In this document: positions 1-64,000 of the stretch, piece after piece
How the letters are laid out: each line of letters opens with the position of its first letter
Position numbering within the stretch: position 1 is the first letter of the stretch
Assembly: GCA_017515285.1 (NCBI GenBank)
Contig: JAFWGN010000002.1
Location: 1-64,000 of the forward strand
Direction: 5' to 3'
Length of the DNA stretch: 64,000 nt
Source of the DNA: Candidatus Saccharimonadota bacterium
Lineage (GTDB): Bacteria; Patescibacteriota; Saccharimonadia; Saccharimonadales; Saccharimonadaceae
The notes under the pieces: generated by a model
What the model was told of the DNA's origin: nothing
The model's database searches: none
Seen by the model: the letters and a program-made list of their open reading frames with translations, nothing else
Made by a program: the position numbers and the translations under genes

Positions 1-450
1 AGAGGACCAAGTGCCGCTTACGGCAGAGATGTTTTGGGTGGTGTCGCCGGTTTTGGTGAGGGAGTTCGAGGTTCCGGCCATGGAGAGGAAGACGGAATAG
101 TAGTTGCCGGCGGAGAAGACGCCAATGGTTTTCTTGGCGACCTTCATGGTGCCGACGTTGCCGGCGTCGTTGGCGCCGGTCGGGACGATTTCTCCGAAGT
201 CAACGTCGCCGTGGCCGAGGTCGGAAGTGGAACCGTTGCCATAGTCCGGATCGAGAGTGAGAGAAAGGCTTTTCCAGGTTACGTCGGTGGTGGCGTCGGT
301 GGCGGAGACTTCGGAGATAAGGGCGGGGACGATTACAAATGCGGATATGAACAGGAAGAGAGATAGAACCGAACCGTAAAGACACCTTCGATGAGTTTTA
401 AATTTATGAACATAGGTCTCATCGTGAGGACAAATGATTTGCTTTGACAT
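1..450 (-). CDS. FISUMP-family surface protein, N-terminal part (runs off the window)
   Basis: The reverse strand is open from an ATG at 450 to the window edge, 150 codons. Residues about 20-47 are a hydrophobic export segment (LFLFISAFVIVPALISEVSA). Behind it comes the N-terminal domain shared with the genes at 46210-49599 and 50344-52446. All three have a VTW..(L/I)SLTLDP opening, a GD(V/I).F pattern and a K.GVxxxGNYY-like stretch. The paralogues end in FISUMP domains, so the missing part probably does too. A GAGAGG ribosome site lies about 11 nt before the ATG. Expression is from the structured leader at 515-705. Function is unknown; adhesion or surface display is an inference from the family. 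Confidence 0.75.
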   Translation of the reverse strand, partial: MSKQIICPHDETYVHKFKTHRRCLYGSVLSLFLFISAFVIVPALISEVSATDATTDVTWKSLSLTLDPDYGNGSTSDLGHGDVDFGEIVPTGANDAGNVGTMKVAKKTIGVFSAGNYYSVFLSMAGTSNSLTKTGDTTQNISAVSGTWSS

Positions 451-514
451 GGTTGGTTTTACCTCTCTTTCTGTTAGTATCCACCTCCCGAGGTTAACCG
501 TTTTATGCAAAAAT

Positions 515-705
515 GGCACCGCGAGGGTGCAATAGACTATCACCGTGCCTTAGGTTACGAACAGGTTATTACGTAATACACCAACACGAATGGTCTCCTT
601 CACGGCGCCATAAAGATTGGTGTAAAAATCTTCGACTTGTCCTCCTAATGTACGGTGGTTGTTTTTTGGTTATGAAACAACTAACACTGTGATAATCTAT
701 TGCAC
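515..705 (-). promoter_or_regulatory. Structured 5' leader RNA, copy 1 (long-range stem plus invariant 12-nt block)
   Basis: The arms at 689-705 and 527-543 are complementary over 17 bp with one G-U wobble. The 5' arm begins about 6 nt after the -10 box, so it is the predicted start of the transcript. A second hairpin (658-664 with 675-681) follows the 5' arm. The block CCTCGCGGTGCC (complement of 515-526) follows the 3' arm and precedes a U-run. A GGCAC segment (complement of 545-549) can pair with the GTGCC of that block. The same plan occurs at 49681-49938 and 52490-52654. This accounts for the gene-free stretch 451-795. I do not recognise it as a known riboswitch class. Confidence 0.65.
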
Positions 706-710
706 TTATA

Positions 711-739
711 AGTTTATCACAAGCGCAAACGGAATGCAA
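711..739 (-). promoter_or_regulatory. Promoter of the FISUMP gene at 1-450
   Basis: TTGCAT (-35, complement of 734-739) and TAAACT (-10, complement of 711-716) are separated by 17 bp. The motif ATAAGTGC directly after the -10 is also found in the two paralogous promoters. Confidence 0.65.
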
Positions 740-795
740 GGACTTTTTTATGTCAACAAATTTGAGTTTTGTAGCGAAAGAGTAGGCTCCTAGGA

Positions 796-2214
796 CTAGT
801 ATGCCCAAAGTTGGCGCTGGACGGAGTCGGCGCGGAGGATGAGGAAGCGGCGGAGATATTCGACTTCTTCCTCAAACTCTTCGGTCGAGGAGAAGCGGGT
901 CGGGTCGGAATAAACGTGGCTTTTGATTAGATTATAAACACGGTCAAGTTCGCGGTGGCAATCGCCACTGAAGAAAAAGTTTTCGAGGGTTGACTGGAGA
1001 CGGGCGTGGTAGGTCGAGAGGTTTTTCGGGGACTCTTCGACGAGACGCCAAAGCGGGCGGTCGTCGGTTGTAAACCCGAGTAGCAACGGCTCGTCAATCG
1101 GGTAGTCAACGGCGAGGTCGGTCAAGGCGGTGGTCGCGTCCGGTTCTGCGAACGAATCTTCGCCAAAATGGAAGGCCCGGTCATAGTCCCAAGGAAGAAC
1201 GGAGAGTTTTTGGTTTGAAAGGACGAGATAGTAATTTTGGGCCGTACCGCCGACGTAGCTGTCCGAACTTGGGGCGAGAGCGTTGGAAACGAAGAAATTA
1301 ATTACTTCGTCCTCGTTCCAGTAAACTTCCCGCAGTTCCGGGTCGGCGAGAAAAGAAAGCGATTCGAGCCCACGGACGAGAAAATCGGCGTCAGCGGGAG
1401 AGTATTTAGTCGAGGCGTTGTCGAAAATGGCGCGATAGAGTTCTTTTTCCTCGCCGCGATAAATGAGGTCGGCGCCACCAGAGGTGTATCCTTCGGCGAA
1501 GGGGTCGGACTCGAGCGCAAATTCGGTCGGGTCGGGGAGATACTTGGCTTCACGGTAGAGATAATCCTTGTCGATGCTTGGCGGGACGGGGTGGAAAATT
1601 GCGGCGGATTCCGAAAGATGGGCGCGGTGTTTATAGGCGCTCGAGACGCTTTCGATGGCGAGATAAAGCCCTTGAAGCTCGCCGTTGATATAAAGTTCGG
1701 TAAAAGAAGTGAGGGGCGCGTTAAGCCCCGAAGCGGTGGCGATTTTGAAGGCGAGGTGGTTTTTTAGGTAACTTGGGTCGGCGTAGAGGTTGTTTAGAAT
1801 TAACTTGTCGAGTCCAAAGAAGGAGCCGGATTTATCGAACTTTTTGAAGTTTAGCGTGTAACTGTAACGATTCGAGGTTTCGTCTTCCGCGACACCGACG
1901 AGCGAGCCGTTTCCGCGGACGGAGAAAGCGACGTCTGCGATTTTCTCGCCGTCAATGGTCGCGGAGGTTAAATAACGCGTTTTTTCGCGCGGATTTTCCA
2001 GGAGGTCGGCAAAGTCCCGCCCCGAAATCTCGACTTCGATTTTGTGAACAAAAGATTCGTTGAAAATCCTGCCGACATATTCGAGGTTGGGGTCGGTTCC
2101 GGACCTCACGAACGAGCCGTTAGTAAAGGCGAGGTAAAAAACACCGACAAAAAGGAGCGTGATTAGAAAATACTCGAGAAGGTGGTCGCGGAGGAAATTC
2201 AATAATCGTTTCAT
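796..2214 (-). CDS. CotH-like kinase family protein, membrane-anchored
   Basis: 472 residues with an N-terminal membrane anchor at about 13-33 (LEYFLITLLFVGVFYLAF). The extracytoplasmic part has the CotH pattern: a FSVRGNGS strand, YTLNFKKF, a FGLDKLILNNLYADPS segment, ELYINGELQGLYLAIE, and LSVLPWDYDRAFHFGE near residue 350. CotH proteins of Bacillus spores are atypical secretory-pathway protein kinases; many bacterial homologues have unknown substrates. The start overlaps the GH57 stop by ATGA, so it is the last gene of the GT4-GH57-CotH operon. A role in modifying exported glycans or surface proteins is inference. Confidence 0.8.
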   Translation of the reverse strand: MKRLLNFLRDHLLEYFLITLLFVGVFYLAFTNGSFVRSGTDPNLEYVGRIFNESFVHKIEVEISGRDFADLLENPREKTRYLTSATIDGEKIADVAFSVRGNGSLVGVAEDETSNRYSYTLNFKKFDKSGSFFGLDKLILNNLYADPSYLKNHLAFKIATASGLNAPLTSFTELYINGELQGLYLAIESVSSAYKHRAHLSESAAIFHPVPPSIDKDYLYREAKYLPDPTEFALESDPFAEGYTSGGADLIYRGEEKELYRAIFDNASTKYSPADADFLVRGLESLSFLADPELREVYWNEDEVINFFVSNALAPSSDSYVGGTAQNYYLVLSNQKLSVLPWDYDRAFHFGEDSFAEPDATTALTDLAVDYPIDEPLLLGFTTDDRPLWRLVEESPKNLSTYHARLQSTLENFFFSGDCHRELDRVYNLIKSHVYSDPTRFSSTEEFEEEVEYLRRFLILRADSVQRQLWAY

Positions 2215-3416
2215 AGACCTAGTCTATATTGTAGACTACGGAGGATGTTTTGAAAATACATGAAAGCGTCGTATGGGGAGTCGTAGGCGGAAAAGTAAGC
2301 GTGGACGTCGCCGTCGTTCCAGTATTTCGTGCACATATAATAAGCGTGATCGCTGGTCGTTAGCCTTCGAAAATCCTCGAGGAGGTTTTTGTCCTTGCCG
2401 ACGCTCGCGGCTTTAAGAATCTCTTTTTTGAGCGCGTAAAGTTCGCGCATGGCTTCGTCTTGGAGCTTGTTCCCCATCCACGCCGAAAGGTCGCGCTCGG
2501 TGTCGGCCCAGGTGACGGTCCAAGGGTAGGAAAGTTCGCCGACTGGCGGAGACGCGGCTTCTTCGGAAACGGTCAGGAATTTGTTGTCGAATTTGGCGAG
2601 CCAGGATTCGATGAGCCGGTCCATAAACTCGAAAATCCCGGTCTCCGCCCATTGGTGTTCGCCGAAAGTTTCAAAATCTATGAACAGGTTAATCACGTTC
2701 CCGTCGAGACAAGCGCCACCCAGCCAAGTTTCGTATTTCTCGACGGTCAAAGGCCAATCTTTCCACTCTTTGTTTGAAAATCGGAAGGCGATGTCGTCGG
2801 AGAGGCGGTAGTTTTTGAGAAGGAGTTTCAAGTTTTTAGTTCCGGCGGCTTGGTAAACGAAGTTCGGGCTTCGCCAACCAAGAACCTTGTCCCAACCCTC
2901 CGCGAGACACGCGTTAAATCCGAGTTTTTCGACCGTCGCTCCAACCTCGTCGTTATAGGCGAGTTCGGTGTTTCTAAAGACTTTCGGGGTAACGTTAAAA
3001 ATCCGCTCGAAGGTTGTAATCTGTTTCCTCACTTGTTCCTCAAATTCTTCTCGGTCGTAGAAAAAACTCATGGAGTGATAATAGGTTTCGGCGACGAGTT
3101 CGACGCGGCCGGTCTTGACCATTTTTTTGAGCCGTTCGATTAGCTCGGGCATCCAGAGCTCCGCTTGTTCAAGCCAGACGCCGGTAACGCTTAAACTAAA
3201 CTTAAAGCCTTCGTGGCGCTTGAGGTTTTTTTCGAGGAGCGTGAAGGTCGGGAGGTAACTTTTTTCGGCGACTTTTCTAAAAATCCGTTCGTTGTTTTGT
3301 TTGGAGTGATAGTTGCCGTCTAAAAAATAATTGTCGCTGTTGCCAACGTCAAAAATTGAGTAGGCGCGGAAACGCCAGGGCTGATGAATATGAAGATAGA
3401 GACAGATTCCTCGCAT
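2211..3416 (-). CDS. Glycoside hydrolase family 57 protein (alpha-glucan active)
   Basis: 401 residues. The GH57 signatures are visible: LHIHQPWR at residues 8-15, FRNTELAYND with the probable nucleophile Glu151, and FIDFETFGEH with the probable acid/base Asp247. GH57 enzymes are retaining alpha-amylases, branching enzymes or 4-alpha-glucanotransferases. No signal peptide is seen, so it should act in the cytoplasm. It starts 6 bp after the GT4 gene and overlaps the CotH gene by 4 bp. The pairing with a glycogen-synthase-like GT4 suggests making and trimming an internal alpha-glucan. The exact activity cannot be read from sequence. Confidence 0.88.
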   Translation of the reverse strand: MRGICLYLHIHQPWRFRAYSIFDVGNSDNYFLDGNYHSKQNNERIFRKVAEKSYLPTFTLLEKNLKRHEGFKFSLSVTGVWLEQAELWMPELIERLKKMVKTGRVELVAETYYHSMSFFYDREEFEEQVRKQITTFERIFNVTPKVFRNTELAYNDEVGATVEKLGFNACLAEGWDKVLGWRSPNFVYQAAGTKNLKLLLKNYRLSDDIAFRFSNKEWKDWPLTVEKYETWLGGACLDGNVINLFIDFETFGEHQWAETGIFEFMDRLIESWLAKFDNKFLTVSEEAASPPVGELSYPWTVTWADTERDLSAWMGNKLQDEAMRELYALKKEILKAASVGKDKNLLEDFRRLTTSDHAYYMCTKYWNDGDVHAYFSAYDSPYDAFMYFQNILRSLQYRLGL

Positions 3417-3422
3417 TACAAA

Positions 3423-4661
3423 TTAGCCTTTAGCTTTTTTAACAATTTCATTATACACTTTCTCGCAAGTTTTCGCAACGTCGGCCCAACTTATCTTGCG
3501 ATACTCGGCCTTGATGTTGGACTTTAGGGTTTCTTGCAGGGCTTTTGAGTCGGCGATGGCGAGGATTTCGTTCGCGAGTTTGTCGTCGTCCCAGAAATCG
3601 TAGCGGAAGGAGTTTTTGAGGACTTCGGCGACGCCGGATTGTTTTGTTAGGATTAAAACGTCTCCGTGGTGCGCGGCTTCGAGTGCGGTGAGGCCGAACG
3701 GCTCGGAAATGCTCGACATGACGAAGATGTCGGAGAGTTCGTAAACGTCGCGGAGTTGTTTCCCGCGGACGAAACCGGTAAAAATTACGTTCTTTGCAAT
3801 CCCGAGTTCGGCGGCGAGGTTGACTAGTTCGTCCTTTTCTTCGCCATCTCCTGCAAAAAGGAAGAGGAGTTTGTTGTTTTTGCGAAGAGCGCGCGCGGCG
3901 GCATGGAGAAAATGGGTCAAGCCCTTTTGGACGGTGAAACGGCCGACGGTGCTGATTAAAGTATAGCCCCGCTTTTTCATTGACTCGAGATATTTATAGC
4001 TTCTTTCGTCCAGACTATACGCTTGTTTGAGAAAATCCTCGTCGAGAGAATTGTAGACGACGTCGATTTTATCTAGCGGAATGTTGTATTTTTCGTGGAT
4101 AATGTGTTTCGTGGCGTTAGAAACGGCGAAGATTTTATCGGCGAGGAGTAAGCCCTCGCGCTCGATTTCGTGAACCAGGGGGTTGCCGTTCTCGCCGCCG
4201 GCACGGTCAAATTCAGTCGCGTGGACGTGCGCAATGAGTGGAATCCCGAAGTTTTTCTTGGCGAGGACGCCGGCCTCAAAAGTCAGCCAATCGTGCGCAT
4301 GAACGAGGTCGGGCTTGAACTCCATGAGGTAGTTTTCGACAAAGTCGCAATAGGTTTTTTGGATTTGGCGGATGGAGACTTGGTCGCTTGAGATGGCATT
4401 AGGGATTTTGGCGTCGGGAATGATCAGGTCTTCGATTTTGTCGGAATCGTAAGCCCCGGCACCGAAGCGAAAGAGCGGGTCGAGTTTCGAGGCGGAGAGG
4501 ACGTGCATAAAATTAATCTCTTCATGCTCGGCGGTATAAGGGACGACGAAGTCAATCTCGGCACCGTCTTTTGCCAGGGCGCGAGAAAGATTAAGACAGG
4601 CGACGCCTAAACCTCCGGAGTTATGAGGCGGGAGTTCCCAGCCAAGCATGAGTATTTTCAT
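3423..4661 (-). CDS. Glycosyltransferase family 4 (glycogen/starch-synthase-like)
   Basis: 412 residues with a GT-B fold. The N-terminus MKILMLGWELPPHNSGGLG is the donor/acceptor loop typical of glycogen-synthase-like GT4 enzymes. The C-terminal nucleotide-sugar site has STVGRFTVQKG, LFAGDGEE and the EPFGLTALEAA E-x7-E motif. It is first in an operon with the GH57 and CotH genes. A -10 TAAAAT (complement of 4669-4674) lies 7 nt before the ATG, so the mRNA is probably leaderless. Donor (UDP- or ADP-glucose) is not determinable. Confidence 0.88.
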   Translation of the reverse strand: MKILMLGWELPPHNSGGLGVACLNLSRALAKDGAEIDFVVPYTAEHEEINFMHVLSASKLDPLFRFGAGAYDSDKIEDLIIPDAKIPNAISSDQVSIRQIQKTYCDFVENYLMEFKPDLVHAHDWLTFEAGVLAKKNFGIPLIAHVHATEFDRAGGENGNPLVHEIEREGLLLADKIFAVSNATKHIIHEKYNIPLDKIDVVYNSLDEDFLKQAYSLDERSYKYLESMKKRGYTLISTVGRFTVQKGLTHFLHAAARALRKNNKLLFLFAGDGEEKDELVNLAAELGIAKNVIFTGFVRGKQLRDVYELSDIFVMSSISEPFGLTALEAAHHGDVLILTKQSGVAEVLKNSFRYDFWDDDKLANEILAIADSKALQETLKSNIKAEYRKISWADVAKTCEKVYNEIVKKAKG

Positions 4662-4668
4662 CTAATTA

Positions 4669-4674
4669 ATTTTA
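4669..4674 (-). promoter_or_regulatory. -10 box of the GT4 operon, leaderless arrangement
   Basis: TAAAAT ends 7 nt before the ATG at 4661, and no Shine-Dalgarno site fits between them. Confidence 0.55.
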
Positions 4675-4701
4675 GCACTTTTTATGCTTTTTGTGAAATA
4701 C

Positions 4702-4730
4702 TGGAATTTAGCTTTAGATTGTGTTAGAAT
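4702..4730 (+). promoter_or_regulatory. Promoter of tRNA-Trp
   Basis: TGGAAT (4702-4707) and TAGAAT (4725-4730) with a 17-bp spacer. The mature tRNA begins 11 bp after the -10. Confidence 0.5.
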
Positions 4731-4741
4731 TATTTTTATAC

Positions 4742-4817
4742 ACGGGCGTAGCTCAGTTGGTAGAGCACTGGTCTCCAAAACCAGGTGTCGCGAGTTCAAG
4801 TCTTGCCGCCCGTGCCA
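4742..4817 (+). tRNA. tRNA-Trp (anticodon CCA)
   Basis: A full cloverleaf can be drawn. The acceptor stem ACGGGCG pairs with CGCCCGT, discriminator G, and CCA is encoded. The anticodon stem-loop is CTGGT-CTCCAAA-ACCAG, giving anticodon CCA for UGG. The T arm contains GTTCAAG. Only UGG needs this tRNA, in line with UGA being used as a stop in this window. Confidence 0.95.
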
Positions 4818-4921
4818 TTTTTATGTTAAAATCCATTGTCCCCGCTACCGGTGTAATTGATCAACGAGTCTTGCGCCTCGATGTGTGATTCTTTCCATTT
4901 GACATGATTAACCCTTAAGAC

Positions 4922-6196
4922 TTAAGGCTTAAGGCAGCCGAGCGGAACGACACAAATGCCGTCTTCCCGCCTGTAGGCGTACTTGGAATCGCCGGACAGA
5001 ATCATCAAGAACGACGGAGCGTTCATACTATCGGTGTCGATTTGTGCAGCGAAAGAATGAAGTGAGGCGGCAGCAGTTTCTATTGTCTCCTCCGCTGAAC
5101 CGAGCTTAATTTCTATGGCGCCCCATTTTCCGTTCATGAGATGAACAATAGCGTCACATTCGAGTCCATTTTTATCTCGGTAGTAGAAGAGCTCTCCTCC
5201 AATCGCCTCAGAATAAACCCTAAGATCGCGAAGAGCCATAGATTCAAAGATCAGGCCAAAGGTTTCTGCATCACTCAAGAGATCGCTTTCGCTTGCGTAG
5301 AGTGAAGCAACGGCGAGTGATGGATCTACAAGAAAACGCTTCTTGGTGGTACGGATATCAGTTTTGCTTCTGAGCCTTGGCGACCATGCCTCGACATCTT
5401 CGATTAGATACAGTCGTTCAAGAACAGACAGGTAGCTAGTCACGGTGACATCTGTAATTCTGGTGCCGGTATTCTGAACGATGTCATTTACGGTAGTGGC
5501 AATCCTGATTGGGGTTGCGGTTTTTCTCGCAATCGACCTGAGAAGTGCCTGCATGCGGCCTGGACTATAATAGTCGAGTCCTTCAAAACTATCTTCCCGG
5601 TTAACGAGCTTCTTCAGATATTCTCTAGGGAGTAGTGAGGGATTCTTCGGTTTATGGACGACGCTGCTCGGCCAGCCACCACGTGCACATAGATAGGCTA
5701 TATCACCAAGTTTGTGGGATGATTCACCTTCAACTTTAGTCTTGGATTCAAAGAGAGACCCAAGGGAAACAGCCCCGTTCGAATCGCCAGATTCAAACAA
5801 GGACATGGGGCGCATAACAACATCCGCAATTCTACCAGCGCCAGAATGCTTCGGCTTTTCTTTGCGCGGCGTCGATGAGCCGGTCAGAATGAACTGACCC
5901 ACTTCGCCAGATTTGTCAACATCGTATCGTACGGCGTCCCAGATTTCTTTGACATCTTGCCATTCGTCAATGAGGCGAGGTCGTTCGCCTTTGAGAGCGA
6001 GGCTGGGCTCACTTTTGATGAGTGCGATTGATTTATCGTCTGGGTTTTCTAGCTCGATATAACTCTTCGCAAACTCCTTTGCTGTCCGAGTTTTACCGCA
6101 CCACTTACACCCGACGATATTCACAGCGCCAAAGTTTTCCAGCTTTTCTTCGAGCTCTTTATCGGCGAGTCTTGGTATATATTCACTTGTTGCCAT
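4922..6196 (-). CDS. AAA-type ATPase with DUF4143 C-terminal domain
   Basis: 424 residues. The Walker A variant GCKWCGKT is at residues 29-36, a Walker-B-like RLIDEWQ at about 94-100, and the sensor-like FILTGSSTP at about 123. The C-terminal half has the DUF4143 pattern, with a VSYLSVLERLYLIEDVEAW-like winged segment and a PD-(D/E)xK-like GLECDAIV..GKWGAIEIKLG stretch. The family is common and mobile, with no settled role. The -10 lies 6 nt before the ATG, so the mRNA is probably leaderless. Three 23-bp tandem repeats lie just upstream (6235-6303). It stands alone between tRNA-Trp and a GH97 gene, which could mean horizontal gain. Confidence 0.85.
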   Translation of the reverse strand: MATSEYIPRLADKELEEKLENFGAVNIVGCKWCGKTRTAKEFAKSYIELENPDDKSIALIKSEPSLALKGERPRLIDEWQDVKEIWDAVRYDVDKSGEVGQFILTGSSTPRKEKPKHSGAGRIADVVMRPMSLFESGDSNGAVSLGSLFESKTKVEGESSHKLGDIAYLCARGGWPSSVVHKPKNPSLLPREYLKKLVNREDSFEGLDYYSPGRMQALLRSIARKTATPIRIATTVNDIVQNTGTRITDVTVTSYLSVLERLYLIEDVEAWSPRLRSKTDIRTTKKRFLVDPSLAVASLYASESDLLSDAETFGLIFESMALRDLRVYSEAIGGELFYYRDKNGLECDAIVHLMNGKWGAIEIKLGSAEETIETAAASLHSFAAQIDTDSMNAPSFLMILSGDSKYAYRREDGICVVPLGCLKP

Positions 6197-6202
6197 GATC
6201 TA

Positions 6203-6213
6203 ATTATACCACA
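6203..6213 (-). promoter_or_regulatory. Extended -10 promoter of the DUF4143 ATPase gene
   Basis: TGTGGTATAAT on the minus strand, with the -10 hexamer ending 6 nt before the ATG at 6196. The same TGTGGTATAAT motif is upstream of the genes starting at 23248 and 39520. Confidence 0.6.
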
Positions 6214-6234
6214 AGTTTGATAAAATTAAGATAC

Positions 6235-6303
6235 ATTTGGCACTTTGGCGTGAAAATACTTGGCAGTTTGGCGGAGATATATTTGGCACTTTGGCGTGAA
6301 AAA
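6235..6303. repeat. Three 23-bp tandem repeats upstream of the DUF4143 gene
   Basis: Copies begin at 6235, 6258 and 6281. Copies 1 and 3 differ at one position (the last base); copy 2 is diverged but keeps the TTGGCA.TTTGGCG core. Each unit itself contains two TTGGC steps 9 bp apart. They lie about 40-110 bp upstream of the predicted transcript start of the DUF4143 gene, where operator or activator sites usually are. Confidence 0.8.
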
Positions 6304-6339
6304 TTGTCAACACTGTGCAAGTAAGGATTTATTATGTTT

Positions 6340-8364
6340 TTATTCGGTATTGTTTTTCTTTAGGCGGATGGCGAAGCCGCCGCCGGGGGCCATCCAGATG
6401 TCGAGGAAGTTTTGCTTGGTGACGGTGGTGGTTTCGATTTTGATGCCGAGGGGGTTGTCGCGGAAGTGGGCGGTTTCGTGGTCGCGGTAGATTTCGGCGG
6501 TGTAGCTCGCGCCGTCGTCGAGGTAGTCGAGGGAGACCCGGACCTTGTGGGCGTTTTCGTTGGTGACGCCACCGATGAACCAATCGTCGCTGTCGCGGTC
6601 TTTTCTTGCGACGACGTAGTATTCGCCGATTTTACCCATGAGCGGATGCGAAGTTTCCCAGTTAACGGGGACGTCGCGGATAAATTTGAAGACGTCGGGG
6701 TTGACTTCTTCGTAGAAGCGCGGGCGGTCCGCCGCCATCTGCATCCCCGAGGGAATCGTAACGTAATAGGCGAGTTGGCGAGCGAGAGTTGAGGAGAGGC
6801 GTTTGACGTCGTTTTTGATGTCGAAAATGCCGGGGGTGTAGTCCATTCCGCCGGAGAGAAGGCGCGTAAAGGGGAGGATGCAAGCGTGGGACGGCGAGAG
6901 GGCGCCGCCTTCGTATTCCTGGCCGCGGGCGCCTTCACGGGTGAGAAGGTTCGGAAAGGTACGTTCGATACCGGTGCCTTTGATGGGTTCGTGGACGTCG
7001 AGGCAGATGTGGTATTTTGCGGCGAGTTCGAGGGATTTTTGGTAGTGGAGGACGCCGAGTTGGGAATGGTGGAACTCGCGGTTGCCTTGAATTGACATCA
7101 TTGAGCCGGCGTAACCGGGTTTAATATACTCGATGCCGAGGGAGGCGTAGTATTTGTAGGCGGAGTCGAGTTGGGCTTCGTAATTATCGACGAAGCCGAC
7201 GGTTTCGTGATGTCCGATGAGAGAGACGCCGTTTTTTGCGGCGTAGGCGGCAATTCCGGGAAGGTCGCAGTCGGGCATCGGGCGGAGAAAGTTGGTCGTC
7301 CGGCCGTTTTCGAGCCAATCGCCATCCCAACCGTCATTCCAACCTTCGAGGAGAAGACCTTTAATGCCGAGGCGACGGCAGGCGTCAATGTATTCGAGCG
7401 CGTGAGAAGTTGAGGCGCCGTGTCGTTCCCCGCTCGCCCAAGTCCACTCGCCGACATACATCGCCCACCAAATCCCGAGAAACTTCAAGGGGCGAACCCA
7501 AGAGAAATCCTCGACCGGGGGGTCGTTGAGGTTAAGCATAACGTGGTTCTTGGTGAGGCCGATTGGTGAGTCGGCGATCATGATGAGACGCCAAGGGGTG
7601 TTGAACGGGAGTTCGACGCGGGCCTTAATTCCGTCGGAGAGGGGAGTGATGTCGGATTTTAGAGCCTTCCATTCGTCGAGTTTTAGGGTCATTTCGCCGT
7701 AGTTATAGAGTGCGGCTTCGTGAAGGCTGATATAATAGTTGTTTTTGAGGGCGATGGTTAGCGGGGTGTGGACGGGGCGGTCGAGTTCGTAAACCGGTTT
7801 TTTTTCGTAATTGTATTCGTAACGGTCGGGTTGGTAGGCGGGGATTGACCAGGAGTCGGAGCTTAAATCGACATTGAACTCGGTTAGTTCGTCTTCGATT
7901 TCGACGCGGGAGAAGGCGGGTTGGGGCGGAAGTTCGTAGCGGAAGCCGACGCCGCCGTCAAAAACGCGGAAGCGGAGGGTAAAGAGGCGGTTTTCCTTGG
8001 TGGTTTCGGAGAGGTAGAGGGTGAGTTCGTTGTAGTTGTCGCGAATAAAATGCTCCTCGCCCCAGACGGTTTCCCAGGTTTCATCAACAGATTTTTCGGT
8101 CGCACGGACGAGGGCAAGATGGTCGCCGAGGGGGGTGAAGTTCTTGAACTTGAAGCCGAGTTTCGAGGTGCCGATGATGGTTGAGCCGTCTTTGAAGATG
8201 GAATAGGAAAGGTGACCTTGGCGGAGGGTGATTTTTAATTTTACGCGGGAGTCGGGAGAAGAGACGATTTTCTCGACATCGGAGACGGGGCGAGGTTTGC
8301 CGACTTTTTTAAGCAGGGCTAGACCTTTGAATAGGGCAAAAAATCTGTTCTCGTAATTAGCCAT
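6340..8364 (-). CDS. Glycoside hydrolase family 97 protein (alpha-glucosidase/alpha-galactosidase type)
   Basis: 674 residues. The N-terminal beta-sandwich (about 1-270) shows VGFRYELP and IPAYQPDRYEYNYE. The central TIM barrel (about 290-580) has the GH97 signatures GWNDGWDGDW, LDVHEPIKGTG and TREGARGQEYEGG. A C-terminal beta domain follows. GH97 includes inverting glucoamylase-like SusB enzymes and retaining alpha-galactosidases; the E in TREGARGQEY is in the region of the catalytic or calcium-binding glutamates. No signal peptide is visible, unlike most Bacteroidetes homologues. A TATAAT box 6 nt before the ATG indicates a leaderless mRNA. Confidence 0.88.
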   Translation of the reverse strand: MANYENRFFALFKGLALLKKVGKPRPVSDVEKIVSSPDSRVKLKITLRQGHLSYSIFKDGSTIIGTSKLGFKFKNFTPLGDHLALVRATEKSVDETWETVWGEEHFIRDNYNELTLYLSETTKENRLFTLRFRVFDGGVGFRYELPPQPAFSRVEIEDELTEFNVDLSSDSWSIPAYQPDRYEYNYEKKPVYELDRPVHTPLTIALKNNYYISLHEAALYNYGEMTLKLDEWKALKSDITPLSDGIKARVELPFNTPWRLIMIADSPIGLTKNHVMLNLNDPPVEDFSWVRPLKFLGIWWAMYVGEWTWASGERHGASTSHALEYIDACRRLGIKGLLLEGWNDGWDGDWLENGRTTNFLRPMPDCDLPGIAAYAAKNGVSLIGHHETVGFVDNYEAQLDSAYKYYASLGIEYIKPGYAGSMMSIQGNREFHHSQLGVLHYQKSLELAAKYHICLDVHEPIKGTGIERTFPNLLTREGARGQEYEGGALSPSHACILPFTRLLSGGMDYTPGIFDIKNDVKRLSSTLARQLAYYVTIPSGMQMAADRPRFYEEVNPDVFKFIRDVPVNWETSHPLMGKIGEYYVVARKDRDSDDWFIGGVTNENAHKVRVSLDYLDDGASYTAEIYRDHETAHFRDNPLGIKIETTTVTKQNFLDIWMAPGGGFAIRLKKNNTE

Positions 8365-8370
8365 AAGTAT

Positions 8371-8376
8371 ATTATA
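8371..8376 (-). promoter_or_regulatory. -10 box of the GH97 gene (divergent with CapA)
   Basis: TATAAT lies 6 nt before the GH97 ATG. The divergent CapA-like gene has TATGAT at 8432-8437, also 6 nt before its ATG. The 79-bp intergenic region therefore carries two back-to-back leaderless promoters, with a small CCAGA/TCTGG hairpin plus T-run between them. Confidence 0.6.
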
Positions 8377-8443
8377 TATAAAATATGCAAAAATAGCCAG
8401 ATTTTATCTGGTTTTTTCGGGCGCGAGATGATATGATAGGGGT

Positions 8444-9883
8444 ATGAAGAAGAAATTAGTGGTTGGTGGAATTTGCTTCGTGGTTGGGGCGGTTCTTACT
8501 TTCTTTGGGGCACAGTTCTTCTTGAAAACGGGGATTTTTAAGATTCCCGGAAAACTTATCTTTGCAGACGAGATTTTAGATTCGGTCGCTTCGAAATATA
8601 CGGAGGCTTGCTCCTCGCTTGAACTTGCGAAGAATGTAACGATTTCTGAGTTTTATAGTTTTGACGAATCCGACGCGCTAATTATCGACGCAGTGGTTCC
8701 AGTGGCGGAGTTTTACGAGCCGAAAGAGTCGATTACTAGGTCGGAGTTCGAGGCGCGATTTGCTGGCGGAGCGGGAGTTAAGTCGATTTTTGAGCTAGAC
8801 AAGGGTCAAAAATTGCTTGCGATTGACGAAAAATATTATTTAGATGATTTTGAGGCGGGGGCGTATTTCAAATATCTCCGGGTTGAGGGAGAGGACGAAG
8901 AAGACGTCCGGAAGGTCAAAGAAGCAGTTTTGCCGATTTTACCGACGCTACCCTCGCGCGAGTCGGTGCTTTCCTTTACGCAGACGGGGACGACGGCACT
9001 CGCGAGGGGGACGAATGCGAAAATGGGGGAGGTTGGGAGCGGGGCGTATTTCGCGGAGAACATCGGAGAATATCTTGCGCGCGCGGATTATACGCACACG
9101 AGCAACGAGTCGAGTTTTTCGAATTATGCTTCCACTTCAAATATCTGTTCAGATTGGCGGTTTCTTGAGACGCTGACGACGATTGGTTTGAATGTCGTCG
9201 AACTCACAGGCAATCACAACGTCGATTGCGGAGCGGCGGACGCAATCGCTACCTTTGAAAAATATCAAGAACTCGGGATTAAAACCGTCGGGGGCGGACG
9301 GAACGCGACCGAAGCTGCTGAACCGTTGCAGATTTCGGGGAAAGGGACCGCGATAACCATGCTCGCTTTTAACCAGTCCACGGGCGGGGCGACAACCGGA
9401 GAGACGCCTGGGGCGAACCAATACTTACCCGAGAGGGCGGCGGCGCAAATTGCCGAGGCGAAGACGCGGGGAGATTTCGTGATTGTTGACGTCCAATTTA
9501 ACGAGTGCAGTTTTTATGATAACGTAAATGAGGACACGACTTGCGACGCGGCGGATTCGGCGCCGGGCGACCAAGTGGGGCTGTTTCGGAGTTTAATCGA
9601 CATGGGCGCGAATGTCGTCGTCGGGACGAGTGCGCATCAGACGCAAACATATGAGCAATATAACGGGGGCGAGATATACTACGGACTTGGAAACTTGTTC
9701 TTCGACCAGATTTGGTGGCCAGGGACGACAAGGTCGCTTGGGCTTACGCATTATTTTTGGAACGGGAAACTGTTGCAGACGAGGAGATTCGGAACAGTTT
9801 ATGATGCTTCTTATCAAACGCGATTAATGAACTCGGAGGAGGTAGAATGGTTTATCAACCGGCTCAACCAAGCGAGACAGTAA
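8444..9883 (+). CDS. CapA-family (PGA_cap) metallophosphoesterase-like exported protein
   Basis: 479 residues with an N-terminal membrane anchor (GGICFVVGAVLTFFGAQFFL, about 8-27). The C-terminal half (about 190-450) follows the CapA pattern: LARADYTHTSNESSF, LNVVELTGNHNVDCG, a conserved NECSFYD, VVVGTSAHQTQTYEQYNG and IYYGLGNLFFDQ. CapA proteins are linked to poly-gamma-glutamate capsule export, but many homologues have other or unknown roles. No capB or capC lies nearby. It is followed by, and overlaps, the membrane protein gene at 9847. The mRNA is predicted to be leaderless. Confidence 0.85.
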   Translation: MKKKLVVGGICFVVGAVLTFFGAQFFLKTGIFKIPGKLIFADEILDSVASKYTEACSSLELAKNVTISEFYSFDESDALIIDAVVPVAEFYEPKESITRSEFEARFAGGAGVKSIFELDKGQKLLAIDEKYYLDDFEAGAYFKYLRVEGEDEEDVRKVKEAVLPILPTLPSRESVLSFTQTGTTALARGTNAKMGEVGSGAYFAENIGEYLARADYTHTSNESSFSNYASTSNICSDWRFLETLTTIGLNVVELTGNHNVDCGAADAIATFEKYQELGIKTVGGGRNATEAAEPLQISGKGTAITMLAFNQSTGGATTGETPGANQYLPERAAAQIAEAKTRGDFVIVDVQFNECSFYDNVNEDTTCDAADSAPGDQVGLFRSLIDMGANVVVGTSAHQTQTYEQYNGGEIYYGLGNLFFDQIWWPGTTRSLGLTHYFWNGKLLQTRRFGTVYDASYQTRLMNSEEVEWFINRLNQARQ

Positions 9884-10680
9884 ACAATAATCAGCGAGTC
9901 CGCAAACACAAGCGGAGTCGGGCGGCGCAGATTTTGCTCGACGGTATGACACTGCTTTTGGTGGCGGGGGCGACGTATGCGATTTTTATACTGACGGCGC
10001 CAAAAACGAATAAAACGATCACTAAACCCGTTAGTTCTTCGCAGATAGATGCCAACCAAGACGACGACGAAGAAGACCCGGAGTGGCTGACGAAGACGGT
10101 GACGCAATGGATTACGCTCTATCCGCGAAACTTTAGAGCCGGGGTCGTAGTTTTCGACCTTGATAACGAGACGCTGGTTGCGGACGTTGGCGGGGAGCTT
10201 GTTTTTACGGAGCAGGAGGCAAGCGACCTCGGGGCAAAATTTGGGAAATCCTTTCAAACACCGGGACAGACAACGGCGAAAGAGATGCTTGAGATTTTGA
10301 AGACAACTTATCGACACGAAGGAATGAGCGACGCAGATTACGAAAACTTAAAGACGGAAATGCTCGCACAGACAGATATTTACTCCGAGGAGAGGTGTCA
10401 AGGGTATTGCCGGACGAGGTATGGACTTCCGGCAGGTTTTACGGTTGCGACGGTTTATAACGAAAATTACATGCGCTCGAACGGAAGTTTCTTCCTCGCG
10501 TATCGAGACGCGGCGATTTTAGAGTTTTCTACGAGCGACGGGCGAACGCGCAACTTTGCGATGGCGCTTCTCGCGGAGAACTTTGCGAACCAGTCGGAAT
10601 TTACCAAGCTCGCGAAGGCGGTCGAAGAAGTGATTGTTGAACATTTTGACAATGAGCAGATAACGCAAGGGCGAGATTAG
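9847..10680 (+). CDS. Exported membrane-anchored protein of unknown function
   Basis: 277 residues. A basic N-terminus is followed by one membrane segment at about 29-50 (LLDGMTLLLVAGATYAIFIL), then an acidic linker and an extracytoplasmic domain. The start lies 37 bp inside the CapA-like gene and is preceded by GGAGGAGG, so the two are translationally coupled. A cysteine pair (CQGYC) could form a disulphide. The fold vaguely resembles serine beta-lactamase-like proteins, but no SxxK/SDN/KTG set can be seen, so no function is assigned. It ends 6 bp from the convergent CAP-domain gene. Confidence 0.75.
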   Translation: MVYQPAQPSETVNNNQRVRKHKRSRAAQILLDGMTLLLVAGATYAIFILTAPKTNKTITKPVSSSQIDANQDDDEEDPEWLTKTVTQWITLYPRNFRAGVVVFDLDNETLVADVGGELVFTEQEASDLGAKFGKSFQTPGQTTAKEMLEILKTTYRHEGMSDADYENLKTEMLAQTDIYSEERCQGYCRTRYGLPAGFTVATVYNENYMRSNGSFFLAYRDAAILEFSTSDGRTRNFAMALLAENFANQSEFTKLAKAVEEVIVEHFDNEQITQGRD

Positions 10681-10686
10681 TAAGGA

Positions 10687-11601
10687 TTAGTAAGTCGAGA
10701 AGAATTGGGACCAGTAGGTTTTATATTTGGCATCGCGGTCAAAAACGAAACCGACGGCGAGTTTGGTGAAGTTCTTGCTTAAAATGTTCGCGCGGTGGTC
10801 GGGGGAGTTCATCCAGGCGGCGACGACGGTCTCGGGGGAGACGGCGGCGTTGCCTGCCATTAGATTCTCACCGCTAGAGCCACCGGTTTCCGGAAGTGGG
10901 CAGGCGGTTTCCCAACTCGAGCCGTCGGGGCGAACGTGCGCGTAGCTCGTCATGAGTTCGCGGGCGCGAATCATTGCGGCGGCTTCGCAGGTCGTTCCCC
11001 ACTCGAGGGCGGTCAGCCCGTTTTTTTCGCGTTCTTTATTGACCAAATCTAAAACTTCACGCTTCCAGGTTTCGACGGGAACTTCGACGACGGTGACGGT
11101 CAAGGAATCGTGGCGCTGGCCGTCGTAAGTTCCGGCGGTGACGGTCGTCGTCCCGGGGCCTTTAATTGCGGGGTAGCGGCAGGTTGCGCGAGAATAGCCA
11201 AGCCATTCTCGCGCGGTCGAATAGAAGCCGGAAATCACGTCTTGGTTCGAGGATTGCCAATACATACTCCCGAGGTTTTTCAGGTTTCCGCCGACGCAGA
11301 GGTCGATGTTGGCGGTTTCGAAAATGGTTACGGAGGTTTCGTTCCAAAGTTCGCCACTTCCAACCGGGTCGGAAGAAATCCAACCGGCGGTTTTTCCGCT
11401 CGAAGTGTCGGAGACAGAGGCGAGAACTTCGGCCTCTTCTATGTTTTCTTCGATGTCATCCGAGCGTTCGGAGACGGCGCGAAACTCGCGGTCGCTCCCC
11501 CAGATTGCAGAGGCAATCAAAATCCCGGCAACGAGAATTGCGGCGGCGTTCAAGGACAAGAGAATCGTCATCCGCGTCTGCTTAATCAAGGCTGCGCTCA
11601 T
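10687..11601 (-). CDS. Secreted CAP-domain (SCP/PR-1) protein
   Basis: 304 residues from the chosen ATG at 11601, which has TATAAT 6 nt upstream. An N-terminal anchor (LLSLNAAAILVAGILIASAI) is followed by a low-complexity acidic linker. An Ig-like (BIG-type) region contains GTTTVTAGTYDGQ. The C-terminal CAP domain has LVNKEREKNGL, a SYAHVRPDG histidine site, GENLMAGN and WMNSPDHRANIL. Cysteines occur in pairs. Bacterial CAP proteins are secreted and often bind lipids or the cell wall. A longer open frame exists upstream but lacks any start signal. Confidence 0.85.
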   Translation of the reverse strand: MSAALIKQTRMTILLSLNAAAILVAGILIASAIWGSDREFRAVSERSDDIEENIEEAEVLASVSDTSSGKTAGWISSDPVGSGELWNETSVTIFETANIDLCVGGNLKNLGSMYWQSSNQDVISGFYSTAREWLGYSRATCRYPAIKGPGTTTVTAGTYDGQRHDSLTVTVVEVPVETWKREVLDLVNKEREKNGLTALEWGTTCEAAAMIRARELMTSYAHVRPDGSSWETACPLPETGGSSGENLMAGNAAVSPETVVAAWMNSPDHRANILSKNFTKLAVGFVFDRDAKYKTYWSQFFSTY

Positions 11602-11623
11602 AAGTTTATTATAATTTAGGCGT

Positions 11624-11652
11624 GAAAAAACCTCAAGCCTAAACTTGAGGTT
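11624..11652 (-). terminator. Intrinsic terminator of the gene at 11664-12242
   Basis: A 9-bp stem AACCTCAAG/CTTGAGGTT with a 6-nt loop is followed by a T-run on the minus strand. Confidence 0.85.
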
Positions 11653-11663
11653 AAAGGAGATAA

Positions 11664-12242
11664 CTAGCGGGTAGGCCAGCGGAGGACGTCCTCGAACAGC
11701 TCCAAACGCCGGTCGCCGAGAATAAAGCATGTCGGCGTAGCGCGGTAGTAGGCGGCTAGGCGGTCCCAAGGACCAAAGTCGCAAGAAGCCGGAGTAGGTT
11801 CGCCGTTTATATTGAGGTTTTCACCGTCAATCATACGGCGGGCAAGGTCAAACCTCTTTTTGTGGAGGAACCACATAAAGATGATGGCTTTGGAATCTTT
11901 GGTGGATTCCCAGAAAACCACATGATGCAGGAAACCGGGGTCTTTAATGAGTTCGACGAAACGCGCCCGGAAACCGCCGGCCTTCAGATAATCGGTGTTC
12001 ACCTCCGAAAAGTTCCGGAGAAACATAGAATCGAGGTTTTCCAATTCCCGTTTCACGATAAGTTCGCCATCGGCGAATTCTTTGCTCTCGGGGAGTTTCT
12101 TCTCGGTGTATCCCCGGGAAAGGAATACGGGTCTGTCAACCCATTCGTAGCCGTAAAGACTGCGACGAGCCGACTCTGAAGCTGTTGTCTGGGGCGTGCC
12201 CGCCCAGTTACCGATGTTACCAAACTTTGCGTTACCTAACAT
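11664..12242 (-). CDS. Hypothetical protein, soluble
   Basis: 192 residues with no membrane segment or signal peptide. AAAAGGAGAA before the ATG is a strong ribosome site. The protein is rich in Arg, Leu and Trp and looks helical and globular (FLHHVVFWESTKDSKAIIFM, WFLHKKRFDLARRMI). I do not recognise a family. It has its own promoter (12303-12331) and a terminator on the far side, so it is a single-gene unit between tRNA-Ala and the CAP-domain gene. Confidence 0.6.
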   Translation of the reverse strand: MLGNAKFGNIGNWAGTPQTTASESARRSLYGYEWVDRPVFLSRGYTEKKLPESKEFADGELIVKRELENLDSMFLRNFSEVNTDYLKAGGFRARFVELIKDPGFLHHVVFWESTKDSKAIIFMWFLHKKRFDLARRMIDGENLNINGEPTPASCDFGPWDRLAAYYRATPTCFILGDRRLELFEDVLRWPTR

Positions 12243-12302
12243 CTTTTTCTTCTCCTTTTGAATGAACTAGCTGATTTTATGCTTCAGCCAAGCAAGGATT
12301 AC

Positions 12303-12331
12303 ATTATATCATAAAAATTAAAAAAATGCAA
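12303..12331 (-). promoter_or_regulatory. Promoter of the hypothetical gene at 11664-12242
   Basis: TTGCAT (complement of 12326-12331) and TATAAT (complement of 12303-12308) with a 17-bp spacer. The -35 overlaps the tRNA-Ala terminator. Confidence 0.65.
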
Positions 12332-12341
12332 GAGGCTTGCA
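12319..12341 (-). terminator. Intrinsic terminator of tRNA-Ala
   Basis: A TGCAAG/CTTGCA stem with a 3-nt loop followed by seven T on the minus strand, directly after the tRNA. Confidence 0.8.
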
Positions 12342-12348
12342 CAAAAAG

Positions 12349-12424
12349 TGGTGGAGCAGATCGGACTCGAACCGACCACCTCAGCAATGCGAATGCTGCG
12401 CTCTACCAGATGAGCTACTGCCCC
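12349..12424 (-). tRNA. tRNA-Ala (anticodon CGC)
   Basis: The acceptor GGGGCAG pairs with CTGCTCC, discriminator A, and CCA is encoded. The anticodon arm is CAGCA-TTCGCAT-TGCTG, giving anticodon CGC for GCG codons. The T arm has GGTTCGAGTCC. GCG is frequent in the genes of this window, which fits a dedicated tRNA. Confidence 0.93.
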
Positions 12425-12434
12425 AACCACTTTA

Positions 12435-13811
12435 TTATAACACAGGAACCGGATATTTTGAAGCCAGAAGTTTAACTTCTTTCCTGATGCCTTCGAGTTC
12501 TTCGGTGGCGTCGTCGAGGCGCTCTTCGACACCGACACCGGCGCAGATATCGGCGACTCGGCGCATCCACTTGGCGATTTGTTTCATTTCGGTCTCCCCG
12601 AGGCCGCGGGTGGTGACGGCCGGGGTGCCGAGGCGGACGCCGGAAGGACGGAAGGCGGCGCCCTTGTCAGTCGGGAGGGAGTTGGCGTTGAGGTTTAGGC
12701 CGACGCGGTCAAGGGCGCGCTCAAAGAACTTGCCGTCGAAGCCGAAGGACTTTTTAATGTCGATTAAGATGAGGTGGTTTTCGGTGCCGTCGCCTTGGAG
12801 AGTGAAGCCGAGGGATTTTAGTTCAGTGGCGAGAGTCTTGGCGTTTTTAACGATATTCTTGGCGTAAATCTTAAATTCGGGCTCGAGCGCTTCGCCGAAA
12901 GCGACGGCTTTCGCGGCGATAATGTGCTCTAAAGGTCCGCCTTGGGTGCCGGGAAAGACGGCGCGGTCGATTAAAATCGGAATGTTCTCGAGGGTGTGTT
13001 CCGGTTTTTTAAGAGGAGAGGCGACGTTACCCTTGGAGAGGATTAAACCGCCGCGAGGGCCGCGAAGGGTTTTGTGCGTCGTCGTGGTCATGACGTGAAA
13101 ACCGTGATCTAAAGGATTCGGGTGGACGCCGCCGGCGATGAGTCCGGCAACGTGCGCCATGTCGGCCATGAGGAGACAGCCAGGGATTTTCTTAGCTATT
13201 CTCGCGACGCGGTCGAAGTCGGGGATTTTCATGAAGGCGGAGTAGCCGACCAAGATGATTTTGGGTTGTTCCGTGATAGCGATGCGTTCGAGTTCCTTGT
13301 AGTCGATGTCGCCGGTTTCATCGACGCCGTAGCCGACGAAATTGTAGATGTGGGCGGAGCGGGTGACGGGGGAGCCATGGGTTAGATGCCCGCCGGCGGG
13401 AAGGGACATGGCGAGAATCGTGTCTCCGGGGCGGCACCAAGCCCAATAAACCGCTTCGTTGGCGTTGGCGCCGGAGTGAGGCTGGACGTTGGCGTGGTCG
13501 GCGTGGAAAAGGCGGCAAGCGCGGGAGATGGCGAGGCGTTCGATTTTATCGACGTTGTCTTGGCCACCGTAGTAGCGGAAGTTGCCAAGTTTTTCCGCGG
13601 CGATTTTTTCTTCGCTCCAGAAAGATTTAGAGTCGCCTTCAATTCCTTCGAAGCTCGGGTAGCCCTCGCTGTATTTATTCGTTAAGACCGAGCCGGCGGC
13701 TCTTAAAACGTTCTTTGAGACGTAGTTCTCACTCGGGATGAGCTCGAGGCCTTCCCTTTGGCGGGTTTCTTCTTGGTTGATGAGGGTGAAAACGGGGTCG
13801 ATGGTTGACAT
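12435..13811 (-). CDS. glyA: Serine hydroxymethyltransferase
   Basis: 458 residues, close to the usual 420-460. PLP-enzyme motifs are visible: NKYSEGYPSFEG, VQPHSGANANEAVY, MADMAHVAGLIAGG, and TTTTHKTLRGPRGG with the PLP-binding lysine in THKT. It converts serine and tetrahydrofolate to glycine and 5,10-methylene-THF, the one-carbon donor for thymidylate synthase. Its ribosome site AAAAGGAGC lies in the last codons of folA, so translation is coupled. It closes the thyA-folA-glyA cluster. Confidence 0.97.
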   Translation of the reverse strand: MSTIDPVFTLINQEETRQREGLELIPSENYVSKNVLRAAGSVLTNKYSEGYPSFEGIEGDSKSFWSEEKIAAEKLGNFRYYGGQDNVDKIERLAISRACRLFHADHANVQPHSGANANEAVYWAWCRPGDTILAMSLPAGGHLTHGSPVTRSAHIYNFVGYGVDETGDIDYKELERIAITEQPKIILVGYSAFMKIPDFDRVARIAKKIPGCLLMADMAHVAGLIAGGVHPNPLDHGFHVMTTTTHKTLRGPRGGLILSKGNVASPLKKPEHTLENIPILIDRAVFPGTQGGPLEHIIAAKAVAFGEALEPEFKIYAKNIVKNAKTLATELKSLGFTLQGDGTENHLILIDIKKSFGFDGKFFERALDRVGLNLNANSLPTDKGAAFRPSGVRLGTPAVTTRGLGETEMKQIAKWMRRVADICAGVGVEERLDDATEELEGIRKEVKLLASKYPVPVL

Positions 13812-13812
13812 T

Positions 13813-14301
13813 TTAGCTCCTTTTTATGTATTTATTAAAGTTTAGTTTGACGGTATTTTCGGTGAGAGATTTCAGAGTGGTTAAATCATAATCTTCTTTC
13901 TTAAAAGTCGGGAAGAAGACGTCGGCTTTGGCTTCTTCTTCGACTTCGGTTAGGTAAAGGGTCTTCGCGTGGGGGAGGAAGAGTTTATAGACGCTCGCGC
14001 CGCCGATTACGAAGATTTCTTCCGCGGAGGTCGAGTTTTTTTTGATGAAAGAGTCGAGGTTTTCGAGCCTTTTTGCGGACTCGGGGAGAGAGTTGAGGTC
14101 GCGGTGGGACAGGATTAGGTTGGTGCGGCCTTTTAGAGGCGTTTCTTTGAGTGATTTCCAGGTGTTGTAGCCCATGACGACGGTTTTTCCCTTGGTTTTT
14201 TCGCGAAAGAACTTCATATCTTCCTTGAAATGGAAAACTAAATCGTTGTCTTTTCCTAGCTCGCGGTTTTTGCCGATACAGGCGATGAGAGAAAATGACA
14301 T
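13813..14301 (-). CDS. folA: Dihydrofolate reductase
   Basis: 162 residues from the ATG at 14301, the normal length for bacterial DHFR. The ATG is preceded by GGAG; a start 10 codons upstream is also open. Motifs are SLIACIGKNRELGKDNDLVF, VVMGYNTWKSL, and EEIFVIGGASVYKLFL, the NADPH- and folate-binding set. It regenerates tetrahydrofolate from the dihydrofolate made by ThyA. It sits between thyA and glyA. Confidence 0.96.
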   Translation of the reverse strand: MSFSLIACIGKNRELGKDNDLVFHFKEDMKFFREKTKGKTVVMGYNTWKSLKETPLKGRTNLILSHRDLNSLPESAKRLENLDSFIKKNSTSAEEIFVIGGASVYKLFLPHAKTLYLTEVEEEAKADVFFPTFKKEDYDLTTLKSLTENTVKLNFNKYIKRS

Positions 14302-14357
14302 TTTGAAACTCCGTTTAAGTTGATTTGGCAAGAAAGCCCGAGGTTAAATCATAATCC

Positions 14358-15296
14358 CTACTCCGTGACCGGCATGCGAATTGTGCCGGCGTTTTGATAG
14401 TTGTCCAGGCGAATGTCTTTTAGGTCCTTGGAATTATCAAATTCGTAAAAATCTTTTATCTCGGGGTTGATCCAAAGAGTTGGCGCTTTGAAAGATTCGC
14501 GAGTCATTTGCTCCTTGATGCCGGGGATTTGGTTTTCGTAAATGTGGGCATTGTTGATGACGTAAGTCATTTTTCCGGGCTTTAAGCCGGTAACTTGGGC
14601 GAGGAGGTAGCAGAGAGTGGCGTATTGGGAGACGTTGAAGGGCATCCCGAGCGGGACGTCGTTGCTCCGGACGGTGACCATGAGGTTGAGTTTTTCGTCG
14701 GTAACGTTCCATTGGGAGTTCCAGACGCAGCTCGGCAACGCAGCGGTTTCCAGCCATTCGTTTTGCCAGAGAGACATAATCATCCGGCGGTTGGCCGGGT
14801 CGGTTTTTAAGGTTTCGATTAGGCTTTCTGTGAGTCCGTAGCGGTTGACAATCCAACCGTAAGCGGTGCCGATGGTGCCGACGGGGTTTTCTTTAATTCC
14901 CTTTTCTTGGTATAACTTTTTGAAATCTTTGCCGGCGTAGAGGCCGGAGTCGGGGATTTCCCATTCGTCCCAAATCTTAATTCCGCGGTCATGAAGCCAA
15001 GAAACGTCATTTGACGCGACTTGGTAAATCCAGAGCATTTCGAGGACGGAGGTTTTGAAGGCGACCTTTTTTGTTGTTAGAATGGGGAACTCTTCGGAGA
15101 GGTCGAAAGTCAGAACTTCGTGCGAGAGGGAGAAAGTCGTCGTCGGTTTTTCGGTTTGCGCGAGGTGGGTCGGCATGTTGGTCTTGGTCCTTGAGCCGGT
15201 TTTTTTCTCAAGGACGGCGGGGTTGGTGGTGATTTTTTCACCGTGGGTAAGGATTCGATTGCATAAATCGAGATATTGTTCATCAAAACGGCTCAT
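14358..15296 (-). CDS. thyA: Thymidylate synthase
   Basis: 312 residues. The active-site Cys190 is in LPSCVWNSQWNV, where most ThyA have PPCH, a mild variation. RRMIMSLWQ, RSNDVPLGMPFNVSQYA and NNAHIYENQ are the dUMP- and folate-binding stretches. It methylates dUMP to dTMP with 5,10-methylene-THF. The ATG is preceded by GGAGG, and a TATAAT box at the complement of 15322-15327 gives the cluster its own promoter behind potD. dCMP deaminase (39520-40053) can supply dUMP. Confidence 0.96.
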   Translation of the reverse strand: MSRFDEQYLDLCNRILTHGEKITTNPAVLEKKTGSRTKTNMPTHLAQTEKPTTTFSLSHEVLTFDLSEEFPILTTKKVAFKTSVLEMLWIYQVASNDVSWLHDRGIKIWDEWEIPDSGLYAGKDFKKLYQEKGIKENPVGTIGTAYGWIVNRYGLTESLIETLKTDPANRRMIMSLWQNEWLETAALPSCVWNSQWNVTDEKLNLMVTVRSNDVPLGMPFNVSQYATLCYLLAQVTGLKPGKMTYVINNAHIYENQIPGIKEQMTRESFKAPTLWINPEIKDFYEFDNSKDLKDIRLDNYQNAGTIRMPVTE

Positions 15297-15321
15297 GATA
15301 CCTCCAGTTATTTATGTCTAT

Positions 15322-15327
15322 ATTATA
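15322..15327 (-). promoter_or_regulatory. -10 box of the thyA-folA-glyA cluster
   Basis: TATAAT lies 26 nt before the thyA ATG with a GGAGG site between them, so this is an SD-led transcript. Confidence 0.5.
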
Positions 15328-15332
15328 TACGA

Positions 15333-16376
15333 TTATTTGTATCTTGCCCAGAGTTTATCGAACTTTTTTATGTCGGCGCCGACATTTTCGACGTAAGAGC
15401 CGTTTTTTAGAATTAGTTTTAGCTCCGCGTCGGGAAGGGTTTCGGCGTTTTTGACGGCGGAGATGTAAGGGTATTCCTCGACGATTCTTCTCGCCACGTC
15501 TTCGCGGAGAAGGTAGTTGATGAAAAGATAGGCGGCGTCCGGATTTTTTCCGCCCTTGACGAGACAATAATTATCCATACTAAGCGTAAAACCTTCGGCG
15601 GGGTAGGTGAGCTTTAAGTTAGGGTTTTCTTCGATAGCGAGAAGAGCCTCGGCGTTCCAGACGAGTCCGGCGTCAACTTCGTTTGTGATGAAGAAAGTTT
15701 TGGGGGAGTCGGAGTCGAAGGCTTTGATATTAGGTTTTATCGTTTCAAAAAACTCGAGACTGGCGTTCAAATCGTCCTCTTTAACCGAGTTCATATCGGC
15801 GCCGACGGCTTGGAGCATCGCGCCGATAATAATGCGTTGGTCGTCGAGGAGAACGAGATTGTTTTTTAGCTCCGGGCGTTTCAAATCCTTATAACTGGTT
15901 AGGCGGTCGATTTTGGTTGAATCGTAGAGGAAAACGGTGGTTGCGAGGAGGAAGGGGAGAGAAAATTCGTTCCTTTCGTCGTAAGGTTGGCCCAGGAAAA
16001 GAGGGTTTAAGTTGTCGAGGTTTTTAATTCGCGTTTGGTCGAGCGGGGCGAGGAGGTCGCGAGAAATCATTAAATCGACCATGTAGTCGCTCGGAAAAAT
16101 CAAATCGTAGGTGCCGGATTTGCTACCGGCGATTTTAGCAAGAAGCTCCTCGTTGCTCGAGTAAGTCCCGTAGTTGACTTTGATGTTATATTCGGTTTCG
16201 AAATCTTTGATAACGCTCGCGGGGAGGTAGCTTGTCCAGTTGAGGACGTTTAAGACCGGCCTCGTTTCGCCGTCTTTGGTTTCACGGAAAACGCTCGTGC
16301 CTAGAATAACCAATAGAATAATTGAAAAAATTAGCAAGAGCGGAAGGAGGATGTTTGTCTTTTGGCGGGGCGTCAT
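15333..16376 (-). CDS. potD: Polyamine ABC transporter substrate-binding protein
   Basis: 347 residues from the ATG at 16376, which overlaps the potC stop as ATGA. An N-terminal hydrophobic anchor (NILLPLLLIFSIILLVILG) is present without a clear lipobox. PotD-like features are LNVLNWTSYLP, YDLIFPSDYMV, the WNAEALLA loop and MDNYCLVKGGKNPDAAYLF. It should bind spermidine or putrescine outside the membrane. It is the last gene of potABCD. Confidence 0.9.
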   Translation of the reverse strand: MTPRQKTNILLPLLLIFSIILLVILGTSVFRETKDGETRPVLNVLNWTSYLPASVIKDFETEYNIKVNYGTYSSNEELLAKIAGSKSGTYDLIFPSDYMVDLMISRDLLAPLDQTRIKNLDNLNPLFLGQPYDERNEFSLPFLLATTVFLYDSTKIDRLTSYKDLKRPELKNNLVLLDDQRIIIGAMLQAVGADMNSVKEDDLNASLEFFETIKPNIKAFDSDSPKTFFITNEVDAGLVWNAEALLAIEENPNLKLTYPAEGFTLSMDNYCLVKGGKNPDAAYLFINYLLREDVARRIVEEYPYISAVKNAETLPDAELKLILKNGSYVENVGADIKKFDKLWARYK

Positions 16377-17170
16377 AGTTCCCTTTCCGCGCGGGCCTTG
16401 GACTGGAAATGCGCGCTTAACGCCAAAAAGATTATGGTAAAGATAAGCATAAGCGTCGTTAGGGCGTTGACGTCGGGGGAGATGCCGGTTTTGATGTTGG
16501 AATAGACATAGAGCGGGAGAGTGTTGGTTCCGGGGCCGGCGGCGAAATAGGAGATCACGACGTCGTCCATGCTCAGAGCGAAGGCGAGGAGGGCGCCGGA
16601 GATGATTCCGGGCCTTATCAGAGGGAGGGTAACGTGCCAGAAAACTTGCCAACGGGAAGCGCCGAGGTCAACGGCGGCGGACTCGACATTTTGCGGGAGG
16701 GCGAAAAGTGTCGCGCGGACGCTAGTGATGACGAAGGGGACGGAGAAGGAAATGTGCGCGAGAAGGACGGTGCCGAATCCGAGTTCGAGATTTGTGAGGG
16801 CAAAGACGGAAAGCAGAGAGATGCCGAGGACGATTTCTGGGAGGACGATGGGGATATAAATTAGTTTATCGATGAGGGATTTCCCCTTGAAGGTAAACTT
16901 TTTAAGTCCGACCGCCGAGAGTGTGCCGATGACGACGGAAATTGAGGTGCTTAAAACGGCAATTAGAATCGTGTTTTTGAAGGCATCGAGAAGGTCGGAG
17001 TTCTCGAAAAGTTTGACGTACCAGTCGAACGTAAAACTAGTGAAAACGGCGTTTAATTTCGACTCATTAAAAGAGAAGAAAATGAGGATAAAAATAGGGA
17101 GAAAAAGCAAAAATAGCACGGAATAGATGTAAAAATGTCGCATTTTCGGTACGCGCTTTAATCGCCTCAT
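16373..17170 (-). CDS. potC: Polyamine ABC transporter permease C
   Basis: 265 residues with about six membrane segments. The EAA loop AAVDLGASRWQVFWHVTLPLIRPG contacts the ATPase. It is preceded by GGGAGGGAG at the end of potB and overlaps potD by 4 bp. It forms the PotBC channel. Confidence 0.9.
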   Translation of the reverse strand: MRRLKRVPKMRHFYIYSVLFLLFLPIFILIFFSFNESKLNAVFTSFTFDWYVKLFENSDLLDAFKNTILIAVLSTSISVVIGTLSAVGLKKFTFKGKSLIDKLIYIPIVLPEIVLGISLLSVFALTNLELGFGTVLLAHISFSVPFVITSVRATLFALPQNVESAAVDLGASRWQVFWHVTLPLIRPGIISGALLAFALSMDDVVISYFAAGPGTNTLPLYVYSNIKTGISPDVNALTTLMLIFTIIFLALSAHFQSKARAEREL

Positions 17171-17171
17171 T

Positions 17172-18059
17172 CTAACTCCCTCCTAGCTCGTCAAGGTTGC
17201 CACCAATTTTGCGATAGAGACGGACGAGCAGAAAAGTGAAAATGATAATGATGATTGAGAGGGCGGCGCCGAGGGGCCAGTTGCGGGCGGTTAAGAATTG
17301 GTTTTTAATGAGGTTCCCGATAATCATGGCCTTGCCGCCACCGAGAATGTCGGCGATGAAAAAGTAGCCGATTGCGGGGGTGAAGACCATGAGTGCGCCG
17401 TTAAAGGCTCCTTGGCGAGTGAGCGGGAGGTAGATTTTTAGGAAACGCTGGAACTTGTTGGCGCCGAGGTCGGAGGCGGCGTCGAGGAGATTTTGGTCCA
17501 CTTTTCCGACCGCGGTGCAGACGGGGAGGAGCATGAACGGGAGGAGAGTGTAAACCATGCCAATCAGGACGCCGAGGTTGTTATACATTAAGTTTAGGGG
17601 GTCACTGATGACGCCGAGAGCGAGGAGGGCGGAGTTGACTAGGCCGTGTTTGCGAAGGAGGGTGATTAAACCGTAAGTGCGAATTAGGGAGTTCGTTAAA
17701 AACGGGACCATGACGAGTTTCATGATGAAATTGCGGCGACGCTCCGGGAGGTCGCGGAGGAAAATGGCGAAGGGGTAGGAGATAAGCAGACAAATCGCGG
17801 TTGCAATTAAGGCGATGAGGACGGACTTGCCGAAAATGCCGAGGTAGGTTGAGTCGAAAAAGGCGCCGTAGTTTTCGAGGTTGAACTCGAAAATGTAGCC
17901 ACCGTAGTTGTCGGACTTTAAGAAACTCAAGAAGAAGATGTAGAGAAGAGGGAGGGCGATAAGGGCGGTGGCGTAGATTACGACCGGGGCGGTAAAAAGA
18001 ATCTTGAAAACGTCGAATTTCCTTCCTTGAGGGTAGTTTGGGGCGGGGGATTGGTTCAT
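17172..18059 (-). CDS. potB: Polyamine ABC transporter permease B
   Basis: 295 residues with six or so membrane segments (for example VVIYATALIALPLLYIFFLS). The EAA-type loop LLDAASDLGANKFQRFLKIY is present. FLTNSLIRTYGLITLL is typical of PotB. It overlaps potA by ATGA. Confidence 0.9.
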   Translation of the reverse strand: MNQSPAPNYPQGRKFDVFKILFTAPVVIYATALIALPLLYIFFLSFLKSDNYGGYIFEFNLENYGAFFDSTYLGIFGKSVLIALIATAICLLISYPFAIFLRDLPERRRNFIMKLVMVPFLTNSLIRTYGLITLLRKHGLVNSALLALGVISDPLNLMYNNLGVLIGMVYTLLPFMLLPVCTAVGKVDQNLLDAASDLGANKFQRFLKIYLPLTRQGAFNGALMVFTPAIGYFFIADILGGGKAMIIGNLIKNQFLTARNWPLGAALSIIIIIFTFLLVRLYRKIGGNLDELGGS

Positions 18060-18823
18060 GGCTTATAGCGTCCGAGGCGAGTTTTCTTGAAGTTAATGAG
18101 GTCGATGTCGGAAATGAAACTTTTGACGAATTCGTTTTTAGGGTTTTCGTAGATTTCTTCGGGGGTGCCGAGTTGAACGAGGCGGCCGTTGTTCATGATG
18201 GCGAGGCGGTCGGACATGGTTAGAGCTTCGTCTTGGTCGTGCGTAACGTAGAGGAAGGTCATTTTTAGGGTTTCTTGGAGGCGCTTTAGTTCGACTTGCA
18301 TTTCCCTTTTTAGTTTTAGGTCGAGAGAGGCGAGGGATTCGTCGAGGAGGAGAAGTTTGTGGTTCATGACGATGCCGCGGGCGATGGCGACGCGCTGTTT
18401 TTGACCGCCGGAGAGTTGCGCCGGGAAACGGTCCTCGAAACCGGAGAGGTGGACAATGCGGAGGGCCTTTTTGACGCGGGATTTGATTTCGGTTTTATCG
18501 GCGCGGCGCATTTTGAGTCCGAAGGCGATGTTATCCCAGACGGAGAGGTGCGGGAAGAGGGCGAAATCTTGGAAAATTGTGTTGACAGCGCGGCGCGAGG
18601 CGGGGACGTCGGTAACGTCGAGTCCGTCGAGGAAAATCCGACCGTTCGAGACACTCTCGAGGCCGGCAATCATGCGGAGGGTAATCGTTTTCCCGCAACC
18701 GGAAGGGCCGAGCAAGGTCAAAAACTCGCCTTCGAAAATGTCGAGGTTGAGGTTTTTGATGATGGTTTTATCACCGAAAGATTTTTCGACGCCTTCGAGG
18801 CGGACTAGCACCCTTTTATCCAT
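18056..18823 (-). CDS. potA: Polyamine ABC transporter ATPase, short form
   Basis: 255 residues from the ATG at 18823; TATAAT is 7 nt upstream. A longer frame upstream runs through the divergent gene and is discarded. Walker A is GPSGCGKT, the Q-loop TIFQDFALFPHL, the signature LSGGQKQRVAIARG, Walker B LLLLDESLASLD, and the switch His is in VTHDQDEA. Typical PotA proteins have about 360-380 residues with a C-terminal TOBE domain. Here the chain ends soon after the nucleotide-binding domain, so TOBE-type regulation is missing. Confidence 0.92.
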   Translation of the reverse strand: MDKRVLVRLEGVEKSFGDKTIIKNLNLDIFEGEFLTLLGPSGCGKTITLRMIAGLESVSNGRIFLDGLDVTDVPASRRAVNTIFQDFALFPHLSVWDNIAFGLKMRRADKTEIKSRVKKALRIVHLSGFEDRFPAQLSGGQKQRVAIARGIVMNHKLLLLDESLASLDLKLKREMQVELKRLQETLKMTFLYVTHDQDEALTMSDRLAIMNNGRLVQLGTPEEIYENPKNEFVKSFISDIDLINFKKTRLGRYKP

Positions 18824-18830
18824 AACCATT

Positions 18831-18858
18831 ATTATATCACAATGCAAAGTGATATAAT
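18831..18858. promoter_or_regulatory. Divergent leaderless promoter with a perfect inverted repeat
   Basis: TTATATCAC (18832-18840) and GTGATATAA (18849-18857) form a 9-bp inverted repeat around 8 bp. Each arm supplies most of a TATAAT: complement of 18831-18836 for potA and 18853-18858 for the small gene at 18866. Both boxes end 7 nt before a start codon. Confidence 0.65.
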
Positions 18859-18865
18859 AGAGCCT

Positions 18866-19066
18866 ATGAGCAGACATTTTGACGTTAATCGACTTTCCGG
18901 TTTTGAGCCGGAGAGGTGTTGGGTCGGGGAGGCGCACAAGATTGTTTATAAGACGCGCGAAGAGGCGGAAGTGGCGGCGAGGGTCGCAGAACACGACCAT
19001 CCCGTCGCCGGTCTTTCCGTTTATAAATGCGAGTTCGGCGACCATTGGCATTTGAGCTCGAGATAA
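18866..19066 (+). CDS. Small hypothetical protein, 66 residues
   Basis: The ATG at 18866 lies 7 nt after TATAAT. The product has one CxxG-like CEFGDHWHLSS ending and a REEAEVAARVAEHDH helix. It is charged and soluble, with one short two-strand/helix layout in a YKTREEA...YKCEFGDHWHL order. I recall similar small proteins in phages and CPR genomes but know no function. It shares a promoter region with potABCD and is followed by a strong terminator. Confidence 0.7.
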   Translation: MSRHFDVNRLSGFEPERCWVGEAHKIVYKTREEAEVAARVAEHDHPVAGLSVYKCEFGDHWHLSSR

Positions 19067-19078
19067 AAACGTTTCTCG

Positions 19079-19106
19079 AAAAACTCCCCGGAGGCGGGGA
19101 GTTTTT
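19079..19106. terminator. Bidirectional intrinsic terminator
   Basis: AAAAACTCCCC and GGGGAGTTTTT form an 11-bp stem with A-run and T-run on either side. It ends the small gene and the convergent pilin gene. Confidence 0.85.
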
Positions 19107-19136
19107 AGTCCTCTCAAGAAAGATTAGAAAGGATTA

Positions 19137-19709
19137 TTATTTAGACTCGGAGCAGTAGGTACCGTTTTCGAGTTGGCCGTAGATGGCGAAGTTACGAGAG
19201 CCTTGCTTGTAGGCAGGCATGGACTGGTCGTTGCTGTCTTTTGCGGAGCAATCGGCGTTTTGATAAACCCAGACATAGCTTCCGTCAGTTGTGTTGGTTA
19301 CAGTAAGAGCAGTAACTTCGCTAGCGGCGCCAGTGAGTTTTTTGACGTTCAGGGCGTAATCGTTACCAGAAGGATCATCGGCGAAACCGGTGGCGCCGCC
19401 TTGATCGAGGGAGTTAATATACTTTAAAGTACTGCTACAGATTCCGCTGTCCGACGTGCTCGCGGAGCCGTTGGTGAGCGTAGATGTGCACGCGCTCGGG
19501 AAGCGACCGTTGTTGTTGGTCATGTAGTTGGTGATAGCTGTGCTTAACGCGGAGTAATCGTTGCGACGTTGCGTGTCGCGTTGGGCGCGTTGCATAGCCG
19601 GGAGGGCGATAAAGACCATAAGGAAGATAAGGCCGGCGATAGCGAGGACCAAGACGACTTCGATAATGGTAAAGCCCTTCTTATTTAAGTTTATACGCAT
19701 AGTTTTCAT
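19137..19709 (-). CDS. Type IV pilin-like protein (pseudopilin)
   Basis: 190 residues. The prepilin peptidase site is KKG/FTIIEVVLVLAIAGL, with Glu at position +5 and the hydrophobic N-terminal helix behind it. The C-terminal domain has two cysteines typical of a D-loop. AAAGGA lies 5 nt before the ATG. No other pilus genes are in the window. In Saccharibacteria type IV pili are used for twitching and host attachment, so this may be a major or minor pilin; which one cannot be told. Confidence 0.85.
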   Translation of the reverse strand: MKTMRINLNKKGFTIIEVVLVLAIAGLIFLMVFIALPAMQRAQRDTQRRNDYSALSTAITNYMTNNNGRFPSACTSTLTNGSASTSDSGICSSTLKYINSLDQGGATGFADDPSGNDYALNVKKLTGAASEVTALTVTNTTDGSYVWVYQNADCSAKDSNDQSMPAYKQGSRNFAIYGQLENGTYCSESK

Positions 19710-19738
19710 ATTATCCTTTCTGATTTATGCTTATTTTT

Positions 19739-19766
19739 ATTATATATTACTGAAAAAAAAAAGCAA
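19739..19766 (-). promoter_or_regulatory. Promoter of the pilin gene
   Basis: TTGCTT (complement of 19761-19766) and TATAAT (complement of 19739-19744) with a 16-bp spacer. Confidence 0.6.
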
Positions 19767-19799
19767 GAGAAATACGGTAAAAAAATGAGTTGATTTAGC

Positions 19800-19832
19800 A
19801 AAAAATCAGCCCGGAAAGCCCGAGCTGATTTT
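19800..19832 (-). terminator. Intrinsic terminator of tuf
   Basis: A 9-bp stem AAAATCAGC/GCTGATTTT with a GC-rich loop that can extend the stem, followed by a T-run on the minus strand. Confidence 0.85.
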
Positions 19833-19850
19833 AGTACTAACCGATGGTTA

Positions 19851-21035
19851 CTACTTGATGACCTTGGTGATAACACCAGAACCGACGGTCTTGCCACCTT
19901 CGCGGATAGCGAAGCGGTCGTTATTGTTCATAGCGACAGGAGCCAAGAGCTTTACATTGAAGGTAACTTGGTCGCCAGGCATGACGATTTCCTTGTCGGC
20001 CGGGAGTTCGACTTCGCCGGTGACATCGGTCGTGCGGAAGTAGAACTGGGGCTTGTAGCCCTTAGCAAACGGAGTGTGGCGGCCGCCTTCCTCTTTCTTG
20101 AGGATGTAAACTTGGGCCTCAAACTCGGTGTGCGGGGTGATGGTGCCGGGTTTAGCGATGACTTGACCGCGCTCGATTTGTTCGCGTTCAATACCGCGGA
20201 GAAGGAGACCAGCGTTATCGCCAGCTTGACCTTGGTCGAGAGTCTTGTGGAAGGCCTCGATACCGGTAACGACGGATTTTTGGGTTTCGCGGAGACCGAC
20301 GATTTCAACTTCGTCGTTAAGTTTCACGACACCTTGCTCGATACGGCCGGTAGCAACAGTACCACGACCCTTGATGGAGAAGACGTCTTCAATAGGCATG
20401 AGGAACGGCTTATCAAGATCGTGTTCAGGAATGTCGAAGTATTCGTCCATGGCGTGAACGAGATCCATGATGGCTTGTTCGTTCTCTGGGTCACCTTCGA
20501 GGGCCTTAGTAGCGGAGCCCTTGATGATTGGGGCGTTGTCACCATCGAAGCCATACTTGTTAAGGAGTTCGCGGACATCCATCTCGACGAGTTCGACGAG
20601 TTCTGGATCGGCGAGGTCCATCTTGTTTAGGAAGACGATGATTTTCGGGACATTAACTTGGTGAGCCAAGAGAACATGTTCGCGGGTCTGCGGAAGCGGA
20701 CCGTCGTTAGCGGCGACGACGAGGATAGCGCCATCAACTTGGGCGGCACCGGTAATCATGTTCTTAATGTAGTCGGCGTGGCCAGGCATATCGACGTGCG
20801 CGTAGTGACGCTTTTCAGATTCGTACTCTTGGTGAGAGGTGGCGATGGTGATACCGCGGGCCTTCTCTTCAGGAGCGTTGTCGATTTGGTCGTAAGCGAC
20901 AGGTTTGTTAACTTCAGACGGGAGCTTCTTAGCCAAGACGCTCGTAATGGCCGCAGTCAAAGTGGTTTTACCGTGGTCGACGTGACCCATGGTACCGACG
21001 TTGATGTGCGGTTTGGAACGGTCAAAATTTGCCAT
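19851..21035 (-). CDS. tuf: Translation elongation factor Tu
   Basis: 394 residues, the family length. G motifs are [24 protein letters not shown] and GSA. It delivers aminoacyl-tRNA to the ribosome. It is monocistronic with its own promoter, a ribosome site AAAAAGGAG before the ATG, and a terminator. In many bacteria tuf follows rpsG-fusA; here it stands alone. Confidence 0.98.
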
Positions 21036-21108
21036 TCTTTAATTTCTCCTTTTTATTATATCCTCGGAAGCACTAATAAAAACCAGCTTCACGAGACTCT
21101 ACCTATAT

Positions 21109-21137
21109 ATAATATATGATTTTGGCAAGATTGTAAA
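21109..21137 (-). promoter_or_regulatory. Promoter of tuf
   Basis: TTTACA (complement of 21132-21137) and TATTAT (complement of 21109-21114) with a 17-bp spacer. The leader before the tuf ATG is about 70 nt. Confidence 0.55.
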
Positions 21138-21207
21138 GCATGAAAAAGCGTTAAGCGTAATTAAAGTGATGACTCTCAATGACTTCGAGCTCCCTTTTGG
21201 GAATTTA

Positions 21208-21216
21208 TGGTATAAT
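21208..21216 (+). promoter_or_regulatory. Extended -10 promoter of the small gene at 21284
   Basis: TGGTATAAT with no clear -35 box, of the same type as at 6203, 23302 and 39508. Confidence 0.5.
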
Positions 21217-21283
21217 AATCTATGCGAGTAGGATGTTTATTGCTTACTGTACCTTTAACTACCAAAAAGGAGGAGCGAACGAG

Positions 21284-21472
21284 ATGATTGTTTTGAAGGA
21301 TATTGTTCGTGAGCCAATTGCATCGCCAAGACCCGTCAAACTCGATTTTCGTATCAAGTTCGAGTCTAGGAAAGAAATTCCGTATCGCGATTTGGAATAT
21401 GAAAAATCGTTTCGAATTGCTTGCGATGCCAGCTATCGTCCGCTTGAGCATGTCAAGAGAATGGGGTGGTAA
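21284..21472 (+). CDS. Small basic hypothetical protein, 62 residues
   Basis: The ATG at 21284 is preceded by AAAGGAGGAGCG, an excellent ribosome site. Promoter, frame and terminator (21486-21513) form a complete single-gene unit. The product is soluble and charged (LKDIVREPIASPRPVKLDF, FESRKEIPYRDLEYEKSF) with no known motif. A longer frame from 21179 lacks start signals. Function unknown. Confidence 0.7.
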   Translation: MIVLKDIVREPIASPRPVKLDFRIKFESRKEIPYRDLEYEKSFRIACDASYRPLEHVKRMGW

Positions 21473-21485
21473 ATAGAAATTTTTG

Positions 21486-21513
21486 CGGAGTGGTTCGCCC
21501 ACTCCGTTTTTTT
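21486..21513 (+). terminator. Intrinsic terminator of the small gene at 21284
   Basis: CGGAGTGG/CCACTCCG stem, 5-nt loop, then seven T. Confidence 0.9.
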
Positions 21514-21634
21514 ATACTGTTCCGTTTTATGCGCGCGTCAGCGTTATTATACTCGAGCGGAGCGCGCGACTCCGGAGTTGGGGGCTTCGGTTATAAGTGG
21601 TTCGATGAATGATTTTTTGAATAGTTAGATTAAA

Positions 21635-21718
21635 TGGTGCCCGCGAAGAGACTCGAACTCTTAAGCCAGAGGCACTAGCTCCTAAGGCTAGCGTGTCTAC
21701 CAATTCCACCACACGGGC
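21635..21718 (-). tRNA. tRNA-Leu (anticodon TAG)
   Basis: The acceptor GCCCGTG pairs with CGCGGGC, discriminator A, and CCA is encoded. The anticodon arm is CTAGC-CTTAGGA-GCTAG, giving anticodon TAG. A long class II variable arm is present, as expected for tRNA-Leu. Confidence 0.93.
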
Positions 21719-21743
21719 ATAAATCTATTATATATTATATGTT

Positions 21744-22826
21744 TTATTTTGTCGAGTTAGCGGAATGGCCTTCGTTGAGGGCGCGCCTTCGCTTTTCGAT
21801 ACCGAGGTTGAGGTAAAGGAGGGCGCCGAGGATGATGAAGGAATAGTAACTGAAGAAGCGCCAAGTGAGCATTGCCCAGAAGGCGTCGCCGTTACCGAGA
21901 GTTGCGAAGACGAGATAGAACGAGCCTTCGGCGACACCAGCGTTGCCGGGGGTTGGGACAAAAGAGATGGCGGTTTGAATCGTGATTGCGGTCATGATGG
22001 CGGGGAGATAGCCGATCGAGCCACCAAAAGCGGTAACGACAAGGAACGGAATTGAGTAAAGCAGGATTTGGCCCGCGAAACTTAGCCCCATAACTTTCAA
22101 AGCGAGTTTTTTATTTTTGATGACGCGGCGAATCGAGGAAGCATAACCCTCGACCCTGGCGAGAGCCATTGCTTCGGTTTTTTCGAAGTCGCGGACGATA
22201 TGGAGTTTGTGTAAAAAGCGAATTGCACCGGAAGTGAGTTTGGTTGCGGCCTTGGGCTTGAGCGCAAAAAAGATAACCGAGACCGGGGAGAAGGAATAGA
22301 GAATAATCCCAAAGTAGCTCGCGGCGTAGGCAACGTCGGAGATGACGATGTTGGCGCCGAAGAGGATGACGAGGAGACTCATTGTAACGAAGGCGGCTTG
22401 CATTGAGATGAAACCGATGACAGGGATTATGTCGGCGTGTTCTTTTTCGATACCGCCATTTTTTCGCATATGGTAAATTTGGAAAGGTTGGCCGCCGATG
22501 GCGGAAGGGGTAACGTTATCGTAGTAGCGGCCGATTAGGACGGTTTCGAGGGCGAGGCGCCAATCTTTTTTCTTGGAAAAATGTTGGATGACGATGTAGT
22601 ATTTATAGACTTCGCAAAAAAGGTGAGCCAGGAAGGCGATTAAAGCCGGGGCGAGCAACCAGATTTGGAGGCTAAACTCGCCGACGGATTCCTTGTCGCG
22701 AGTGAGTTCTTTCGAGGCGGTCCAATAGATGATTAAAATGTTGAATAAGATGAAAAGGATGACCGCGACTTGCTTTAGGCGTCTTTTTTTCAGAGCACTT
22801 TTTGAATCTTCTTTGGTTGAAGCCAT
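21744..22826 (-). CDS. Flippase-like / lysylphosphatidylglycerol-synthase TM-region family protein
   Basis: 360 residues with seven to eight membrane segments. Signatures of the family (UPF0104 / LPG_synthase_TM) are NVTPSAIGGQPFQIYHM and FVPTPGNAGVAEGSFY. It lacks the catalytic domain of MprF, so it is more likely a lipid or glycolipid translocation protein than an aminoacyl-lipid synthase. TATAAT lies 6 nt before the ATG, which predicts a leaderless mRNA. Confidence 0.85.
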   Translation of the reverse strand: MASTKEDSKSALKKRRLKQVAVILFILFNILIIYWTASKELTRDKESVGEFSLQIWLLAPALIAFLAHLFCEVYKYYIVIQHFSKKKDWRLALETVLIGRYYDNVTPSAIGGQPFQIYHMRKNGGIEKEHADIIPVIGFISMQAAFVTMSLLVILFGANIVISDVAYAASYFGIILYSFSPVSVIFFALKPKAATKLTSGAIRFLHKLHIVRDFEKTEAMALARVEGYASSIRRVIKNKKLALKVMGLSFAGQILLYSIPFLVVTAFGGSIGYLPAIMTAITIQTAISFVPTPGNAGVAEGSFYLVFATLGNGDAFWAMLTWRFFSYYSFIILGALLYLNLGIEKRRRALNEGHSANSTK

Positions 22827-22843
22827 AAGAAGATTATAGCAAA

Positions 22844-23248
22844 TTATTTGCGTTTAGAAAACACAAAAGTCGTAGCGGAGCCGGCGAGAAGAGCGAGGCC
22901 CAAGACGGAGCCAGCGCCGGTTTGGGGAAGGTCGGTTTCGACGGTTTCGGTTTTCGGAGCGACGGCTACGGTTTCGGAATTCGAGACGGGTTCGAGTTTG
23001 GTTTCTTCGGCTTTTTCTTCGGTCTTGTCCTCGGATTTGTCCGAGTTGTCGGAAATGCGGGCGGGAGCGGGAGCTTCGTCCTCGTGGATAAGGGTGGTTT
23101 CTTGGGCGGTTTCGGTTTTCTGCTTGTTCTTTGAAACGATGGCGCTAATCAAAACACCAATCAAGACGATGATAATGATTCCCATGATAAGGGAGACGAT
23201 GATGATTTTTTTCTTTTGTTTCTCTTGGTCTTCGGCTTGGCCGTACAT
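22844..23248 (-). CDS. Small LPXTG surface protein
   Basis: 134 residues. A membrane segment at about 15-37 (IIIVSLIMGIIIIVLIGVLI) is followed by a Glu/Thr/Pro-rich linker. The C-terminus is a sortase signal: LPQTG, a hydrophobic stretch and FSKRK. Two membrane segments with the sortase site between them suggest a tethered stalk. No sortase gene lies in the window. AGGAG precedes the ATG, and an extended -10 lies at 23302-23312. Confidence 0.8.
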   Translation of the reverse strand: MYGQAEDQEKQKKKIIIVSLIMGIIIIVLIGVLISAIVSKNKQKTETAQETTLIHEDEAPAPARISDNSDKSEDKTEEKAEETKLEPVSNSETVAVAPKTETVETDLPQTGAGSVLGLALLAGSATTFVFSKRK

Positions 23249-23301
23249 AATAAACTCCTGTGTTGTTAACAGCCCACCAAAATAATGATTACTTATCTAC
23301 A

Positions 23302-23312
23302 ATTATACCACA
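23302..23312 (-). promoter_or_regulatory. Extended -10 promoter of the LPXTG gene
   Basis: TGTGGTATAAT on the minus strand about 54 nt before the ATG. This transcript has a leader and a ribosome site. Confidence 0.55.
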
Positions 23313-23321
23313 TATTTCATT

Positions 23322-23828
23322 TTATGGCAAGATTGTTATACGACAACCGGCGAAGGTGGCGGTTTTGCCGCCGAGTTCAATTTCTTTTGGTGAGGAGACG
23401 ACGAAAATGCCGCCGGGTTTTAAGAATTTTCGCATTTTCAAAACTGTTTTTTCGTTGAAGTGGACGTAGGGCGGGTCGACGAAGATGACGTCGTATTCGG
23501 GTTTTAGGCCGATGCGCTTGACGTCGTTGACATAGACTTCGTAAACTTCTTCGACGCCGGCGTTTTTTAAGTTGTCTTTCAAAACGCGGGCGACTTGGGG
23601 GTCGACTTCAACGAAAGTGGCGCGTTCGGCGCCGCGAGAAAGAGATTCTAGTCCCAACGCTCCCGTCCCGGCGTAAAGGTCGAGGACGGTTTTGCCGGTT
23701 AGGTCACCGAGCATATTAAAGAGACCGGTGCGGGCGCGCTCGGACATAGGGTGGGTGGCGCGGTTGCGCGGGCTTTTTAGCTCGGCGTTTTTGTATTTTC
23801 CGGAAGTAACTCTAACGCGGTATTTCAT
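23322..23828 (-). CDS. rsmD: 16S rRNA (guanine966-N2)-methyltransferase RsmD
   Basis: 168 residues, slightly short of the usual about 185. Motifs: SGKYKNAELKSP near the N-terminus, VLDLYAGTGALGLESLSRG (SAM site), and the catalytic DVIFVDPPY. It methylates G966 of 16S rRNA using SAM. TATAAT lies 7 nt before the ATG. Confidence 0.93.
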   Translation of the reverse strand: MKYRVRVTSGKYKNAELKSPRNRATHPMSERARTGLFNMLGDLTGKTVLDLYAGTGALGLESLSRGAERATFVEVDPQVARVLKDNLKNAGVEEVYEVYVNDVKRIGLKPEYDVIFVDPPYVHFNEKTVLKMRKFLKPGGIFVVSSPKEIELGGKTATFAGCRITILP

Positions 23829-23843
23829 GTTCTCTATTATACA

Positions 23844-25892
23844 CTAATTTAGGGTGGTTAGTTGTTGATATTGTTTGATTCCCTGTTTTAGTTCGGGAAA
23901 AAGGTCGAACGTTTCCGGGTTCTTGGCGAATTTTATGGCGCAGTTTTTGGCGGCGGTGGAAGCGGCGGCGATGAGTTTCGTGTCCATTAGAGTCGCGAAT
24001 TGGAGGTTGAGAGCACCGTGTTGAAGAGAGCCATAGATTTCGCCGGGGCCACGGAGTTTTAGGTCCGCCTCGGCGAGATAGAAGCCGTCGGTGGATTTTT
24101 CGAGTTCTTTTAAGCGGCGTGAGGGTTCGTCGGCGTTAGCGACGAGAAAACATTCGGCTTTCGACTTCCCACGGCCGACGCGACCGCGGAGCTGGTGAAG
24201 TTGGGCGAGGCCGTAGCCTTCGGCGTTCATGATGACCATTAAATTTGCGTTCGGAACATTGACACCGACTTCGACGACGGTGGTTGAGACGAGAATCTTA
24301 GTCTTATTATTTGCAAAATCGGTCATGATGGCGTCTTTTTCGTCGGGTTTCATTTTGCCGTGGAGGCAGGCGATTTTGACGTTTGGGAAAACTTTTTTGA
24401 GTTTTTCGGCCTGTTTTTTGACTGAAACGGCTTCGGAGACACCTTTTTCGTCGATTTTTTTACAGATGAAATAGACTTGTTCGTTTCTTCCTAGATATTC
24501 GCGGATTTTGGGATAGAGTTCGTCCTTAAAGTTAAGCTCCTTGATGATTGTAGTTTTGACGGGTTGACGACCGCGCGGCATTTCGTTCAAAATCGAGACG
24601 TCGAGGTCGCCGAAAACGGCGAGTTGGAGCGAGCGCGGAATCGGGGTTGCGGTCATCATGAGAAGATGCGGAGCGAGGCCGGTGGTCTTGACGGTTTTTT
24701 CGAGGAGTTTTTGGCGTTGCGAAACACCGAAACGGTGCTGCTCGTCGATGATGACGAAGGCGAGGTCGCGAAACTCCGTGTCGTCGGTTAGAAGGGCGTG
24801 CGTACCGATGACTAAATCGACTTCGCCGTTTTTAATCCGGGTTTTGAGGTCGGTTTTCTGCTTGGTTGAACCGATAAGGAGTTCGGTTTTGATGCCGAAT
24901 GGTTGAAGGAGCTCTCGCAGGGATTCGGCGTGTTGGGTAGCGAGAATGGCGGTCGGAGCGAGGAGGGCGACTTGTTTTTTGGCGCGGATTGCCGAGAAGG
25001 CGGAAATTGCCGCGACGACGGTTTTTCCGGAGCCAACATCACCTTGGAGGAGACGGTTCATTGGAGTTGGTTTTTCTAAATCTTTCAGGATTTGGAAGGC
25101 GGCGAGGCGTTGGGCGTTGGTTAATGGGAAGGGGAGATTTTTGACCAGGTTTTTTATGTCGTCGGCAACGAACGGGATTTTGGCGGAGCGCAGTTTTTGG
25201 TTTTCTTGCTTGTTGAGTTGGCTCGCTAAAATCAGTTCAAATAACTCCTCGAAGGCGAGGTAGTTCCGGGCTTCCTTGATTTCGGCGCTGTTTTCGGCAA
25301 AATGGGCCTTGAAGAGGGCGTCGGCGCGGGCGCCGGGTTTCGAGAAGGCGGTCCCTGTTTCGGGGAGAAGGTCGGGAATGAAGGCGAATTCGGGGCGGAG
25401 GTTTTCGATGAGTTTATGGAAGCCTTCGCTCTTAAAACCGCTACGGACGGAGTAAACTGGGCGGAAAGTGGCGCGAGATTTTTCGACGTCGGAAGCAAGT
25501 TCCGCCTTTGGGGAAGTGAGTTGGTAGCGACCGCGGTTGAAATCGTAGTTGCCGGTAAAATAGTATTCTTTTTTTTCGTCGAAACTGGTCGCGCGGTAGG
25601 GTTGGTTAAACCAGACAACCCGAATTGCGTCGGTATTGTCGCGGATTACGCCTTCGGTGACGGTGAAGTTACGACGGCGAGTGCGGGTCGTGTGCAAGTC
25701 GGAGATTTTACCTTTGATGACGACCTTGCCGGGCTTGATGTTTGAGAGTTTGGTAATTTCTTCGAAATTGTCGTAGGTTCGCGGGAGATAATATAATAAG
25801 TCCTTGACCGTCTTCAGACCGGCTTTTTCGAGGGCGGCCTCGGTTTTGGGGCCGACGCCCCTAACTTCGCTAATCGGCGCTTCGAGTTTCAT
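23844..25892 (-). CDS. recG: ATP-dependent DNA helicase RecG
   Basis: 682 residues, the family length. An N-terminal wedge/OB domain (about 1-240) precedes the helicase core: Walker A QGDVGSGKT, Walker B IIDEQHRFG, motif III MTATPIP, and the RecG-typical QLRGRVGRG. It reverses stalled replication forks. The start lies inside the end of trmD (23-bp overlap), so the two are coupled. Confidence 0.96.
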   Translation of the reverse strand: MKLEAPISEVRGVGPKTEAALEKAGLKTVKDLLYYLPRTYDNFEEITKLSNIKPGKVVIKGKISDLHTTRTRRRNFTVTEGVIRDNTDAIRVVWFNQPYRATSFDEKKEYYFTGNYDFNRGRYQLTSPKAELASDVEKSRATFRPVYSVRSGFKSEGFHKLIENLRPEFAFIPDLLPETGTAFSKPGARADALFKAHFAENSAEIKEARNYLAFEELFELILASQLNKQENQKLRSAKIPFVADDIKNLVKNLPFPLTNAQRLAAFQILKDLEKPTPMNRLLQGDVGSGKTVVAAISAFSAIRAKKQVALLAPTAILATQHAESLRELLQPFGIKTELLIGSTKQKTDLKTRIKNGEVDLVIGTHALLTDDTEFRDLAFVIIDEQHRFGVSQRQKLLEKTVKTTGLAPHLLMMTATPIPRSLQLAVFGDLDVSILNEMPRGRQPVKTTIIKELNFKDELYPKIREYLGRNEQVYFICKKIDEKGVSEAVSVKKQAEKLKKVFPNVKIACLHGKMKPDEKDAIMTDFANNKTKILVSTTVVEVGVNVPNANLMVIMNAEGYGLAQLHQLRGRVGRGKSKAECFLVANADEPSRRLKELEKSTDGFYLAEADLKLRGPGEIYGSLQHGALNLQFATLMDTKLIAAASTAAKNCAIKFAKNPETFDLFPELKQGIKQYQQLTTLN

Positions 25893-26541
25893 GTTCTTTT
25901 CGCCATTTTGCGATTTCGCCGTGGTTCCCGGAAAGGAGAACGTCCGGGACTTTCATGCCGCGAAAGTCGGCAGGTTTGGTGTATTGAGGGTATTCGAGAT
26001 TGTCGCCGTCGGAAAAAGATTCGATTTCGGCGCTCGTTTCGCCGCCGAGGACGCCGGGGAGAAGGCGAGTGATGGAGTCGATGATGATAAGGGCGGGGAG
26101 TTCGCCGCCGGTCAAAACATAGTGGCCGAGGGAGATTTTGTAGTCCACGAGTGATAAAATCCGTTCGTCGTAGCCTTCGTAGTGAGGACAAAGGATTATA
26201 TAGTGTTGCGCCACGCTAGAGGCTTCCACTCCGGCTAGCTCTCTGGCTAATTCCTGGTTCCAAGTTTGCCCTACCGGCGTTGGCAAAATTACCTTACTAT
26301 TTTCCATTTTGACGGATTCGATGGCGGCGAAAACGGGTTCGCACCGGAGGAGCATTCCGTCGCCCCCGCCGTAGGGCGTGTCGTCGACGGATTTGTGCGG
26401 GCCGAGGCCAAAGTCGCGAAGATTAACAAAATCAAATTCGACAATTCCCTTCTCTTTCGCCTTCCACATCATTGAGGTGTTAAGGTATGGCTCAAGGGCC
26501 TCACGAAAAAGTGTAATAATAGTGAATTTGATTTTGGGCAT
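25870..26541 (-). CDS. trmD: tRNA (guanine37-N1)-methyltransferase TrmD
   Basis: 223 residues. SPOUT-family signatures: DDTPYGGGDGMLLRCEPV, ILCPHYEGYDERIL, ISLGHYVLTGGELPALI and DVLLSGNHGEIAKWR. It makes m1G37 in tRNAs to prevent frameshifting. It overlaps recG rather than sitting in the usual rpsP-rimM-trmD-rplS operon. Confidence 0.96.
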   Translation of the reverse strand: MPKIKFTIITLFREALEPYLNTSMMWKAKEKGIVEFDFVNLRDFGLGPHKSVDDTPYGGGDGMLLRCEPVFAAIESVKMENSKVILPTPVGQTWNQELARELAGVEASSVAQHYIILCPHYEGYDERILSLVDYKISLGHYVLTGGELPALIIIDSITRLLPGVLGGETSAEIESFSDGDNLEYPQYTKPADFRGMKVPDVLLSGNHGEIAKWRKEHETRSAD

Positions 26542-26684
26542 ATATAATATATATCATACCATAAATGGACAGATAGGGTTGATTTTTATTTGGTTTCTTG
26601 GTAAAATAGTGTCAAATGCGGTGACTGGTAAGTGACCTTGAGTGGTCGCGGCACGTTCGGGAAGCTGGCGTGCAGGCATCGGAG

Positions 26685-27290
26685 TTAGGCTCCTCTCGAG
26701 GAGCCTAATCTAATGGTTTCGTTCTTGACGGTGAAGCCCATTTCTTTGCTCGCGATTTTGGCGAAATCCTCAGCACCATACTTTGCACCCTTGGCGTAAT
26801 CGACCGAGATGCCGACCAGATAGTCTGCCACTTGAAGCAAGTCGACTCTTTTCGAGTCTCCGTCGGAAAGCCCGAGTTTCATCTTTTGAAGCCTCGCTTC
26901 GCGACGGATTGCCTGGAAAAGTGTCGGATTTTTGTCCATTATGATTTTAATGCCAGAGTATTTTTCGCGGATTTCCGAGACCAGGGTGTTTGCGATTTTA
27001 GCGTAGGTTGCTGAATTTTTAAAGTCGTCTTTTCTGAACAAAACGGAGATAAAACTCAAGTTGGCTCGCCCGAGGAGCGAGGTAAACTCCTTCTGGACTC
27101 TTCGGCTATTATGCGAGCGGTGAAACTCATAGTCTTCCGATAGGCCTAGTCTTTTTCTTAATAAATGCATCTTTCGCATTAGCTTTTCTTCCGAAGAGAC
27201 GTCGTCAAAAATTACCAAGCTGACGCCGAGATAATCGATGTCGCTGATTTTGACGCCTGGGGAGCCGCTTTCGTCGATGAAACCGTACAT
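26685..27290 (-). CDS. DUF3800-family protein
   Basis: 201 residues. The family pattern of spaced acidic residues is seen: FIDESGSPG at the N-terminus, YEFHRSHN, IIMDKNPT, and LLQVADYLVG near residue 155. The layout is RNase H-like and suggests a nuclease, but no activity is established. TATAAT lies 7 nt before the ATG. The stop codon is inside a 24-nt palindrome (TTAGGCTCCTC and its complement), with no T-run. Confidence 0.8.
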   Translation of the reverse strand: MYGFIDESGSPGVKISDIDYLGVSLVIFDDVSSEEKLMRKMHLLRKRLGLSEDYEFHRSHNSRRVQKEFTSLLGRANLSFISVLFRKDDFKNSATYAKIANTLVSEIREKYSGIKIIMDKNPTLFQAIRREARLQKMKLGLSDGDSKRVDLLQVADYLVGISVDYAKGAKYGAEDFAKIASKEMGFTVKNETIRLGSSRGA

Positions 27291-27337
27291 GGAGCGAATT
27301 ATAACACGGGAGGGCTCGACTTAAAATCTAAAGCTTT

Positions 27338-27658
27338 TTATTTTTGGCCGTTGCAAGTCAGCGGCGACCAGAGACCGCGGTTATTTTCGGCGGCGTCGTT
27401 TTGCGCTAGTATGAACTCCGCTTGATATTTATATGGAACATTGTAAGTATATTCATAGGCATAGCCGTCGTAGGCTAGCGAGTAATTTATCATTTTGCCG
27501 TCAACGTACATGTAGGCGAGCAAGCGTCCGTATTTGTCAACCCGGTCTTGAGAATTATCGAGTTCGATTAGGACAGTTTTGCCTTCTAGCTTTTGTTTAA
27601 GATAATTCGAGGCCTCGGTGCCGAAACGGATTGGACGTATTTTTTCGCCTGCGTGTCG
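27338..27658 (-). pseudogene. 5'-truncated thermonuclease (SNase) remnant
   Basis: The frame is open and reads as the C-terminal two thirds of a staphylococcal-type nuclease: FGTEASNYLKQKLEGKTV, DKYGRLLAYMYVDGKMIN, and GYAYEYTYNVPYKYQAEF. The DKYGR arginine equivalent to Arg87 is kept. The N-terminal strands with the calcium-binding Asp and Arg35 equivalents are absent. Upstream the frame runs straight into the T-run of another gene's terminator (27659-27685). No promoter or start signal is present, so this is a deletion remnant. Confidence 0.75.
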
Positions 27659-27685
27659 AAAAAACCTCCCCGTGTCGAGGGGAGG
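27659..27685 (-). terminator. Intrinsic terminator of the gene at 27709-28413
   Basis: CCTCCCC/GGGGAGG stem with a TCGACAC loop and six T on the minus strand. Confidence 0.9.
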
Positions 27686-27708
27686 TGGAGGGGGAGGAGG
27701 TTGCCGGG

Positions 27709-28413
27709 TTATTCGTCGGAAAGTGACTGCAGATAGTCGATGAATTCATCGACGGCGGCGGTGCCACCCTGGCCGCGGCTGGTGTAGAGCCAATCGGCGT
27801 CGTAGAGGTCGGCGGCGTCGCCAGTTCGGAATTCAGAAGTGAAGAAAACGCCGTGTCTTCCGACGCTACTCCAGAGGACTACCATGTAGCCGTCGACGCA
27901 AATGTCGGGGTCGGCTTCGTAGTAGAAGTGCGTCGGGGTGCGGGATTTGCTCGTGTTGCTGCCTTTGGCGCCGTAAATGACGCGAACTTCGCGGGAGCGA
28001 ATGATTTTAAGCCGGTCGTAGGCCCAACCGATTTGCCGGAGTCTAATCCGGAGATATTCGATGGTAGTGCTGGCTTCGCGTTTGATGGCTTTATTCTTGC
28101 TTTCGCGAGCGTATCTTTCGCCACAATCTTCGGGTGAAAAACTACGACGAGCGGGCGGAGCGTATTTTTCGCCATTGACGATGACGACGGTGCCGCCTTT
28201 GCCACCGGGGCTAAAACTCGGGGCGCCGGCGCCGGTGTCGTTGTCTTGGAATCCAGAACCGTTGGCGTTCGTTACGTTGTTGTTGCCGATGACGACGGCG
28301 ACGGGCGAATCATCGCCCAGGGTTTCTACGTTGACCGTGGTGTCGGCGAACGCCGGCAGGGCGAAAACCAAACAAAGGGTCGAAATTACCAAAATCGAGA
28401 TAGCGCGTTTCAT
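27709..28413 (-). CDS. Secreted protein of unknown function
   Basis: 234 residues from the ATG at 28413, which has GAAGGAGGG 7 nt upstream. A clear signal peptide ends in PAFA/D (ILVISTLCLVFALPAFA). A Gly/Asn/Pro-rich stretch (about 25-80) is followed by a globular domain with two cysteines and a SREVRVIYGAKGSN segment. I recognise no family. It has its own promoter and terminator. Confidence 0.7.
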   Translation of the reverse strand: MKRAISILVISTLCLVFALPAFADTTVNVETLGDDSPVAVVIGNNNVTNANGSGFQDNDTGAGAPSFSPGGKGGTVVIVNGEKYAPPARRSFSPEDCGERYARESKNKAIKREASTTIEYLRIRLRQIGWAYDRLKIIRSREVRVIYGAKGSNTSKSRTPTHFYYEADPDICVDGYMVVLWSSVGRHGVFFTSEFRTGDAADLYDADWLYTSRGQGGTAAVDEFIDYLQSLSDE

Positions 28414-28467
28414 GAAAATTCCCTCCTTCATGTGAAGAACTATTCCTCTGTTATAAGAGGTAACTGT

Positions 28468-28496
28468 ATTCTAACACTTAAAGGAGGGATTTGCAA
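28468..28496 (-). promoter_or_regulatory. Promoter of the secreted-protein gene at 27709-28413
   Basis: TTGCAA (28491-28496) and TAGAAT (complement of 28468-28473) with a 17-bp spacer. Confidence 0.6.
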
Positions 28497-28507
28497 GCGT
28501 GAGCTCT

Positions 28508-29104
28508 TTATTCTATTTTAAGGATTTCGCCGGTGCCGAGTTTTAAGTGTAGCAACCTTTGGTTTTTGGAGCCTCTAAACTTTAGGGAGAGGTCGCGCTG
28601 TTCGAGAATGAACGGGCCGTCGATGAGGGCGTCGAGGGATTTGAGAAACTCCCAGTGCTTTCCGCCTTTTTCCTTAATCTTTTCGTAAGTGTAGCCGGAG
28701 AAGGACCAGACGTTCCAACCGAGTTCACTGCGCACGAAGTCGGCGATTTCCTTACAAGCTTCGGGCTGAAGGAAGGGTTCCCCGCCGCAGAAGGTCAGCC
28801 CCGCCTGACCCTTAAACTCTCTTAGGCGCTCTTTGATTTCTTCGACGTCAACTTCGAAGCCGCCGTTCAAATCCCAGGTTTCCGGGTTTTGGCAGCCTTT
28901 ACAGTGGGTTAAACAGCCTTGCGTCCAGAGGACAGCGCGGAGGCCGTAGCCGTTGACGATTGAGTCGCGCTCGAGTGGGCCGGAGAGGCGGATTTTCTTA
29001 CTTGGGGAGGGGACACGTTCCCCTCCCCAACTTTCCTCTTGAGTTCTGTCTTCTGACCGAAAAGCGTGGTTTTCGGTCGAAGACTGATTATTACTCTTTG
29101 CCAA
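28508..29104 (-). CDS. nrdG: Anaerobic ribonucleotide reductase activating protein
   Basis: About 198 residues from a TTG at 29104 that follows AAGGAGG at good spacing; other starts, such as a GTG at 29014, cannot be excluded. The radical-SAM cysteines are in WTQGCLTHCKGCQNP, and FCGGEPFLQP binds SAM. It installs the glycyl radical on NrdD. The first 35-40 residues are low-complexity and carry a 12-bp GC-rich inverted repeat around 29005-29035, which may be an inserted sequence. The gene overlaps the end of nrdD. Confidence 0.9.
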   Translation of the reverse strand: MAKSNNQSSTENHAFRSEDRTQEESWGGERVPSPSKKIRLSGPLERDSIVNGYGLRAVLWTQGCLTHCKGCQNPETWDLNGGFEVDVEEIKERLREFKGQAGLTFCGGEPFLQPEACKEIADFVRSELGWNVWSFSGYTYEKIKEKGGKHWEFLKSLDALIDGPFILEQRDLSLKFRGSKNQRLLHLKLGTGEILKIE

Positions 29105-31457
29105 GGGCAACCTCCTTATATAGTTTTTCAACTTCGCGCTTGTCTTTCTCGTCTACGTTATACACCCCATCGACGTTTGACGGAACAGTGTCGACATTAT
29201 GCTTTACGCGGTCTTTTTCTTCGGCCTTTTTACCGTCGTTCCAACGATCCAAGGTTCCGACGAGGTAGCCGGTGATTCTTCTTAAACGTTCGAAAGGTTG
29301 GTCGCCTTCTTCGCGGCCGCAGCTCGGACAAGTGTGTCCGCTGATGATGCCGGAGAAGCCACAGACCGGGTCGCGATCGACGGGGTGGTTGACGGAGCCG
29401 TAGCCGATACCGCAATCGTGCATTTTTCTAATGACGGCTTCAAAAGCGTCGATGTTTTGGGACGGGTCGCCGTCGAGTTCGATGTAGCTAATGTGGCCAG
29501 CGTTACAGAGTTCGTGGTACGGGGCTTCGATTTCGATTTTTTCGAAAGCGGAGATCGGGAAGTAAACGGGGACGTGGAAAGAGTTGGTATAATAATCGCG
29601 GTCGGTTACGCCTTTGAGGACACCATATTCCTTGCGGTCGATTTTAGTGAAGCGACCGGCAAGACCTTCGGCGGGAGTCGCGAGGAGCGAATAATTTAGG
29701 TGGTGCTTCTTGGAATATTGGTCACATTTTTCGCGCATATGGGCGATGATGTCGAGGCCGAGTTCGCGGGCGTCTTCGTCTTCGCCGTGGTGTTTACCGG
29801 TCATGGCGACGAGGGTTTCGGCGAGGCCGATGAAGCCGATGCTTAAAGTTCCGTGTTTAATAACGTCGCGGAGCGTGTCGTTCGGACCGAGTTTTTCAGA
29901 GCCGAACCAGTTACCTTGACCCATGAGGAAGGGGAAGTTGCGGACGCGTTGGTTGGCTTGGAACTCGAAGCGTTCGTAGAGCTCACCTTCGCAGAGATCC
30001 ATGACGCGGTCAAGGTCGGCGAAGAAGGCGGTCCAGTCGGCTTCTTCGCGCTCGCCGGTGGCGATTCCGTGTTTGATGCCGAGACGGACGAGGTTGACGG
30101 TCGTGAAGGAGAGATTGCCGCGGCCGGTGACGATACCGTCGGATTCCGGGAAGACCGAGGCAAAGACGCGAGTGCGGCAGCCCATGGTGGCGATTTCGGT
30201 GCGGTAGTCGCCGGGTTTATAATATTTCAAATTATAGGGCGCGTCGATGAAACAGAAGTTCGGGAAGAGGCGCTTCGCGGAGACTTCCATGCTGCGTTTG
30301 AATAAATCGTAGTTTTTATCTTCGGGATTGTAGTTGATCCCTTCCTTGACCTTGAAAATAGAAATCGGGAAAATCGGAGTTTCGCCCTTGCCGAGACCCT
30401 TGTCGGTGGCTTCGAGGAGCATTTTCGAGACGAGGCGGCCGGCGGGAGAAGTGTCGGTGCCGAAGTTGATGGAAGTGAACGGGACTTGGGCGCCGGCGCG
30501 AGAGTGCATCGTGTTTAAGTTATGAATGAAGCCTTCCATGGCTTGTTTGGTTTGGTCTTCGGTGTCTTGGTTCGAGGCGGCGATGACGGCTTTCGGGACT
30601 TTCATGCGGGCGAGTTTATCGTCGTCGCCAAATTCGATGTAGTCGCCGATTTCGATATTGACTTTGTTTTTCTTATCGACGAAGGCGTTGTATTTTTCGA
30701 GATTGCGACGGAGGGATTTTCGGAAGGTTTTATCGACACCGGGAGCCATCGCATAGTCGAAGTTTGGGATGCTTTGGCCACCGTGCTGCTCGTTCTGGTT
30801 GGCTTGAAGAATGATGGCGGCGAGGGCGGCGTAAGAACCGATACTTTGGGGGGTGCGAAGATGGCCGTGACCGGTATTGAAGCCGTTTTTGAAGAGGCGA
30901 AGAGGGTCAGTCTGGCAACAAGTGAGGGTTCCGGTGGCGTAGAAGTCGAGGTCGTGGACGTGGATGTCGCCGTTGTTGTGGGCCTTGGCGTATTCGGGTT
31001 TCATGAGAGAGGTCTTCGCGAAGACTTTAGAGCCTTCGGCACCGAACTGGAGCATTTTACCCATCGCGCTGTTGCCATCAACGTTAGCATTGCCACGCTT
31101 GACGTCGGAATCTTCGGACGCGTCGGCGATGGCGATGGTGCGGTAGATGTTCATTAAGTCCGATTTGGCGATACGGATGTCGCTTCGTTCGGAGCGATAG
31201 TCGGCGTAGGCGCGGGCGGTGCGCTTGAAACCGGCGTTTTTTAGAGTGGTTTCGACGGCGTCTTGGACTTGTTCGACCGAGGGGATTCGGGATTTGATTA
31301 GTTCTTTTGCGGTCGTTACAAATTCGGTGGCGAGTTCCTTGGCGCGCTCAGCGTCAAATTCGCCGGTCGCCTTGCCAGCCTTGGCGATGGCGGCTTCGAT
31401 TTTATCGAGTTTGAAGTCGACGATTTTGCCGTCGCGCTTGATGATTTTTTTGAACAT
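29091..31457 (-). CDS. nrdD: Anaerobic (class III) ribonucleoside-triphosphate reductase
   Basis: 788 residues. An N-terminal ATP-cone (KKIIKRDGKIVDF) gives dATP control. The core is followed by a zinc site with CGFSGIISGHTCPSCG and the glycyl-radical loop RRITGYL (Gly about 730). It reduces NTPs to dNTPs without oxygen, which fits an anaerobic or microaerobic niche. The C-terminus runs about 40 residues beyond the radical loop with a charged tail. AAGGAGG precedes the ATG. The promoter carries two NrdR boxes. Confidence 0.96.
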   Translation of the reverse strand: MFKKIIKRDGKIVDFKLDKIEAAIAKAGKATGEFDAERAKELATEFVTTAKELIKSRIPSVEQVQDAVETTLKNAGFKRTARAYADYRSERSDIRIAKSDLMNIYRTIAIADASEDSDVKRGNANVDGNSAMGKMLQFGAEGSKVFAKTSLMKPEYAKAHNNGDIHVHDLDFYATGTLTCCQTDPLRLFKNGFNTGHGHLRTPQSIGSYAALAAIILQANQNEQHGGQSIPNFDYAMAPGVDKTFRKSLRRNLEKYNAFVDKKNKVNIEIGDYIEFGDDDKLARMKVPKAVIAASNQDTEDQTKQAMEGFIHNLNTMHSRAGAQVPFTSINFGTDTSPAGRLVSKMLLEATDKGLGKGETPIFPISIFKVKEGINYNPEDKNYDLFKRSMEVSAKRLFPNFCFIDAPYNLKYYKPGDYRTEIATMGCRTRVFASVFPESDGIVTGRGNLSFTTVNLVRLGIKHGIATGEREEADWTAFFADLDRVMDLCEGELYERFEFQANQRVRNFPFLMGQGNWFGSEKLGPNDTLRDVIKHGTLSIGFIGLAETLVAMTGKHHGEDEDARELGLDIIAHMREKCDQYSKKHHLNYSLLATPAEGLAGRFTKIDRKEYGVLKGVTDRDYYTNSFHVPVYFPISAFEKIEIEAPYHELCNAGHISYIELDGDPSQNIDAFEAVIRKMHDCGIGYGSVNHPVDRDPVCGFSGIISGHTCPSCGREEGDQPFERLRRITGYLVGTLDRWNDGKKAEEKDRVKHNVDTVPSNVDGVYNVDEKDKREVEKLYKEVALGKE

Positions 31458-31537
31458 AAAAATTATTGACCTCCTTGGTTTGCTTCTTCAATGGCTTTTT
31501 GTTTTATGATGATTTTATAATGATTTTCTTGTAGCAG

Positions 31538-31553
31538 ACGCTAGATATAGTGT
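31538..31553 (-). promoter_or_regulatory. NrdR box 1
   Basis: ACGCTAGATATAGTGT on the plus strand is close to the NrdR consensus (acaCwAtATaTwGtgt). It sits just downstream of the -10, and its centre is 32 bp from that of box 2. Confidence 0.8.
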
Positions 31554-31561
31554 CTAGGACT

Positions 31562-31590
31562 ATTTTAGGACACTAGATATAGCGTGTCAA
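31562..31590 (-). promoter_or_regulatory. Promoter of nrdDG
   Basis: TTGACA (complement of 31585-31590) and TAAAAT (complement of 31562-31567) with a 17-bp spacer. NrdR box 2 fills the spacer. Confidence 0.8.
31570..31585 (-). promoter_or_regulatory. NrdR box 2
   Basis: ACACTAGATATAGCGT lies between the -35 and -10. NrdR bound here would block RNA polymerase when dATP is high. The nrdR gene itself is not in the window. Confidence 0.8.
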
Positions 31591-31639
31591 TGGTGGTTTT
31601 GGTTAATTTGGAGGGATTTGAGGACGCGACCCCATGAAA

Positions 31640-31658
31640 TGTTGTAAAAATTACAACA
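31640..31658 (-). terminator. Hairpin after the gene at 31675-32457
   Basis: TGTTGTAA/TTACAACA stem with a 3-nt loop. The same hairpin, one base longer, follows obg (55537-55557). Confidence 0.5.
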
Positions 31659-31674
31659 GTAAAAAATACTAGGG

Positions 31675-32457
31675 TTAGTGGCGACCGGTTTTGGGGGCTT
31701 TCGGGAGAGCTGAAGTTTCGGGGGTCTCGACAATTTCCGGGGTTTTAGTGGTTTCCGGGTCGGGCGTCGGCTCAGTCGGGCGGTCAACGACGGCGACGGA
31801 GCGAGTGGTGAGGTAGCGGATTCCGTCGATGGTTTTATAGTCCTTACTGATGTGAGCGAAGCCGGAGGCGGTGCGGAGGGATTTGGTCGAAGTCTCTTGC
31901 TCGACGAACATCTTGCCGTCGGGGAGGTAGCTTTCGATAATTTCGCGATAGTCGTTTTGCTCGTCGTCGTAGTCGTAGGCGATAAGGCAGACGGGTGAGG
32001 CGGGAGTGTCACTTGTCGTGTTTTCCGAAGTGGCGGTGAAGACGCCGGAATTAACCGTGATACGGTTGTAGAAAACGGGGGTAGATTCGTTGTGGTCGAG
32101 AATCATCCAGAGAACGCAGGAGGGGGAAGTGTAATGACCGCCGTCGATGGCGAGCGAGCCGTCTCCGAGAAAGACGAAGGGGAGGTTTTTGCGGACAAAA
32201 GTGATGTCGAGGTCTTTTAAGACGATTGGTTCATGGATATAAAGTAGGCGATTATCCATGACGACCGAAGTTTGGGTTTTAGAATAAATTGAGCAGTCGT
32301 TTGCGTCGTTGAACCAGGACCCGTGAGACTGGACGTTTAGACAGAGGTCGAGAATATTGTCGATGATGAGGGGTTCGCTCGCAACGGCGGGCGTAAGAGG
32401 CAAAGTAGAAATAGCGAGGAGCGTGGCGAGAGAGCCAAGCAAAAGCTGTTTTAACAT
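31675..32457 (-). CDS. Secreted protein with PKAPxTG tail, unknown function
   Basis: 260 residues with a signal peptide ending in TPAVA/S. A beta-rich domain (about 28-205) has spaced cysteines. A Thr/Pro/Glu-rich linker (about 215-250) and the terminal LPKAPKTGRH follow. The tail resembles a sortase site without the following membrane segment, and the cutinase-vWA protein ends the same way (PKAPNTGKSK). AAAAGGGAAG precedes the ATG. No family is recognised. Confidence 0.7.
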   Translation of the reverse strand: MLKQLLLGSLATLLAISTLPLTPAVASEPLIIDNILDLCLNVQSHGSWFNDANDCSIYSKTQTSVVMDNRLLYIHEPIVLKDLDITFVRKNLPFVFLGDGSLAIDGGHYTSPSCVLWMILDHNESTPVFYNRITVNSGVFTATSENTTSDTPASPVCLIAYDYDDEQNDYREIIESYLPDGKMFVEQETSTKSLRTASGFAHISKDYKTIDGIRYLTTRSVAVVDRPTEPTPDPETTKTPEIVETPETSALPKAPKTGRH

Positions 32458-32505
32458 AAACTTCCCTTTTATGAATAGTATATTGCAACTATTATAACAG
32501 GTCGT

Positions 32506-35031
32506 TTACTTTTTTGCAAGTTTCTTGTGTGCCTCGGTGGCGATAATGGGGGCGGCGAGAGCGGCGAGGACGGTGACAGCGAGGGCGAGCGGGTCAACGG
32601 GAACGGTCTTGGCGAAGGCAGAGAGCGGTCCGAAGAGGACGAGGGCTTGGAGAGTGATGGCAACGAGGAGGGCGAGGACGAAGAGTGGGTTTTTGACTTT
32701 GAGGCGCTTGAAGGCGGATTCGTAAGTGCCGCGGACGGTGAAAGCGTTGGCCCATTGGACGACGACGAGAGCAGTAAAGGCGAGAGTATTCGCCTCGCCT
32801 TGCGAGAAGCGGGTAAGGGCGAGATAATAAGTGCCGAGGGCGAGGGCCGCCATGGTGACGGCGCAGATGACCATGCGCGAGATGAGGATTTTCGAGAGAA
32901 TCGGGGCGTCCTTATCTTCGGGTTTTTGGGAAAGGAACTCGCGTTCGGGCGGTTCGAGGCCGATGGGGATTACCAGGAGCGAGTCGGTCACCATGTTAAT
33001 CCAAAGGATTTGGATTGGGAAGAGGAGTTGAGAACCGGAGATAAAGAGGGCGCCGAGACTTGCCAGGACTTCGCCGGCGTTGGTCGAGAGAAGATAGATG
33101 AGCATTCGGCGGATGTTTGCGAGAATGACGCGGCCTTCTTTCATGGCAGAGACGATGCTCTTGAAGTTGTTGTCGAGAAGGACAATGTCGCCGGCGTCTT
33201 GGACGATGGAGGGGGCGTCGCCCATGGCGATACCGACGTGGGCATTGGTCAAAGCAGGGACGTCGTTTACGCCGTCGCCGGTCATGGCGACAACTTCGGA
33301 TTTCTTGATTAGGTTCAAAATTCGGAACTTGTCTTCGGGGGTGACGCGGGCAAAAATCAAGGCGCGCTTGATTTGGTCTTCGAGGTCGGAGTCGGGCAAG
33401 GCACCGAGTTTGGAGCAATCGAGGACTTCGGAGAAATCGGTGCAGAGACCGAGCTCACGGCCGATGGCGAAGGCGGTGCCGGCGTGGTCACCGGTGATCA
33501 TTTTGACTTTGACGCCGGCGGTGGCGGCGGCTTCGATAGCGTCAACAACGCCGGGGCGAACCGTGTCGGCGATGGCGACTAGCCCCTCGAACTTGAAGAC
33601 GTCGTTTTTGGTCAATTTATTAAGTTCGTTAATCTCGCGGTCGAGAAGAGCGGAGGCGAGAGCGATGACTTTATAGCCCTTGGCGGAGAAGGCCTCGAAA
33701 CGAGCTTCGGCGGACTCGCGGTCTTTTTTGGACAGGCGGGAACATTTTTCGAAAATGGTTTCGGGAGCACCCTTGATGATTAAATGAAGACGTCCACTAC
33801 TATCTTCAAAGAGGTTGCCGGAGGTTTTCAAATCTTGGTCGAAAGCGTAGGTTTTTAGGGGGGATTCGGAGGAGAAGTTGGGGTTTTCGGACTTGAGATA
33901 GTTCCAGATGGCAAGGTCGAGCGGGTCGGTCGCCGAGTCGAACGGGATGGCGGAGGCGGCAACTTTTCCGAGGAAAGACTCGTTGCTTTTCAGGGTTTTA
34001 TTCGGGTCGGGGTTCCAAACGTCTTTGACGGAGAGTTTGTTCTCGGTTAGGGTTCCGGTCTTATCGGAGGCGATGGTCGTAACGATGCCGATGGATTGGA
34101 TTGCGCGGAGTTCTTTTATGAGGGCATTTTGCTTGGCGAGGCGGACGGCGCCGATGGCGAGAATAATTGCCGTGACGATTGGTAAATCTTCCGGGACGGC
34201 GGAGACAATCATGGCGAGAGTAAATTCAATCGCGCTGAAGAAAGGAATACCGTCGATAAGTTGAACCACGAGGACGACGGCGGCGATAGTGAGGATGACG
34301 GCGGCGATTTTGACGACGAGCTTGTTAATTTTTTCTTGAATCGGGGAGGTGTTGATGGCGCCAGTTGCGAGGGAGGCGATTTTGCCGTATTCGGTGGCGT
34401 TGCCGGTTGCGGTGACGACGAATTTCGAGGCGCCGGTGATGACGAAGGAGCCGGAGAAAACCATGTTGCGCTGTTCGTAAACCTTTTTCCTGCCATGCAT
34501 GGCTTTGGCGTCTTTGGCGATGGCCTCGGACTCGCCGGTTAACATTGACTCGTTGGTCAAGAGTCCCGACTCGTTCAGAATGCGCCCGTCGGCGGGGATG
34601 CGGTCGCCTTCGTGTAGGATGACGATGTCGCCGGGGACGAGTTCGCTACTTTCAATTTCTTGTTCGGATTTGTCGCGGACGACGGTGATTTTTTGGACGG
34701 TCTTTTCCCTGAGAGAATTCAAAACGCGCTCGGTCGAGAAGCGCTGAATGTAAAAAACGGCGACGTCGAGCACGATGTCGAGAGCGATGACAAAAACTTC
34801 GGTCCAAGATTGTTGTAAAATTGACAGCAAAAGGGCGATGACTAAGATGACCATGAAAAGATCGGTGAAAGGCTCGAGCAGTTTTTTCCAGAGGGGAGTG
34901 GTTTTTAGATCGAGAACGTTGGCGCCATATTTAACACGGCGACGCTTGACTTCTTTGGTAGTGAGGCCAGAGTCGGGGTCAACTCGAAGGTCGGCGAGGG
35001 CATCTTTGACGGAGCGGTTATAATAAAGCAT
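32506..35031 (-). CDS. Cation-transporting P-type ATPase (P2 class, calcium-type)
   Basis: 841 residues. An N-terminal cation-ATPase domain precedes about ten membrane segments. The phosphorylation motif is DKTGTLTEN, the TGES actuator loop is seen, and MTGDGVNDVPAL is the hinge. IVSAVPEDLPI in M4 matches the PEGL-type site of P2 ATPases, with PED in place of PEG. Export of calcium or another cation is inferred. TATAAT (complement of 35038-35043) lies 6 nt before the ATG, inside the upstream gene's coding end. Confidence 0.9.
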   Translation of the reverse strand: MLYYNRSVKDALADLRVDPDSGLTTKEVKRRRVKYGANVLDLKTTPLWKKLLEPFTDLFMVILVIALLLSILQQSWTEVFVIALDIVLDVAVFYIQRFSTERVLNSLREKTVQKITVVRDKSEQEIESSELVPGDIVILHEGDRIPADGRILNESGLLTNESMLTGESEAIAKDAKAMHGRKKVYEQRNMVFSGSFVITGASKFVVTATGNATEYGKIASLATGAINTSPIQEKINKLVVKIAAVILTIAAVVLVVQLIDGIPFFSAIEFTLAMIVSAVPEDLPIVTAIILAIGAVRLAKQNALIKELRAIQSIGIVTTIASDKTGTLTENKLSVKDVWNPDPNKTLKSNESFLGKVAASAIPFDSATDPLDLAIWNYLKSENPNFSSESPLKTYAFDQDLKTSGNLFEDSSGRLHLIIKGAPETIFEKCSRLSKKDRESAEARFEAFSAKGYKVIALASALLDREINELNKLTKNDVFKFEGLVAIADTVRPGVVDAIEAAATAGVKVKMITGDHAGTAFAIGRELGLCTDFSEVLDCSKLGALPDSDLEDQIKRALIFARVTPEDKFRILNLIKKSEVVAMTGDGVNDVPALTNAHVGIAMGDAPSIVQDAGDIVLLDNNFKSIVSAMKEGRVILANIRRMLIYLLSTNAGEVLASLGALFISGSQLLFPIQILWINMVTDSLLVIPIGLEPPEREFLSQKPEDKDAPILSKILISRMVICAVTMAALALGTYYLALTRFSQGEANTLAFTALVVVQWANAFTVRGTYESAFKRLKVKNPLFVLALLVAITLQALVLFGPLSAFAKTVPVDPLALAVTVLAALAAPIIATEAHKKLAKK

Positions 35032-37643
35032 AATCCCATTATATCACATTCAAGGTTCGCCAGAGTTTCCTCATTGGCGACAAAATAAGTACGGGTCGAG
35101 GGGTCGTAGCTCGCGAGGTAGGTCAGGACCTCAATCGTTTCTTCGGCGGCGATAACTTCGTCCTTGGTGAGGCCGGAAAAGCGAGCAAGGACGCCTTCGC
35201 GGGAGTTGTCGAGGGGGTTTTCCGTGTAGTAGTCTTCGAGAAAACTGGTTACGGCGGACTTCGTGGTTAGACCGGCGGATTCTTTCCAGCGGTCGCGAAT
35301 GATGTATTCTTCGCTCACTTCCAAGGCTTCGCGGTAGGGGTTTGAGTCGGAGAGGACACCGGCTTGACCGGAAATCCAAGGCATATTTTCCGCTTCGGTG
35401 AGGCCGTCCATGAATTGACCGAGGTCGGTAATTTCGACAATGCGAGAAATGAGCGTGGAAGGAGTGTTTTTGAGGATGGTGAGGGCGGTAGCGTCGGGAA
35501 CACCGAGCGGGGCGACGCGTTGGTTGGGGATGAGTGCGACTTTGCCGAGGGTTGACTTCGGGTTGATGATGTCGCGGCCGTCGGGGGTGGTTCCCGAAAA
35601 GGCATCCGGAATGAGCTCGAGCACCTTGGCGCGGAGTTCTTCGTCCGTGAGCTTAATTAAAGACTCGTTGACCGGGTCGATGTTGATGCGGTTGCCGGCG
35701 GCGTCGCAAACGGCGTCAATGGAGTTTTGAATTGGACAAGTGCCGAGGCTTTGCATTAAATTGGTTTCGGCAACGGCGGAAGCGGACGGTAAGAGGCTCG
35801 ACACAGAGCTCGTAAAAATTGAGCCGAGGTTTTTCACGGTCGTTCCGACGCCGGAGCTGGTCGCGAGAGGAATGAGACTATAAACGATTGAGCCGAGAAA
35901 AGTGTAGCGGGAGGAAGCGTCGAATGCGCTTTTGGTGCGGCGTTCGGTTTCTGCTTCGCTTGCCAAAACCTCGTTTTTGACGCGGGTGTAGGCGGCGAGG
36001 GATTCTTTCGAGGCGGCGACCCCGCCACCGGTTTGAAAATTGCCACCGAGATACTTGTTGGCGCCGCTGGCTAGAGCGTTGAAATAGTCCGGCCCGGTCC
36101 ATTCGGTCGCGACGTTTTTAGCAACATTTTTGAAAACTGGGGTGAGGATTTGGGGGACGATGAAGGACGTGATTGAGGCGACGGTAACGCCGAGGGCGAG
36201 GCGGGAGACGAGTTTCGTGGCGATATGGAAAACTTTGACGCCTTGGCCTAGGACCGGAACGAACTCGAGAATCGTCGTCGCGAAGTTGGCCGAGGCGACG
36301 CCCATTTTGACGTAGGAACAGGCTTCGAAAGCCTTGGCGGTGAAGTTCAAATCACCGCTTAAAGTTCCGAGACTCGACATTAAAGTTTCGAAGCTGACGT
36401 TTTTAATGCTTTCGTCGCCCTCCGGGACGGGGGTGCCGGAGAAAAGTTCGGCGCTCAAAACGGACTCCATCGGCGCTTTTCCGGTCTCAGGATCGACGGT
36501 CATGAGGAGTTTATTGTATTCGTTCATCGGAGTACCGTCGTTTTTGTTAACCTGGGCGCCTTGGACCGCTTCGAGATAGCCGGTTGCGAGATTTAGGTAT
36601 TGTAAGGATTGCTGGGCGGCCATGTAGGTTTGAAGAGTGGCCATTATCTCGACGCCCGCACAACCGGCGGTGGCGGCAAGTTTGGTGGCGGTGGTGATTT
36701 TTGAGTTGAGAATGTCGGAGACGCGTTCGACGGTGGTTGCGCCGGAGAAGGAACTCGCATCCACAGAGCCGGCGTTAGTCTCGGTGACCCTGTTCCCGTC
36801 CGCGTCGGTGGAGGCGTATGATGCGAAGTCGGAAATCCCGCCGTCCGAGACGTTCGACTTTCCGGAGGCGATTTTGCGCCAGGCTTCATCGACATTGGAG
36901 ACGGAGGCGGTAATCCAAGAATTAAAGCGAGTGCGTCTTATCGCGAGACGCGCTTCGGTTAAATCTTCCAACGAATCGTACCAACCGGCGTTTCCACCGC
37001 GCCAGGTTTTTGAGGCTTTTACATATTGGTCTTTGAAATCGGCGCGCTTTAAGGCGTCTTCGACGGAAAGGGGGGTGCCGGTGGGAATAATGCTCGGGTT
37101 GTTGAGGGCTTTGGCGATTGGGCTGTTAAGGCCGTTGGCGACTTCCGCAGGTATATTGTCGCTATTGTGGGTATAAGTCGCGGGGGCGAGGGCTTTCGGG
37201 ACGACGGCGCGCCAATCACCGCTAGAATCGCGATAGACCAGGGCGGTGGCGGGGCCGGATTCAGTATCGAAATCGACCGGATAGATTTCGGAATCTTTGA
37301 AGGCGGTGCGTTGGTTTTCGGAAAGGCCAAAATAAGTTCCGGTAGAGGCAAGTTGAGTGTCGAGAAGTGAGTCCGAACGAAGAATGGAAGCGACGCCGGC
37401 GCCGTTGTATTCTTCGATGAAGCGATTAACAAGAGCGAAAGGCATGAACGATTGGGAGACGAAAATGAGACAGACCGTGGTGATGATTAGGGCGACGATG
37501 ACGAGGAGCGGGGAGTGCTTCTTCGTGAAGCTCCAGAAACCTTTACCGCCGTTCCTTTTGGCCGTTATCGGAATCTCGGGTTTGGCGGAGACGTTTGAAA
37601 CGAAGGTTTCTCTTGCGCGAGCTTCAACAATTTCGTTGGACAT
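34905..37643 (-). CDS. Large membrane-associated protein of unknown function
   Basis: 912 residues. A membrane segment at about 46-68 (LLVIVALIITTVCLIFVSQS) is followed by a long, mainly helical extracytoplasmic or multipass region. Further hydrophobic segments lie at about 470-530 and 630-650. Cysteines are few, and there is an acidic region near the end. No domain is recognised; the type is common in CPR genomes. TATAAT lies 8 nt before the ATG. The last 42 codons overlap the P-type ATPase gene in another frame (127 bp), which suggests a lost stop codon. Confidence 0.65.
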   Translation of the reverse strand: MSNEIVEARARETFVSNVSAKPEIPITAKRNGGKGFWSFTKKHSPLLVIVALIITTVCLIFVSQSFMPFALVNRFIEEYNGAGVASILRSDSLLDTQLASTGTYFGLSENQRTAFKDSEIYPVDFDTESGPATALVYRDSSGDWRAVVPKALAPATYTHNSDNIPAEVANGLNSPIAKALNNPSIIPTGTPLSVEDALKRADFKDQYVKASKTWRGGNAGWYDSLEDLTEARLAIRRTRFNSWITASVSNVDEAWRKIASGKSNVSDGGISDFASYASTDADGNRVTETNAGSVDASSFSGATTVERVSDILNSKITTATKLAATAGCAGVEIMATLQTYMAAQQSLQYLNLATGYLEAVQGAQVNKNDGTPMNEYNKLLMTVDPETGKAPMESVLSAELFSGTPVPEGDESIKNVSFETLMSSLGTLSGDLNFTAKAFEACSYVKMGVASANFATTILEFVPVLGQGVKVFHIATKLVSRLALGVTVASITSFIVPQILTPVFKNVAKNVATEWTGPDYFNALASGANKYLGGNFQTGGGVAASKESLAAYTRVKNEVLASEAETERRTKSAFDASSRYTFLGSIVYSLIPLATSSGVGTTVKNLGSIFTSSVSSLLPSASAVAETNLMQSLGTCPIQNSIDAVCDAAGNRINIDPVNESLIKLTDEELRAKVLELIPDAFSGTTPDGRDIINPKSTLGKVALIPNQRVAPLGVPDATALTILKNTPSTLISRIVEITDLGQFMDGLTEAENMPWISGQAGVLSDSNPYREALEVSEEYIIRDRWKESAGLTTKSAVTSFLEDYYTENPLDNSREGVLARFSGLTKDEVIAAEETIEVLTYLASYDPSTRTYFVANEETLANLECDIMGLCFIITAPSKMPSPTFELTPTLASLPKKSSVAVLNMAPTFSI

Positions 37644-37664
37644 ACATATATATTATAATAAATA

Positions 37665-39437
37665 TTACTTGGATTTTCCAGTATTTGGAGCTTTGGGGAT
37701 GACGGGGAGCGTCGCGGTTAGAGTTGAAACGCAAGTCGAACTACTGCGGAAGCCGGAATCCGAGACCGGAGCGAGGCAGATGACATTTTCTCTATTTAAG
37801 TCAAGGTCAGTAATTTCGAAGGAGGTTTCCTCGGTGTAGCCTAAAACAACGTCGTCTATGGCAATAAAAGTCATGACGCCGTCGGTCGAGAAGCTGACGC
37901 GGACGGAAGAGTCGGAAGTTTTAGTCAAAGCCAAATTAGAGAGTGTCGCGAAGGAAGGAGCGGGGAGGGTGGTCGAAGTGTAGATTGCGCCCGGGTCGCG
38001 AGAGATGATTTCGGTTTCAATGTCGCCGAAAGCCGAAGCGAGGTCGTTCGTATAGACACCGCCATTAGTGCGGGTGGCAAGTTCGGAATAAGAGTCGGCG
38101 TATTCCGGAATGGTTAGAATATAGAAGTTGACGGGGTCGATGTTTTCGGAGAGTTCGACGACTTCGTCGAGGGTGATTCCGTCGCGGTCGGGATTGTGGT
38201 AGTTGGCGTCGGTTAAGACGACGAGCGACTTGTTGGCGCCGATTTCCCAGTTCAGGCGGCGCATGATGGAATAGGACGCAGAGAGGAGGGATTCGGGGGT
38301 GTCGCCACCACCATCGACGGTGATGTTGCTGATTAAAGAGGCGACGTTTGATTCGGAACAGGTTTCAAAATTGCAGAGTTCGGTCGGTTTTGAGTCTTCG
38401 AGGTCGCCATAAGTATAAAGTGCGACCTTGCCACCGCGGAGTAGAGTGGTGCGAGCGGTGCGAATCGCCTCGTCCTTAAACTGGGCAAGAAGCGGACCCA
38501 TGGAGCCGGTGTTGTCGAAAAGAATGGCGACGTTTTGGCTCGGGCGGGAATAGGTGGCCGGGCGGACCATATTGTAAACGTCTTGGATGGCGCGGGCGTA
38601 AGTTCCTTGCTCATTATAAGACGCGTGGCCATAAACGAGGTTGTCGAGGTCGATATAAGCGCTACAAATTACGTCGTGGAATTGACAGTAGGCTTTTAGT
38701 TTTCCGCTGTAATCGCTTGAGGGTTGATAGGGCTTGTAGCCGCCGAGAATCCCTTGGTAGGCATAGCAGTCGGGGACATAGGCGCGATATTCGGAGAGTT
38801 TTTCGTTGCGACAAGCGGCGGTGGTGTTGGCGAGGTATTCGTATTTCCCTTCCGGGAGATAGAGCTTCGGGTCACCAAAAGTTAAAGCCGCGAAAATCCA
38901 GTTTGGTTCGGCGAGTTGAAGGGTGCGAGAAACAACTTGCGCGCCTTGAGAATAGCCGGCGAGAACGACCTTCGTGTTCGGGCAGGCGCCTCTTAAAGTA
39001 AAGAGATAGGTAGTGGCCTCGGCGGCGCCTTCCTCGACGGATTCGCCGTAAGTGCCGACTTCACCACCAGAGAGGAGTGCGCCGATTGAGGTGTCGAAGC
39101 GCTCCCATGAAGAGATGCCGATGCCGGGCGCAGGGTAGGAGTGTCCGCCCCAGGCTTTGGGGAGAGAACCGAGTTCGTAAAAACTATAAGTGAAACCTCC
39201 GGCGGCGAAAACTTGGTTGACGGCGGCTTTGAAAGGCTTAAAATCACGGTCGGAGTTAACTTCGGAGCCAGAGCCGCGAGCGAAGACGAACTTAAAATCC
39301 GTGCAGGTTAGAGCCGCGCGTTCCTCGGCGGAGACAACGGCGCTCACTGGCGAGACGGGGACGATACTTACGAGCGCGAGGACGAGTGCGGTGATGAGAT
39401 ATTTTAAGTTAAGGTTTTTTTGGTATAAAAAAGACAT
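37665..39437 (-). CDS. Secreted cutinase-like esterase fused to a vWA domain
   Basis: 590 residues from the ATG at 39437, which follows AAGGAG. A signal peptide ends near residue 34. The cutinase domain (about 45-290) has FVFARGSGSE, the nucleophile elbow GYSQG (Ser163), and probable Asp255 and His271 in the HDVIC...YGHASY context. The vWA domain (about 301-480) has the MIDAS start DNTGSMG. A beta-sandwich-like region and the tail PKAPNTGKSK follow. Cutinases hydrolyse lipid esters, and mycobacterial relatives act on envelope lipids. An attack on or binding to a mycolic-acid-bearing actinobacterial host is inference. Confidence 0.85.
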   Translation of the reverse strand: MSFLYQKNLNLKYLITALVLALVSIVPVSPVSAVVSAEERAALTCTDFKFVFARGSGSEVNSDRDFKPFKAAVNQVFAAGGFTYSFYELGSLPKAWGGHSYPAPGIGISSWERFDTSIGALLSGGEVGTYGESVEEGAAEATTYLFTLRGACPNTKVVLAGYSQGAQVVSRTLQLAEPNWIFAALTFGDPKLYLPEGKYEYLANTTAACRNEKLSEYRAYVPDCYAYQGILGGYKPYQPSSDYSGKLKAYCQFHDVICSAYIDLDNLVYGHASYNEQGTYARAIQDVYNMVRPATYSRPSQNVAILFDNTGSMGPLLAQFKDEAIRTARTTLLRGGKVALYTYGDLEDSKPTELCNFETCSESNVASLISNITVDGGGDTPESLLSASYSIMRRLNWEIGANKSLVVLTDANYHNPDRDGITLDEVVELSENIDPVNFYILTIPEYADSYSELATRTNGGVYTNDLASAFGDIETEIISRDPGAIYTSTTLPAPSFATLSNLALTKTSDSSVRVSFSTDGVMTFIAIDDVVLGYTEETSFEITDLDLNRENVICLAPVSDSGFRSSSTCVSTLTATLPVIPKAPNTGKSK

Positions 39438-39507
39438 ATTCTCTCCTTGTTTTCTCAAGATTACCTTAAATAATCAGAAAACTCAAGCAACAGCATTTTT
39501 GGTGTGG

Positions 39508-39513
39508 TATAAT
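39508..39513 (+). promoter_or_regulatory. -10 of the dCMP deaminase gene (leaderless)
   Basis: TGTGGTATAAT with the hexamer ending 6 nt before the ATG at 39520. Confidence 0.6.
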
Positions 39514-39519
39514 GAGGGT

Positions 39520-40053
39520 ATGAATTGGGATGAATACTTTATGGGGATTGCGGAGGAGGTCGCGAAAAAGTCAAAAGACCCTTCTTCGAAAAATGGGTGC
39601 GTGATTATTGATGAGCGGAAACGACCGGTGTCGTTTGGCTATAACGGGACGATTCAAGGAGCGGACGAGTCAAAAATGACCTTGAGCGAGCGGCCGATGA
39701 AATATTATTTTTCGATTCACTCGGAGATGAACGCAGTCTTGTTTGCGGGGCGAGATTTGACCGGCTATACGCTTTATAATACGATTGCGACTTGCGAGAA
39801 CTGCTTAAAATACTGTTTACAGGCGGGGATTAAACGGTTTGTTTATAAAGAACTCCGCGTCCATTCACATTCTTCCGACCGCGCGCGGTCAATGACAAAC
39901 ATCGACACGGACGAAGCCGTGATTCGGTTGCTCGCGGCGTGTCCCGACGTCGAGACGTTAAACATTACGAATGGAAAAACTTATACTGAAGATATACTCT
40001 CGCAATACGAGCCGGGGTCGCCCGAGCGAGAGAGACTTCTGTGTTGGGTGTAG
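39520..40053 (+). CDS. Deoxycytidylate (dCMP) deaminase-like enzyme
   Basis: 177 residues from the ATG at 39520. The zinc site is HSEMNAV with TCENCLKYC, the C[H]xE..CxxC layout of the cytidine deaminase fold. MNWDEYFMGIAEEVAKKSKDP is typical of the dCMP deaminase/ComEB branch. It would convert dCMP to dUMP for ThyA. A longer upstream frame is ignored because it lacks start signals. It is convergent with ung, 7 bp away. Confidence 0.88.
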   Translation: MNWDEYFMGIAEEVAKKSKDPSSKNGCVIIDERKRPVSFGYNGTIQGADESKMTLSERPMKYYFSIHSEMNAVLFAGRDLTGYTLYNTIATCENCLKYCLQAGIKRFVYKELRVHSHSSDRARSMTNIDTDEAVIRLLAACPDVETLNITNGKTYTEDILSQYEPGSPERERLLCWV

Positions 40054-40060
40054 GGGAGTA

Positions 40061-40771
40061 TTACCAGACGATTGGGGATAAATCGTGTTCGATGAGAAAA
40101 TCGTTGGATTTGGAGAAGGGACGGGAGCCAAAGAAGCCGGCGTAGGCCGAGAGGGGAGACGGGTGGGCAGATTCGAGGATTAAGTGCTTTTTCTCGTCGA
40201 TTAGGGGTCTTTTGCTACGCGCATCGCGACCCCAGAGGATGAAGACGAGAGAGGGGCGAGTGGCGCTTAAATATTTTATTGCGTTTTCGGTAAAAGTTTC
40301 CCAACCGTGCCCGCGGTGCGAGCCGGCAAAATGCGCCTCGACGGTCAGGACGTTGTTTAAGAGTAGGACGCCTTGCTCCGCCCAACCGGACAAGTCGCCG
40401 GACGGATTTTGGTGGCGGTATTCCTCCGGGTTGAGGTTTAGCGAAGGGTTCATCGTCTTCAAATCAAGATAAACTTGCTTCAAATCGGAGTCGATTTCCT
40501 TGTAAATGTTTACGAGCGAAGGCGGAATCGGCTCGGAACTCGGGACGGAAAAGGCGAGGCCCATGGCGGCGCCGGGGGTGTGGTAGGGGTCTTGGCCCAA
40601 AATGACAACCTTGACGTTATTAAGGTCGGTCGAGAAGGCGCGGAAGACCTCGCTCTTTTTTGGAAAAATGGTTTTTGTCGCGTATTCGCTTTTTAGGAAT
40701 TTCGATAGTTTATGAAAATAGGGTTCGTTAAACTCTCTAGCTAGGAACGTTTTCCAGGAATCATGCATCAT
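40061..40771 (-). CDS. ung: Uracil-DNA glycosylase
   Basis: 236 residues. Family-1 UDG motifs: VVILGQDPYHTPGAAMGLAFS with the catalytic Asp, LLLNNVLTVE, and SAHPSPLSAYAGFFG. It removes uracil from DNA. It lies 27 bp after the bactofilin-like gene and probably shares its transcript. The start may be this ATG or the next codon. Confidence 0.96.
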   Translation of the reverse strand: MMHDSWKTFLAREFNEPYFHKLSKFLKSEYATKTIFPKKSEVFRAFSTDLNNVKVVILGQDPYHTPGAAMGLAFSVPSSEPIPPSLVNIYKEIDSDLKQVYLDLKTMNPSLNLNPEEYRHQNPSGDLSGWAEQGVLLLNNVLTVEAHFAGSHRGHGWETFTENAIKYLSATRPSLVFILWGRDARSKRPLIDEKKHLILESAHPSPLSAYAGFFGSRPFSKSNDFLIEHDLSPIVW

Positions 40772-40798
40772 GCGCTCGCTTGACTATCGCCCCGCTCG

Positions 40799-41884
40799 CT
40801 ACCTTCTGAACGTCTTTTTAATTAGATAGCCGAAGCCGAAGCAAACCGAAAGAGCGCCAATGAAACCGCCAACGACGGGGAGCAATCCGAGAAGCTCGAT
40901 GAAAACAACCCCAATGGTGAATTTGAGAAAGATGTGCATTTTTTCTTGCTTGAAAACGTTTTTCGCAAGGAGGTTGCCGAGGACGCCACCGGTAACGCTA
41001 GTCGAGAAGTAGATGAAGAGGCCGTAGAAGACGAGGCCGATGACCCCGAGGGGGAGTCCGATGAAAGTAATCATCGTGAAGATGGCGGCGAGGGGGACGC
41101 CAAGGAGAAGGCCAAGGCCGAGCGCCAAATCTTTCCAGGAATCTTTAGCCTTAAATTCGTCGAGGAGGCGTTTCGAGAATTTACCGGCGATAGCGACAAA
41201 GACGATAGTTACGAGTAAGCGACCGAGAAGGAAGACGAATTTCGTGGAAAGGCTTTCGTTAGAGGAGATTTCGTTCGACGTTCCGACGTAGGTTTCGGTC
41301 TTACCGGTCGAAAGGTTTTCGAGGCCGGTGATGACGGCGTTGTCATTGTATTTGAGCGTGCCGGAGACGCTTGACTTACCCTTGATGACGATGTTTGAAG
41401 CGGTAAGGTTGAGGTCGCCGTCGATGGTAACGTTTTCGAGGACGACGCGGTCGGCACCGACGAAGGCGTTACCGTAGAGGTTGGCCTTTAAGAGGACGGC
41501 GCTCGCGGCGGCGTAGAGGTCGCGGCCGATGATGGCATCTTCGCCGATTTCGACGGCGTTACCGGCGATGAATAAATCTTTTTTGATTTCTCCGTTGACT
41601 TTGAGGGAGTTTCCGGCAAAGGCACCGTATTCAGCAGAACCGGTAAAATCGATGAGGTTGCCGGCGACAAAATGGATTCCGTCGATTTGGTCATTCGAGG
41701 CGACGCTATTTCCGGCGAGAAAGAAAGAGTGCGGGACGGATTCTTCCGATTCGACTTGGTCTCCAGAGGCGACGTAACCGTCAGCGGAAGCGTGCGCCGG
41801 GGAAATTGCAGAGGCGAGACTTAACGTAAACGCGGAAGCAACGCCTAAAATTATTTCCGAAAAAATTTTTAGTTTTTTAGCCAT
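40799..41884 (-). CDS. Membrane protein with bactofilin-like (polymer-forming) repeats
   Basis: 361 residues. A signal-like N-terminus ends in SPAHAS. A beta-helical repeat region (about 60-190) has regular VAGN/IAGN/AAAS steps as in bactofilin-type proteins (GAFAGNSLKVNGEIKKDLFI). About four membrane segments make up the C-terminal third. The repeats would lie outside the membrane. AAGGAG precedes the ATG. Confidence 0.8.
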   Translation of the reverse strand: MAKKLKIFSEIILGVASAFTLSLASAISPAHASADGYVASGDQVESEESVPHSFFLAGNSVASNDQIDGIHFVAGNLIDFTGSAEYGAFAGNSLKVNGEIKKDLFIAGNAVEIGEDAIIGRDLYAAASAVLLKANLYGNAFVGADRVVLENVTIDGDLNLTASNIVIKGKSSVSGTLKYNDNAVITGLENLSTGKTETYVGTSNEISSNESLSTKFVFLLGRLLVTIVFVAIAGKFSKRLLDEFKAKDSWKDLALGLGLLLGVPLAAIFTMITFIGLPLGVIGLVFYGLFIYFSTSVTGGVLGNLLAKNVFKQEKMHIFLKFTIGVVFIELLGLLPVVGGFIGALSVCFGFGYLIKKTFRR

Positions 41885-41934
41885 AATACTCCTTACTCCA
41901 CATATTATATATTATGCAACTAAAATTGTTAAGG

Positions 41935-43359
41935 CTATTTTAATTTATTTTTCAAGATTTCCGAAACGGCGGCGGGGTTAGCCTTGCCCTTCGATTCCTT
42001 CATTACTTGACCTACGAGGAAGCCGAGAACCTTCACTTCGCCGGCTTTATAATCGTCTTGGGCCTTTTTCGTCGCGGGGTTCGCGAGAACGGCGTCCACG
42101 ATTTTTTCGAGGGCGGCGGAATCGTTTTCTTGGATTAAATTCAACTCCTTGGCGAGGTCTTTAGCGGATTTCCCGGAGTGTTTGGTTTCGAAAAGTTTGA
42201 TAAAGACTTCCTTTGCGGCGGTCGAGGAGAGCTGGTTTTTCGCTTTCATTTCGGCGAGCTCGGAAAGTTGGTAGGCTTCGGGGAGTTTGTCGTTTAGTAA
42301 GCTCTGGTTTTCTTCGGCGAGAAGAACGGAGGCAAAGAGGTTCGCAACGTAATCGACCGGCTTTTTCTCGTTTTCGATGTCGGCGAGACGGGAGATGAGT
42401 TCAGGATAGTCGAGTAAGACCTCGAGCGTGTCGGTCGGAATCGTGTTTTTGAACCTCGCGCGGTAGTCGGCGGGAAGGGCGGGGCATTTTTCATATTCGG
42501 TCTTGATAAAATCCCTGGAAAGATTAAGTGGCGGGAGGTCGGGTTCGGGCATATAACGGTAATCTTGAGCTTCTTCTTTGCTCCTTTGGGCCGTAGTCTT
42601 TCCGGTGGCGTCGGACCAACCGCGGGTTTCTTGTTTAACTTTTTCGCCGGAGTCTAAAATCCTACTTTGGCGTTCGTATTCGTAGGCGACGGCGCGCTCG
42701 ATGCTTCTGAAACTATTGAGATTTTTGATTTCGGCGCGAGTGCCGAGTTCGGTTGCTTCGGGAAGTTTGAGGGAGATGTTGACGTCGAAACGCATATTGC
42801 CGTTATAGAGGTCGCCCTCGGTAACGCCGGCATAAACCATGTTGCGCCAGAGTTCTTTACAGTAGTCGCGGGCCTCTTCGGCGGAAGAGATGTCGGGCAT
42901 AGAAACGATTTCGAGGAGCGGGGTGTCAACGCGGTTCAAGTCAACGAGCGAGTAAGTATCAAAATGCGTCAATTTCCCGGCGTCGCCTTCGAGGTGGGCG
43001 TGTTCGATGCGGACTTTTTTGCCGGAGGGGAGTTCGATATAGCCCTCGCCCACAATGGGGTGGTAGAATTGGGTGATTTGGTAGCCCTTGGGTGAGTCGG
43101 GATAAAAGTAATGCTTACGATCAAAACGAGAGGTCGGGTTGATTTTTGCGTTCATGGCGGAGCCGGCGAGAATGGCGAGCTTGACCGCTTCGCCGTTCAG
43201 GCGCGGGAGCATCCCGGGGAGAGCGTAATCGACGGGGGAGACACAAGAATTTGGCTCTTTGCCGCGGGCGTCGTTATCGACTTCGGAGAAGAGTTTGGTT
43301 TTAGTTTTTAGTTGGACGTGACATTCGATGCCGATGGTGATGTCGTATTTTCTAGTCAT
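41935..43359 (-). CDS. gatB: Asp/Glu-tRNA amidotransferase subunit B
   Basis: 474 residues. The N-terminal core has IGIECHVQLKTKTKLFS, CVSPVDYALPGMLPRLN, RKHYFYPDSPKGYQITQ and MRFDVNISL; the C-terminal tail domain ends in VGQVMKESKGKANPAAV. With GatA and GatC it converts Glu-tRNA(Gln) and/or Asp-tRNA(Asn) to the amides. Its start touches the stop of the HEPN-like gene. Confidence 0.97.
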   Translation of the reverse strand: MTRKYDITIGIECHVQLKTKTKLFSEVDNDARGKEPNSCVSPVDYALPGMLPRLNGEAVKLAILAGSAMNAKINPTSRFDRKHYFYPDSPKGYQITQFYHPIVGEGYIELPSGKKVRIEHAHLEGDAGKLTHFDTYSLVDLNRVDTPLLEIVSMPDISSAEEARDYCKELWRNMVYAGVTEGDLYNGNMRFDVNISLKLPEATELGTRAEIKNLNSFRSIERAVAYEYERQSRILDSGEKVKQETRGWSDATGKTTAQRSKEEAQDYRYMPEPDLPPLNLSRDFIKTEYEKCPALPADYRARFKNTIPTDTLEVLLDYPELISRLADIENEKKPVDYVANLFASVLLAEENQSLLNDKLPEAYQLSELAEMKAKNQLSSTAAKEVFIKLFETKHSGKSAKDLAKELNLIQENDSAALEKIVDAVLANPATKKAQDDYKAGEVKVLGFLVGQVMKESKGKANPAAVSEILKNKLK

Positions 43360-43784
43360 TAGATGGCTCCTAAATCTTTTAAGGCGGTTTTATAGATGGT
43401 TAAAGCGTGGCGGGCTTGGTGGTATTCGAGGCGGAAGCCCGGCTCGTGAGCGATTTGGTTGCGGAGTTTATGAGCGTTCCAAACGGCGTTGAGTTGGGAA
43501 TATTTTTCTTTGCCACATTTTTTGAGGCGTTCGCCCATGGTTTTTCCGGAAACGCCCATCTCCATCATCGCCTTGTCGAGGAGCTTGTCGCCTTCGACGA
43601 CGACCATATTATAACTTTGGGGATTATCGCGGGAGAGGGAGTTTTCGATTGCGAGAAAGTCGGTTTGGTACTCGAGCTTGTTGAAAACGTGTTTATGCTT
43701 CCCTGTTAAAACGATGGCGACAAAAACGAGGACACCAACGACGGCGATGGACCCGAAAAGTGCGTAGAAACTAGCGTCGTTCAT
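43359..43784 (-). CDS. Membrane-anchored HEPN-like protein inside the gatCAB operon
   Basis: 141 residues. One N-terminal membrane segment (about 7-26, LFGSIAVVGVLVFVAIVL) precedes a four-helix-like domain. LRNQIAHEPG near residue 110 matches the R-x4-H motif (RNxxAH type) of HEPN domains. It is joined to gatB and gatA by stop/start contacts, so the three are co-translated. HEPN proteins are often RNases or nucleotide-transfer partners; activity here is unproven. Confidence 0.7.
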   Translation of the reverse strand: MNDASFYALFGSIAVVGVLVFVAIVLTGKHKHVFNKLEYQTDFLAIENSLSRDNPQSYNMVVVEGDKLLDKAMMEMGVSGKTMGERLKKCGKEKYSQLNAVWNAHKLRNQIAHEPGFRLEYHQARHALTIYKTALKDLGAI

Positions 43785-45178
43785 TATTCGGAAATCTCCT
43801 CGACGAGTTTAAGTAGGTTTTTATCGCTGCGGCGGGGGCCGATAATTTGGAGACCGAGGGGGAGACCATCTTTAGTTTCTCCGGCTGGGAAGGCGACAGC
43901 GGGGACGCCGGCAAGATTCACGGGGACGGACATAACGTCTTCGAGATACATCGCGACGGGGTCGCTAACCTTTTCGCCGAGTTTGAAGGCGGGGTTTGGA
44001 GAGACGGGGGTCAAAATCGCGTCAACTTTTTCGAAGGCTTTTTCGAACTCTTCGATAATGAGGGTTCTAGCCTTGGCGGCTTTGAGGAAATAGGCGTCGT
44101 AAAAACCGGAGGACAAAACGAAGTTTCCGATCATGATACGACGTTTGTTTTCGCGCATGAAGCCTTCAGAGCGGGTGTTCTCAAAAAGCAAATCGAGCGG
44201 AGTCTTATCTTCGGCCTTTAGGTTTTCCGTGCGGAAGCCGTAGCGAATACCGTCGTAGCGAGAGAGGTTGGAGGCGACCTCGGCGGGTTGAATTATATAA
44301 TAAGCGGCGAGGGCATATTCGAGGGTCGGCATTGAGAGCTCGACGATTTCGTAACCCTTCGACTTGAGTTCGGAGAGCTTGGCTTCGAGTGCGGATTTTA
44401 TCTCGGGGGCGAGAGCCGATGAGTCAACAAACTCCTTGACATAGCCGACGGATTTTTTGATTAGCTCGACGTCTTTTTCGCCATAAAAGTCGGGGAGGGT
44501 AGTCTGGTCCTTTTCGTCGCGACCGGCGGTGATAGTCATAAGGAGGTCAAGGTCGGAAGCGGAGCGCGCAAAGAAACCGACGACATCAAGCGAAGACGCC
44601 ATCGCGACGACGCCGTAACGAGAGATTGCGCCGTAAGTGGGTTTTATGCCGAAGACGCCGTTGAAGGAAGCGGGTTGGCGAATTGAGCCACCCGTGTCGG
44701 TCCCGGTCGCAAATTCGACACAATTCAAAGCGACGGCGACGGCGGAACCGCCAGACGAGCCACCGGCGACACGGGTTTTATCTTTCGAGTTTTTGGTCGG
44801 GCCGAAGAAAGAGTTTTCGGTCGAGGAACCGTGCGCAAAAGCGTCGAGGTTGACACAGCCGACGCAAATTGCGCCCTCATTTTCGAGTTTTTCCACGGCG
44901 GTTGAATCGACGGGAGAGAGAAAATCGGTGAGGATTTTGGCGCTGGCGTTTGCGGGGCGGTTTTTAGAGAGGAAGTTAGCCTTTAAGGCGAACGGAACGC
45001 CGGCGAGTTTGCCGACAGGTTCGCCGTTTTTGATTTTAGCGTCGATCTCTTTGGCTTTTTTTAGGGCGCGGTCTTTGTCGATGAAGGTGAAAATGTTATA
45101 GTCCTTGGTTTCGTCGATGCGTTTTAGGCTCGCTTCGACGAGAGAGACGGCGGTGGTGGAAGAGTTGGCGATTTTCAT
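43784..45178 (-). CDS. gatA: Asp/Glu-tRNA amidotransferase subunit A
   Basis: 464 residues from the ATG at 45178, one base after the gatC stop. A longer frame upstream overlaps gatC and is rejected. Amidase-signature residues are visible: the Lys in PFALKAN, GGSSGGSA with the cis-Ser/Ser pair, and TDTGGSIRQPASFNG. It releases ammonia from glutamine for GatB. Confidence 0.97.
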   Translation of the reverse strand: MKIANSSTTAVSLVEASLKRIDETKDYNIFTFIDKDRALKKAKEIDAKIKNGEPVGKLAGVPFALKANFLSKNRPANASAKILTDFLSPVDSTAVEKLENEGAICVGCVNLDAFAHGSSTENSFFGPTKNSKDKTRVAGGSSGGSAVAVALNCVEFATGTDTGGSIRQPASFNGVFGIKPTYGAISRYGVVAMASSLDVVGFFARSASDLDLLMTITAGRDEKDQTTLPDFYGEKDVELIKKSVGYVKEFVDSSALAPEIKSALEAKLSELKSKGYEIVELSMPTLEYALAAYYIIQPAEVASNLSRYDGIRYGFRTENLKAEDKTPLDLLFENTRSEGFMRENKRRIMIGNFVLSSGFYDAYFLKAAKARTLIIEEFEKAFEKVDAILTPVSPNPAFKLGEKVSDPVAMYLEDVMSVPVNLAGVPAVAFPAGETKDGLPLGLQIIGPRRSDKNLLKLVEEISE

Positions 45179-45179
45179 A

Positions 45180-45467
45180 TTACAATACCTTCGGGACTTT
45201 AATTTGATGATCGGATTCTTCTTTCGCGAGAGCAAGCAGAGCTTCGCGGTCGGCGTCTTGTTCCGTAATTTCGTCGGGACGCCAGACGTTTTCCATTTCG
45301 AAGACTTGGTAAGTCGGCTCGACGCCTTCGGTGTCAAGTTCGTCGAGCTTGCTGATATAGTTAAAAATGTTTTTGAGGTCCGTTTTTAAGGCGGCCTTTT
45401 CCTCGGCACTCAAGGAAAAATTACTTAAAGCGGCGAGATGTTCGATTTCTTTTTCTGTAACTTCCAT
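45180..45467 (-). CDS. gatC: Asp/Glu-tRNA amidotransferase subunit C
   Basis: 95 residues with EIEHLAALSNFSLSAEEKAAL and a YISKLDELDTEGVEPTYQV segment, both GatC-typical. It stabilises the GatA-GatB interface. TATAAT (complement of 45476-45481) lies 8 nt before the ATG and is the likely operon promoter. Confidence 0.95.
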   Translation of the reverse strand: MEVTEKEIEHLAALSNFSLSAEEKAALKTDLKNIFNYISKLDELDTEGVEPTYQVFEMENVWRPDEITEQDADREALLALAKEESDHQIKVPKVL

Positions 45468-45490
45468 TAAAGGAAATTATACTCTAAATG

Positions 45491-45763
45491 CTAGAAATTT
45501 TCTAGGCTAGTTACTTTTTCTTTTAGTTCGTTGTTGAGTTTCTTTTGTTCGACGATTTCGGATTCGAGTTGGGTCAGGCGCTCGTTCTTGGAAAGACTCG
45601 AGACGAGGAAGACGACGTTCAAAACTAAACTCGCGATTATCGCTACGGTCAAAATCAGCGTCGTCCGGACCTTGTTATTTTCGCGCGGGGCGGACATAAT
45701 CGAAGGGGCGGCCGGGGTCGCGGGGGCGGACGCGATCATTTTTCTTTCTCTCTCTTCACTCAT
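45491..45763 (-). CDS. Small membrane protein with C-terminal coiled coil
   Basis: 90 residues from the ATG at 45763. The N-terminus is Ala/Pro-rich, a membrane segment lies at about 36-56 (LILTVAIIASLVLNVVFLVS), and a heptad-like LESEIVEQKKLNNELKEKV coiled coil ends the chain. TTGTTT and TAAAAT (complement of 45774-45779) with a 17-bp spacer form the promoter, leaving a 10-nt leader. It resembles FtsL/DivIC-like topology, but that is only a shape match. Confidence 0.65.
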   Translation of the reverse strand: MSEERERKMIASAPATPAAPSIMSAPRENNKVRTTLILTVAIIASLVLNVVFLVSSLSKNERLTQLESEIVEQKKLNNELKEKVTSLENF

Positions 45764-45849
45764 ATTTGTAATCATTTTAGCATAAGCCAGACCTAAAAAC
45801 AATGTTAAAATTGACTTAATCGTTTATTGTATCATTCTTTTACTTCCCT

Positions 45850-46190
45850 CGGTTCTGGGTCCTCACATGAGGACTAGGTGTGGAGACCCAGAACGGAAGG
45901 AGGTGGGTAGGCTTCGAAAATCTTGATAGGCTCTTTTTTCGACATGGAGCCTCGTCTTGCTGTTTCTAGGGCTTGCGGTCGAGCGCTCCTTTTGAAGTCT
46001 GCCGAAGTCCTGCGGGGACGTCATACGCTGGGACGCCGGCAGAACCGCCCTTTAGGCGAACCTGTCGGGTCCGTCAGGAATATACGTCTCCTCGGACTTA
46101 GGTAAAAGAGACTTCAAAACGAGCATCTCTCCCCGCGCCTAGAAGCGATCATCAAAGCGATTCGAACCAAACCCAAACGGCGAACCGCCA
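45850..46190. other. Structured non-coding region, possible RNA or palindromic repeat element
   Basis: This is the gene-free stretch 45764-46209. Nested complementary segments are visible: 45965-45970 with 46138-46143, 45975-45978 with 46133-46136, 45990-46000 with 46109-46119 (11 bp), and 45998-46004 with 46037-46043. A separate hairpin has a 10-bp stem (45852-45861 with 45885-45894). No clear promoter or T-run fixes the strand. The segment 46121-46146 is nearly identical to 55994-56019 inside obg. RNase P RNA and tmRNA hallmarks were looked for and not found. Confidence 0.45.
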
Positions 46191-46209
46191 CGAACGTTAA
46201 ATTATTAAA

Positions 46210-49200
46210 TTACTTTTTGGCGCAACGCAAGGAGAGTGCGTTTACGGGATTAAATGAACCGTAGTAATAATCATTTACGGAGAAATTATATTTTAATCCA
46301 TCACCGTTGACCGAACGGTAATTTGACCAATAATACCCTAGCGTCCCGTATTCTATACGGCCCAACGACGCCGACATATGACGTCCCGCGAGGGTAAAGC
46401 TTGCCGGAATTTGGCGAACTTCATAGGAAGAATAATATTCATTAAGATGAAGTGATGGTTGAGTCTGGTCTGCACTCGTAACTGGCAAGTTCCATCCATA
46501 GGGACATATTGAATCTGGAGCCGTTACACCTTTTGCGTCAGGCGCAACGCTTCCTGCAACACTCGCGTACCAGTTGTAATAATAATCCACGCCGTCGTCG
46601 TTTGTATATTTTGCGCTCTCTGATTCTTCTGGGTCCCAGGAGGATTTGGAGTTGAGGTCGGTGTTGGTGGAAGTGAGGTTGTAAGTGCCGGCGAAGTCGG
46701 CGAGATTGAGGGCGAGATTGTTCGTCATCCAGCAGTTGCCGTCTTTGAGCTTCGTGACGACGTAAGTCTTGTCGTCACGGGAGTCGGTGAGGGCGATTTG
46801 TTGATGTTCTGTCATCGTGGAGCAGGCGTTCCAGTTTTGCATGGTGCCGGAGGATTTAATCCACTTCGCGTAGAGCTGAAGGCCCGTCGAACTTAAGTCG
46901 CCGGTCGTGATAGTTTCGTTCGGACCGTAGGTCGTACCGAAGCCGTCGGCCTGGGTATTCCAGCCGGCGAAGCCGTAGCCGGAGCGGGCGAAGTTTGGAG
47001 CAGTCAAAATCGTGTCGGTATTGCTGCTAGCGCTTTGGTCGGACATTGAGCCAGAAGTGTTTCCATTTCCGTCGTAACAAATCTTCCCCGCTTCGCAGGT
47101 AGAAGCGACCGCTTCGCTTGAGGCATTGCTGCCTTGCCGAGCAACACAACGGGCGCTGAAGCCGAATTCCTTGTTATATGAATATAATTCCTTCTTATCA
47201 CCAATTAAATGTAGGACTGTAGACTTTTGATTTTCGTCTTGGGATGACATATAATACGAATCAATGCTTCGATTATTTATATTCCCTTCTACTGAGTAAT
47301 ACCCAGCTAAGTTTAGCGAAATTGGAGTCATTAAATATGGAAGATTATTAGAACTTTCACTATTATTTGATGTTAATCCATATATATCAAACAATAATTG
47401 CGAATATGACTTGTTGCCCGAAGTCGGTGGTAATGACCAGGCTTTTGCGCAGATACTATCAGTCACATCAGATTCATAATAGCCGGCGGATTCTGCTGTA
47501 GCAGCATAATAATTATAATAGTCGCCAAAATACTGAGGAGCGTGGGGAGCCATCCACTCTACGTCTTTGTAGTTGACATAGAGGTCTTCATGTGCTCTTG
47601 ATTGCAAATAAGGGTCATATTGGATTATAGAACCAGTATTTGGGTTAACCTGAGTGTAGGCAAAATTTATATTACTATAACTTCTCGGGTGTGCAGACAG
47701 CCCACTATACAAGATTTGATTCGAGGATGAGCATACGCCAGGAGATGTGCATTTTGTAGCCCATCGATATTCAGGGGCAGCATCGTAATTTCGTTGCAAG
47801 CCAGATTGAAACTGCGCTTCTTGTGCGGAACCATAATAGTTTTCAGCAAACTGCGCAAATGTCGTCCAGCCGTTTTCTGCCATAACGGTAGAAACAGATT
47901 CAGATGGATCCCAGTAATTTTTGGAGTTGAGGTCGGTATTAGCTGCCGTCAGCCTCTTTGTTCCAGCGAAGCTGGCAAGATCTAGGTCGAGATTTTGTAC
48001 CATCCAGCAATTCCCGTCGGCGAGGCGGCGGACGAGATAGGGTTTTTGGTCACGATTGTCAATGAGCTTGAAAGAGCCGGCTTTTTCCATGTTGGCACTT
48101 CCAGCGGCGACATACCAACCGGTCGTATCGACAGAGCCGTCGATGCCGGCAGAATGGAGAGCGGTACCAGTCCCCGTGTAGTCATAGAGAACCGCACTCT
48201 CGCCGAGGGCGTTGCCCCAAGCGTTGGTGTTTTTGCAGATACTGCCGGTCATTTGTTGCATTTCTGTAATCAAGTAGTCGGAGCCGTTCCGGGTCTTGCT
48301 TTGGAGGCCGGCATACATCGCGGAGGCAACTTCGTTATTTGAGGAGTCTTCGTAGCGGGAGATGTAATCATAGCCGTAATCCGCAATATGAATCCAAAAG
48401 TCATATTCGCCGTCCATGTTAGCGCCGCCGGCGGTCTTGCCGTCGGGGTTAGACGGAACGATGCAGTTTAGGGTTGTCTTGTTGCTCGAGACTACGAAGT
48501 CGGAAGCGGCGGAACCTATCATGCATTTATAGGTGTCGGTTGCGTAGGCGCTGAGACCGGTCGTGTTGTAGCCGGAGCTGGTTTTGTTGGCTTCGGTGAC
48601 AGAGTGCGGGACGAGATAAACGGAAACCTGAGACTTTTCGAGAGTCGGGACGGACATCGCAAGGTCGAAACTTAGGGTTTCCATGTCGCTTCCGGTGATA
48701 TATTGCAGGCTACGAGAGACGTTGTTCGAGACCGTGTCGAGGCTCGATGCGCTGGCGACGGCAGTGTAGATTATTGTGTTTTCATACTTGCCAGCAACGA
48801 GAGAAGTGTCGGCAAAGGCGGTATAATAAATGTCAAAATGATCCTTTGTCGTGTCGCCCGTAATAGCGTCGCCGGCGGAAGTGTAATGGCCGAAGCCGAG
48901 AGGGTTTGTCGTCGTGGCTTTATAAATCTGCTGGGCGCCCGTACTTTGGCTCGGGACGCCCGCCCAGAGACCGGAGTTGTAGACGCTGGCGTTGTTCGCA
49001 TAAGTTAGAGGTTGACCGAGGAGGGAGTCATAGTTCGCATAGGTCGCGACGGAAGAAAAAGGAGTCTCGAACGTAGTCGAAGTCGGAACGGCATAGCCCC
49101 AGCCTTTGCCAGAAAATGCGGTTGGAGCGGAAGCGTCCGTCCCAGTCCAGGTCGAAGTATGGGCGTTAATGGATGAGTTAGTGTCGCCGGTAAGGACGAG

Positions 49201-49599
49201 AGCGTTAGAGTTGCTTCCAGTCGAGAGATAAACGCTGTAATAAGTTCCGGGGGTAGAGATGCCGATGGTTTTCTTGATAACTTCCTGAGTCCCAATATTG
49301 TCGCCGTCGACGGAACTCGGAGCAACAAAGTTGAAAAGGACGTCGCCGTGGCCGGTCGCACCAATCTGATTATTACTTTCCGTGGGGTTCTCCGGGTCAT
49401 AATCTGGGTTCAGGGTTAGGGAGATTCCCGTCCAGTTGACGGCGGTTTTGACGTTTTCCGCGGCGTGAACCTCGGCGCGCATGGTCGGAATTAGAGCAAA
49501 CCCAAGTATAAAAACGATGAATGCCGTGAGGGATGCCCGTAGCGCTCGCGCGATAATCATTCGTTCCTTGAGATTTCCTAGGTTTTGTCGGATTTGCAT
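46210..49599 (-). CDS. Large FISUMP-domain surface protein with InlB-type repeat
   Basis: 1129 residues. An export segment lies at about 22-45 (LTAFIVFILGFALIPTMRAE). The family N-terminal domain (about 50-290) follows. Two FISUMP (Fib_succ_major type) domains are seen: one with VRRLADGNCWMVQNLDLDL at about 535 and one with VTKLKDGNCWMTNNLALNL near 960. A Listeria-Bacteroides (InlB) repeat, GYGFAGWNTQADGFGTTY...LQLYAKW, lies between them. Tyr, Ser and Asn are abundant. No LPXTG or C-terminal membrane segment is present, so anchoring would be by the N-terminus or by secretion. AAAGGAGG precedes the ATG behind leader copy 2. Adhesion is inferred. Confidence 0.85.
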   Translation of the reverse strand: MQIRQNLGNLKERMIIARALRASLTAFIVFILGFALIPTMRAEVHAAENVKTAVNWTGISLTLNPDYDPENPTESNNQIGATGHGDVLFNFVAPSSVDGDNIGTQEVIKKTIGISTPGTYYSVYLSTGSNSNALVLTGDTNSSINAHTSTWTGTDASAPTAFSGKGWGYAVPTSTTFETPFSSVATYANYDSLLGQPLTYANNASVYNSGLWAGVPSQSTGAQQIYKATTTNPLGFGHYTSAGDAITGDTTKDHFDIYYTAFADTSLVAGKYENTIIYTAVASASSLDTVSNNVSRSLQYITGSDMETLSFDLAMSVPTLEKSQVSVYLVPHSVTEANKTSSGYNTTGLSAYATDTYKCMIGSAASDFVVSSNKTTLNCIVPSNPDGKTAGGANMDGEYDFWIHIADYGYDYISRYEDSSNNEVASAMYAGLQSKTRNGSDYLITEMQQMTGSICKNTNAWGNALGESAVLYDYTGTGTALHSAGIDGSVDTTGWYVAAGSANMEKAGSFKLIDNRDQKPYLVRRLADGNCWMVQNLDLDLASFAGTKRLTAANTDLNSKNYWDPSESVSTVMAENGWTTFAQFAENYYGSAQEAQFQSGLQRNYDAAPEYRWATKCTSPGVCSSSNQILYSGLSAHPRSYSNINFAYTQVNPNTGSIIQYDPYLQSRAHEDLYVNYKDVEWMAPHAPQYFGDYYNYYAATAESAGYYESDVTDSICAKAWSLPPTSGNKSYSQLLFDIYGLTSNNSESSNNLPYLMTPISLNLAGYYSVEGNINNRSIDSYYMSSQDENQKSTVLHLIGDKKELYSYNKEFGFSARCVARQGSNASSEAVASTCEAGKICYDGNGNTSGSMSDQSASSNTDTILTAPNFARSGYGFAGWNTQADGFGTTYGPNETITTGDLSSTGLQLYAKWIKSSGTMQNWNACSTMTEHQQIALTDSRDDKTYVVTKLKDGNCWMTNNLALNLADFAGTYNLTSTNTDLNSKSSWDPEESESAKYTNDDGVDYYYNWYASVAGSVAPDAKGVTAPDSICPYGWNLPVTSADQTQPSLHLNEYYSSYEVRQIPASFTLAGRHMSASLGRIEYGTLGYYWSNYRSVNGDGLKYNFSVNDYYYGSFNPVNALSLRCAKK

Positions 49600-49680
49600 A
49601 GTCCTCCTTTAGGTTAATCGAACCTCCGTGATGCCGGCGAGACGAGATTATCTCCCGCTCGCAAATCCATATACAAAACA

Positions 49681-49938
49681 GGCACCGCGAGGTGCGAAAA
49701 CCAATAGAATCACGCTTCCCAAAATGGGTGGCGTTTCAGCTTCAGACGACTAACGAATGAACCCGAACTCTGTTGGTACCCTACACGGTGCCTATTCTTG
49801 GTTCCATTTTGTCGTTAATCGAACATAAAGCCGATGACGCCTAGTTGAACACTTTGGGAGCTAGACTTTAAGCTAGCAGATGTTACTGAACGTTTTGGTC
49901 TTTTTATACCAAAACTGTGATTATATTGGTTTTCGCAC
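49681..49938 (-). promoter_or_regulatory. Structured 5' leader RNA, copy 2 (22-bp long-range stem)
   Basis: The arms 49917-49938 and 49692-49713 are complementary at 21 of 22 positions and enclose about 200 nt. A hairpin (49892-49899 with 49908-49915) lies next to the 5' arm. CCTCGCGGTGCC, here at the complement of 49681-49692, follows the 3' arm and leads into a U-rich run. GGCACCG (complement of 49786-49792) can pair with CGGTGCC of the block. It fills most of the gene-free stretch 49600-50023. Confidence 0.7.
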
Positions 49939-49943
49939 TTATT

Positions 49944-49972
49944 ATTTTAGCGCGAGCTTTAGCGTAATTCAA
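49944..49972 (-). promoter_or_regulatory. Promoter of the FISUMP gene at 46210-49599
   Basis: TTGAAT (complement of 49967-49972), 17 bp, TAAAAT (complement of 49944-49949). The spacer is nearly identical to that at 52660-52688. Confidence 0.75.
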
Positions 49973-50023
49973 GGCTTGATTTTTATCTAGAATATTGTTT
50001 GCAATGTATTCGTAGAAATTAGT

Positions 50024-50241
50024 TTATAGGCCATATTCCCGACGGACTTCCGCAAAGAACTCTTCCGTTGAGCGGGTCCGGCCGGTTTTATAATCTTCTT
50101 CGGCGCGCTCGAGACTGCGGATGAGTTCTTTTTTGTTAGTGGCTTAAAGTATTCTTCTTCGCTCGCCCGTTTCCTATTTAGAAGTTTTTCAATCGCCGGA
50201 AAAGCCACCTTTTGCTCGGTTTTGGAAAGGCTTCCGAACAT
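50024..50241 (-). CDS. RelB/ParD-like antitoxin split by a -1 frameshift
   Basis: From the ATG at 50241 the zero frame gives MFGSLSK... up to LTKK and then continues as unrelated sequence to 49987. At codons 36-38 lies A AAA AAG (complement of 50128-50134), the dnaX-type slippery heptamer, in the correct phase. The -1 frame beyond it reads ELIRSLERAEEDYKTGR, then EEFFAEVRREYGL and a stop at 50024. The joined 72 residues look like a RelB/ParD-type antitoxin C-terminus. No toxin gene is adjacent. Either programmed frameshifting or a one-base deletion in a dying gene explains it. Confidence 0.6.
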
Positions 50242-50343
50242 GGCGATGGTTTTTTCCCGTGGCGACTGTCGTGGTTCAATTATATCACGGGTTAGACAAA
50301 AAACGGAAATCGGCCGAGTCGAGTGGGGACTAGAAGCTCAACA

Positions 50344-52446
50344 TTATTTTTTAACACAGCGTGTATACGCTCGCGATGCGCGGTTGTAGCCGTAGTCATC
50401 TCTGACGTATATAACGCTGTCCGTATAAAGTAAAAAGAACGTATTCCGATCTCGGTCGTAGGGCGCCGGAAGATTGGTGTTGTATGGGGTGCTAAAATTA
50501 TACTGGCTATAATGAACTATGTTAAGCGGAAACCGCGAGACGGCAAGAATACTATCGAGAGATTGTGTTAGCGAATAGCTGTTTAGTAGTTTAGCCCAAG
50601 ATTTATCCGTGCTTGAGCCGACTCTCGGCAACTGCCAGCCGGACGGGCAAATTGAGTCCGGGGCAGTGGCCGGACTGAGCATGGTGCTTGTTCCGCTTCC
50701 CGCTGTTACGGCGTACCAGTCGTATACCCACGATGGCGCATATAGATTCGTGTTATACTCATATCCTGGGGACGGCTGACTGCCAGTGTTAGCTCCGGGA
50801 TTCCAGGAGGTTTTGCTGTTGAGGTCGGTGTTCTCGGGGGTGAGGTTGTGAGTGCCGGCGAAGTCGGCGAGGTTGAGGGCGAGGTTTGAGGTCATCCAAC
50901 AGTTGCCGTCCTTCAATTTGGCGACGGAATAGGTGTTATTGTCACGGGAGTCGGTCAGAGCAATAACATCGTGAGTTGACATGGCGGAACACTGGGCGGT
51001 AGTGAAGCTTTGCATGGTGCCGGAGGAAGCGAGCCAGTGGGCGTAGAGTTGGAGACCCTCGGTCGAGAGGTCGCCGGTAGCGATAGTTTCGTTCGGACCA
51101 TAGAGACTGCCAGAAGTATCGTCGGCGGTCGTAGACCAACCAGTAAAGGCGTAACCGGAACGAATGAAGGAGGGGGTGTTTAGCATGGCGTTTGAGTTTG
51201 AGGAGGCGGTTTTATCGGACATGGTTCCTGAGTCGGCGCCGTTCCCGGCGTAGCAGATTTTGCTAGCGGAACAGGCGAAGACGAAGGAAGCGATGTCGTT
51301 ATTACTGTCGCGATAATGGCTGAGGTAGTTTAAGGTTTCTTTCGCGGGAGTGGCGACTTGGACCCAGAAGTCATATTCGCCAAGAGTGGCGACTGTATTG
51401 TTACCACTAGCGTCGGTTGAGCCAGTGGAGCCGAGGCTCGGGAGGGCGCAGAGAATAGTGACGCTTTGACCGGAGGAAGCAACCGAAGTAACGGAGCAGG
51501 TCGGGAAGTCGGTCTTGGTGAGATTGTCAATCGAGTAGCTGTTCGCAATTATTGTTGCGTGAGGGACAAGATAAACTTCGACGTCGCTAGCTGCAATCGA
51601 GTTGTTGCTTGAGGCAAGGTCGAGAAGGAGAGTTTCCGTACTTCCGGCGGTGGCGGAGGCGTTGTCGCGGGCGATGTTGAAGCTAGTCGTGTCGAGGCTG
51701 GCAGTTGAAGCGAGAGCGGTATAAACGACTTTATTCTCGTAGACTCCACTTAAAGCGTCAGTATCGACCATGATGGAATAATAAATATCGAAAGTGTCGC
51801 CAGAGGAGAAGCCGGCCGCGGCGTTGGTTGAGTTATAATAAATTCGCTCGATATTTGCGGAGGTTTTTACAGGAGACCAGGAACCGGTATTATAGACGGC
51901 AGCACCAACACCGGTCTTGGTTAAGTTATTGGCGGTAACGTCGGTGGCGCTTGCAAGATAAGAATCATAGGCCGAAAGAGTGACGGAAGTTTCTGTGGTT
52001 GGAACGGCATAGCCCCAAGAAGTTGAGGCAAAGCCGGTCGTGACCGAGGTGGAAATTGCGGGGATGGTTTGGGTGGCGACGGCGGAGGTCTTGAGGGTGT
52101 TATCGTCGGTTGGGGTTGAGAGATAGACAGCATAATAGTTCCCCTCCGTCGTCACTTCGACCTGTTTCTTGACAACTTTTTGAGTGCCATAATTACCAAT
52201 AGACGTATCACGGACGGAAGGAATAACTTCGCCAAAATCGATGTCACCATGAGGGTCAAGAGTTAAGGAAATGGTGCTCCAAGTTACGCCAGCGGAGACG
52301 GTTTCCGCGGCGTAGGTTTTGGCGACGAGGCACGGAATAGTCAAAAATCCAAAAATAAAAAGCGCTAGGGCGAGAATCGAGCCGCCTAGCATCCGGTTCA
52401 GAAATTTCCTTTCTTTAATTCCCCCTAACGTATCTTTGGCCAGCAT
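50344..52446 (-). CDS. FISUMP-domain surface protein with InlB-type repeat
   Basis: 700 residues. An export segment (about 20-45, LALALFIFGFLTIPCLVAKT) is followed by the family N-terminal domain, with VTWSTISLTLDP and GNYYAVYLST. An InlB-type repeat (GYAFTGWSTTADD...LQLYAHW, about 435-485) and one FISUMP domain (VAKLKDGNCWMTSNLALNL, about 515-700) follow. It is a shorter paralogue of 46210-49599, with one FISUMP copy instead of two. AAAAGGAGGG precedes the ATG behind leader copy 3. Confidence 0.85.
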   Translation of the reverse strand: MLAKDTLGGIKERKFLNRMLGGSILALALFIFGFLTIPCLVAKTYAAETVSAGVTWSTISLTLDPHGDIDFGEVIPSVRDTSIGNYGTQKVVKKQVEVTTEGNYYAVYLSTPTDDNTLKTSAVATQTIPAISTSVTTGFASTSWGYAVPTTETSVTLSAYDSYLASATDVTANNLTKTGVGAAVYNTGSWSPVKTSANIERIYYNSTNAAAGFSSGDTFDIYYSIMVDTDALSGVYENKVVYTALASTASLDTTSFNIARDNASATAGSTETLLLDLASSNNSIAASDVEVYLVPHATIIANSYSIDNLTKTDFPTCSVTSVASSGQSVTILCALPSLGSTGSTDASGNNTVATLGEYDFWVQVATPAKETLNYLSHYRDSNNDIASFVFACSASKICYAGNGADSGTMSDKTASSNSNAMLNTPSFIRSGYAFTGWSTTADDTSGSLYGPNETIATGDLSTEGLQLYAHWLASSGTMQSFTTAQCSAMSTHDVIALTDSRDNNTYSVAKLKDGNCWMTSNLALNLADFAGTHNLTPENTDLNSKTSWNPGANTGSQPSPGYEYNTNLYAPSWVYDWYAVTAGSGTSTMLSPATAPDSICPSGWQLPRVGSSTDKSWAKLLNSYSLTQSLDSILAVSRFPLNIVHYSQYNFSTPYNTNLPAPYDRDRNTFFLLYTDSVIYVRDDYGYNRASRAYTRCVKK

Positions 52447-52489
52447 AGCCCTCCTTTTAGTTTAACTGCCTCGAGGCGCATATAAAAAC

Positions 52490-52654
52490 GGCACCGCGAG
52501 GATTTGCAAAGAACCAACAGTGCTTCACCGCATACGCGATTACAGCGCTACTGGCCCTCGTCGGTACCGTTTTTCTGCACTTTAATCGCGAACTAATATG
52601 TATAAATAATATGTGCGGTTTTATATAAAATAAAACACTGTTGATTCTTTGCAC
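52490..52654 (-). promoter_or_regulatory. Structured 5' leader RNA, copy 3 (18-bp long-range stem)
   Basis: The arms 52636-52653 and 52505-52522 pair over 18 bp with one G-U wobble. A hairpin (52618-52624 with 52630-52636) adjoins the 5' arm. CCTCGCGGTGCC (complement of 52490-52501) is followed by GTTTTT. CGGTACCG (52562-52569) can pair with the CGGTGCCG of the block through one G-U pair, where copy 2 has a Watson-Crick pair. It occupies the gene-free stretch 52447-52794. Confidence 0.7.
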
Positions 52655-52659
52655 TTATA

Positions 52660-52688
52660 ATTTTAGCACGAGCTTTAGCGTGATTCAA
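52660..52688 (-). promoter_or_regulatory. Promoter of the FISUMP gene at 50344-52446
   Basis: TTGAAT (complement of 52683-52688), 17 bp, TAAAAT (complement of 52660-52665), with a CGCTAAAGCTCG core in the spacer that is also found at 49944-49972. Confidence 0.75.
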
Positions 52689-52794
52689 GACTTGATTTTT
52701 ACCTGGAATATGATTTGCTATTTTTCCTATCTATCGGTTTTAGGCCTTTGCTCTTACGGTTGCACTCCAGCTACTTTGCGCATATAATTCCGTT

Positions 52795-53214
52795 ATGAAA
52801 ATAATTGAGCGAGAGCCTGTTTCAGCAAGTAAACGAGGTAAAGCCGTATTCAACAACCAAGATCTCGAACCGCATGAGCGCGAGACCGTGTTCTGTCTTA
52901 ATTCTTTCGGGTTTGATGTCGAAACAATTATTCCTTCTAGCGTTCCAGGGAGCAGGAATCATGATTTGCTAATGCTAGGAACAACATGGGAAATGAAGGG
53001 GCCAAAAACGCCAAATCGAGCTAAAATTCAGACTAAATTCCGAAAAGCCGTCAAGCAGTCAGGTGGTAGAGCTGTCTTTGATTTGAGAAACATGCGCGAG
53101 ACGGACAGGGCGGAAGCCGAAGAAACCATTATGAAACTTTTTAAAACAACTCGGGAGATGCGTAGAATTATCATAATAAGAAACGACGAACGCTTGGTTG
53201 ACATTTTAAAATAA
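52795..53214 (+). CDS. Stand-alone CdiA-C-terminal-like nuclease domain protein
   Basis: 139 residues, no signal peptide. The middle reads SRNHDLLMLGTTWEMKGPKT, then RKAVKQSGGRAVFDLR. This matches the layout of CdiA_C tRNA nuclease toxins: an acidic residue in a (P/H)DLL step, WE(I/M)K with the catalytic Glu/Lys, and QxRKAxKQS with a terminal DLR. TATAAT ends 6 nt before the ATG, so the mRNA is predicted to be leaderless. No immunity gene is evident. A terminator follows at 53233. It could be a toxin, an antiphage effector or a domesticated RNase. Confidence 0.7.
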   Translation: MKIIEREPVSASKRGKAVFNNQDLEPHERETVFCLNSFGFDVETIIPSSVPGSRNHDLLMLGTTWEMKGPKTPNRAKIQTKFRKAVKQSGGRAVFDLRNMRETDRAEAEETIMKLFKTTREMRRIIIIRNDERLVDILK

Positions 53215-53232
53215 AAGCGTATAATTATTAGT

Positions 53233-53286
53233 AATGAGGGCGACTTAGTTCTGAATTGAGCTAGGCCAAGCCCTCATTCTTGTTGT
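53233..53286. terminator. Terminator between the CdiA-CT-like gene and uvrB
   Basis: AATGAGGGC (53233-53241) pairs with GCCCTCATT (53270-53278) around a 28-nt loop, followed by a T-rich CTTGTTGTT. Confidence 0.6.
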
Positions 53287-53305
53287 TGCGATTTGGTGCG
53301 GCATG

Positions 53306-55312
53306 TCAAGGTTTCTTGGGGTGGAGAGTGGAAGAAATTGTCGCGATTTGGTCGCGGAGGAGGGCGGCGCGTTCGAATTCGAGGTTGGCGGCGGCGAGTT
53401 GCATTTCCGCGGTTAGCTGCTTGAGGAGTGAAGGGAGTTCTTCTTTTGGAATCTTCTTGATGTTGAACTCGGACTTTGTTTCTTTTTCCGGGATGATGGC
53501 GCGGAGACCGGCGGAGATTTCCTTTTTGATTCCCTTCGGGGTGATGCCGTGTTCTTTGTTGTATTTTTGTTGAAGTTCGCGACGGCGGGCGGTCTCGGAA
53601 ATCGCTTTTTCCATGCTTTCGGTGATGAAGTCGGCATACATGATTACTTTTCCTTCGACGTGGCGGGCGGCGCGGCCGATGGTTTGGATTAAAGCGGACT
53701 CGGAGCGAAGGAAACCTTCCTTGTCGGCGTCGAGAATGGCGACAAGGGAGACTTCGGGAAGGTCGAGGCCTTCGCGGAGGAGGTTAATTCCGACGAGCAC
53801 GTCGTAAACCCCGGTACGAAGGTCGCGTAAGATGTCGCCGCGCTCCAAAGTGTCGATGTCGGAGTGAACGTAGGCGGTCTTTATCCCGCGCTCCTTCAAA
53901 TGGTCGGTTAAATCTTCGGCCATGCGCTTCGTCAAAGTTGTCACGAGGGTGCGTTGGTTTTTAGCGATGCGGCGGTCAATTTCTTCCATCAAATTGTCGA
54001 CTTGTCCTTCACTCGGTCTTACTTCGATTTCCGGGTCGAGGAGACCGGTCGGACGGATGAGTTGCTCCGCGGGCTTCGGACAGTTCGCGAGCTCGTACTC
54101 GCCCGGGGTGGCGGAGACGTAAACTGCGTGGGAAATGTGTCGGTAAAACTCGGCGAAGGTGAGGGGGCGGTTGTCCAGAGCGGACGGCAAACGGAAGCCA
54201 TAGTCCACGAGGCTCAACTTCCGGGCGTGGTCGCCGTTAAACATTCCGCGGACTTGGGGGAGGGTCATGTGCGACTCATCAACGAGAAGGAGAAAATCTT
54301 TCGGGAAAAAGTCAAGAAGGGTCGAGGGCGGTTCGCCGGCTTTTCTACCCTCGAGGTGGCGGGAATAGTTTTCGATACCCTTGACGAAGCCAGTGCTTTC
54401 TAGCATTTCTAAATCGTATTTGATTCTTTGAGTGAGACGCTGGGCCTCCAGGTATTTTTGGTGTTTCTCGAAGAAGGCGAGGCGGCCTTTGTATTCTTTT
54501 TCGATTGAGACGAGGGCGCGCTTCAAATCAGATTCGGGGGTGGCGTAGTGGGTGTTAGGGAAGATGTGGATGTGGTCCGGCTTTTCGCGGACGTCGGCGG
54601 TGAGGGGGTCGATAATCTTGACACTTTCGAGGTTATCAAAACCGAACTCAAAACGATATGCCCATTCGCCGGAGGCTGGGAATAAATCCACCGTGTCGCC
54701 CATGACGCGGAAGTTGCCGCGCTCGAAGGCGAGGTCGTTTCGGTGGTATTGCATGCTGACTAGGGCGCGGATGAAACTTAGTTGGTCGGGGACGCGGGCG
54801 TCTCCGGTGGTAACCCAACCGGTCGGTTTTTGCCAGAGGGGGAAGGACATTTCCTTATAGTTTGCGGGAGAGCCGATGCCGTAAATACAGGAGACGGAAG
54901 CAACGATAATGACGTCGTCGCGGGTGAGGAGCGCTTCGGTCGCACCGTGGCGCAGGCGGTCGATTTCGTCGTTGATGGCGGAGTCTTTTTCGATGTAGGT
55001 GTCCGTCGAAGCAATATAGGCCTCTGGCTGATAGTAATCGAAATAACTCACGAAATAGTGGACTTCGTTTTTGGGGAAAAATTCGCGGAACTCGGAATAA
55101 AGTTGGGCGGCGAGGGTTTTGTTGTGCGCGAGCACTAAGGTTGGTTTCCCGTAGTTTTGAATGATGTTTGCCATCGTGAAGGTTTTGCCACTCCCGGTTA
55201 CGCCGAGAAGGCATTGTTCTTTGATTCCCTCTTTTAAGCCCTTGGTGAGCTGTTTAATGGCGGCGGGCTGGTCGCCGGTCGGGGCGTATTTTGAGACGAG
55301 TTCGAATTTCAT
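53306..55312 (-). CDS. uvrB: UvrABC excinuclease subunit B
   Basis: 668 residues, the family length. Walker A is GVTGSGKTF; the damage-binding beta-hairpin ([14 protein letters not shown]), DESHMTLPQ and QTIGRAARH are present, and a C-terminal UVR motif ([20 protein letters not shown]) binds UvrC. It verifies damage in nucleotide excision repair. TATAAT lies 8 nt before the ATG in the same local context as the gene starting at 37643. Confidence 0.97.
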
Positions 55313-55344
55313 ACATATATATTATATATGCTTTTTCATAAAAA

Positions 55345-55493
55345 TACAAAGAAGACCGGAGTTGGCGCCGGTCTTCGCTGATGCGCGCCCACCCTGGGGC
55401 ACATTGGTTTGTTTTAATCCGCTGTTTTTGTTTTAATGTAGTCTCCACACTCCACTAAGCTAGTCAGTGGAACCCCGTGAAGCGTATCAGCTT
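55345..55493 (-). ncRNA. Putative small structured RNA, about 150 nt
   Basis: A strong promoter (55500-55528) and an intrinsic terminator (stem 55351-55359 with 55368-55376) bracket a segment with no frame. The ends close on each other: GCTGAT (complement of 55486-55491) pairs with ATCAGC (complement of 55377-55382), extended by CGC/GCG and GGGG/CCCC. A CCACT/AGTGG hairpin lies inside. The rod-like shape recalls 6S RNA. The SRP-RNA consensus was not found. Class unassigned. Confidence 0.6.
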
Positions 55494-55499
55494 AAGTTT

Positions 55500-55528
55500 A
55501 TTTTAATAAAAATACTTATGGTTGTCAA
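55500..55528 (-). promoter_or_regulatory. Promoter of the putative small RNA
   Basis: TTGACA (complement of 55523-55528), 17 bp, TAAAAT (complement of 55500-55505), one of the best sigma-70-type promoters in the window. Confidence 0.7.
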
Positions 55529-55531
55529 TAG

Positions 55532-55557
55532 GAAAAATGTTGTAATTTTTACAACAT
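55532..55557 (-). terminator. Intrinsic terminator of obg
   Basis: ATGTTGTAA/TTACAACAT stem with a 3-nt loop and five T on the minus strand, starting at the obg stop. Confidence 0.75.
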
Positions 55558-56997
55558 TTACCAGTCTTCGACGAGAGTAAATTCGCGGTCGGCGATAGAG
55601 ATGATGGAGTCGGGAGTGGCGCCCTTGCTGGTTAGTTCGGCGCGGATGCCCATTTTTTTCAGAATGTCGCGGAGGCGGTTGACAGAGGCGTAGTTTGAGA
55701 AGTCGGTTCGGCGGGCGAATTTTTCGATTTTTTCGCCGGTGACGACAAATTTAACTCCGTCGTCGTTCTCTTGTTTTTCGACGTGCCAGGTGGTTTTGAT
55801 TTGGTTAGGATTAAGGGAGATGACCGGAATATGCTCGCTAGCCGCCTTGCGCAAACCTTCGCTTGCGTCGCCGGCGTCCTCGCTCCCGTCGTTACGGGGC
55901 TCGGCGCCTAATACTCGGCCGTAGCCTCCGTGTTGCGCCACAATCGAAAGGTTTGCTCCGGCGGCAACATCGTTCGAAAAAGACCCCGAGAAAGAGCCAT
56001 CCTCTCCGCGCCTAGAAGCCACCCTGCAAACTGCACGCAAGAGCTCCTCAAGGCCTTGGTGGGCGGAGGAGGAGATGGCGAAGATGCGGGCGCGGGGGTT
56101 TATTGCGAGAATCGATTGTTTTTGCATTTCGATAAGTTCGGGGTCGAGGCCTTCGCATTTCGTCAGAGCGACGATTTCGGGACGGGATTTTAGGTCGGAG
56201 TATTTTTCGAGTTCGGTTCTTATGATTCCGTAGGCTCGGCCGGCATCGTCGTTATAGACGTCGATAAGGTGGAGCAGAACTGCCGTGCGGTCAACGTGGC
56301 GGAGGAAAGCGTGCCCTAGTCCCTTCCCTTCCGCGGCGCCTTCGATGAGGCCGGGGATGTCGGCGATGAGGAGGTCGCGGCCGTCGATGGTGGCGACGCC
56401 GAGATTTGGGGTGATAGTCGTGAACGGGTAGTCGGCGATTTCCGGCTTAGCGTTACTAACGACCGAGAGGAAAGTGGACTTGCCGGCGTTCGGAAGACCG
56501 ACGAGACCGACGTCGGCGAGGAGTTTCAGCTCGAGCTCAGCTTCGAACTCTTCGCCGGGTTCGCCGACTTCGGCGATGATGGGGGCTTGGCGGGTGCTCG
56601 ACTTAAAATGCGCATTGCCAAAACCGCCGTCCCCGCCGCGAGCGATTACGGCGGTCTGGCCGTCAGTAATTAAGTCGGCGATACACGTGCGTTCGCTTGC
56701 GCTCATTCTCCAGACGGTAGTGCCGATGGGGACTTCGACGATTAAATCTTTGCCGGAGCGGCCGGCGGAGCGGGTGCCGGAGCCGTTTTTGCCATCTTCG
56801 GCTTTTAGTTCGGGGTTGAAGCGGAAGTCAAGGAGAGTGTTCGTGTCTTTGTCGGCGCGGAAGATGATTGAGCCGCCTTTGCCGCCGTCACCACCGTCGG
56901 GACCGCCTTTCGGAATGTAAATCTCATGGCGAAAGGAGACGGCGCCATCGCCACCTTTACCTGCTTTTAGTTTTACTTTCGCGGTATCAACAAACAT
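55558..56997 (-). CDS. obg: GTPase Obg (with linker insertion)
   Basis: 479 residues, about 50-60 more than usual. The Obg glycine-rich domain (1-158) has GKGGDGAVSFRHE and GGPDGGDGGKGG. The GTPase has GLPNAGKST, DIPGLIEGAAEGKGLG and LTKCEG; the C-terminal OCT domain ends in SIADREFTLVEDW. It couples ribosome assembly to GTP level. The extra residues lie between the GTPase and OCT domains (SRRGEDGSFSGSFSNDVAAG... to ...GLRKAAS), encoded by 55838-56019. Part of that segment recurs in the non-coding region near 46121. Confidence 0.96.
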   Translation of the reverse strand: MFVDTAKVKLKAGKGGDGAVSFRHEIYIPKGGPDGGDGGKGGSIIFRADKDTNTLLDFRFNPELKAEDGKNGSGTRSAGRSGKDLIVEVPIGTTVWRMSASERTCIADLITDGQTAVIARGGDGGFGNAHFKSSTRQAPIIAEVGEPGEEFEAELELKLLADVGLVGLPNAGKSTFLSVVSNAKPEIADYPFTTITPNLGVATIDGRDLLIADIPGLIEGAAEGKGLGHAFLRHVDRTAVLLHLIDVYNDDAGRAYGIIRTELEKYSDLKSRPEIVALTKCEGLDPELIEMQKQSILAINPRARIFAISSSAHQGLEELLRAVCRVASRRGEDGSFSGSFSNDVAAGANLSIVAQHGGYGRVLGAEPRNDGSEDAGDASEGLRKAASEHIPVISLNPNQIKTTWHVEKQENDDGVKFVVTGEKIEKFARRTDFSNYASVNRLRDILKKMGIRAELTSKGATPDSIISIADREFTLVEDW

Positions 56998-57049
56998 AAT
57001 TGCCCTTTATTATACCATATATATTATATATAAGCAAATTCGGTTTCGG

Positions 57050-58126
57050 CTACATGGCGACGAATTGGTAGCTTCCCCATTCGGAGGCGGAGACGACCTT
57101 GGAGCCGATTCTACCCCAACCGGAGACGCCGTTCATGTCGGTGATTTCGATAGTTCCGTCACCGTTGACAGCGGTAACGATGCCGACGTGTCCATAATAG
57201 CCGGCTTGGGAGACGAAGACGGCGCCGTAGCTCGGGTCGCGGGAGACGGAGAAGCCAGCGGCGGCAAGTTGGGACGCCCAATAGCGCGCGTTGCCGAGGC
57301 CGCCAGGAAGTGGCGAGCCGTTTTCGAAACGCCACTGCCAAGCAAACCAGGTACACCAACCGTAAGGCATTGGGTTAGAGCCAGAACTATAAAGGGTATA
57401 GGACGGGGCGGAAGCATAAGTCGTCGTCTGGACCGGGGTCGGGGCGACATATTCGGGGCGCTCGGTTTCGGGGACAACGCCGCCAGGAATCACGATTTTG
57501 GTTCCGGCGACGACGCCACGGGCGGAAAGATTGTTCTTTTCTTCGATTTCCGAGGCGGAAGAACCGTATTTACTGGCGATAGAAGAGGAAGAGTCGCCTT
57601 CGCTGATCGTATAGACGATTCCGGAGACGCTCGGAAGATAGAGGATTTGGCCGGTCGAGAGGTCGGTGGTTTTTAGGCCGTTGGACCAACGAATTTGGTC
57701 GGTCGAGAGACCGAAAGCGGCGGCGATAGACTCCATGGACTCGCCTTCGGCGACTTCGTATTCGATGACGCCCTTAGCGAGGGAGGAGGTATCGACGATG
57801 TTGGTTTTTTCGATTCTGGTCGAGGCGGTCTGGTTGATGGAGTATTGGGTGACCGCGGAGATGTAGTCCATGTTGAGGTAGTTCGAGGAACTTAGGCTGA
57901 CGTTGTTTGCGATTTCGGCGACAATGTAGAGCTCGGAAAGTTGGTCCACGGAGACGGAATAGTTACTGTCGGAGATGGCGAGCATGATGGGGACGTTGTT
58001 CTCTTCGGCGGTCTTGTTTTTAGAACCGAAGAAAACTAGCCCAAAAAGCGCCACGGCAGCAAAAGTATAGCCCAGGACCTGTTTGATGAGGCTTTTTTTA
58101 GTGGTTGAAGATTTTTTCGTTTTCAT
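57050..58126 (-). CDS. Secreted LysM-CHAP peptidoglycan hydrolase
   Basis: 358 residues. A membrane/signal segment (about 17-37) is followed by a helical region, two LysM-type repeats (VIEYEVAEGESMESIAAAFG and VYTISEGDSSSSIASKYG, about 118-215) and a CHAP domain (about 250-358). Catalytic Cys is in GWCTWFAWQWR, His in GHVGIVTAV, and the polar partner in EITDMNG. It should cleave peptide bonds in its own or a neighbour's peptidoglycan. It overlaps the RuvX-MltG gene by ATGA, so two wall enzymes are made together. Confidence 0.88.
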   Translation of the reverse strand: MKTKKSSTTKKSLIKQVLGYTFAAVALFGLVFFGSKNKTAEENNVPIMLAISDSNYSVSVDQLSELYIVAEIANNVSLSSSNYLNMDYISAVTQYSINQTASTRIEKTNIVDTSSLAKGVIEYEVAEGESMESIAAAFGLSTDQIRWSNGLKTTDLSTGQILYLPSVSGIVYTISEGDSSSSIASKYGSSASEIEEKNNLSARGVVAGTKIVIPGGVVPETERPEYVAPTPVQTTTYASAPSYTLYSSGSNPMPYGWCTWFAWQWRFENGSPLPGGLGNARYWASQLAAAGFSVSRDPSYGAVFVSQAGYYGHVGIVTAVNGDGTIEITDMNGVSGWGRIGSKVVSASEWGSYQFVAM

Positions 58127-59853
58127 AGTTTGGCGTTACAGAGTACCTGGCAGTGGTCGATTGCGTTCTGGTTGTGCTCGGACTCCGTGTAACTATAATA
58201 CATCAAACCATCGTCTCCTGTCAAGAAGTAAAGGTAAGAGGTATCCGCGGGGTTGGCGGTGGAGATGAGGACGAGAGCGCTAGGATTAGAGATGGCGCCG
58301 CAGGGGAGGCCGGCGTATTTGCGGGTGTTGTAGCAGGAGTCAATGTTTAAAACGGCGACGTTATCGGTGTAGGTGGTGCGGTTCGGGTCAACGAGGTTGG
58401 CGGCGTAGGTTGCGGTAACGTCGGAACCGAGAGACATCCCGTTCGCGAGGCGATTCCAGAACACGCTCGCAACGATTTTTTGGTCCTCTTTCGAGACGGT
58501 GCCGGCCTCTTTTTGGACGACGCTAGCCATGATTATTCCTTCGTGTAAGGTATAGCCCATGTTGTTGAATTTTTGGCGGAGGTTGTTTTTCTCGACGACG
58601 GTGTAAAGTTCATCGAGCATCCTAATTACGATGGTTTCGACGGAATCGGTTTGGTAAAATTCGTAGGTTTCGCCGAAGAGGTAGCCCTCGAGAGAGGCGT
58701 CCTTGGGCTTGTCGGCGAGAACGGGGTGGTTATAATCTTTTGCGAAGGCGGCGTCGATCTCTTCGGTGGTGTAGCCGATTGAAATGAGGCGCTTTTTGAT
58801 GTCGTTTAGAGTTTCCCCGGGAAGAGCGGTGAAGCGGAAGACGACGGCGTCGTTTGAGCCGTCAACGAGTTTTGAGTAAATCTTTTCGACGGGCATTGAG
58901 GGGGCGAGATTGTAGTTTCCTGCTTTTAGCTCCTCGCTTTTTCCGGAGAGCTTGGCATAAATCTTGAAGGCGAGGGGGCTTTTTATCAGGCCGTTCGCCT
59001 TCAAAGAGTCGGCGATTAAGGCGACGCTGGCGCCGTCTTCGACGGTAAATTGGACGCTTGCACAAGGGTCGGTTTCGCCGGCGTTAGAGTTAGTTTCGCA
59101 GTTGTCGGAACTAACTACGGGAGAAATGGCGGCATTATACCAGAGGTTTGCGCCGAAACCGACGGCGCCGAGAATAAGGACGAGAATGATGACGATGCGG
59201 ACGATGAGCCATTTTTTCGCAGTGGATTGTTTGTGGGTTTTGAAGCGGGGTTTCAAGGCGGGAGTTTTTCCTTCTTTATTAGCTTTTTGGGGGACTTCAG
59301 GCTCAAGAGGCTTTGACTTTTCGTCAACTTTTAGGGGCGGTTCGAGGGATTTCGGGGTTTCTTTGGGTTCGGAGATTTGGGGAGTTTGAGGGGCTTGAGC
59401 TGGCGCGGGGGAGGGGATGTTAGTCAGGCGACTAGTGAGGTTTTCGAGAAAATCTTGCAAGATTAGAGCGGCGGCTTCGGCGTCGATGGCGCCGGATTTC
59501 TTGTCGATTGGTTTTTTGGCTAGGTTTTGCTTGGCCTGGACAGAAGTGAGGGATTCGTCTTGGAAAAAAATCTTGACGGTTTTTCCGCCGGGCTTTTGTT
59601 CGACGAGGACGTGATTGAGGTTTTTTACAAAGGTTTTGACGTATTCGCTTTGTTTGGTAAGCTGGCCTTGGAGATTGCGGGGCATTCCGACGACGATAAC
59701 GTCCGTGCCTTGGAGGCGGCAGACCTTGGCGATTGAAGCGTATTCTTGGCCATCAACCGGAATCATTCCGACGGGGACAGCGATTTTTACGCTGTCGTCC
59801 GCCTTCGCGAGGCCGATTCTTTTTTCTCCGACGTCTAGACCTAGCAGTTTCAT
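58123..59853 (-). CDS. mltG: RuvX (YqgF) - MltG fusion protein
   Basis: 576 residues in one uninterrupted frame. Residues 1-140 are a YqgF/RuvX nuclease domain: GLDVGEKRIGLA, VVGMPRNLQG, FQDESLTSVQA and DAEAAALIL. A Pro/Lys-rich linker leads to a membrane segment at about 214-233. Residues about 250-576 are MltG: TALPGETL, EGYLFGETYEF, IIMASVVQKEAG with the catalytic Glu, SVFWNRL and a YAGLPCGAISNPS segment. Topology is consistent, with the nuclease inside and the transglycosylase outside. The two genes are neighbours in many Firmicutes; fusion is unusual. It links pre-16S rRNA or Holliday-junction processing to glycan chain termination. Confidence 0.92.
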   Translation of the reverse strand: MKLLGLDVGEKRIGLAKADDSVKIAVPVGMIPVDGQEYASIAKVCRLQGTDVIVVGMPRNLQGQLTKQSEYVKTFVKNLNHVLVEQKPGGKTVKIFFQDESLTSVQAKQNLAKKPIDKKSGAIDAEAAALILQDFLENLTSRLTNIPSPAPAQAPQTPQISEPKETPKSLEPPLKVDEKSKPLEPEVPQKANKEGKTPALKPRFKTHKQSTAKKWLIVRIVIILVLILGAVGFGANLWYNAAISPVVSSDNCETNSNAGETDPCASVQFTVEDGASVALIADSLKANGLIKSPLAFKIYAKLSGKSEELKAGNYNLAPSMPVEKIYSKLVDGSNDAVVFRFTALPGETLNDIKKRLISIGYTTEEIDAAFAKDYNHPVLADKPKDASLEGYLFGETYEFYQTDSVETIVIRMLDELYTVVEKNNLRQKFNNMGYTLHEGIIMASVVQKEAGTVSKEDQKIVASVFWNRLANGMSLGSDVTATYAANLVDPNRTTYTDNVAVLNIDSCYNTRKYAGLPCGAISNPSALVLISTANPADTSYLYFLTGDDGLMYYSYTESEHNQNAIDHCQVLCNAKL

Positions 59854-59856
59854 GGC

Positions 59857-61590
59857 TTATTCTTCTACGGTTAGCTCGACTTTAACTTTGTTGGGGGCGG
59901 ACGGGACGGAATTGACCCAGAAATAGGATTTTTCGGTCTTGACGCTAGAGACACCAGAGAAGGCGTCTTTGAGGATTGGTTCGAGACGACCGATTTTTTC
60001 GCCTTGGATTTTTTCGAGGATTTCGGTTTCGGAGATTTCCGGGCCGACCTTGTAGGTGGTTTTTAATTTGGCAGAATAGACACCGTCGCTACCCTCGGAA
60101 AAGTATTCGATGAACGGGTCGCCGACGGAGTAGAGACGCTTTCCCGACTCGAGGTTGGCTTTTTTCTTGATGAACTCTTCAATGCGAACGCTGTCGGCGG
60201 TCAATATTACATAGGTCGTCTTCGTTGAGACTTGGGGGGTGACGCCGTCTTTGACTTCTTCGCCGACGGCGGGAGTAACTTTCGGGTCTTCGGTGGACAC
60301 CTTGTAGCTTGATTCGATGGGGAGAGTTGAGTTTCCGAGTTTCGCCATGAGCTCGTTTTTGCCGTCGGAAGAACTTTCGGATTTTAACTTGTCTAACGCT
60401 AAGTCAACGTCGGATTGTTGGACGACGGTAACGACGCGAGAGGTGCCGCCGGAGATGTCGGTGCGACTGACGATGGTGAGGCCGGAAATCGAGGCGGTCC
60501 AACCTTCGGAAGTGGCGGAGATGTTATAATCTTCGCCCGGGGCGGAGGCTTTTACTGGGACAGAGACGGAGACTTGGCAATAGTTCCCGGCGGCAATACC
60601 GGTTGGGCTCATGTCGAGGTCTTCGCTGTAATTGTCGCAGGTTTCTTTTAAGGTTTTTGGAGAAGTGCCGTTCGGGCCGGCAAGGACGACGGACGAAGTT
60701 GGGGTGAAGTTGAGGCCGTTATGGGAGATGGTCGTCGAGCCGTCAATCGTGACGGAGGCGCCGTTGGTTGCGGTGAAGTAATAGACGGCGCGAACTTCGC
60801 CGGAAGCGGCTTCGCCCATATCCTTGCGGCCGGTGGCGGTGAATTTGACGGCTTGGTCCTTTTCGAGTTTTTCTTCGTGGACATAGAATTTTCCGGCGGT
60901 CGAATCTTCGTCGGCGGAGTTTTTCGTGAAGCTGACGTTTTCCGAGAAGTTCGAGGAGGTCGTCCGGACGGAAACGGAGACCTTGACGCTCGGGGCGATG
61001 ACGAGGGCCCAAACGAGAAAGGCAATTAGGGCAACAAGTCCGACGCTACTAAAGATGACGACGGGCTTATGGTCGGAAATCCAACCCGTGAAACCCGATT
61101 TTTCGGACTTTTTCTTTTCCTTTTTTGCTTTTTTCTCTTTCTTTGGCTCTTCTTCGTCGTCGTCATCGTCACTGTCATCTTCATCTTCGGGGTCCGAATT
61201 TTCCGCGACGGTTTCTTCTTCAGGTTCGGGGTCTTTGACTTTTACATCTTCTTTTTCTTCCGAGGGTTTTGGTTCTTCGGGTCTTTGGGGCTTTTCTTCG
61301 GGCGCATTTTCTTCGCCGGGGATGACCGGGCGAGATTTTAGGGACGGGGCAACGGGCAGATTTGCGGCCATAGCGAGTTTAGTGAGAGAGTCGTCCGTCG
61401 TTACAAGGACGACAGCCTTCTTTTCGGACTTGGCGGTTCGGGCAACGAGTTTGATATTAACGCTAGAGAGGAGCACGGTCGGCTTCTTCGACGGAACAAG
61501 GGCGACAACTTTTTTATCGGACGCTTTGAGCTTCGAAAGGATGTCCGTAATATCGTCGCTAGGTTCGATATAAATAGTTTCTTTGTTCAT
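59857..61590 (-). CDS. CPR-type membrane protein with acidic linker (baseplate-J-like annotation type)
   Basis: 577 residues from the ATG at 61590. A cytoplasmic N-terminal alpha/beta domain (about 1-80, EPSDDITDILSKLKASDKKVVALV) is followed by a very acidic and then Lys-rich linker and one membrane segment (about 183-205, VVIFSSVGLVALIAFLVWAL). A large extracytoplasmic beta-rich part ends the chain. Proteins of this layout are widespread in Patescibacteria and are sometimes labelled baseplate J-like; no function is established. A TGTGGTATATT box lies 8 nt before the ATG. Confidence 0.75.
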   Translation of the reverse strand: MNKETIYIEPSDDITDILSKLKASDKKVVALVPSKKPTVLLSSVNIKLVARTAKSEKKAVVLVTTDDSLTKLAMAANLPVAPSLKSRPVIPGEENAPEEKPQRPEEPKPSEEKEDVKVKDPEPEEETVAENSDPEDEDDSDDDDDEEEPKKEKKAKKEKKKSEKSGFTGWISDHKPVVIFSSVGLVALIAFLVWALVIAPSVKVSVSVRTTSSNFSENVSFTKNSADEDSTAGKFYVHEEKLEKDQAVKFTATGRKDMGEAASGEVRAVYYFTATNGASVTIDGSTTISHNGLNFTPTSSVVLAGPNGTSPKTLKETCDNYSEDLDMSPTGIAAGNYCQVSVSVPVKASAPGEDYNISATSEGWTASISGLTIVSRTDISGGTSRVVTVVQQSDVDLALDKLKSESSSDGKNELMAKLGNSTLPIESSYKVSTEDPKVTPAVGEEVKDGVTPQVSTKTTYVILTADSVRIEEFIKKKANLESGKRLYSVGDPFIEYFSEGSDGVYSAKLKTTYKVGPEISETEILEKIQGEKIGRLEPILKDAFSGVSSVKTEKSYFWVNSVPSAPNKVKVELTVEE

Positions 61591-61638
61591 ATGAAATAAA
61601 TATACCACATTTTATCGAGCTTGTGTTAAAATAAATGT

Positions 61639-63201
61639 GTGGGTATTTTTAATTTTAGAAAGAAGGCTCCCGTTGCACCTATCGCTTCCGCGGCGATGGG
61701 GCAAGCTGTTCCGGTGCAAGCGCCCCAAGTAGATGCGGCGCAACTTGCGGAGCTTGCCCTAAAAACGATTCAGGACGGGGTTTTGATTGTTGATAAAAAT
61801 GGCATAATAAAATTTATCAACCCCGCGGCGGTTAAGATGACCGGAGCGGAAAAGGCGGAGAATGCGCTCAATCTTGATTTTTCGCTTTTTATGAAGTTTG
61901 AAAAAATGGATGGGACGCGGGTGGATGACGAGAATAACGAACTTTCCGTCGCGATTAAAACCAACCAGGAGTTTGAGTCACGCGAGTTTGTTTTGCTTTC
62001 GAAGCAGGCGGACAGGAAGACGCCGATTGCACTCCGAATGACGCCTTCGGGGGACGGAAAGAGCGACCGGATTATCACGTTTAGGAATATCGCGAAAGAG
62101 CTTGAGGAAGAGGGGGCGCAGACGGAATTTATTTCGACGGCTTCGCACGAGATGCGGACGCCGGTCGCGTCGATTGAGGGGTATTTGGGGCTCGCACTTA
62201 ATCCGCAGACGGCGACGATTGACGCGAGAGCGCGGCAATACCTCGAGTCGGCGCATCGCGCCTCACAACACCTCGGAAATCTTTTCCGTGATTTGCTTGA
62301 CGTGACGAAACTTGACGATAAACGAGCACACGCGCACCTCGTTCCGCTCGAGCTGACGGGTTTCGTGAAAAAGTTTTCCGACGAATACCTTCCGAAGTTT
62401 CAGGAGAAGAACCTTACTTATAGTTTCGGGGCGGATTCGATGAAGAGTCAGAGGTTTTCCATGAGCAGGTCCCTGGAACAGGTGGTTTATACCTTTGCGG
62501 ACGTGGACTTTCTTGGGGAGGTGCTTGCGAACTTGATTGAGAATGCGATTAAGTACACGCCGGAAGGGGGCGCGGTATGGGTGAATGTTCAGGGGGACGG
62601 GGACAGGGCGCTCATTAACGTTACCGATACCGGAATTGGGATTGCGGCGGAGGACCTTCAGCATATCTTCCAGAAGTTTTATCGCGCGGACAATTCGCAA
62701 ACGCGGACGGTCGGCGGGACTGGGCTTGGGCTTTATCTTGTTAAGGCGCGGGTCGAGGCGATGGCGGGGAGAGTTTGGGCGGAGAGCGCGTTTGGTGAGG
62801 GGTCAACGTTTTACGTTTCGCTGCCGAGACTCACGGCGGAAGAATTTGAGAAGCGCCAAATTGCGGAGCAAAATCAGCGCGCCGTGCAGGTGTTTGCGGA
62901 GCAAGGGATGGCGAAAAATACTGTTTCGGCGACGGTGGGAGCGCCGAAACCGGCGACGCCGAGTTTTGATCCGGCGGTTTTGACGCAAGCGCCGGTATAT
63001 CAACAACAGATGCCGGTGGCGGGGGTCGCGCCGATGGTGATGCCGAATTCGATGATGCAGCAAATGCAACAAATGCAACAACCGGTTCAACCGGTGCAGA
63101 TGATGCAATCAGTTCAGCCGATACAACCGGCGCAGACGATACAGCCGGCGCAACAACCCGTGGTGCAACCTATACAAAACGGACAAAATATAATACAATA
63201 A
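61639..63201 (+). CDS. Soluble PAS-containing sensor histidine kinase with Met/Gln/Pro-rich tail
   Basis: 520 residues from a GTG at 61639; TAAAAT ends 6 nt upstream, so the mRNA is probably leaderless. A PAS domain (about 38-150) and HisKA with His170 in STASHEMRTPVASIEG are followed by HATPase_c: NLIENAIKYTPEG (N box), DTGIGI (G1) and GTGLGLYLVK (G2). No membrane segment is present, so it senses a cytoplasmic signal. The last about 100 residues are low-complexity repeats of QQMQ and QPIQPAQ. It pairs with the response regulator at 63222. Confidence 0.93.
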   Translation: MGIFNFRKKAPVAPIASAAMGQAVPVQAPQVDAAQLAELALKTIQDGVLIVDKNGIIKFINPAAVKMTGAEKAENALNLDFSLFMKFEKMDGTRVDDENNELSVAIKTNQEFESREFVLLSKQADRKTPIALRMTPSGDGKSDRIITFRNIAKELEEEGAQTEFISTASHEMRTPVASIEGYLGLALNPQTATIDARARQYLESAHRASQHLGNLFRDLLDVTKLDDKRAHAHLVPLELTGFVKKFSDEYLPKFQEKNLTYSFGADSMKSQRFSMSRSLEQVVYTFADVDFLGEVLANLIENAIKYTPEGGAVWVNVQGDGDRALINVTDTGIGIAAEDLQHIFQKFYRADNSQTRTVGGTGLGLYLVKARVEAMAGRVWAESAFGEGSTFYVSLPRLTAEEFEKRQIAEQNQRAVQVFAEQGMAKNTVSATVGAPKPATPSFDPAVLTQAPVYQQQMPVAGVAPMVMPNSMMQQMQQMQQPVQPVQMMQSVQPIQPAQTIQPAQQPVVQPIQNGQNIIQ

Positions 63202-63221
63202 GGTAAATGGAGGAATAATAA

Positions 63222-63881
63222 ATGCCAAAGATTATGGTGGTCGAGGATGACCAGAGCTTACGGGAGATTTATTCGATTCGCTTAACGGCCGAAGGATATG
63301 AGGTCTGTTCCGCGGGGGACGGCGAGGAGGCTCTTGCTATCGCGGTTAAGGAGCGGCCGGATTTGGTGCTTTCCGACGTGATGATGCCAAAGATTTCTGG
63401 GTTTGATATGCTTGATATTTTGCGTTCAACGCCAGAGACGAAAGATATTAAGGTGATTATGATGACGGCGTTGTCAAGCGACGACCAGAGGCGGCGCGGA
63501 GAGAGTCTCGGTGCGGACAGATACCTCGTTAAGAGTCAAGTTGGAATCGAAGACGTGATTGCGGCGGTGCATGAGGTGCTCGGGGGAGCGGCCGCGGCGC
63601 CAATGCCAGAGGTGCCGATTCCACCGGCGGTGCCGGTGGAGCAACAGATGGGTGTTCCGACGCCGGTTGTGGCGCCAGATATTGCAATGCCGATGCCAAC
63701 TGCGCCGGTTTCCGTTCCGGCCTCTGCGCCCGTTCAACCAACCGCCATACCACAAGGAGTTCCAAATGTCCAGCCTCAACCAATCCAACCAATTCAACCC
63801 ACTCAACAACCAATACAACAACCAACCCAACAGCCGACCCAACCTGTTGTCCCAGTCGCCCCAACCAATCCGGCTCAATAA
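63222..63881 (+). CDS. Single-domain response regulator with Pro/Gln-rich tail
   Basis: 219 residues. The receiver domain (1-122) has the EDD acidic pocket, Asp52 in VLSDVMMPK, Thr82 and Lys104. There is no DNA-binding domain. Residues about 123-219 are Pro/Gln/Val-rich (QPIQPIQPTQQPIQQ), like the tail of the partner kinase. GGAGG precedes the ATG, 20 bp after the kinase stop. It may act by protein contact, possibly through the tail. The next gene starts inside its 3' end. Confidence 0.93.
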   Translation: MPKIMVVEDDQSLREIYSIRLTAEGYEVCSAGDGEEALAIAVKERPDLVLSDVMMPKISGFDMLDILRSTPETKDIKVIMMTALSSDDQRRRGESLGADRYLVKSQVGIEDVIAAVHEVLGGAAAAPMPEVPIPPAVPVEQQMGVPTPVVAPDIAMPMPTAPVSVPASAPVQPTAIPQGVPNVQPQPIQPIQPTQQPIQQPTQQPTQPVVPVAPTNPAQ

Positions 63882-64000
63882 GTTCCTCGCCGAGAAGCTC
63901 GGGATTTCCCGAAGACAGGCGGACGACTTAATCGCTAAGGGGAAGGTTTTTGTTGATAATAAACCCGCTATGCTTGGGGCGAGGATTTTTGAGACCTCAT
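63766..64000 (+). CDS. S4-domain pseudouridine synthase, N-terminal part (runs off the window)
   Basis: The ATG at 63766 has AAGGAG 6 nt upstream, and the frame is open to the window end (78 codons). The first about 29 residues are Asn/Gln/Pro-rich. Then comes an S4 RNA-binding domain: IRLNKFLAEKLGISRRQADD and LIAKGKVFVDNKP, as in RsuA/RluB-family enzymes. It overlaps the response regulator by 116 bp in another frame, so both repeats are overprinted. A TTG at 63847 could be an alternative start. Confidence 0.75.
   Translation, partial: MSSLNQSNQFNPLNNQYNNQPNSRPNLLSQSPQPIRLNKFLAEKLGISRRQADDLIAKGKVFVDNKPAMLGARIFETS

What the first reader, a model, noticed from the sequence alone, without database searches (positions are those of the whole stretch)
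49681..49972. A leader-RNA family with a sequence-variable but pairing-conserved 17-22 bp stem controls three FISUMP surface-protein genes
Seen: three leaders (515-739, 49681-49972, 52490-52688) share one plan. Each has a 17-bp-spaced promoter followed by ATAAGTGC, a 5' arm that begins about 6 nt after the -10, a small hairpin beside it, a variable middle of about 110-200 nt, a complementary 3' arm, and then the identical block CCTCGCGGTGCC and a U-run. Arm sequences differ between copies (AATAGATTATCAC, CCAATATAATCAC, AAAGAATCAACAG cores), yet pairing is 16-21 Watson-Crick pairs with at most one wobble or mismatch. That is covariation. The arm starting at +1 suggests an RNA function: attenuation, stability or ligand sensing. 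I know of no described class with this layout.
Basis: partly seen in the sequence, partly recalled or inferred. Interest (0 to 1): 0.88.

Follow-up and report, generated by a model that had tools for sequence, protein, structure and literature searches.

The report
Shape-conserved leader RNA before adhesin genes
Gut Saccharibacteria place a roughly 130-base RNA hairpin, whose sequence is almost free to vary but whose length, pairing, tip and tail are fixed, in front of families of up to about 40 surface-protein genes, where it most likely decides whether transcription stops early or runs into the gene.

Summary
The three window leaders (minus strand) belong to a family: 6 copies in this genome and up to 43 in related Saccharibacteria genomes; 183 distinct copies were analysed.

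In 182 copies, 14 base pairs of the terminal stem pair 99% of the time, against 48% between copies. A·C mismatches are almost absent (2) beside U·G/G·U pairs (187), as expected of an RNA. The stem starts 3-6 nt after a TATAAT box. The whole rod holds about 40 pairs whatever its sequence.

M and M' covary between species. Together they can form a long-range intrinsic-terminator helix.

Downstream genes encode secreted proteins, mostly with FISUMP domains; of the window's three, one is a weak hit, one has none, one is truncated. No Rfam family matches. The family is confined to part of one Saccharibacteria genus.

Most likely function: a cis-acting transcription attenuator (inferred, not shown). 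Locus-specific barcodes were tested and not supported. At orthologous loci the inner rod and the gene are replaced independently, possibly partly an assembly effect.

The parts
46210..49599 (-). Gene downstream of leader B (1129 aa, N-terminal hydrophobic segment, List_Bact_rpt/Flg_new repeat; no FISUMP model hit)
49681..49692 (-). Leader B: M' block CCTCGCGGTGCC, followed by U-run (TGTTTTG)
49693..49716 (-). Leader B: 3' arm of terminal stem P1
49780..49798 (-). Leader B: apical motif M (AGAATAGGCACCGTGTAGG), complementary to M' and U-run
   Evidence: score 35.5; shuffled median 15.5
49913..49937 (-). Leader B: 5' arm of P1, starts at the predicted +1
49944..49972 (-). Leader B: promoter TTGAAT-17-TAAAAT
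50344..52446 (-). Gene downstream of leader C (700 aa, secreted, weak FISUMP hit TIGR02145 E=1.4e-7)
52490..52501 (-). Leader C: M' block CCTCGCGGTGCC, followed by GTTTTT
52505..52525 (-). Leader C: 3' arm of P1
52556..52574 (-). Leader C: apical motif M (AAAAACGGTACCGACGAGG)
   Evidence: score 39.5
52633..52653 (-). Leader C: 5' arm of P1
52660..52688 (-). Leader C: promoter TTGAAT-17-TAAAAT
1..450 (-). Gene downstream of leader A (signal-peptide-like N-terminus MSKQIICPHDE..., runs off the contig end)
515..526 (-). Leader A: M' block CCTCGCGGTGCC, followed by ATTTTT
527..549 (-). Leader A: 3' arm of P1
597..611 (-). Leader A: apical motif M (ATGGCGCCGTGAAGG)
   Evidence: score 29
683..705 (-). 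Leader A: 5' arm of P1
711..739 (-). Leader A: promoter TTGCAT-17-TAAACT (weaker than B and C)
   Evidence: below threshold

Best explanation
A cis-acting 5' leader RNA that works as a transcription attenuator for genes of secreted, mostly FISUMP-domain, proteins. Transcription starts at the base of a rod-like hairpin of about 40 pairs, whose sequence is nearly free but whose size and pairing are fixed. The rod's tip presents motif M (consensus AAAAYGGCRYCGYRAGG). As RNA polymerase finishes the rod it makes M' (CCUNGCGGUGCC) and a U-run. M' can pair with M to give a 12-18 bp, GC-rich helix whose A-tract and U-tract also pair: an intrinsic terminator with a split, long-range stem. A short local hairpin GCACC-N4-6-GGUGC sits at the same place in most copies. 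If M' is kept from M, the polymerase reads through; in several species M' then pairs with a third copy (M2) about 25-40 nt downstream, before the ribosome-binding site. SHOWN from sequence: rod, pairing, wobble signature, M:M' covariation, promoter and U-run placement, secreted-protein genes downstream. INFERRED: that M:M' terminates transcription, that M' choosing M, M2 or neither is the switch, and that the rod's fixed length matters geometrically. UNKNOWN: the signal.
For: P1 own pairing 99% against 48% across copies; wobble U.G 180, G.U 7, A.C 2. At orthologous loci, changed P1 pairs are 120 two-sided, 54 one-sided and 19 broken. M:M' complementarity has median 36 against shuffled 15.5 and covaries: M' position 4 is A-U 106, G-C 48, U-A 4; position 6 is G-C 157, A-U 8; A-tract:U-tract pairs at positions 14-18. 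Every copy has at least 5 T in the 8 nt after M'. A -10 box with at least 5 of 6 matches lies 3-6 nt before P1 in 179 of 182 copies. The rod has 40 enclosing pairs, IQR 38-43; M to M' is 51 nt, IQR 47-53. Terminator-like hairpins with U-tails are found at M' of A and B. 114 of 122 copies with enough downstream sequence precede an ORF of at least 200 aa, 111 of those with an N-terminal hydrophobic segment. M2 complementarity is far above shuffles in G005, G062, G164 and G154, and M':M2 is the predicted fold of the 5'UTR there in most copies shown.
Against: No transcript data. Without pseudoknots the minimum-energy fold of the leader forms P1 in 179 of 183 copies and M:M' in only 3, so terminator formation needs a pseudoknot, a kinetic route or partial opening of the rod, none of which was modelled. 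In window leader C the local terminator hairpin is weak (not found by the scan). M2 is near background in the window's own genome and weak in G012, so it cannot be an essential part. No ligand or trans factor is known.
Confidence: 0.5

Rival explanations
1. An independent small RNA of about 150 nt: P1 closes its ends, M' plus U-run is its ordinary terminator, and the downstream gene is only a neighbour or receives residual read-through. M at the tip could pair in trans with M' of other leaders.
For: Promoter at one end and U-run at the other delimit a self-contained RNA. All copies in a genome share M and M', so trans pairing between copies is possible.
Against: 114 of 122 copies sit directly before a same-strand gene of at least 200 aa, nearly all with a secreted-protein N-terminus. 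M2 in the 5'UTR of several species ties the leader to the mRNA. No second promoter between U-run and gene was found in the window leaders.
Confidence: 0.17
2. A 5' stability or processing element: the duplexed 5' end protects the mRNA, and the 40-bp rod and M':M2 hairpin are RNase III substrates.
For: The first transcribed nucleotides are paired in essentially all copies; the rods are long and well paired.
Against: Does not explain M:M' covariation, the A-tract/U-tract pairing or the universal U-run.
Confidence: 0.15
3. A DNA-level recombination site (attC-like folded strand): stems are free to vary because only the fold is read, and gene cassettes are exchanged at M'.
For: At orthologous loci the gene is often a different paralogue although the hairpin is identical (L201/L252: hairpin 1.00, protein 0.56; L277/L302: 0.91 and 0.38), and the reverse (L196/L234: 0.68 and 0.91). 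Alignments change class at or just after the U-run or at M2. Folded-strand sites tolerate sequence change.
Against: The promoter is fixed 3-6 nt before the stem and a U-run follows the tail, which a DNA site does not need. Tyrosine recombinase genes do not track with the leader. Exchange could be ordinary homologous recombination or mis-assembly in repeated 5'UTRs.
Confidence: 0.1
4. A metabolite-binding riboswitch.
For: Leader position, possible pseudoknot, terminator-like tail.
Against: Outside the M and M' helix strands no nucleotides are strongly conserved; a pocket would be. No Rfam match at a leader at E<=5 other than sub-threshold chance hits.
Confidence: 0.05

Closest known systems
Leader attenuators with intrinsic terminators (trp/his-type, transcriptional riboswitches)
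   Same: Promoter-proximal structured leader, alternative pairings around a GC-rich helix plus U-run, cognate gene downstream
   Different: Terminator stem halves are split between the tip of a 40-bp rod and its tail; no aptamer, no leader peptide seen; rod sequence free; tens of copies per genome
T-box riboswitch
   Same: On the opposite strand M' reads GGCACCGCG, resembling the T-box element by eye
   Different: Wrong strand for the genes; no Rfam T-box match in the window or the 20 leader loci searched
Integron attC sites
   Same: Imperfect hairpins conserved in fold, not sequence; gene exchange next to them
   Different: Promoter and U-run at fixed positions, tip-to-tail complementarity, no tyrosine recombinase correlation; no attC core-site test was run
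Diversity-generating retroelement template RNAs and retron ncRNAs
   Same: RT genes occur in all 8 leader-bearing genomes tested, and a FISUMP gene is a VR-like repeat target elsewhere in the genus
   Different: The leaders collected are not in the RT loci; no A-specific repeats were found in the leader-bearing FISUMP loci tested

Membership tests
Any Rfam 15 family | Covariance-model match at the leaders | tested here: not met
   (window, gathering) finds only tRNAs; (20 leader loci, E<=5) finds only tRNA and DUF3800-XI elsewhere, plus hits far below gathering scores
Intrinsic-terminator attenuator | GC-rich stem immediately followed by U-tract upstream of the gene | tested here: met
   M:M' complementarity and U-run in all copies; local hairpin at A and B
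Intrinsic-terminator attenuator | Conditional termination shown | not testable with these tools
   no transcript data
Riboswitch | Conserved ligand-binding core | tested here: not met
   outside M and M' only variable stems and a U-rich junction
T-box riboswitch | Stem I/antiterminator on the coding strand upstream of the gene | tested here: not met
   T-box-like letters lie on the strand opposite to the genes; no Rfam hit
Integron attC | Core boxes RYYYAAC/GTTRRRY at the stem base and an integron integrase | not tested
   P1 base mostly reads TGC...GCA, but no attC model was run; recombinase presence does not track with leaders

The most novel reading that the evidence does not exclude
A sequence-independent, geometry-based RNA switch: a rod of fixed length (about 40 bp) holds the two halves of a terminator, at its tip and its tail, apart or brings them together by bending at a U-rich junction. 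Only shape and length are selected, so rods in one genome share almost no sequence outside M and M'.
Probability: 0.25. Interest if true: 0.88.

Novelty: new variant of a known kind. Interest (0 to 1): 0.72.

Why it matters
It is a large, apparently undescribed RNA family in bacteria of the candidate phyla radiation, attached to the genes most likely to touch host or prey cells. With up to about 40 paralogous surface-protein genes under copies of one leader, it would show how these tiny genomes control, singly or together, a big adhesin repertoire. It is also an unusually clean natural case of selection on RNA shape with almost none on sequence: 183 sequences with one fold.

Tried and rejected
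Rfam at gathering and relaxed thresholds: nothing at the leaders. T-box by resemblance: wrong strand. Barcode hypothesis (arms selected to be distinct within a genome): cross-pairing is the same within genomes (6.89 of 16) as between genomes (6.93) once similar arms are excluded, so not supported. Donor loci for replaced inner rods: the listed non-orthologous matches are mostly the M block, and no near-identical full rod was seen. DGR mutagenesis of the leader-bearing genes: no A-specific repeats in the 29 G164 and 29 G062 loci compared; a first blastn try with a strict cut-off found nothing anywhere. Viral contigs: 9 motif hits, none with a rod. Divergent versions in FISUMP-rich relatives lacking M': a generic scan with 118/120 recall on known loci gave 32 scattered hits in 20 stretches (8 after shuffling), none with a shared tail motif. 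Papers: searches for FISUMP and for Patescibacteria structured RNA found none. Simple clock-like drift of the inner rod does not fit: inner identity is unrelated to flank identity (rho -0.08).

Full report
WHAT IS THERE. The three leaders are on the minus strand at the stated places. Each reads: promoter; 5' arm of a stem starting 5-6 nt after the -10 box; inner stem; apical loop; 3' arm; CCTCGCGGTGCC; U-run; ribosome-binding site; ATG of a protein with a signal-peptide-like N-terminus. The window begins at the end of its contig (G000:C6 from base 1), so the gene behind leader A is cut off.

THE FAMILY. Exact search for the reverse of the tail block finds 7 places in this genome. Six are leaders; the seventh lacks the layout. 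In the genus, leaders occur in some species only, from a few to 43 copies per 0.6-0.9 Mb genome. Named examples are Candidatus Saccharibacteria from goat, sheep and roe-deer gut; hits in other phyla lack the hairpin. A search of 393 genomes of the order found the motif in 22, nearly all in this genus. The motif drifts between species, so weakly similar versions could have been missed. A motif-free scan of 20 FISUMP-rich stretches from relatives without the motif found no such family; recall on known loci was 118/120.

THE STRUCTURE. The copies were collected by the tail motif M' plus U-run, so conservation of M' is partly by construction; the stem was not used to find them. A complementarity cut-off then kept 183 of 189 candidates. 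In the first set, 5 of 124 were discarded and look like M or M2 read on the other strand. In 182 copies the 14 outer pairs comprise 2340 Watson-Crick, 187 U.G/G.U, 2 A.C and 19 other pairs. Pairing is 99%, against 48% for arms from different copies. The near absence of A.C beside many U.G says the sense-strand RNA is what folds, because a DNA cruciform would tolerate both alike. The U.G:G.U ratio of 180:7 goes with a G-poor 5' half (14% G against 23% in the 3' half). Total enclosing pairs are 40 (IQR 38-43), with a U-rich 5' bulge or side hairpin on the way. M to M' is 51 nt (IQR 47-53).

THE MISSED PART. The apical loop holds M, the reverse complement of M' plus U-run. Score median is 36 against 15.5 for shuffles. 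M' differs between species and M follows: M' position 4 pairs as A-U 106, G-C 48, U-A 4; position 6 as G-C 157, A-U 8; position 10 as C-G 171, U-G 11; the base after M' as U-A 114, C-G 22, with C.A mismatches in 37. Examples are CCTCGTGG with CATGAGG in G007 and G069, and CCTAGCGG with CTAGG or TTAGG in G050 and G067. A third copy, M2, in the sense of M, lies about 25-40 nt downstream of M'. It is strong in G005, G062, G164 and G154, near background in the window genome and weak in G012. Where strong, M':M2 is the predicted fold of the 5'UTR in most copies shown.

GENES. Of 122 copies with at least 900 nt of downstream sequence, 114 precede an ORF of at least 200 aa and 111 of those have an N-terminal hydrophobic segment. 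Eight of ten sampled proteins carry FISUMP TIGR02145 above cut-off. FISUMP genes occur in 97 of 99 genus genomes, including many without leaders, so the leader is an addition to the gene family in part of the genus.

EVOLUTION. G062, G154 and G164 share loci with 70-99% identical upstream flanks. Within a locus the outer stem is largely kept, and changed P1 pairs are 120 two-sided, 54 one-sided and 19 broken. This is covariation within orthologues, not a by-product of comparing unrelated copies. The inner rod ranges from identical to unalignable, unrelated to flank identity (rho -0.08). The gene is also exchanged independently of the rod. Recombination among paralogues is the likely cause. Mis-assembly in repeated 5'UTRs is a real caveat for gene exchange; it cannot create new rods. 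Rods within a genome are no more orthogonal than rods between genomes, so locus barcodes are not supported.

MECHANISM. M:M' plus A-tract/U-tract has the letters of an intrinsic terminator, and its position before the gene makes attenuation the economical reading. Duplex energy is about -25 kcal/mol for M:M' and -45 for the rod. With pseudoknots forbidden, the rod wins in 179 of 183 copies. Whether rod and terminator exclude each other was not modelled. A straight 40-bp rod (about 110 angstroms, from general knowledge) would keep M away from M', which follows the rod by only 0-4 nt; a bend at the U-rich junction could bring them together. Either way, constant length is what geometry would demand, but this is inference.

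NOVELTY. Not in Rfam 15. The paper searches run here found no description; the library is open-access only. It works like a leader attenuator; membership in any described RNA family was tested only through Rfam and not met.

Noticed in passing
L396 (G164), L399 and L393 (G139), L398 and L401 (G166), L391 and L397 (G000): Reverse-transcriptase loci of about 360-410 aa with 60-nt repeats that differ only at adenines (e.g. L398 to L379: 0 non-A, 12 A mismatches, near the end of a FISUMP gene): probable diversity-generating retroelements that can target FISUMP genes. RT hits occur in 8 of 8 leader-bearing genomes and in 3 of 8 FISUMP-rich leaderless ones. No shuffled control was run on the A-mismatch scan.
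   Followed up: partly
L009:515-562: A DUF3800-XI RNA (RF02975, 50.4 bits, above gathering score) on a leader-bearing contig of G005.
   Followed up: no
window 1-450; many loci of G005, G012, G154: Contigs often end 100-400 nt from M', inside the repeated 5'UTR or gene start; adhesin genes in these genomes are probably under-assembled.
   Followed up: partly
G062, G154, G164 orthologous loci (e.g. L250/L265, L201/L252, L277/L302): Flanks up to 99% identical while the inner rod is replaced, or rods identical while the gene is a different paralogue; the rate and mechanism are unexplained.
   Followed up: partly
all copies, P1 positions 8-14: Wobble pairs are almost all U on the 5' arm against G on the 3' arm (180 to 7), with position 10 U.G in 67 of 182 copies.
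   Followed up: no

Follow-up and report, generated by a model that had tools for sequence, protein, structure and literature searches.

Among the described systems closest to the leader analyzed here are the transcription-attenuating riboswitches with pseudoknotted aptamers, which share with it a position in the 5' leader, a conserved multi-helix fold and a pseudoknot strand that also takes part in a terminator-like hairpin followed by a U-run. Unlike such riboswitches, the leader has no known ligand and no Rfam match, its fold is closed by the first bases of the transcript, and it occurs in many copies per genome ahead of surface-protein genes; for want of a ligand it is at most a candidate for the riboswitches proper. 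The T-box (RF00230) is comparable, on paper, in its choice between terminator and antiterminator, and the plus-strand letters GGCACCGCGAGG recall the T-box GGNACCGCG. However, that likeness falls on the wrong strand, the RF00230 covariance model gave no match to the leader at gathering or permissive threshold, and the downstream genes are neither amino-acid nor tRNA genes. The put RNA of phage HK022 and EAR of Bacillus are structured processive antitermination RNAs that start long or surface-related transcripts. They resemble the leader as structured RNAs at a transcript start, whereas the leader is matched by no Rfam family and has a U-run of its own at its end, together with an alternative hairpin.

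The window analyzed here (the whole stretch of 64,000 nucleotides of contig JAFWGN010000002.1, from a Candidatus Saccharimonadota bacterium) contains the block CCTCGCGGTGCC exactly three times, always on the minus strand (515-526, 49681-49692 and 52490-52501), where 0.48 matches with up to one mismatch would be expected by chance; GGCACCGCGAGG is the same block read as plus-strand letters. A sequence-only reading of this DNA had described the block as identical in three leaders and followed by T-rich DNA, and both observations stand, since NTTTTT or NNTTTT lies directly 3' of each window copy. The whole 850-kb genome holds six exact copies, against none for the backwards control pattern, and 15 sites are obtained when the block plus U-run is sought with three mismatches permitted. 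A chance repeat is ruled out as the source of the block by these exact counts and by the covariation described below. It supplies the 3' pairing strand, T3', in a structured and conserved leader on mRNAs of the Saccharibacteria, which are tiny parasitic bacteria.

Along the RNA, the 5' strand of a helix that we call P1 is followed by T5', the P1 3' strand, T3' and the U-run, so ordered that P1 encloses smaller hairpins and T5' (e.g. AAAAUGGCAUCGUGAGG), while T5' pairs with the T3' block and then on into the U-run. The P1 5' strand starts a few bases past the -10 box, and the P1 3' strand ends directly at the T3' block. The promoter scan found a sigma-70-like promoter in copies 2 and 3 (-35 TTGAAT, 17 bp, -10 TAAAAT), and copy 1 has a promoter-like TTGCAT / TAAACT with identical spacing. 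The features of the three copies, all on the minus strand, are as follows.

52683..52688, minus strand: copy 3 -35 box TTGAAT (promoter scan; conserved distance to P1 across the family)
52660..52665, minus strand: copy 3 -10 box TAAAAT (promoter scan)
52636..52654, minus strand: copy 3 P1 5' strand GTGCAAAGAATCAACAGTG, at the predicted transcript 5' end (sequence; P1 covariation in relatives)
52556..52574, minus strand: copy 3 T5' with A-run AAAAACGGTACCGACGAGG, containing the segment 52562-52569 of the sequence-only reading (sequence; T helix covariation)
52505..52522, minus strand: copy 3 P1 3' strand CACTGTTGGTTCTTTGCA (sequence)
52490..52501, minus strand: copy 3 T3' block CCTCGCGGTGCC (pattern search and covariance model alignment)
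52484..52488, minus strand: copy 3 U-run (sequence)
50344..52446, minus strand: copy 3 downstream surface-protein gene, 700 aa, hydrophobic N-terminus, List_Bact_rpt and FISUMP similarity
49967..49972, minus strand: copy 2 -35 box TTGAAT (promoter scan)
49944..49949, minus strand: copy 2 -10 box TAAAAT (promoter scan)
49917..49938, minus strand: copy 2 P1 5' strand GTGCGAAAACCAATATAATCAC (sequence)
49780..49792, minus strand: copy 2 T5' GGCACCGTGTAGG (sequence)
49692..49713, minus strand: copy 2 P1 3' strand GTGATTCTATTGGTTTTCGCAC (sequence)
49681..49692, minus strand: copy 2 T3' block (pattern search)
49682..49695, minus strand: copy 2 local terminator-like hairpin GCACC-TCGC-GGTGC (terminator scan; -7.9 kcal/mol)
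49675..49678, minus strand: copy 2 U-run (sequence)
46210..49599, minus strand: copy 2 downstream surface-protein gene, 1129 aa
734..739, minus strand: copy 1 -35-like TTGCAT (read from the sequence)
711..716, minus strand: copy 1 -10-like TAAACT (read from the sequence)
689..705, minus strand: copy 1 P1 5' strand GTGCAATAGATTATCAC (sequence and covariance model alignment)
597..609, minus strand: copy 1 T5' GGCGCCGTGAAGG (aligned by covariance model R1)
527..543, minus strand: copy 1 P1 3' strand GTGATAGTCTATTGCAC (sequence and covariance model alignment)
515..526, minus strand: copy 1 T3' block (pattern search)
516..530, minus strand: copy 1 local terminator-like hairpin GCACC-CTCGC-GGTGC (sequence)
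509..513, minus strand: copy 1 U-run (sequence and covariance model alignment)
1..450, minus strand: copy 1 downstream surface-protein gene, continuing beyond the window edge

Family-wide, the -10 box lies at a near-constant distance 5' of P1, and exact TATAAT is present in 33 of 47 leaders from the window's genus and in 30 of 48 divergent leaders, where shuffles lead one to expect about 2. From this near-constant distance it follows that the first bases of the RNA are paired, the start site being predicted from the -10 box.

A segment complementary to the block had been proposed between the stem arms of each leader. It is present in copy 2 (GGCACCGTGTAGG, minus strand 49792-49780) and in copy 3 (GGTACCGACGAGG, minus strand 52568-52556, with the G-U pair that had been named there), but the copy 1 partner placed at 545-549 (GGCAC) was wrong, the true one being GGCGCCGTGAAGG (minus strand 609-597), which the covariance model aligned independently. 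The pairing itself is real and yet longer than claimed, as the 12-bp T helix is extended via one covarying base into the A-run:U-run, giving about 18 bp in total. The sequence-only reading had also suggested that the pairing of arms A and B and that of GGCACCG with CGGTGCC either form a pseudoknot or compete. Covariation sustains the pseudoknot; P1 and T meet at the border at most, so that both can be present together, as a pseudoknot, instead of competing.

The pseudoknot pairing T5':T3' is strongly supported by covariation in 47 genus-type and 48 divergent leaders. In the alignment of the 47 genus-type leaders (A2), all taken from genomes other than the window's own, P1 was paired in 95.7% and T in 93.3% of cells (94.4% together), compared with about 42% in the slid controls, and 262 cells carried double changes against a shuffled mean of 66.7. 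The covariation score was reached by none of 500 shuffles, a count that does not equal a probability because shuffles ignore relatedness; the slid control, which preserves relatedness, also fails. T3' is near-invariant, and variation in T5' mostly leads to G-U pairs or tracks changes in T3', while the pair at columns 93:167 occurs as A-U (20), G-C (14) and U-A (6). In the 48 divergent leaders, on an alignment fitted to P1, P1 was 99.0% and the whole structure 95.1% paired, and a plain MAFFT alignment gave the same covariation outcome, the result being alike in two sets of divergent leaders. Additionally, each window leader has a much stronger fold than its shuffles (z -4.6 to -7.5), and T5' probably lies in a hairpin loop, where it was placed in 29/47 genus-set leaders, against 27% for random segments. 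RNAalifold on A2 returned the T helix alone, since it cannot show pseudoknots. The leader thus has the conserved secondary structure with compensatory changes by which a structured cis-regulatory leader RNA is recognized. A coding leader peptide was set aside, as the stems vary freely and retain pairing only, and the matches to block plus U-run in Rhodoferax, Aeromonas and two viral contigs are look-alikes, namely ordinary GGGCACC-TCGC-GGTGCCC terminators lacking P1 and T5'.

Two further conserved stretches were observed. Genus-type leaders carry a U-rich UUUUUAU (A2 columns 40-48) within the loop region of one of the small inner hairpins, which could bind a protein or pair with the A-run beside T5'. 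The divergent leaders carry a conserved UUGUGAAUGG segment 5' of the P1 3' strand (A4 columns), apparently a part of P1 with an internal mismatch and a candidate recognition site.

The second partner of T3' is formed by the last bases of the P1 3' strand, giving (G)RCACC-N4-6-GGUGY and then the U-run. This local GCACC/GGTGC pairing, pointed out earlier for copies 1 and 2, does exist in both and is missing in copy 3 (0.0 kcal/mol). With 5-6 bp and about -7 to -8 kcal/mol the hairpin is a short one, and by itself it shows weak covariation. The outer pair of its core is retained in 80/85 leaders (G-C 55, A-U 21, G-U 4; A.C in 5), and in the divergent type CACC is conserved though the T5' pairing with its last two bases has been lost. 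One U of T3' forms a G-U wobble with T5' in 35/47 leaders and a local A-U pair in 40/47. Between L216 and L217/L220, T5', the local arm and T3' are altered in concert, as expected if one T3' base has to pair with both partners; this counts as one event. A third partner, T5'', was found in four genomes, downstream and before the ribosome-binding site, with 27/34 above the 99th shuffle percentile; the same search in the window's own genome placed 0/14 above that percentile. T5'' (e.g. GGUACCGUUAGGGGG) is complementary to T3' and its U-run and lies between the U-run and the ribosome-binding site, its carriers being L115 (1-1711), L118, L120-L124, L106-L109 and other leaders of genomes G188, G288, G277 and G232. 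The real competition is over T3', for which T5' (pseudoknot) and the last bases of arm B (local hairpin) are possible partners, joined in some relatives by T5''.

Since T3' is needed both for the T5':T3' pseudoknot and for the local hairpin, so that one of the two folds rules out the other, a transcription attenuator is the most likely function, and we lean, with a little more belief than doubt, towards one in which the pseudoknot means read-through and the local hairpin means stop. As in known attenuators, an intrinsic-terminator-shaped hairpin with its U-run precedes the gene, except in copy 3, and an alternative conserved pairing excludes that hairpin. The location of the leaders on the gene strand, the T helix reaching into the U-run and the copies found by the model also speak for an attenuator. 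Transcription would begin at the P1 5' strand, as predicted from the -10 box, and P1, the inner hairpins and the T5':T3' helix would then build the pseudoknot just before and into the U-run. Alternatively, T3' would turn back onto the last part of P1, giving a compact hairpin which, with the U-run, has the shape of an intrinsic terminator and may be used as one. With the pseudoknot present, the terminator would be blocked and RNA polymerase would proceed into the gene; if the pseudoknot failed, transcription would halt at the U-run. We infer that some signal sets the balance between termination by the local hairpin and read-through by the pseudoknot, the candidates being a ligand, a protein, an RNA or polymerase speed. 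The T duplex averages -22 to -27 by simple energies, far stronger than the local hairpin, so that a switch would need a kinetic or assisted basis. The attenuator reading also fails to account for the downstream T5'' of some relatives.

The sign of this switch could be reversed, with T as the terminator. The same parts would then act in the opposite sense, the T5':T3' helix and U-run being the terminator itself, prevented from forming by P1 folding, by a factor or, in some genomes, by the downstream T5'', with the local hairpin incidental. We consider this distinctly less probable, while giving it more weight than the other alternatives. In its favour, T is a long, GC-rich helix, extended by the A-run:U-run and immediately followed by the U-run; in copy 3 the T helix looks perfect and there is no local hairpin; and T5'' is able to take T3' away in four genomes. 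However, the loop would span about 45-100 nt and contain the P1 3' strand, an uncommon arrangement among intrinsic terminators; the CACC of the local hairpin stays conserved in the divergent type, although T has no need of it there; and T5'' is transcribed after the U-run, too late for an ordinary antiterminator. A switchable terminator, as the earlier reading had proposed, is still the best mechanism for the element, with termination a candidate activity.

The position of the leaders relative to genes bears on a further alternative. Behind the three window leaders, on the minus strand, lie genes for paralogous proteins whose N-termini are hydrophobic; the two complete proteins show similarity to the Listeria-Bacteroides repeat, and one has weak FISUMP similarity. 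Within the genus to which the window belongs, almost every leader whose gene can be read stands ahead of a protein that has a strongly hydrophobic stretch at its N-terminus (for example 11/12 leaders in the window's genome and 10/10 in G188). As expected of leader RNAs, they lie 5' of same-strand genes, usually within 100 nt, in many genomes. The divergent type precedes varied accessory genes, including a Tsp45I-type restriction enzyme, DNA methylases, DUF4352 and small membrane proteins. L190, L053 and L182 are divergent leaders ahead of restriction-modification genes (Tsp45I-type endonuclease, DNA methylases), from which it follows that the RNA is not tied to surface proteins class-wide. Adjoining the copy 3 unit, the translation of a minus-strand open reading frame (window 53306-55312) resembles UvrB by eye.

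A promoter at the 5' end and a U-run at the 3' end would also suit an element whose main product is a separate small RNA, started at its own promoter and ended by its own terminator, with the gene expressed by leak or from a start of its own. This is unlikely, as a same-strand gene with a ribosome-binding site follows the checked leaders and the copies multiply along with the surface-protein gene family, a link of which an independent RNA gene has no need. We give an equally slim chance to an RNA acting on RNA polymerase or on mRNA fate without any terminator choice, either by processive antitermination in the manner of put and EAR or as an mRNA-stabilizing 5' structure. The paired 5' terminal bases, the fold at the start of long genes and the folding of all three window leaders far better than shuffles would agree with it, but the conserved U-run, the T pairing into it and the competing hairpin are left unexplained. 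Finally, the inverted repeats, about 17-22 bp long and close to the promoters of paralogous genes for surface proteins, might recall the recombination sites of an invertible DNA segment in phase variation, which we regard as scarcely credible because the arms differ between copies instead of being the near-identical repeats of invertons and covary with G-U pairs, which are pairs in RNA only, the promoter lies outside the repeats, and the interlocked T pairing and U-run would be unexplained.

The covariance model R1, built without the window's genome, finds about 20 leaders in that genome (best E 3e-16), and pattern counts reach 32 in G188 and 34 in G288. Several copies in G188, G232, G277 and G281 lie within about 150 nt of contig ends; the leader-gene units look like assembly-breaking repeats, and copy numbers may be underestimated. 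The named matches are Candidatus Saccharibacteria from the gut of goat, sheep and roe deer. In the first family scan, L007 and L009-L013 were dropped as lying outside such leaders and L008 was retained. R2, the covariance model of the divergent type, has members in 70/294 genomes and in at least 33/122 genera of the order. A phylum-wide sample of 332 genomes gave 12 with matches, all of the same class and one outside the order; the leader was not found outside the class in this sample, a provisional limit given partial sampling and strict filters above 40 genomes. No Rfam 15 family matches the leader at gathering or permissive threshold, the apparent matches to microRNA and other families being far below cut-off, and a search of open-licence papers gave no relevant report of Saccharibacteria leader or noncoding RNAs. 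The leader is an RNA family of Saccharibacteria supported by covariation and absent from every library searched here.

According to one paper (PMC11665869), nothing at all is known of how Saccharibacteria and their relatives control the switch between the host-attached and the free state, and riboswitches have been put forward as tools for use in them. The presence of one leader class before many surface-protein genes per genome would give shared control of the set. It is a doubtful extension that a lineage-specific class of RNA switch controls the repertoire of surface proteins in Saccharibacteria as a single regulon, for instance between host-attached and swarmer cells; as the paralogs of one genome have T3' in common, a terminated leader might also base-pair in trans with the T5' or T5'' of another paralog, which would make their expression interdependent. 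The leader would count as a new RNA family, one missing from Rfam 15. Its architecture is uncommon, with a fold closed by the very 5' end of the transcript and an internal segment paired to the U-run-bearing strand, and it offers clear compensatory pairs for mutation. It represents a native, lineage-wide candidate for a cis-regulatory RNA joined to surface proteins that may serve an epibiont in dealing with its host.
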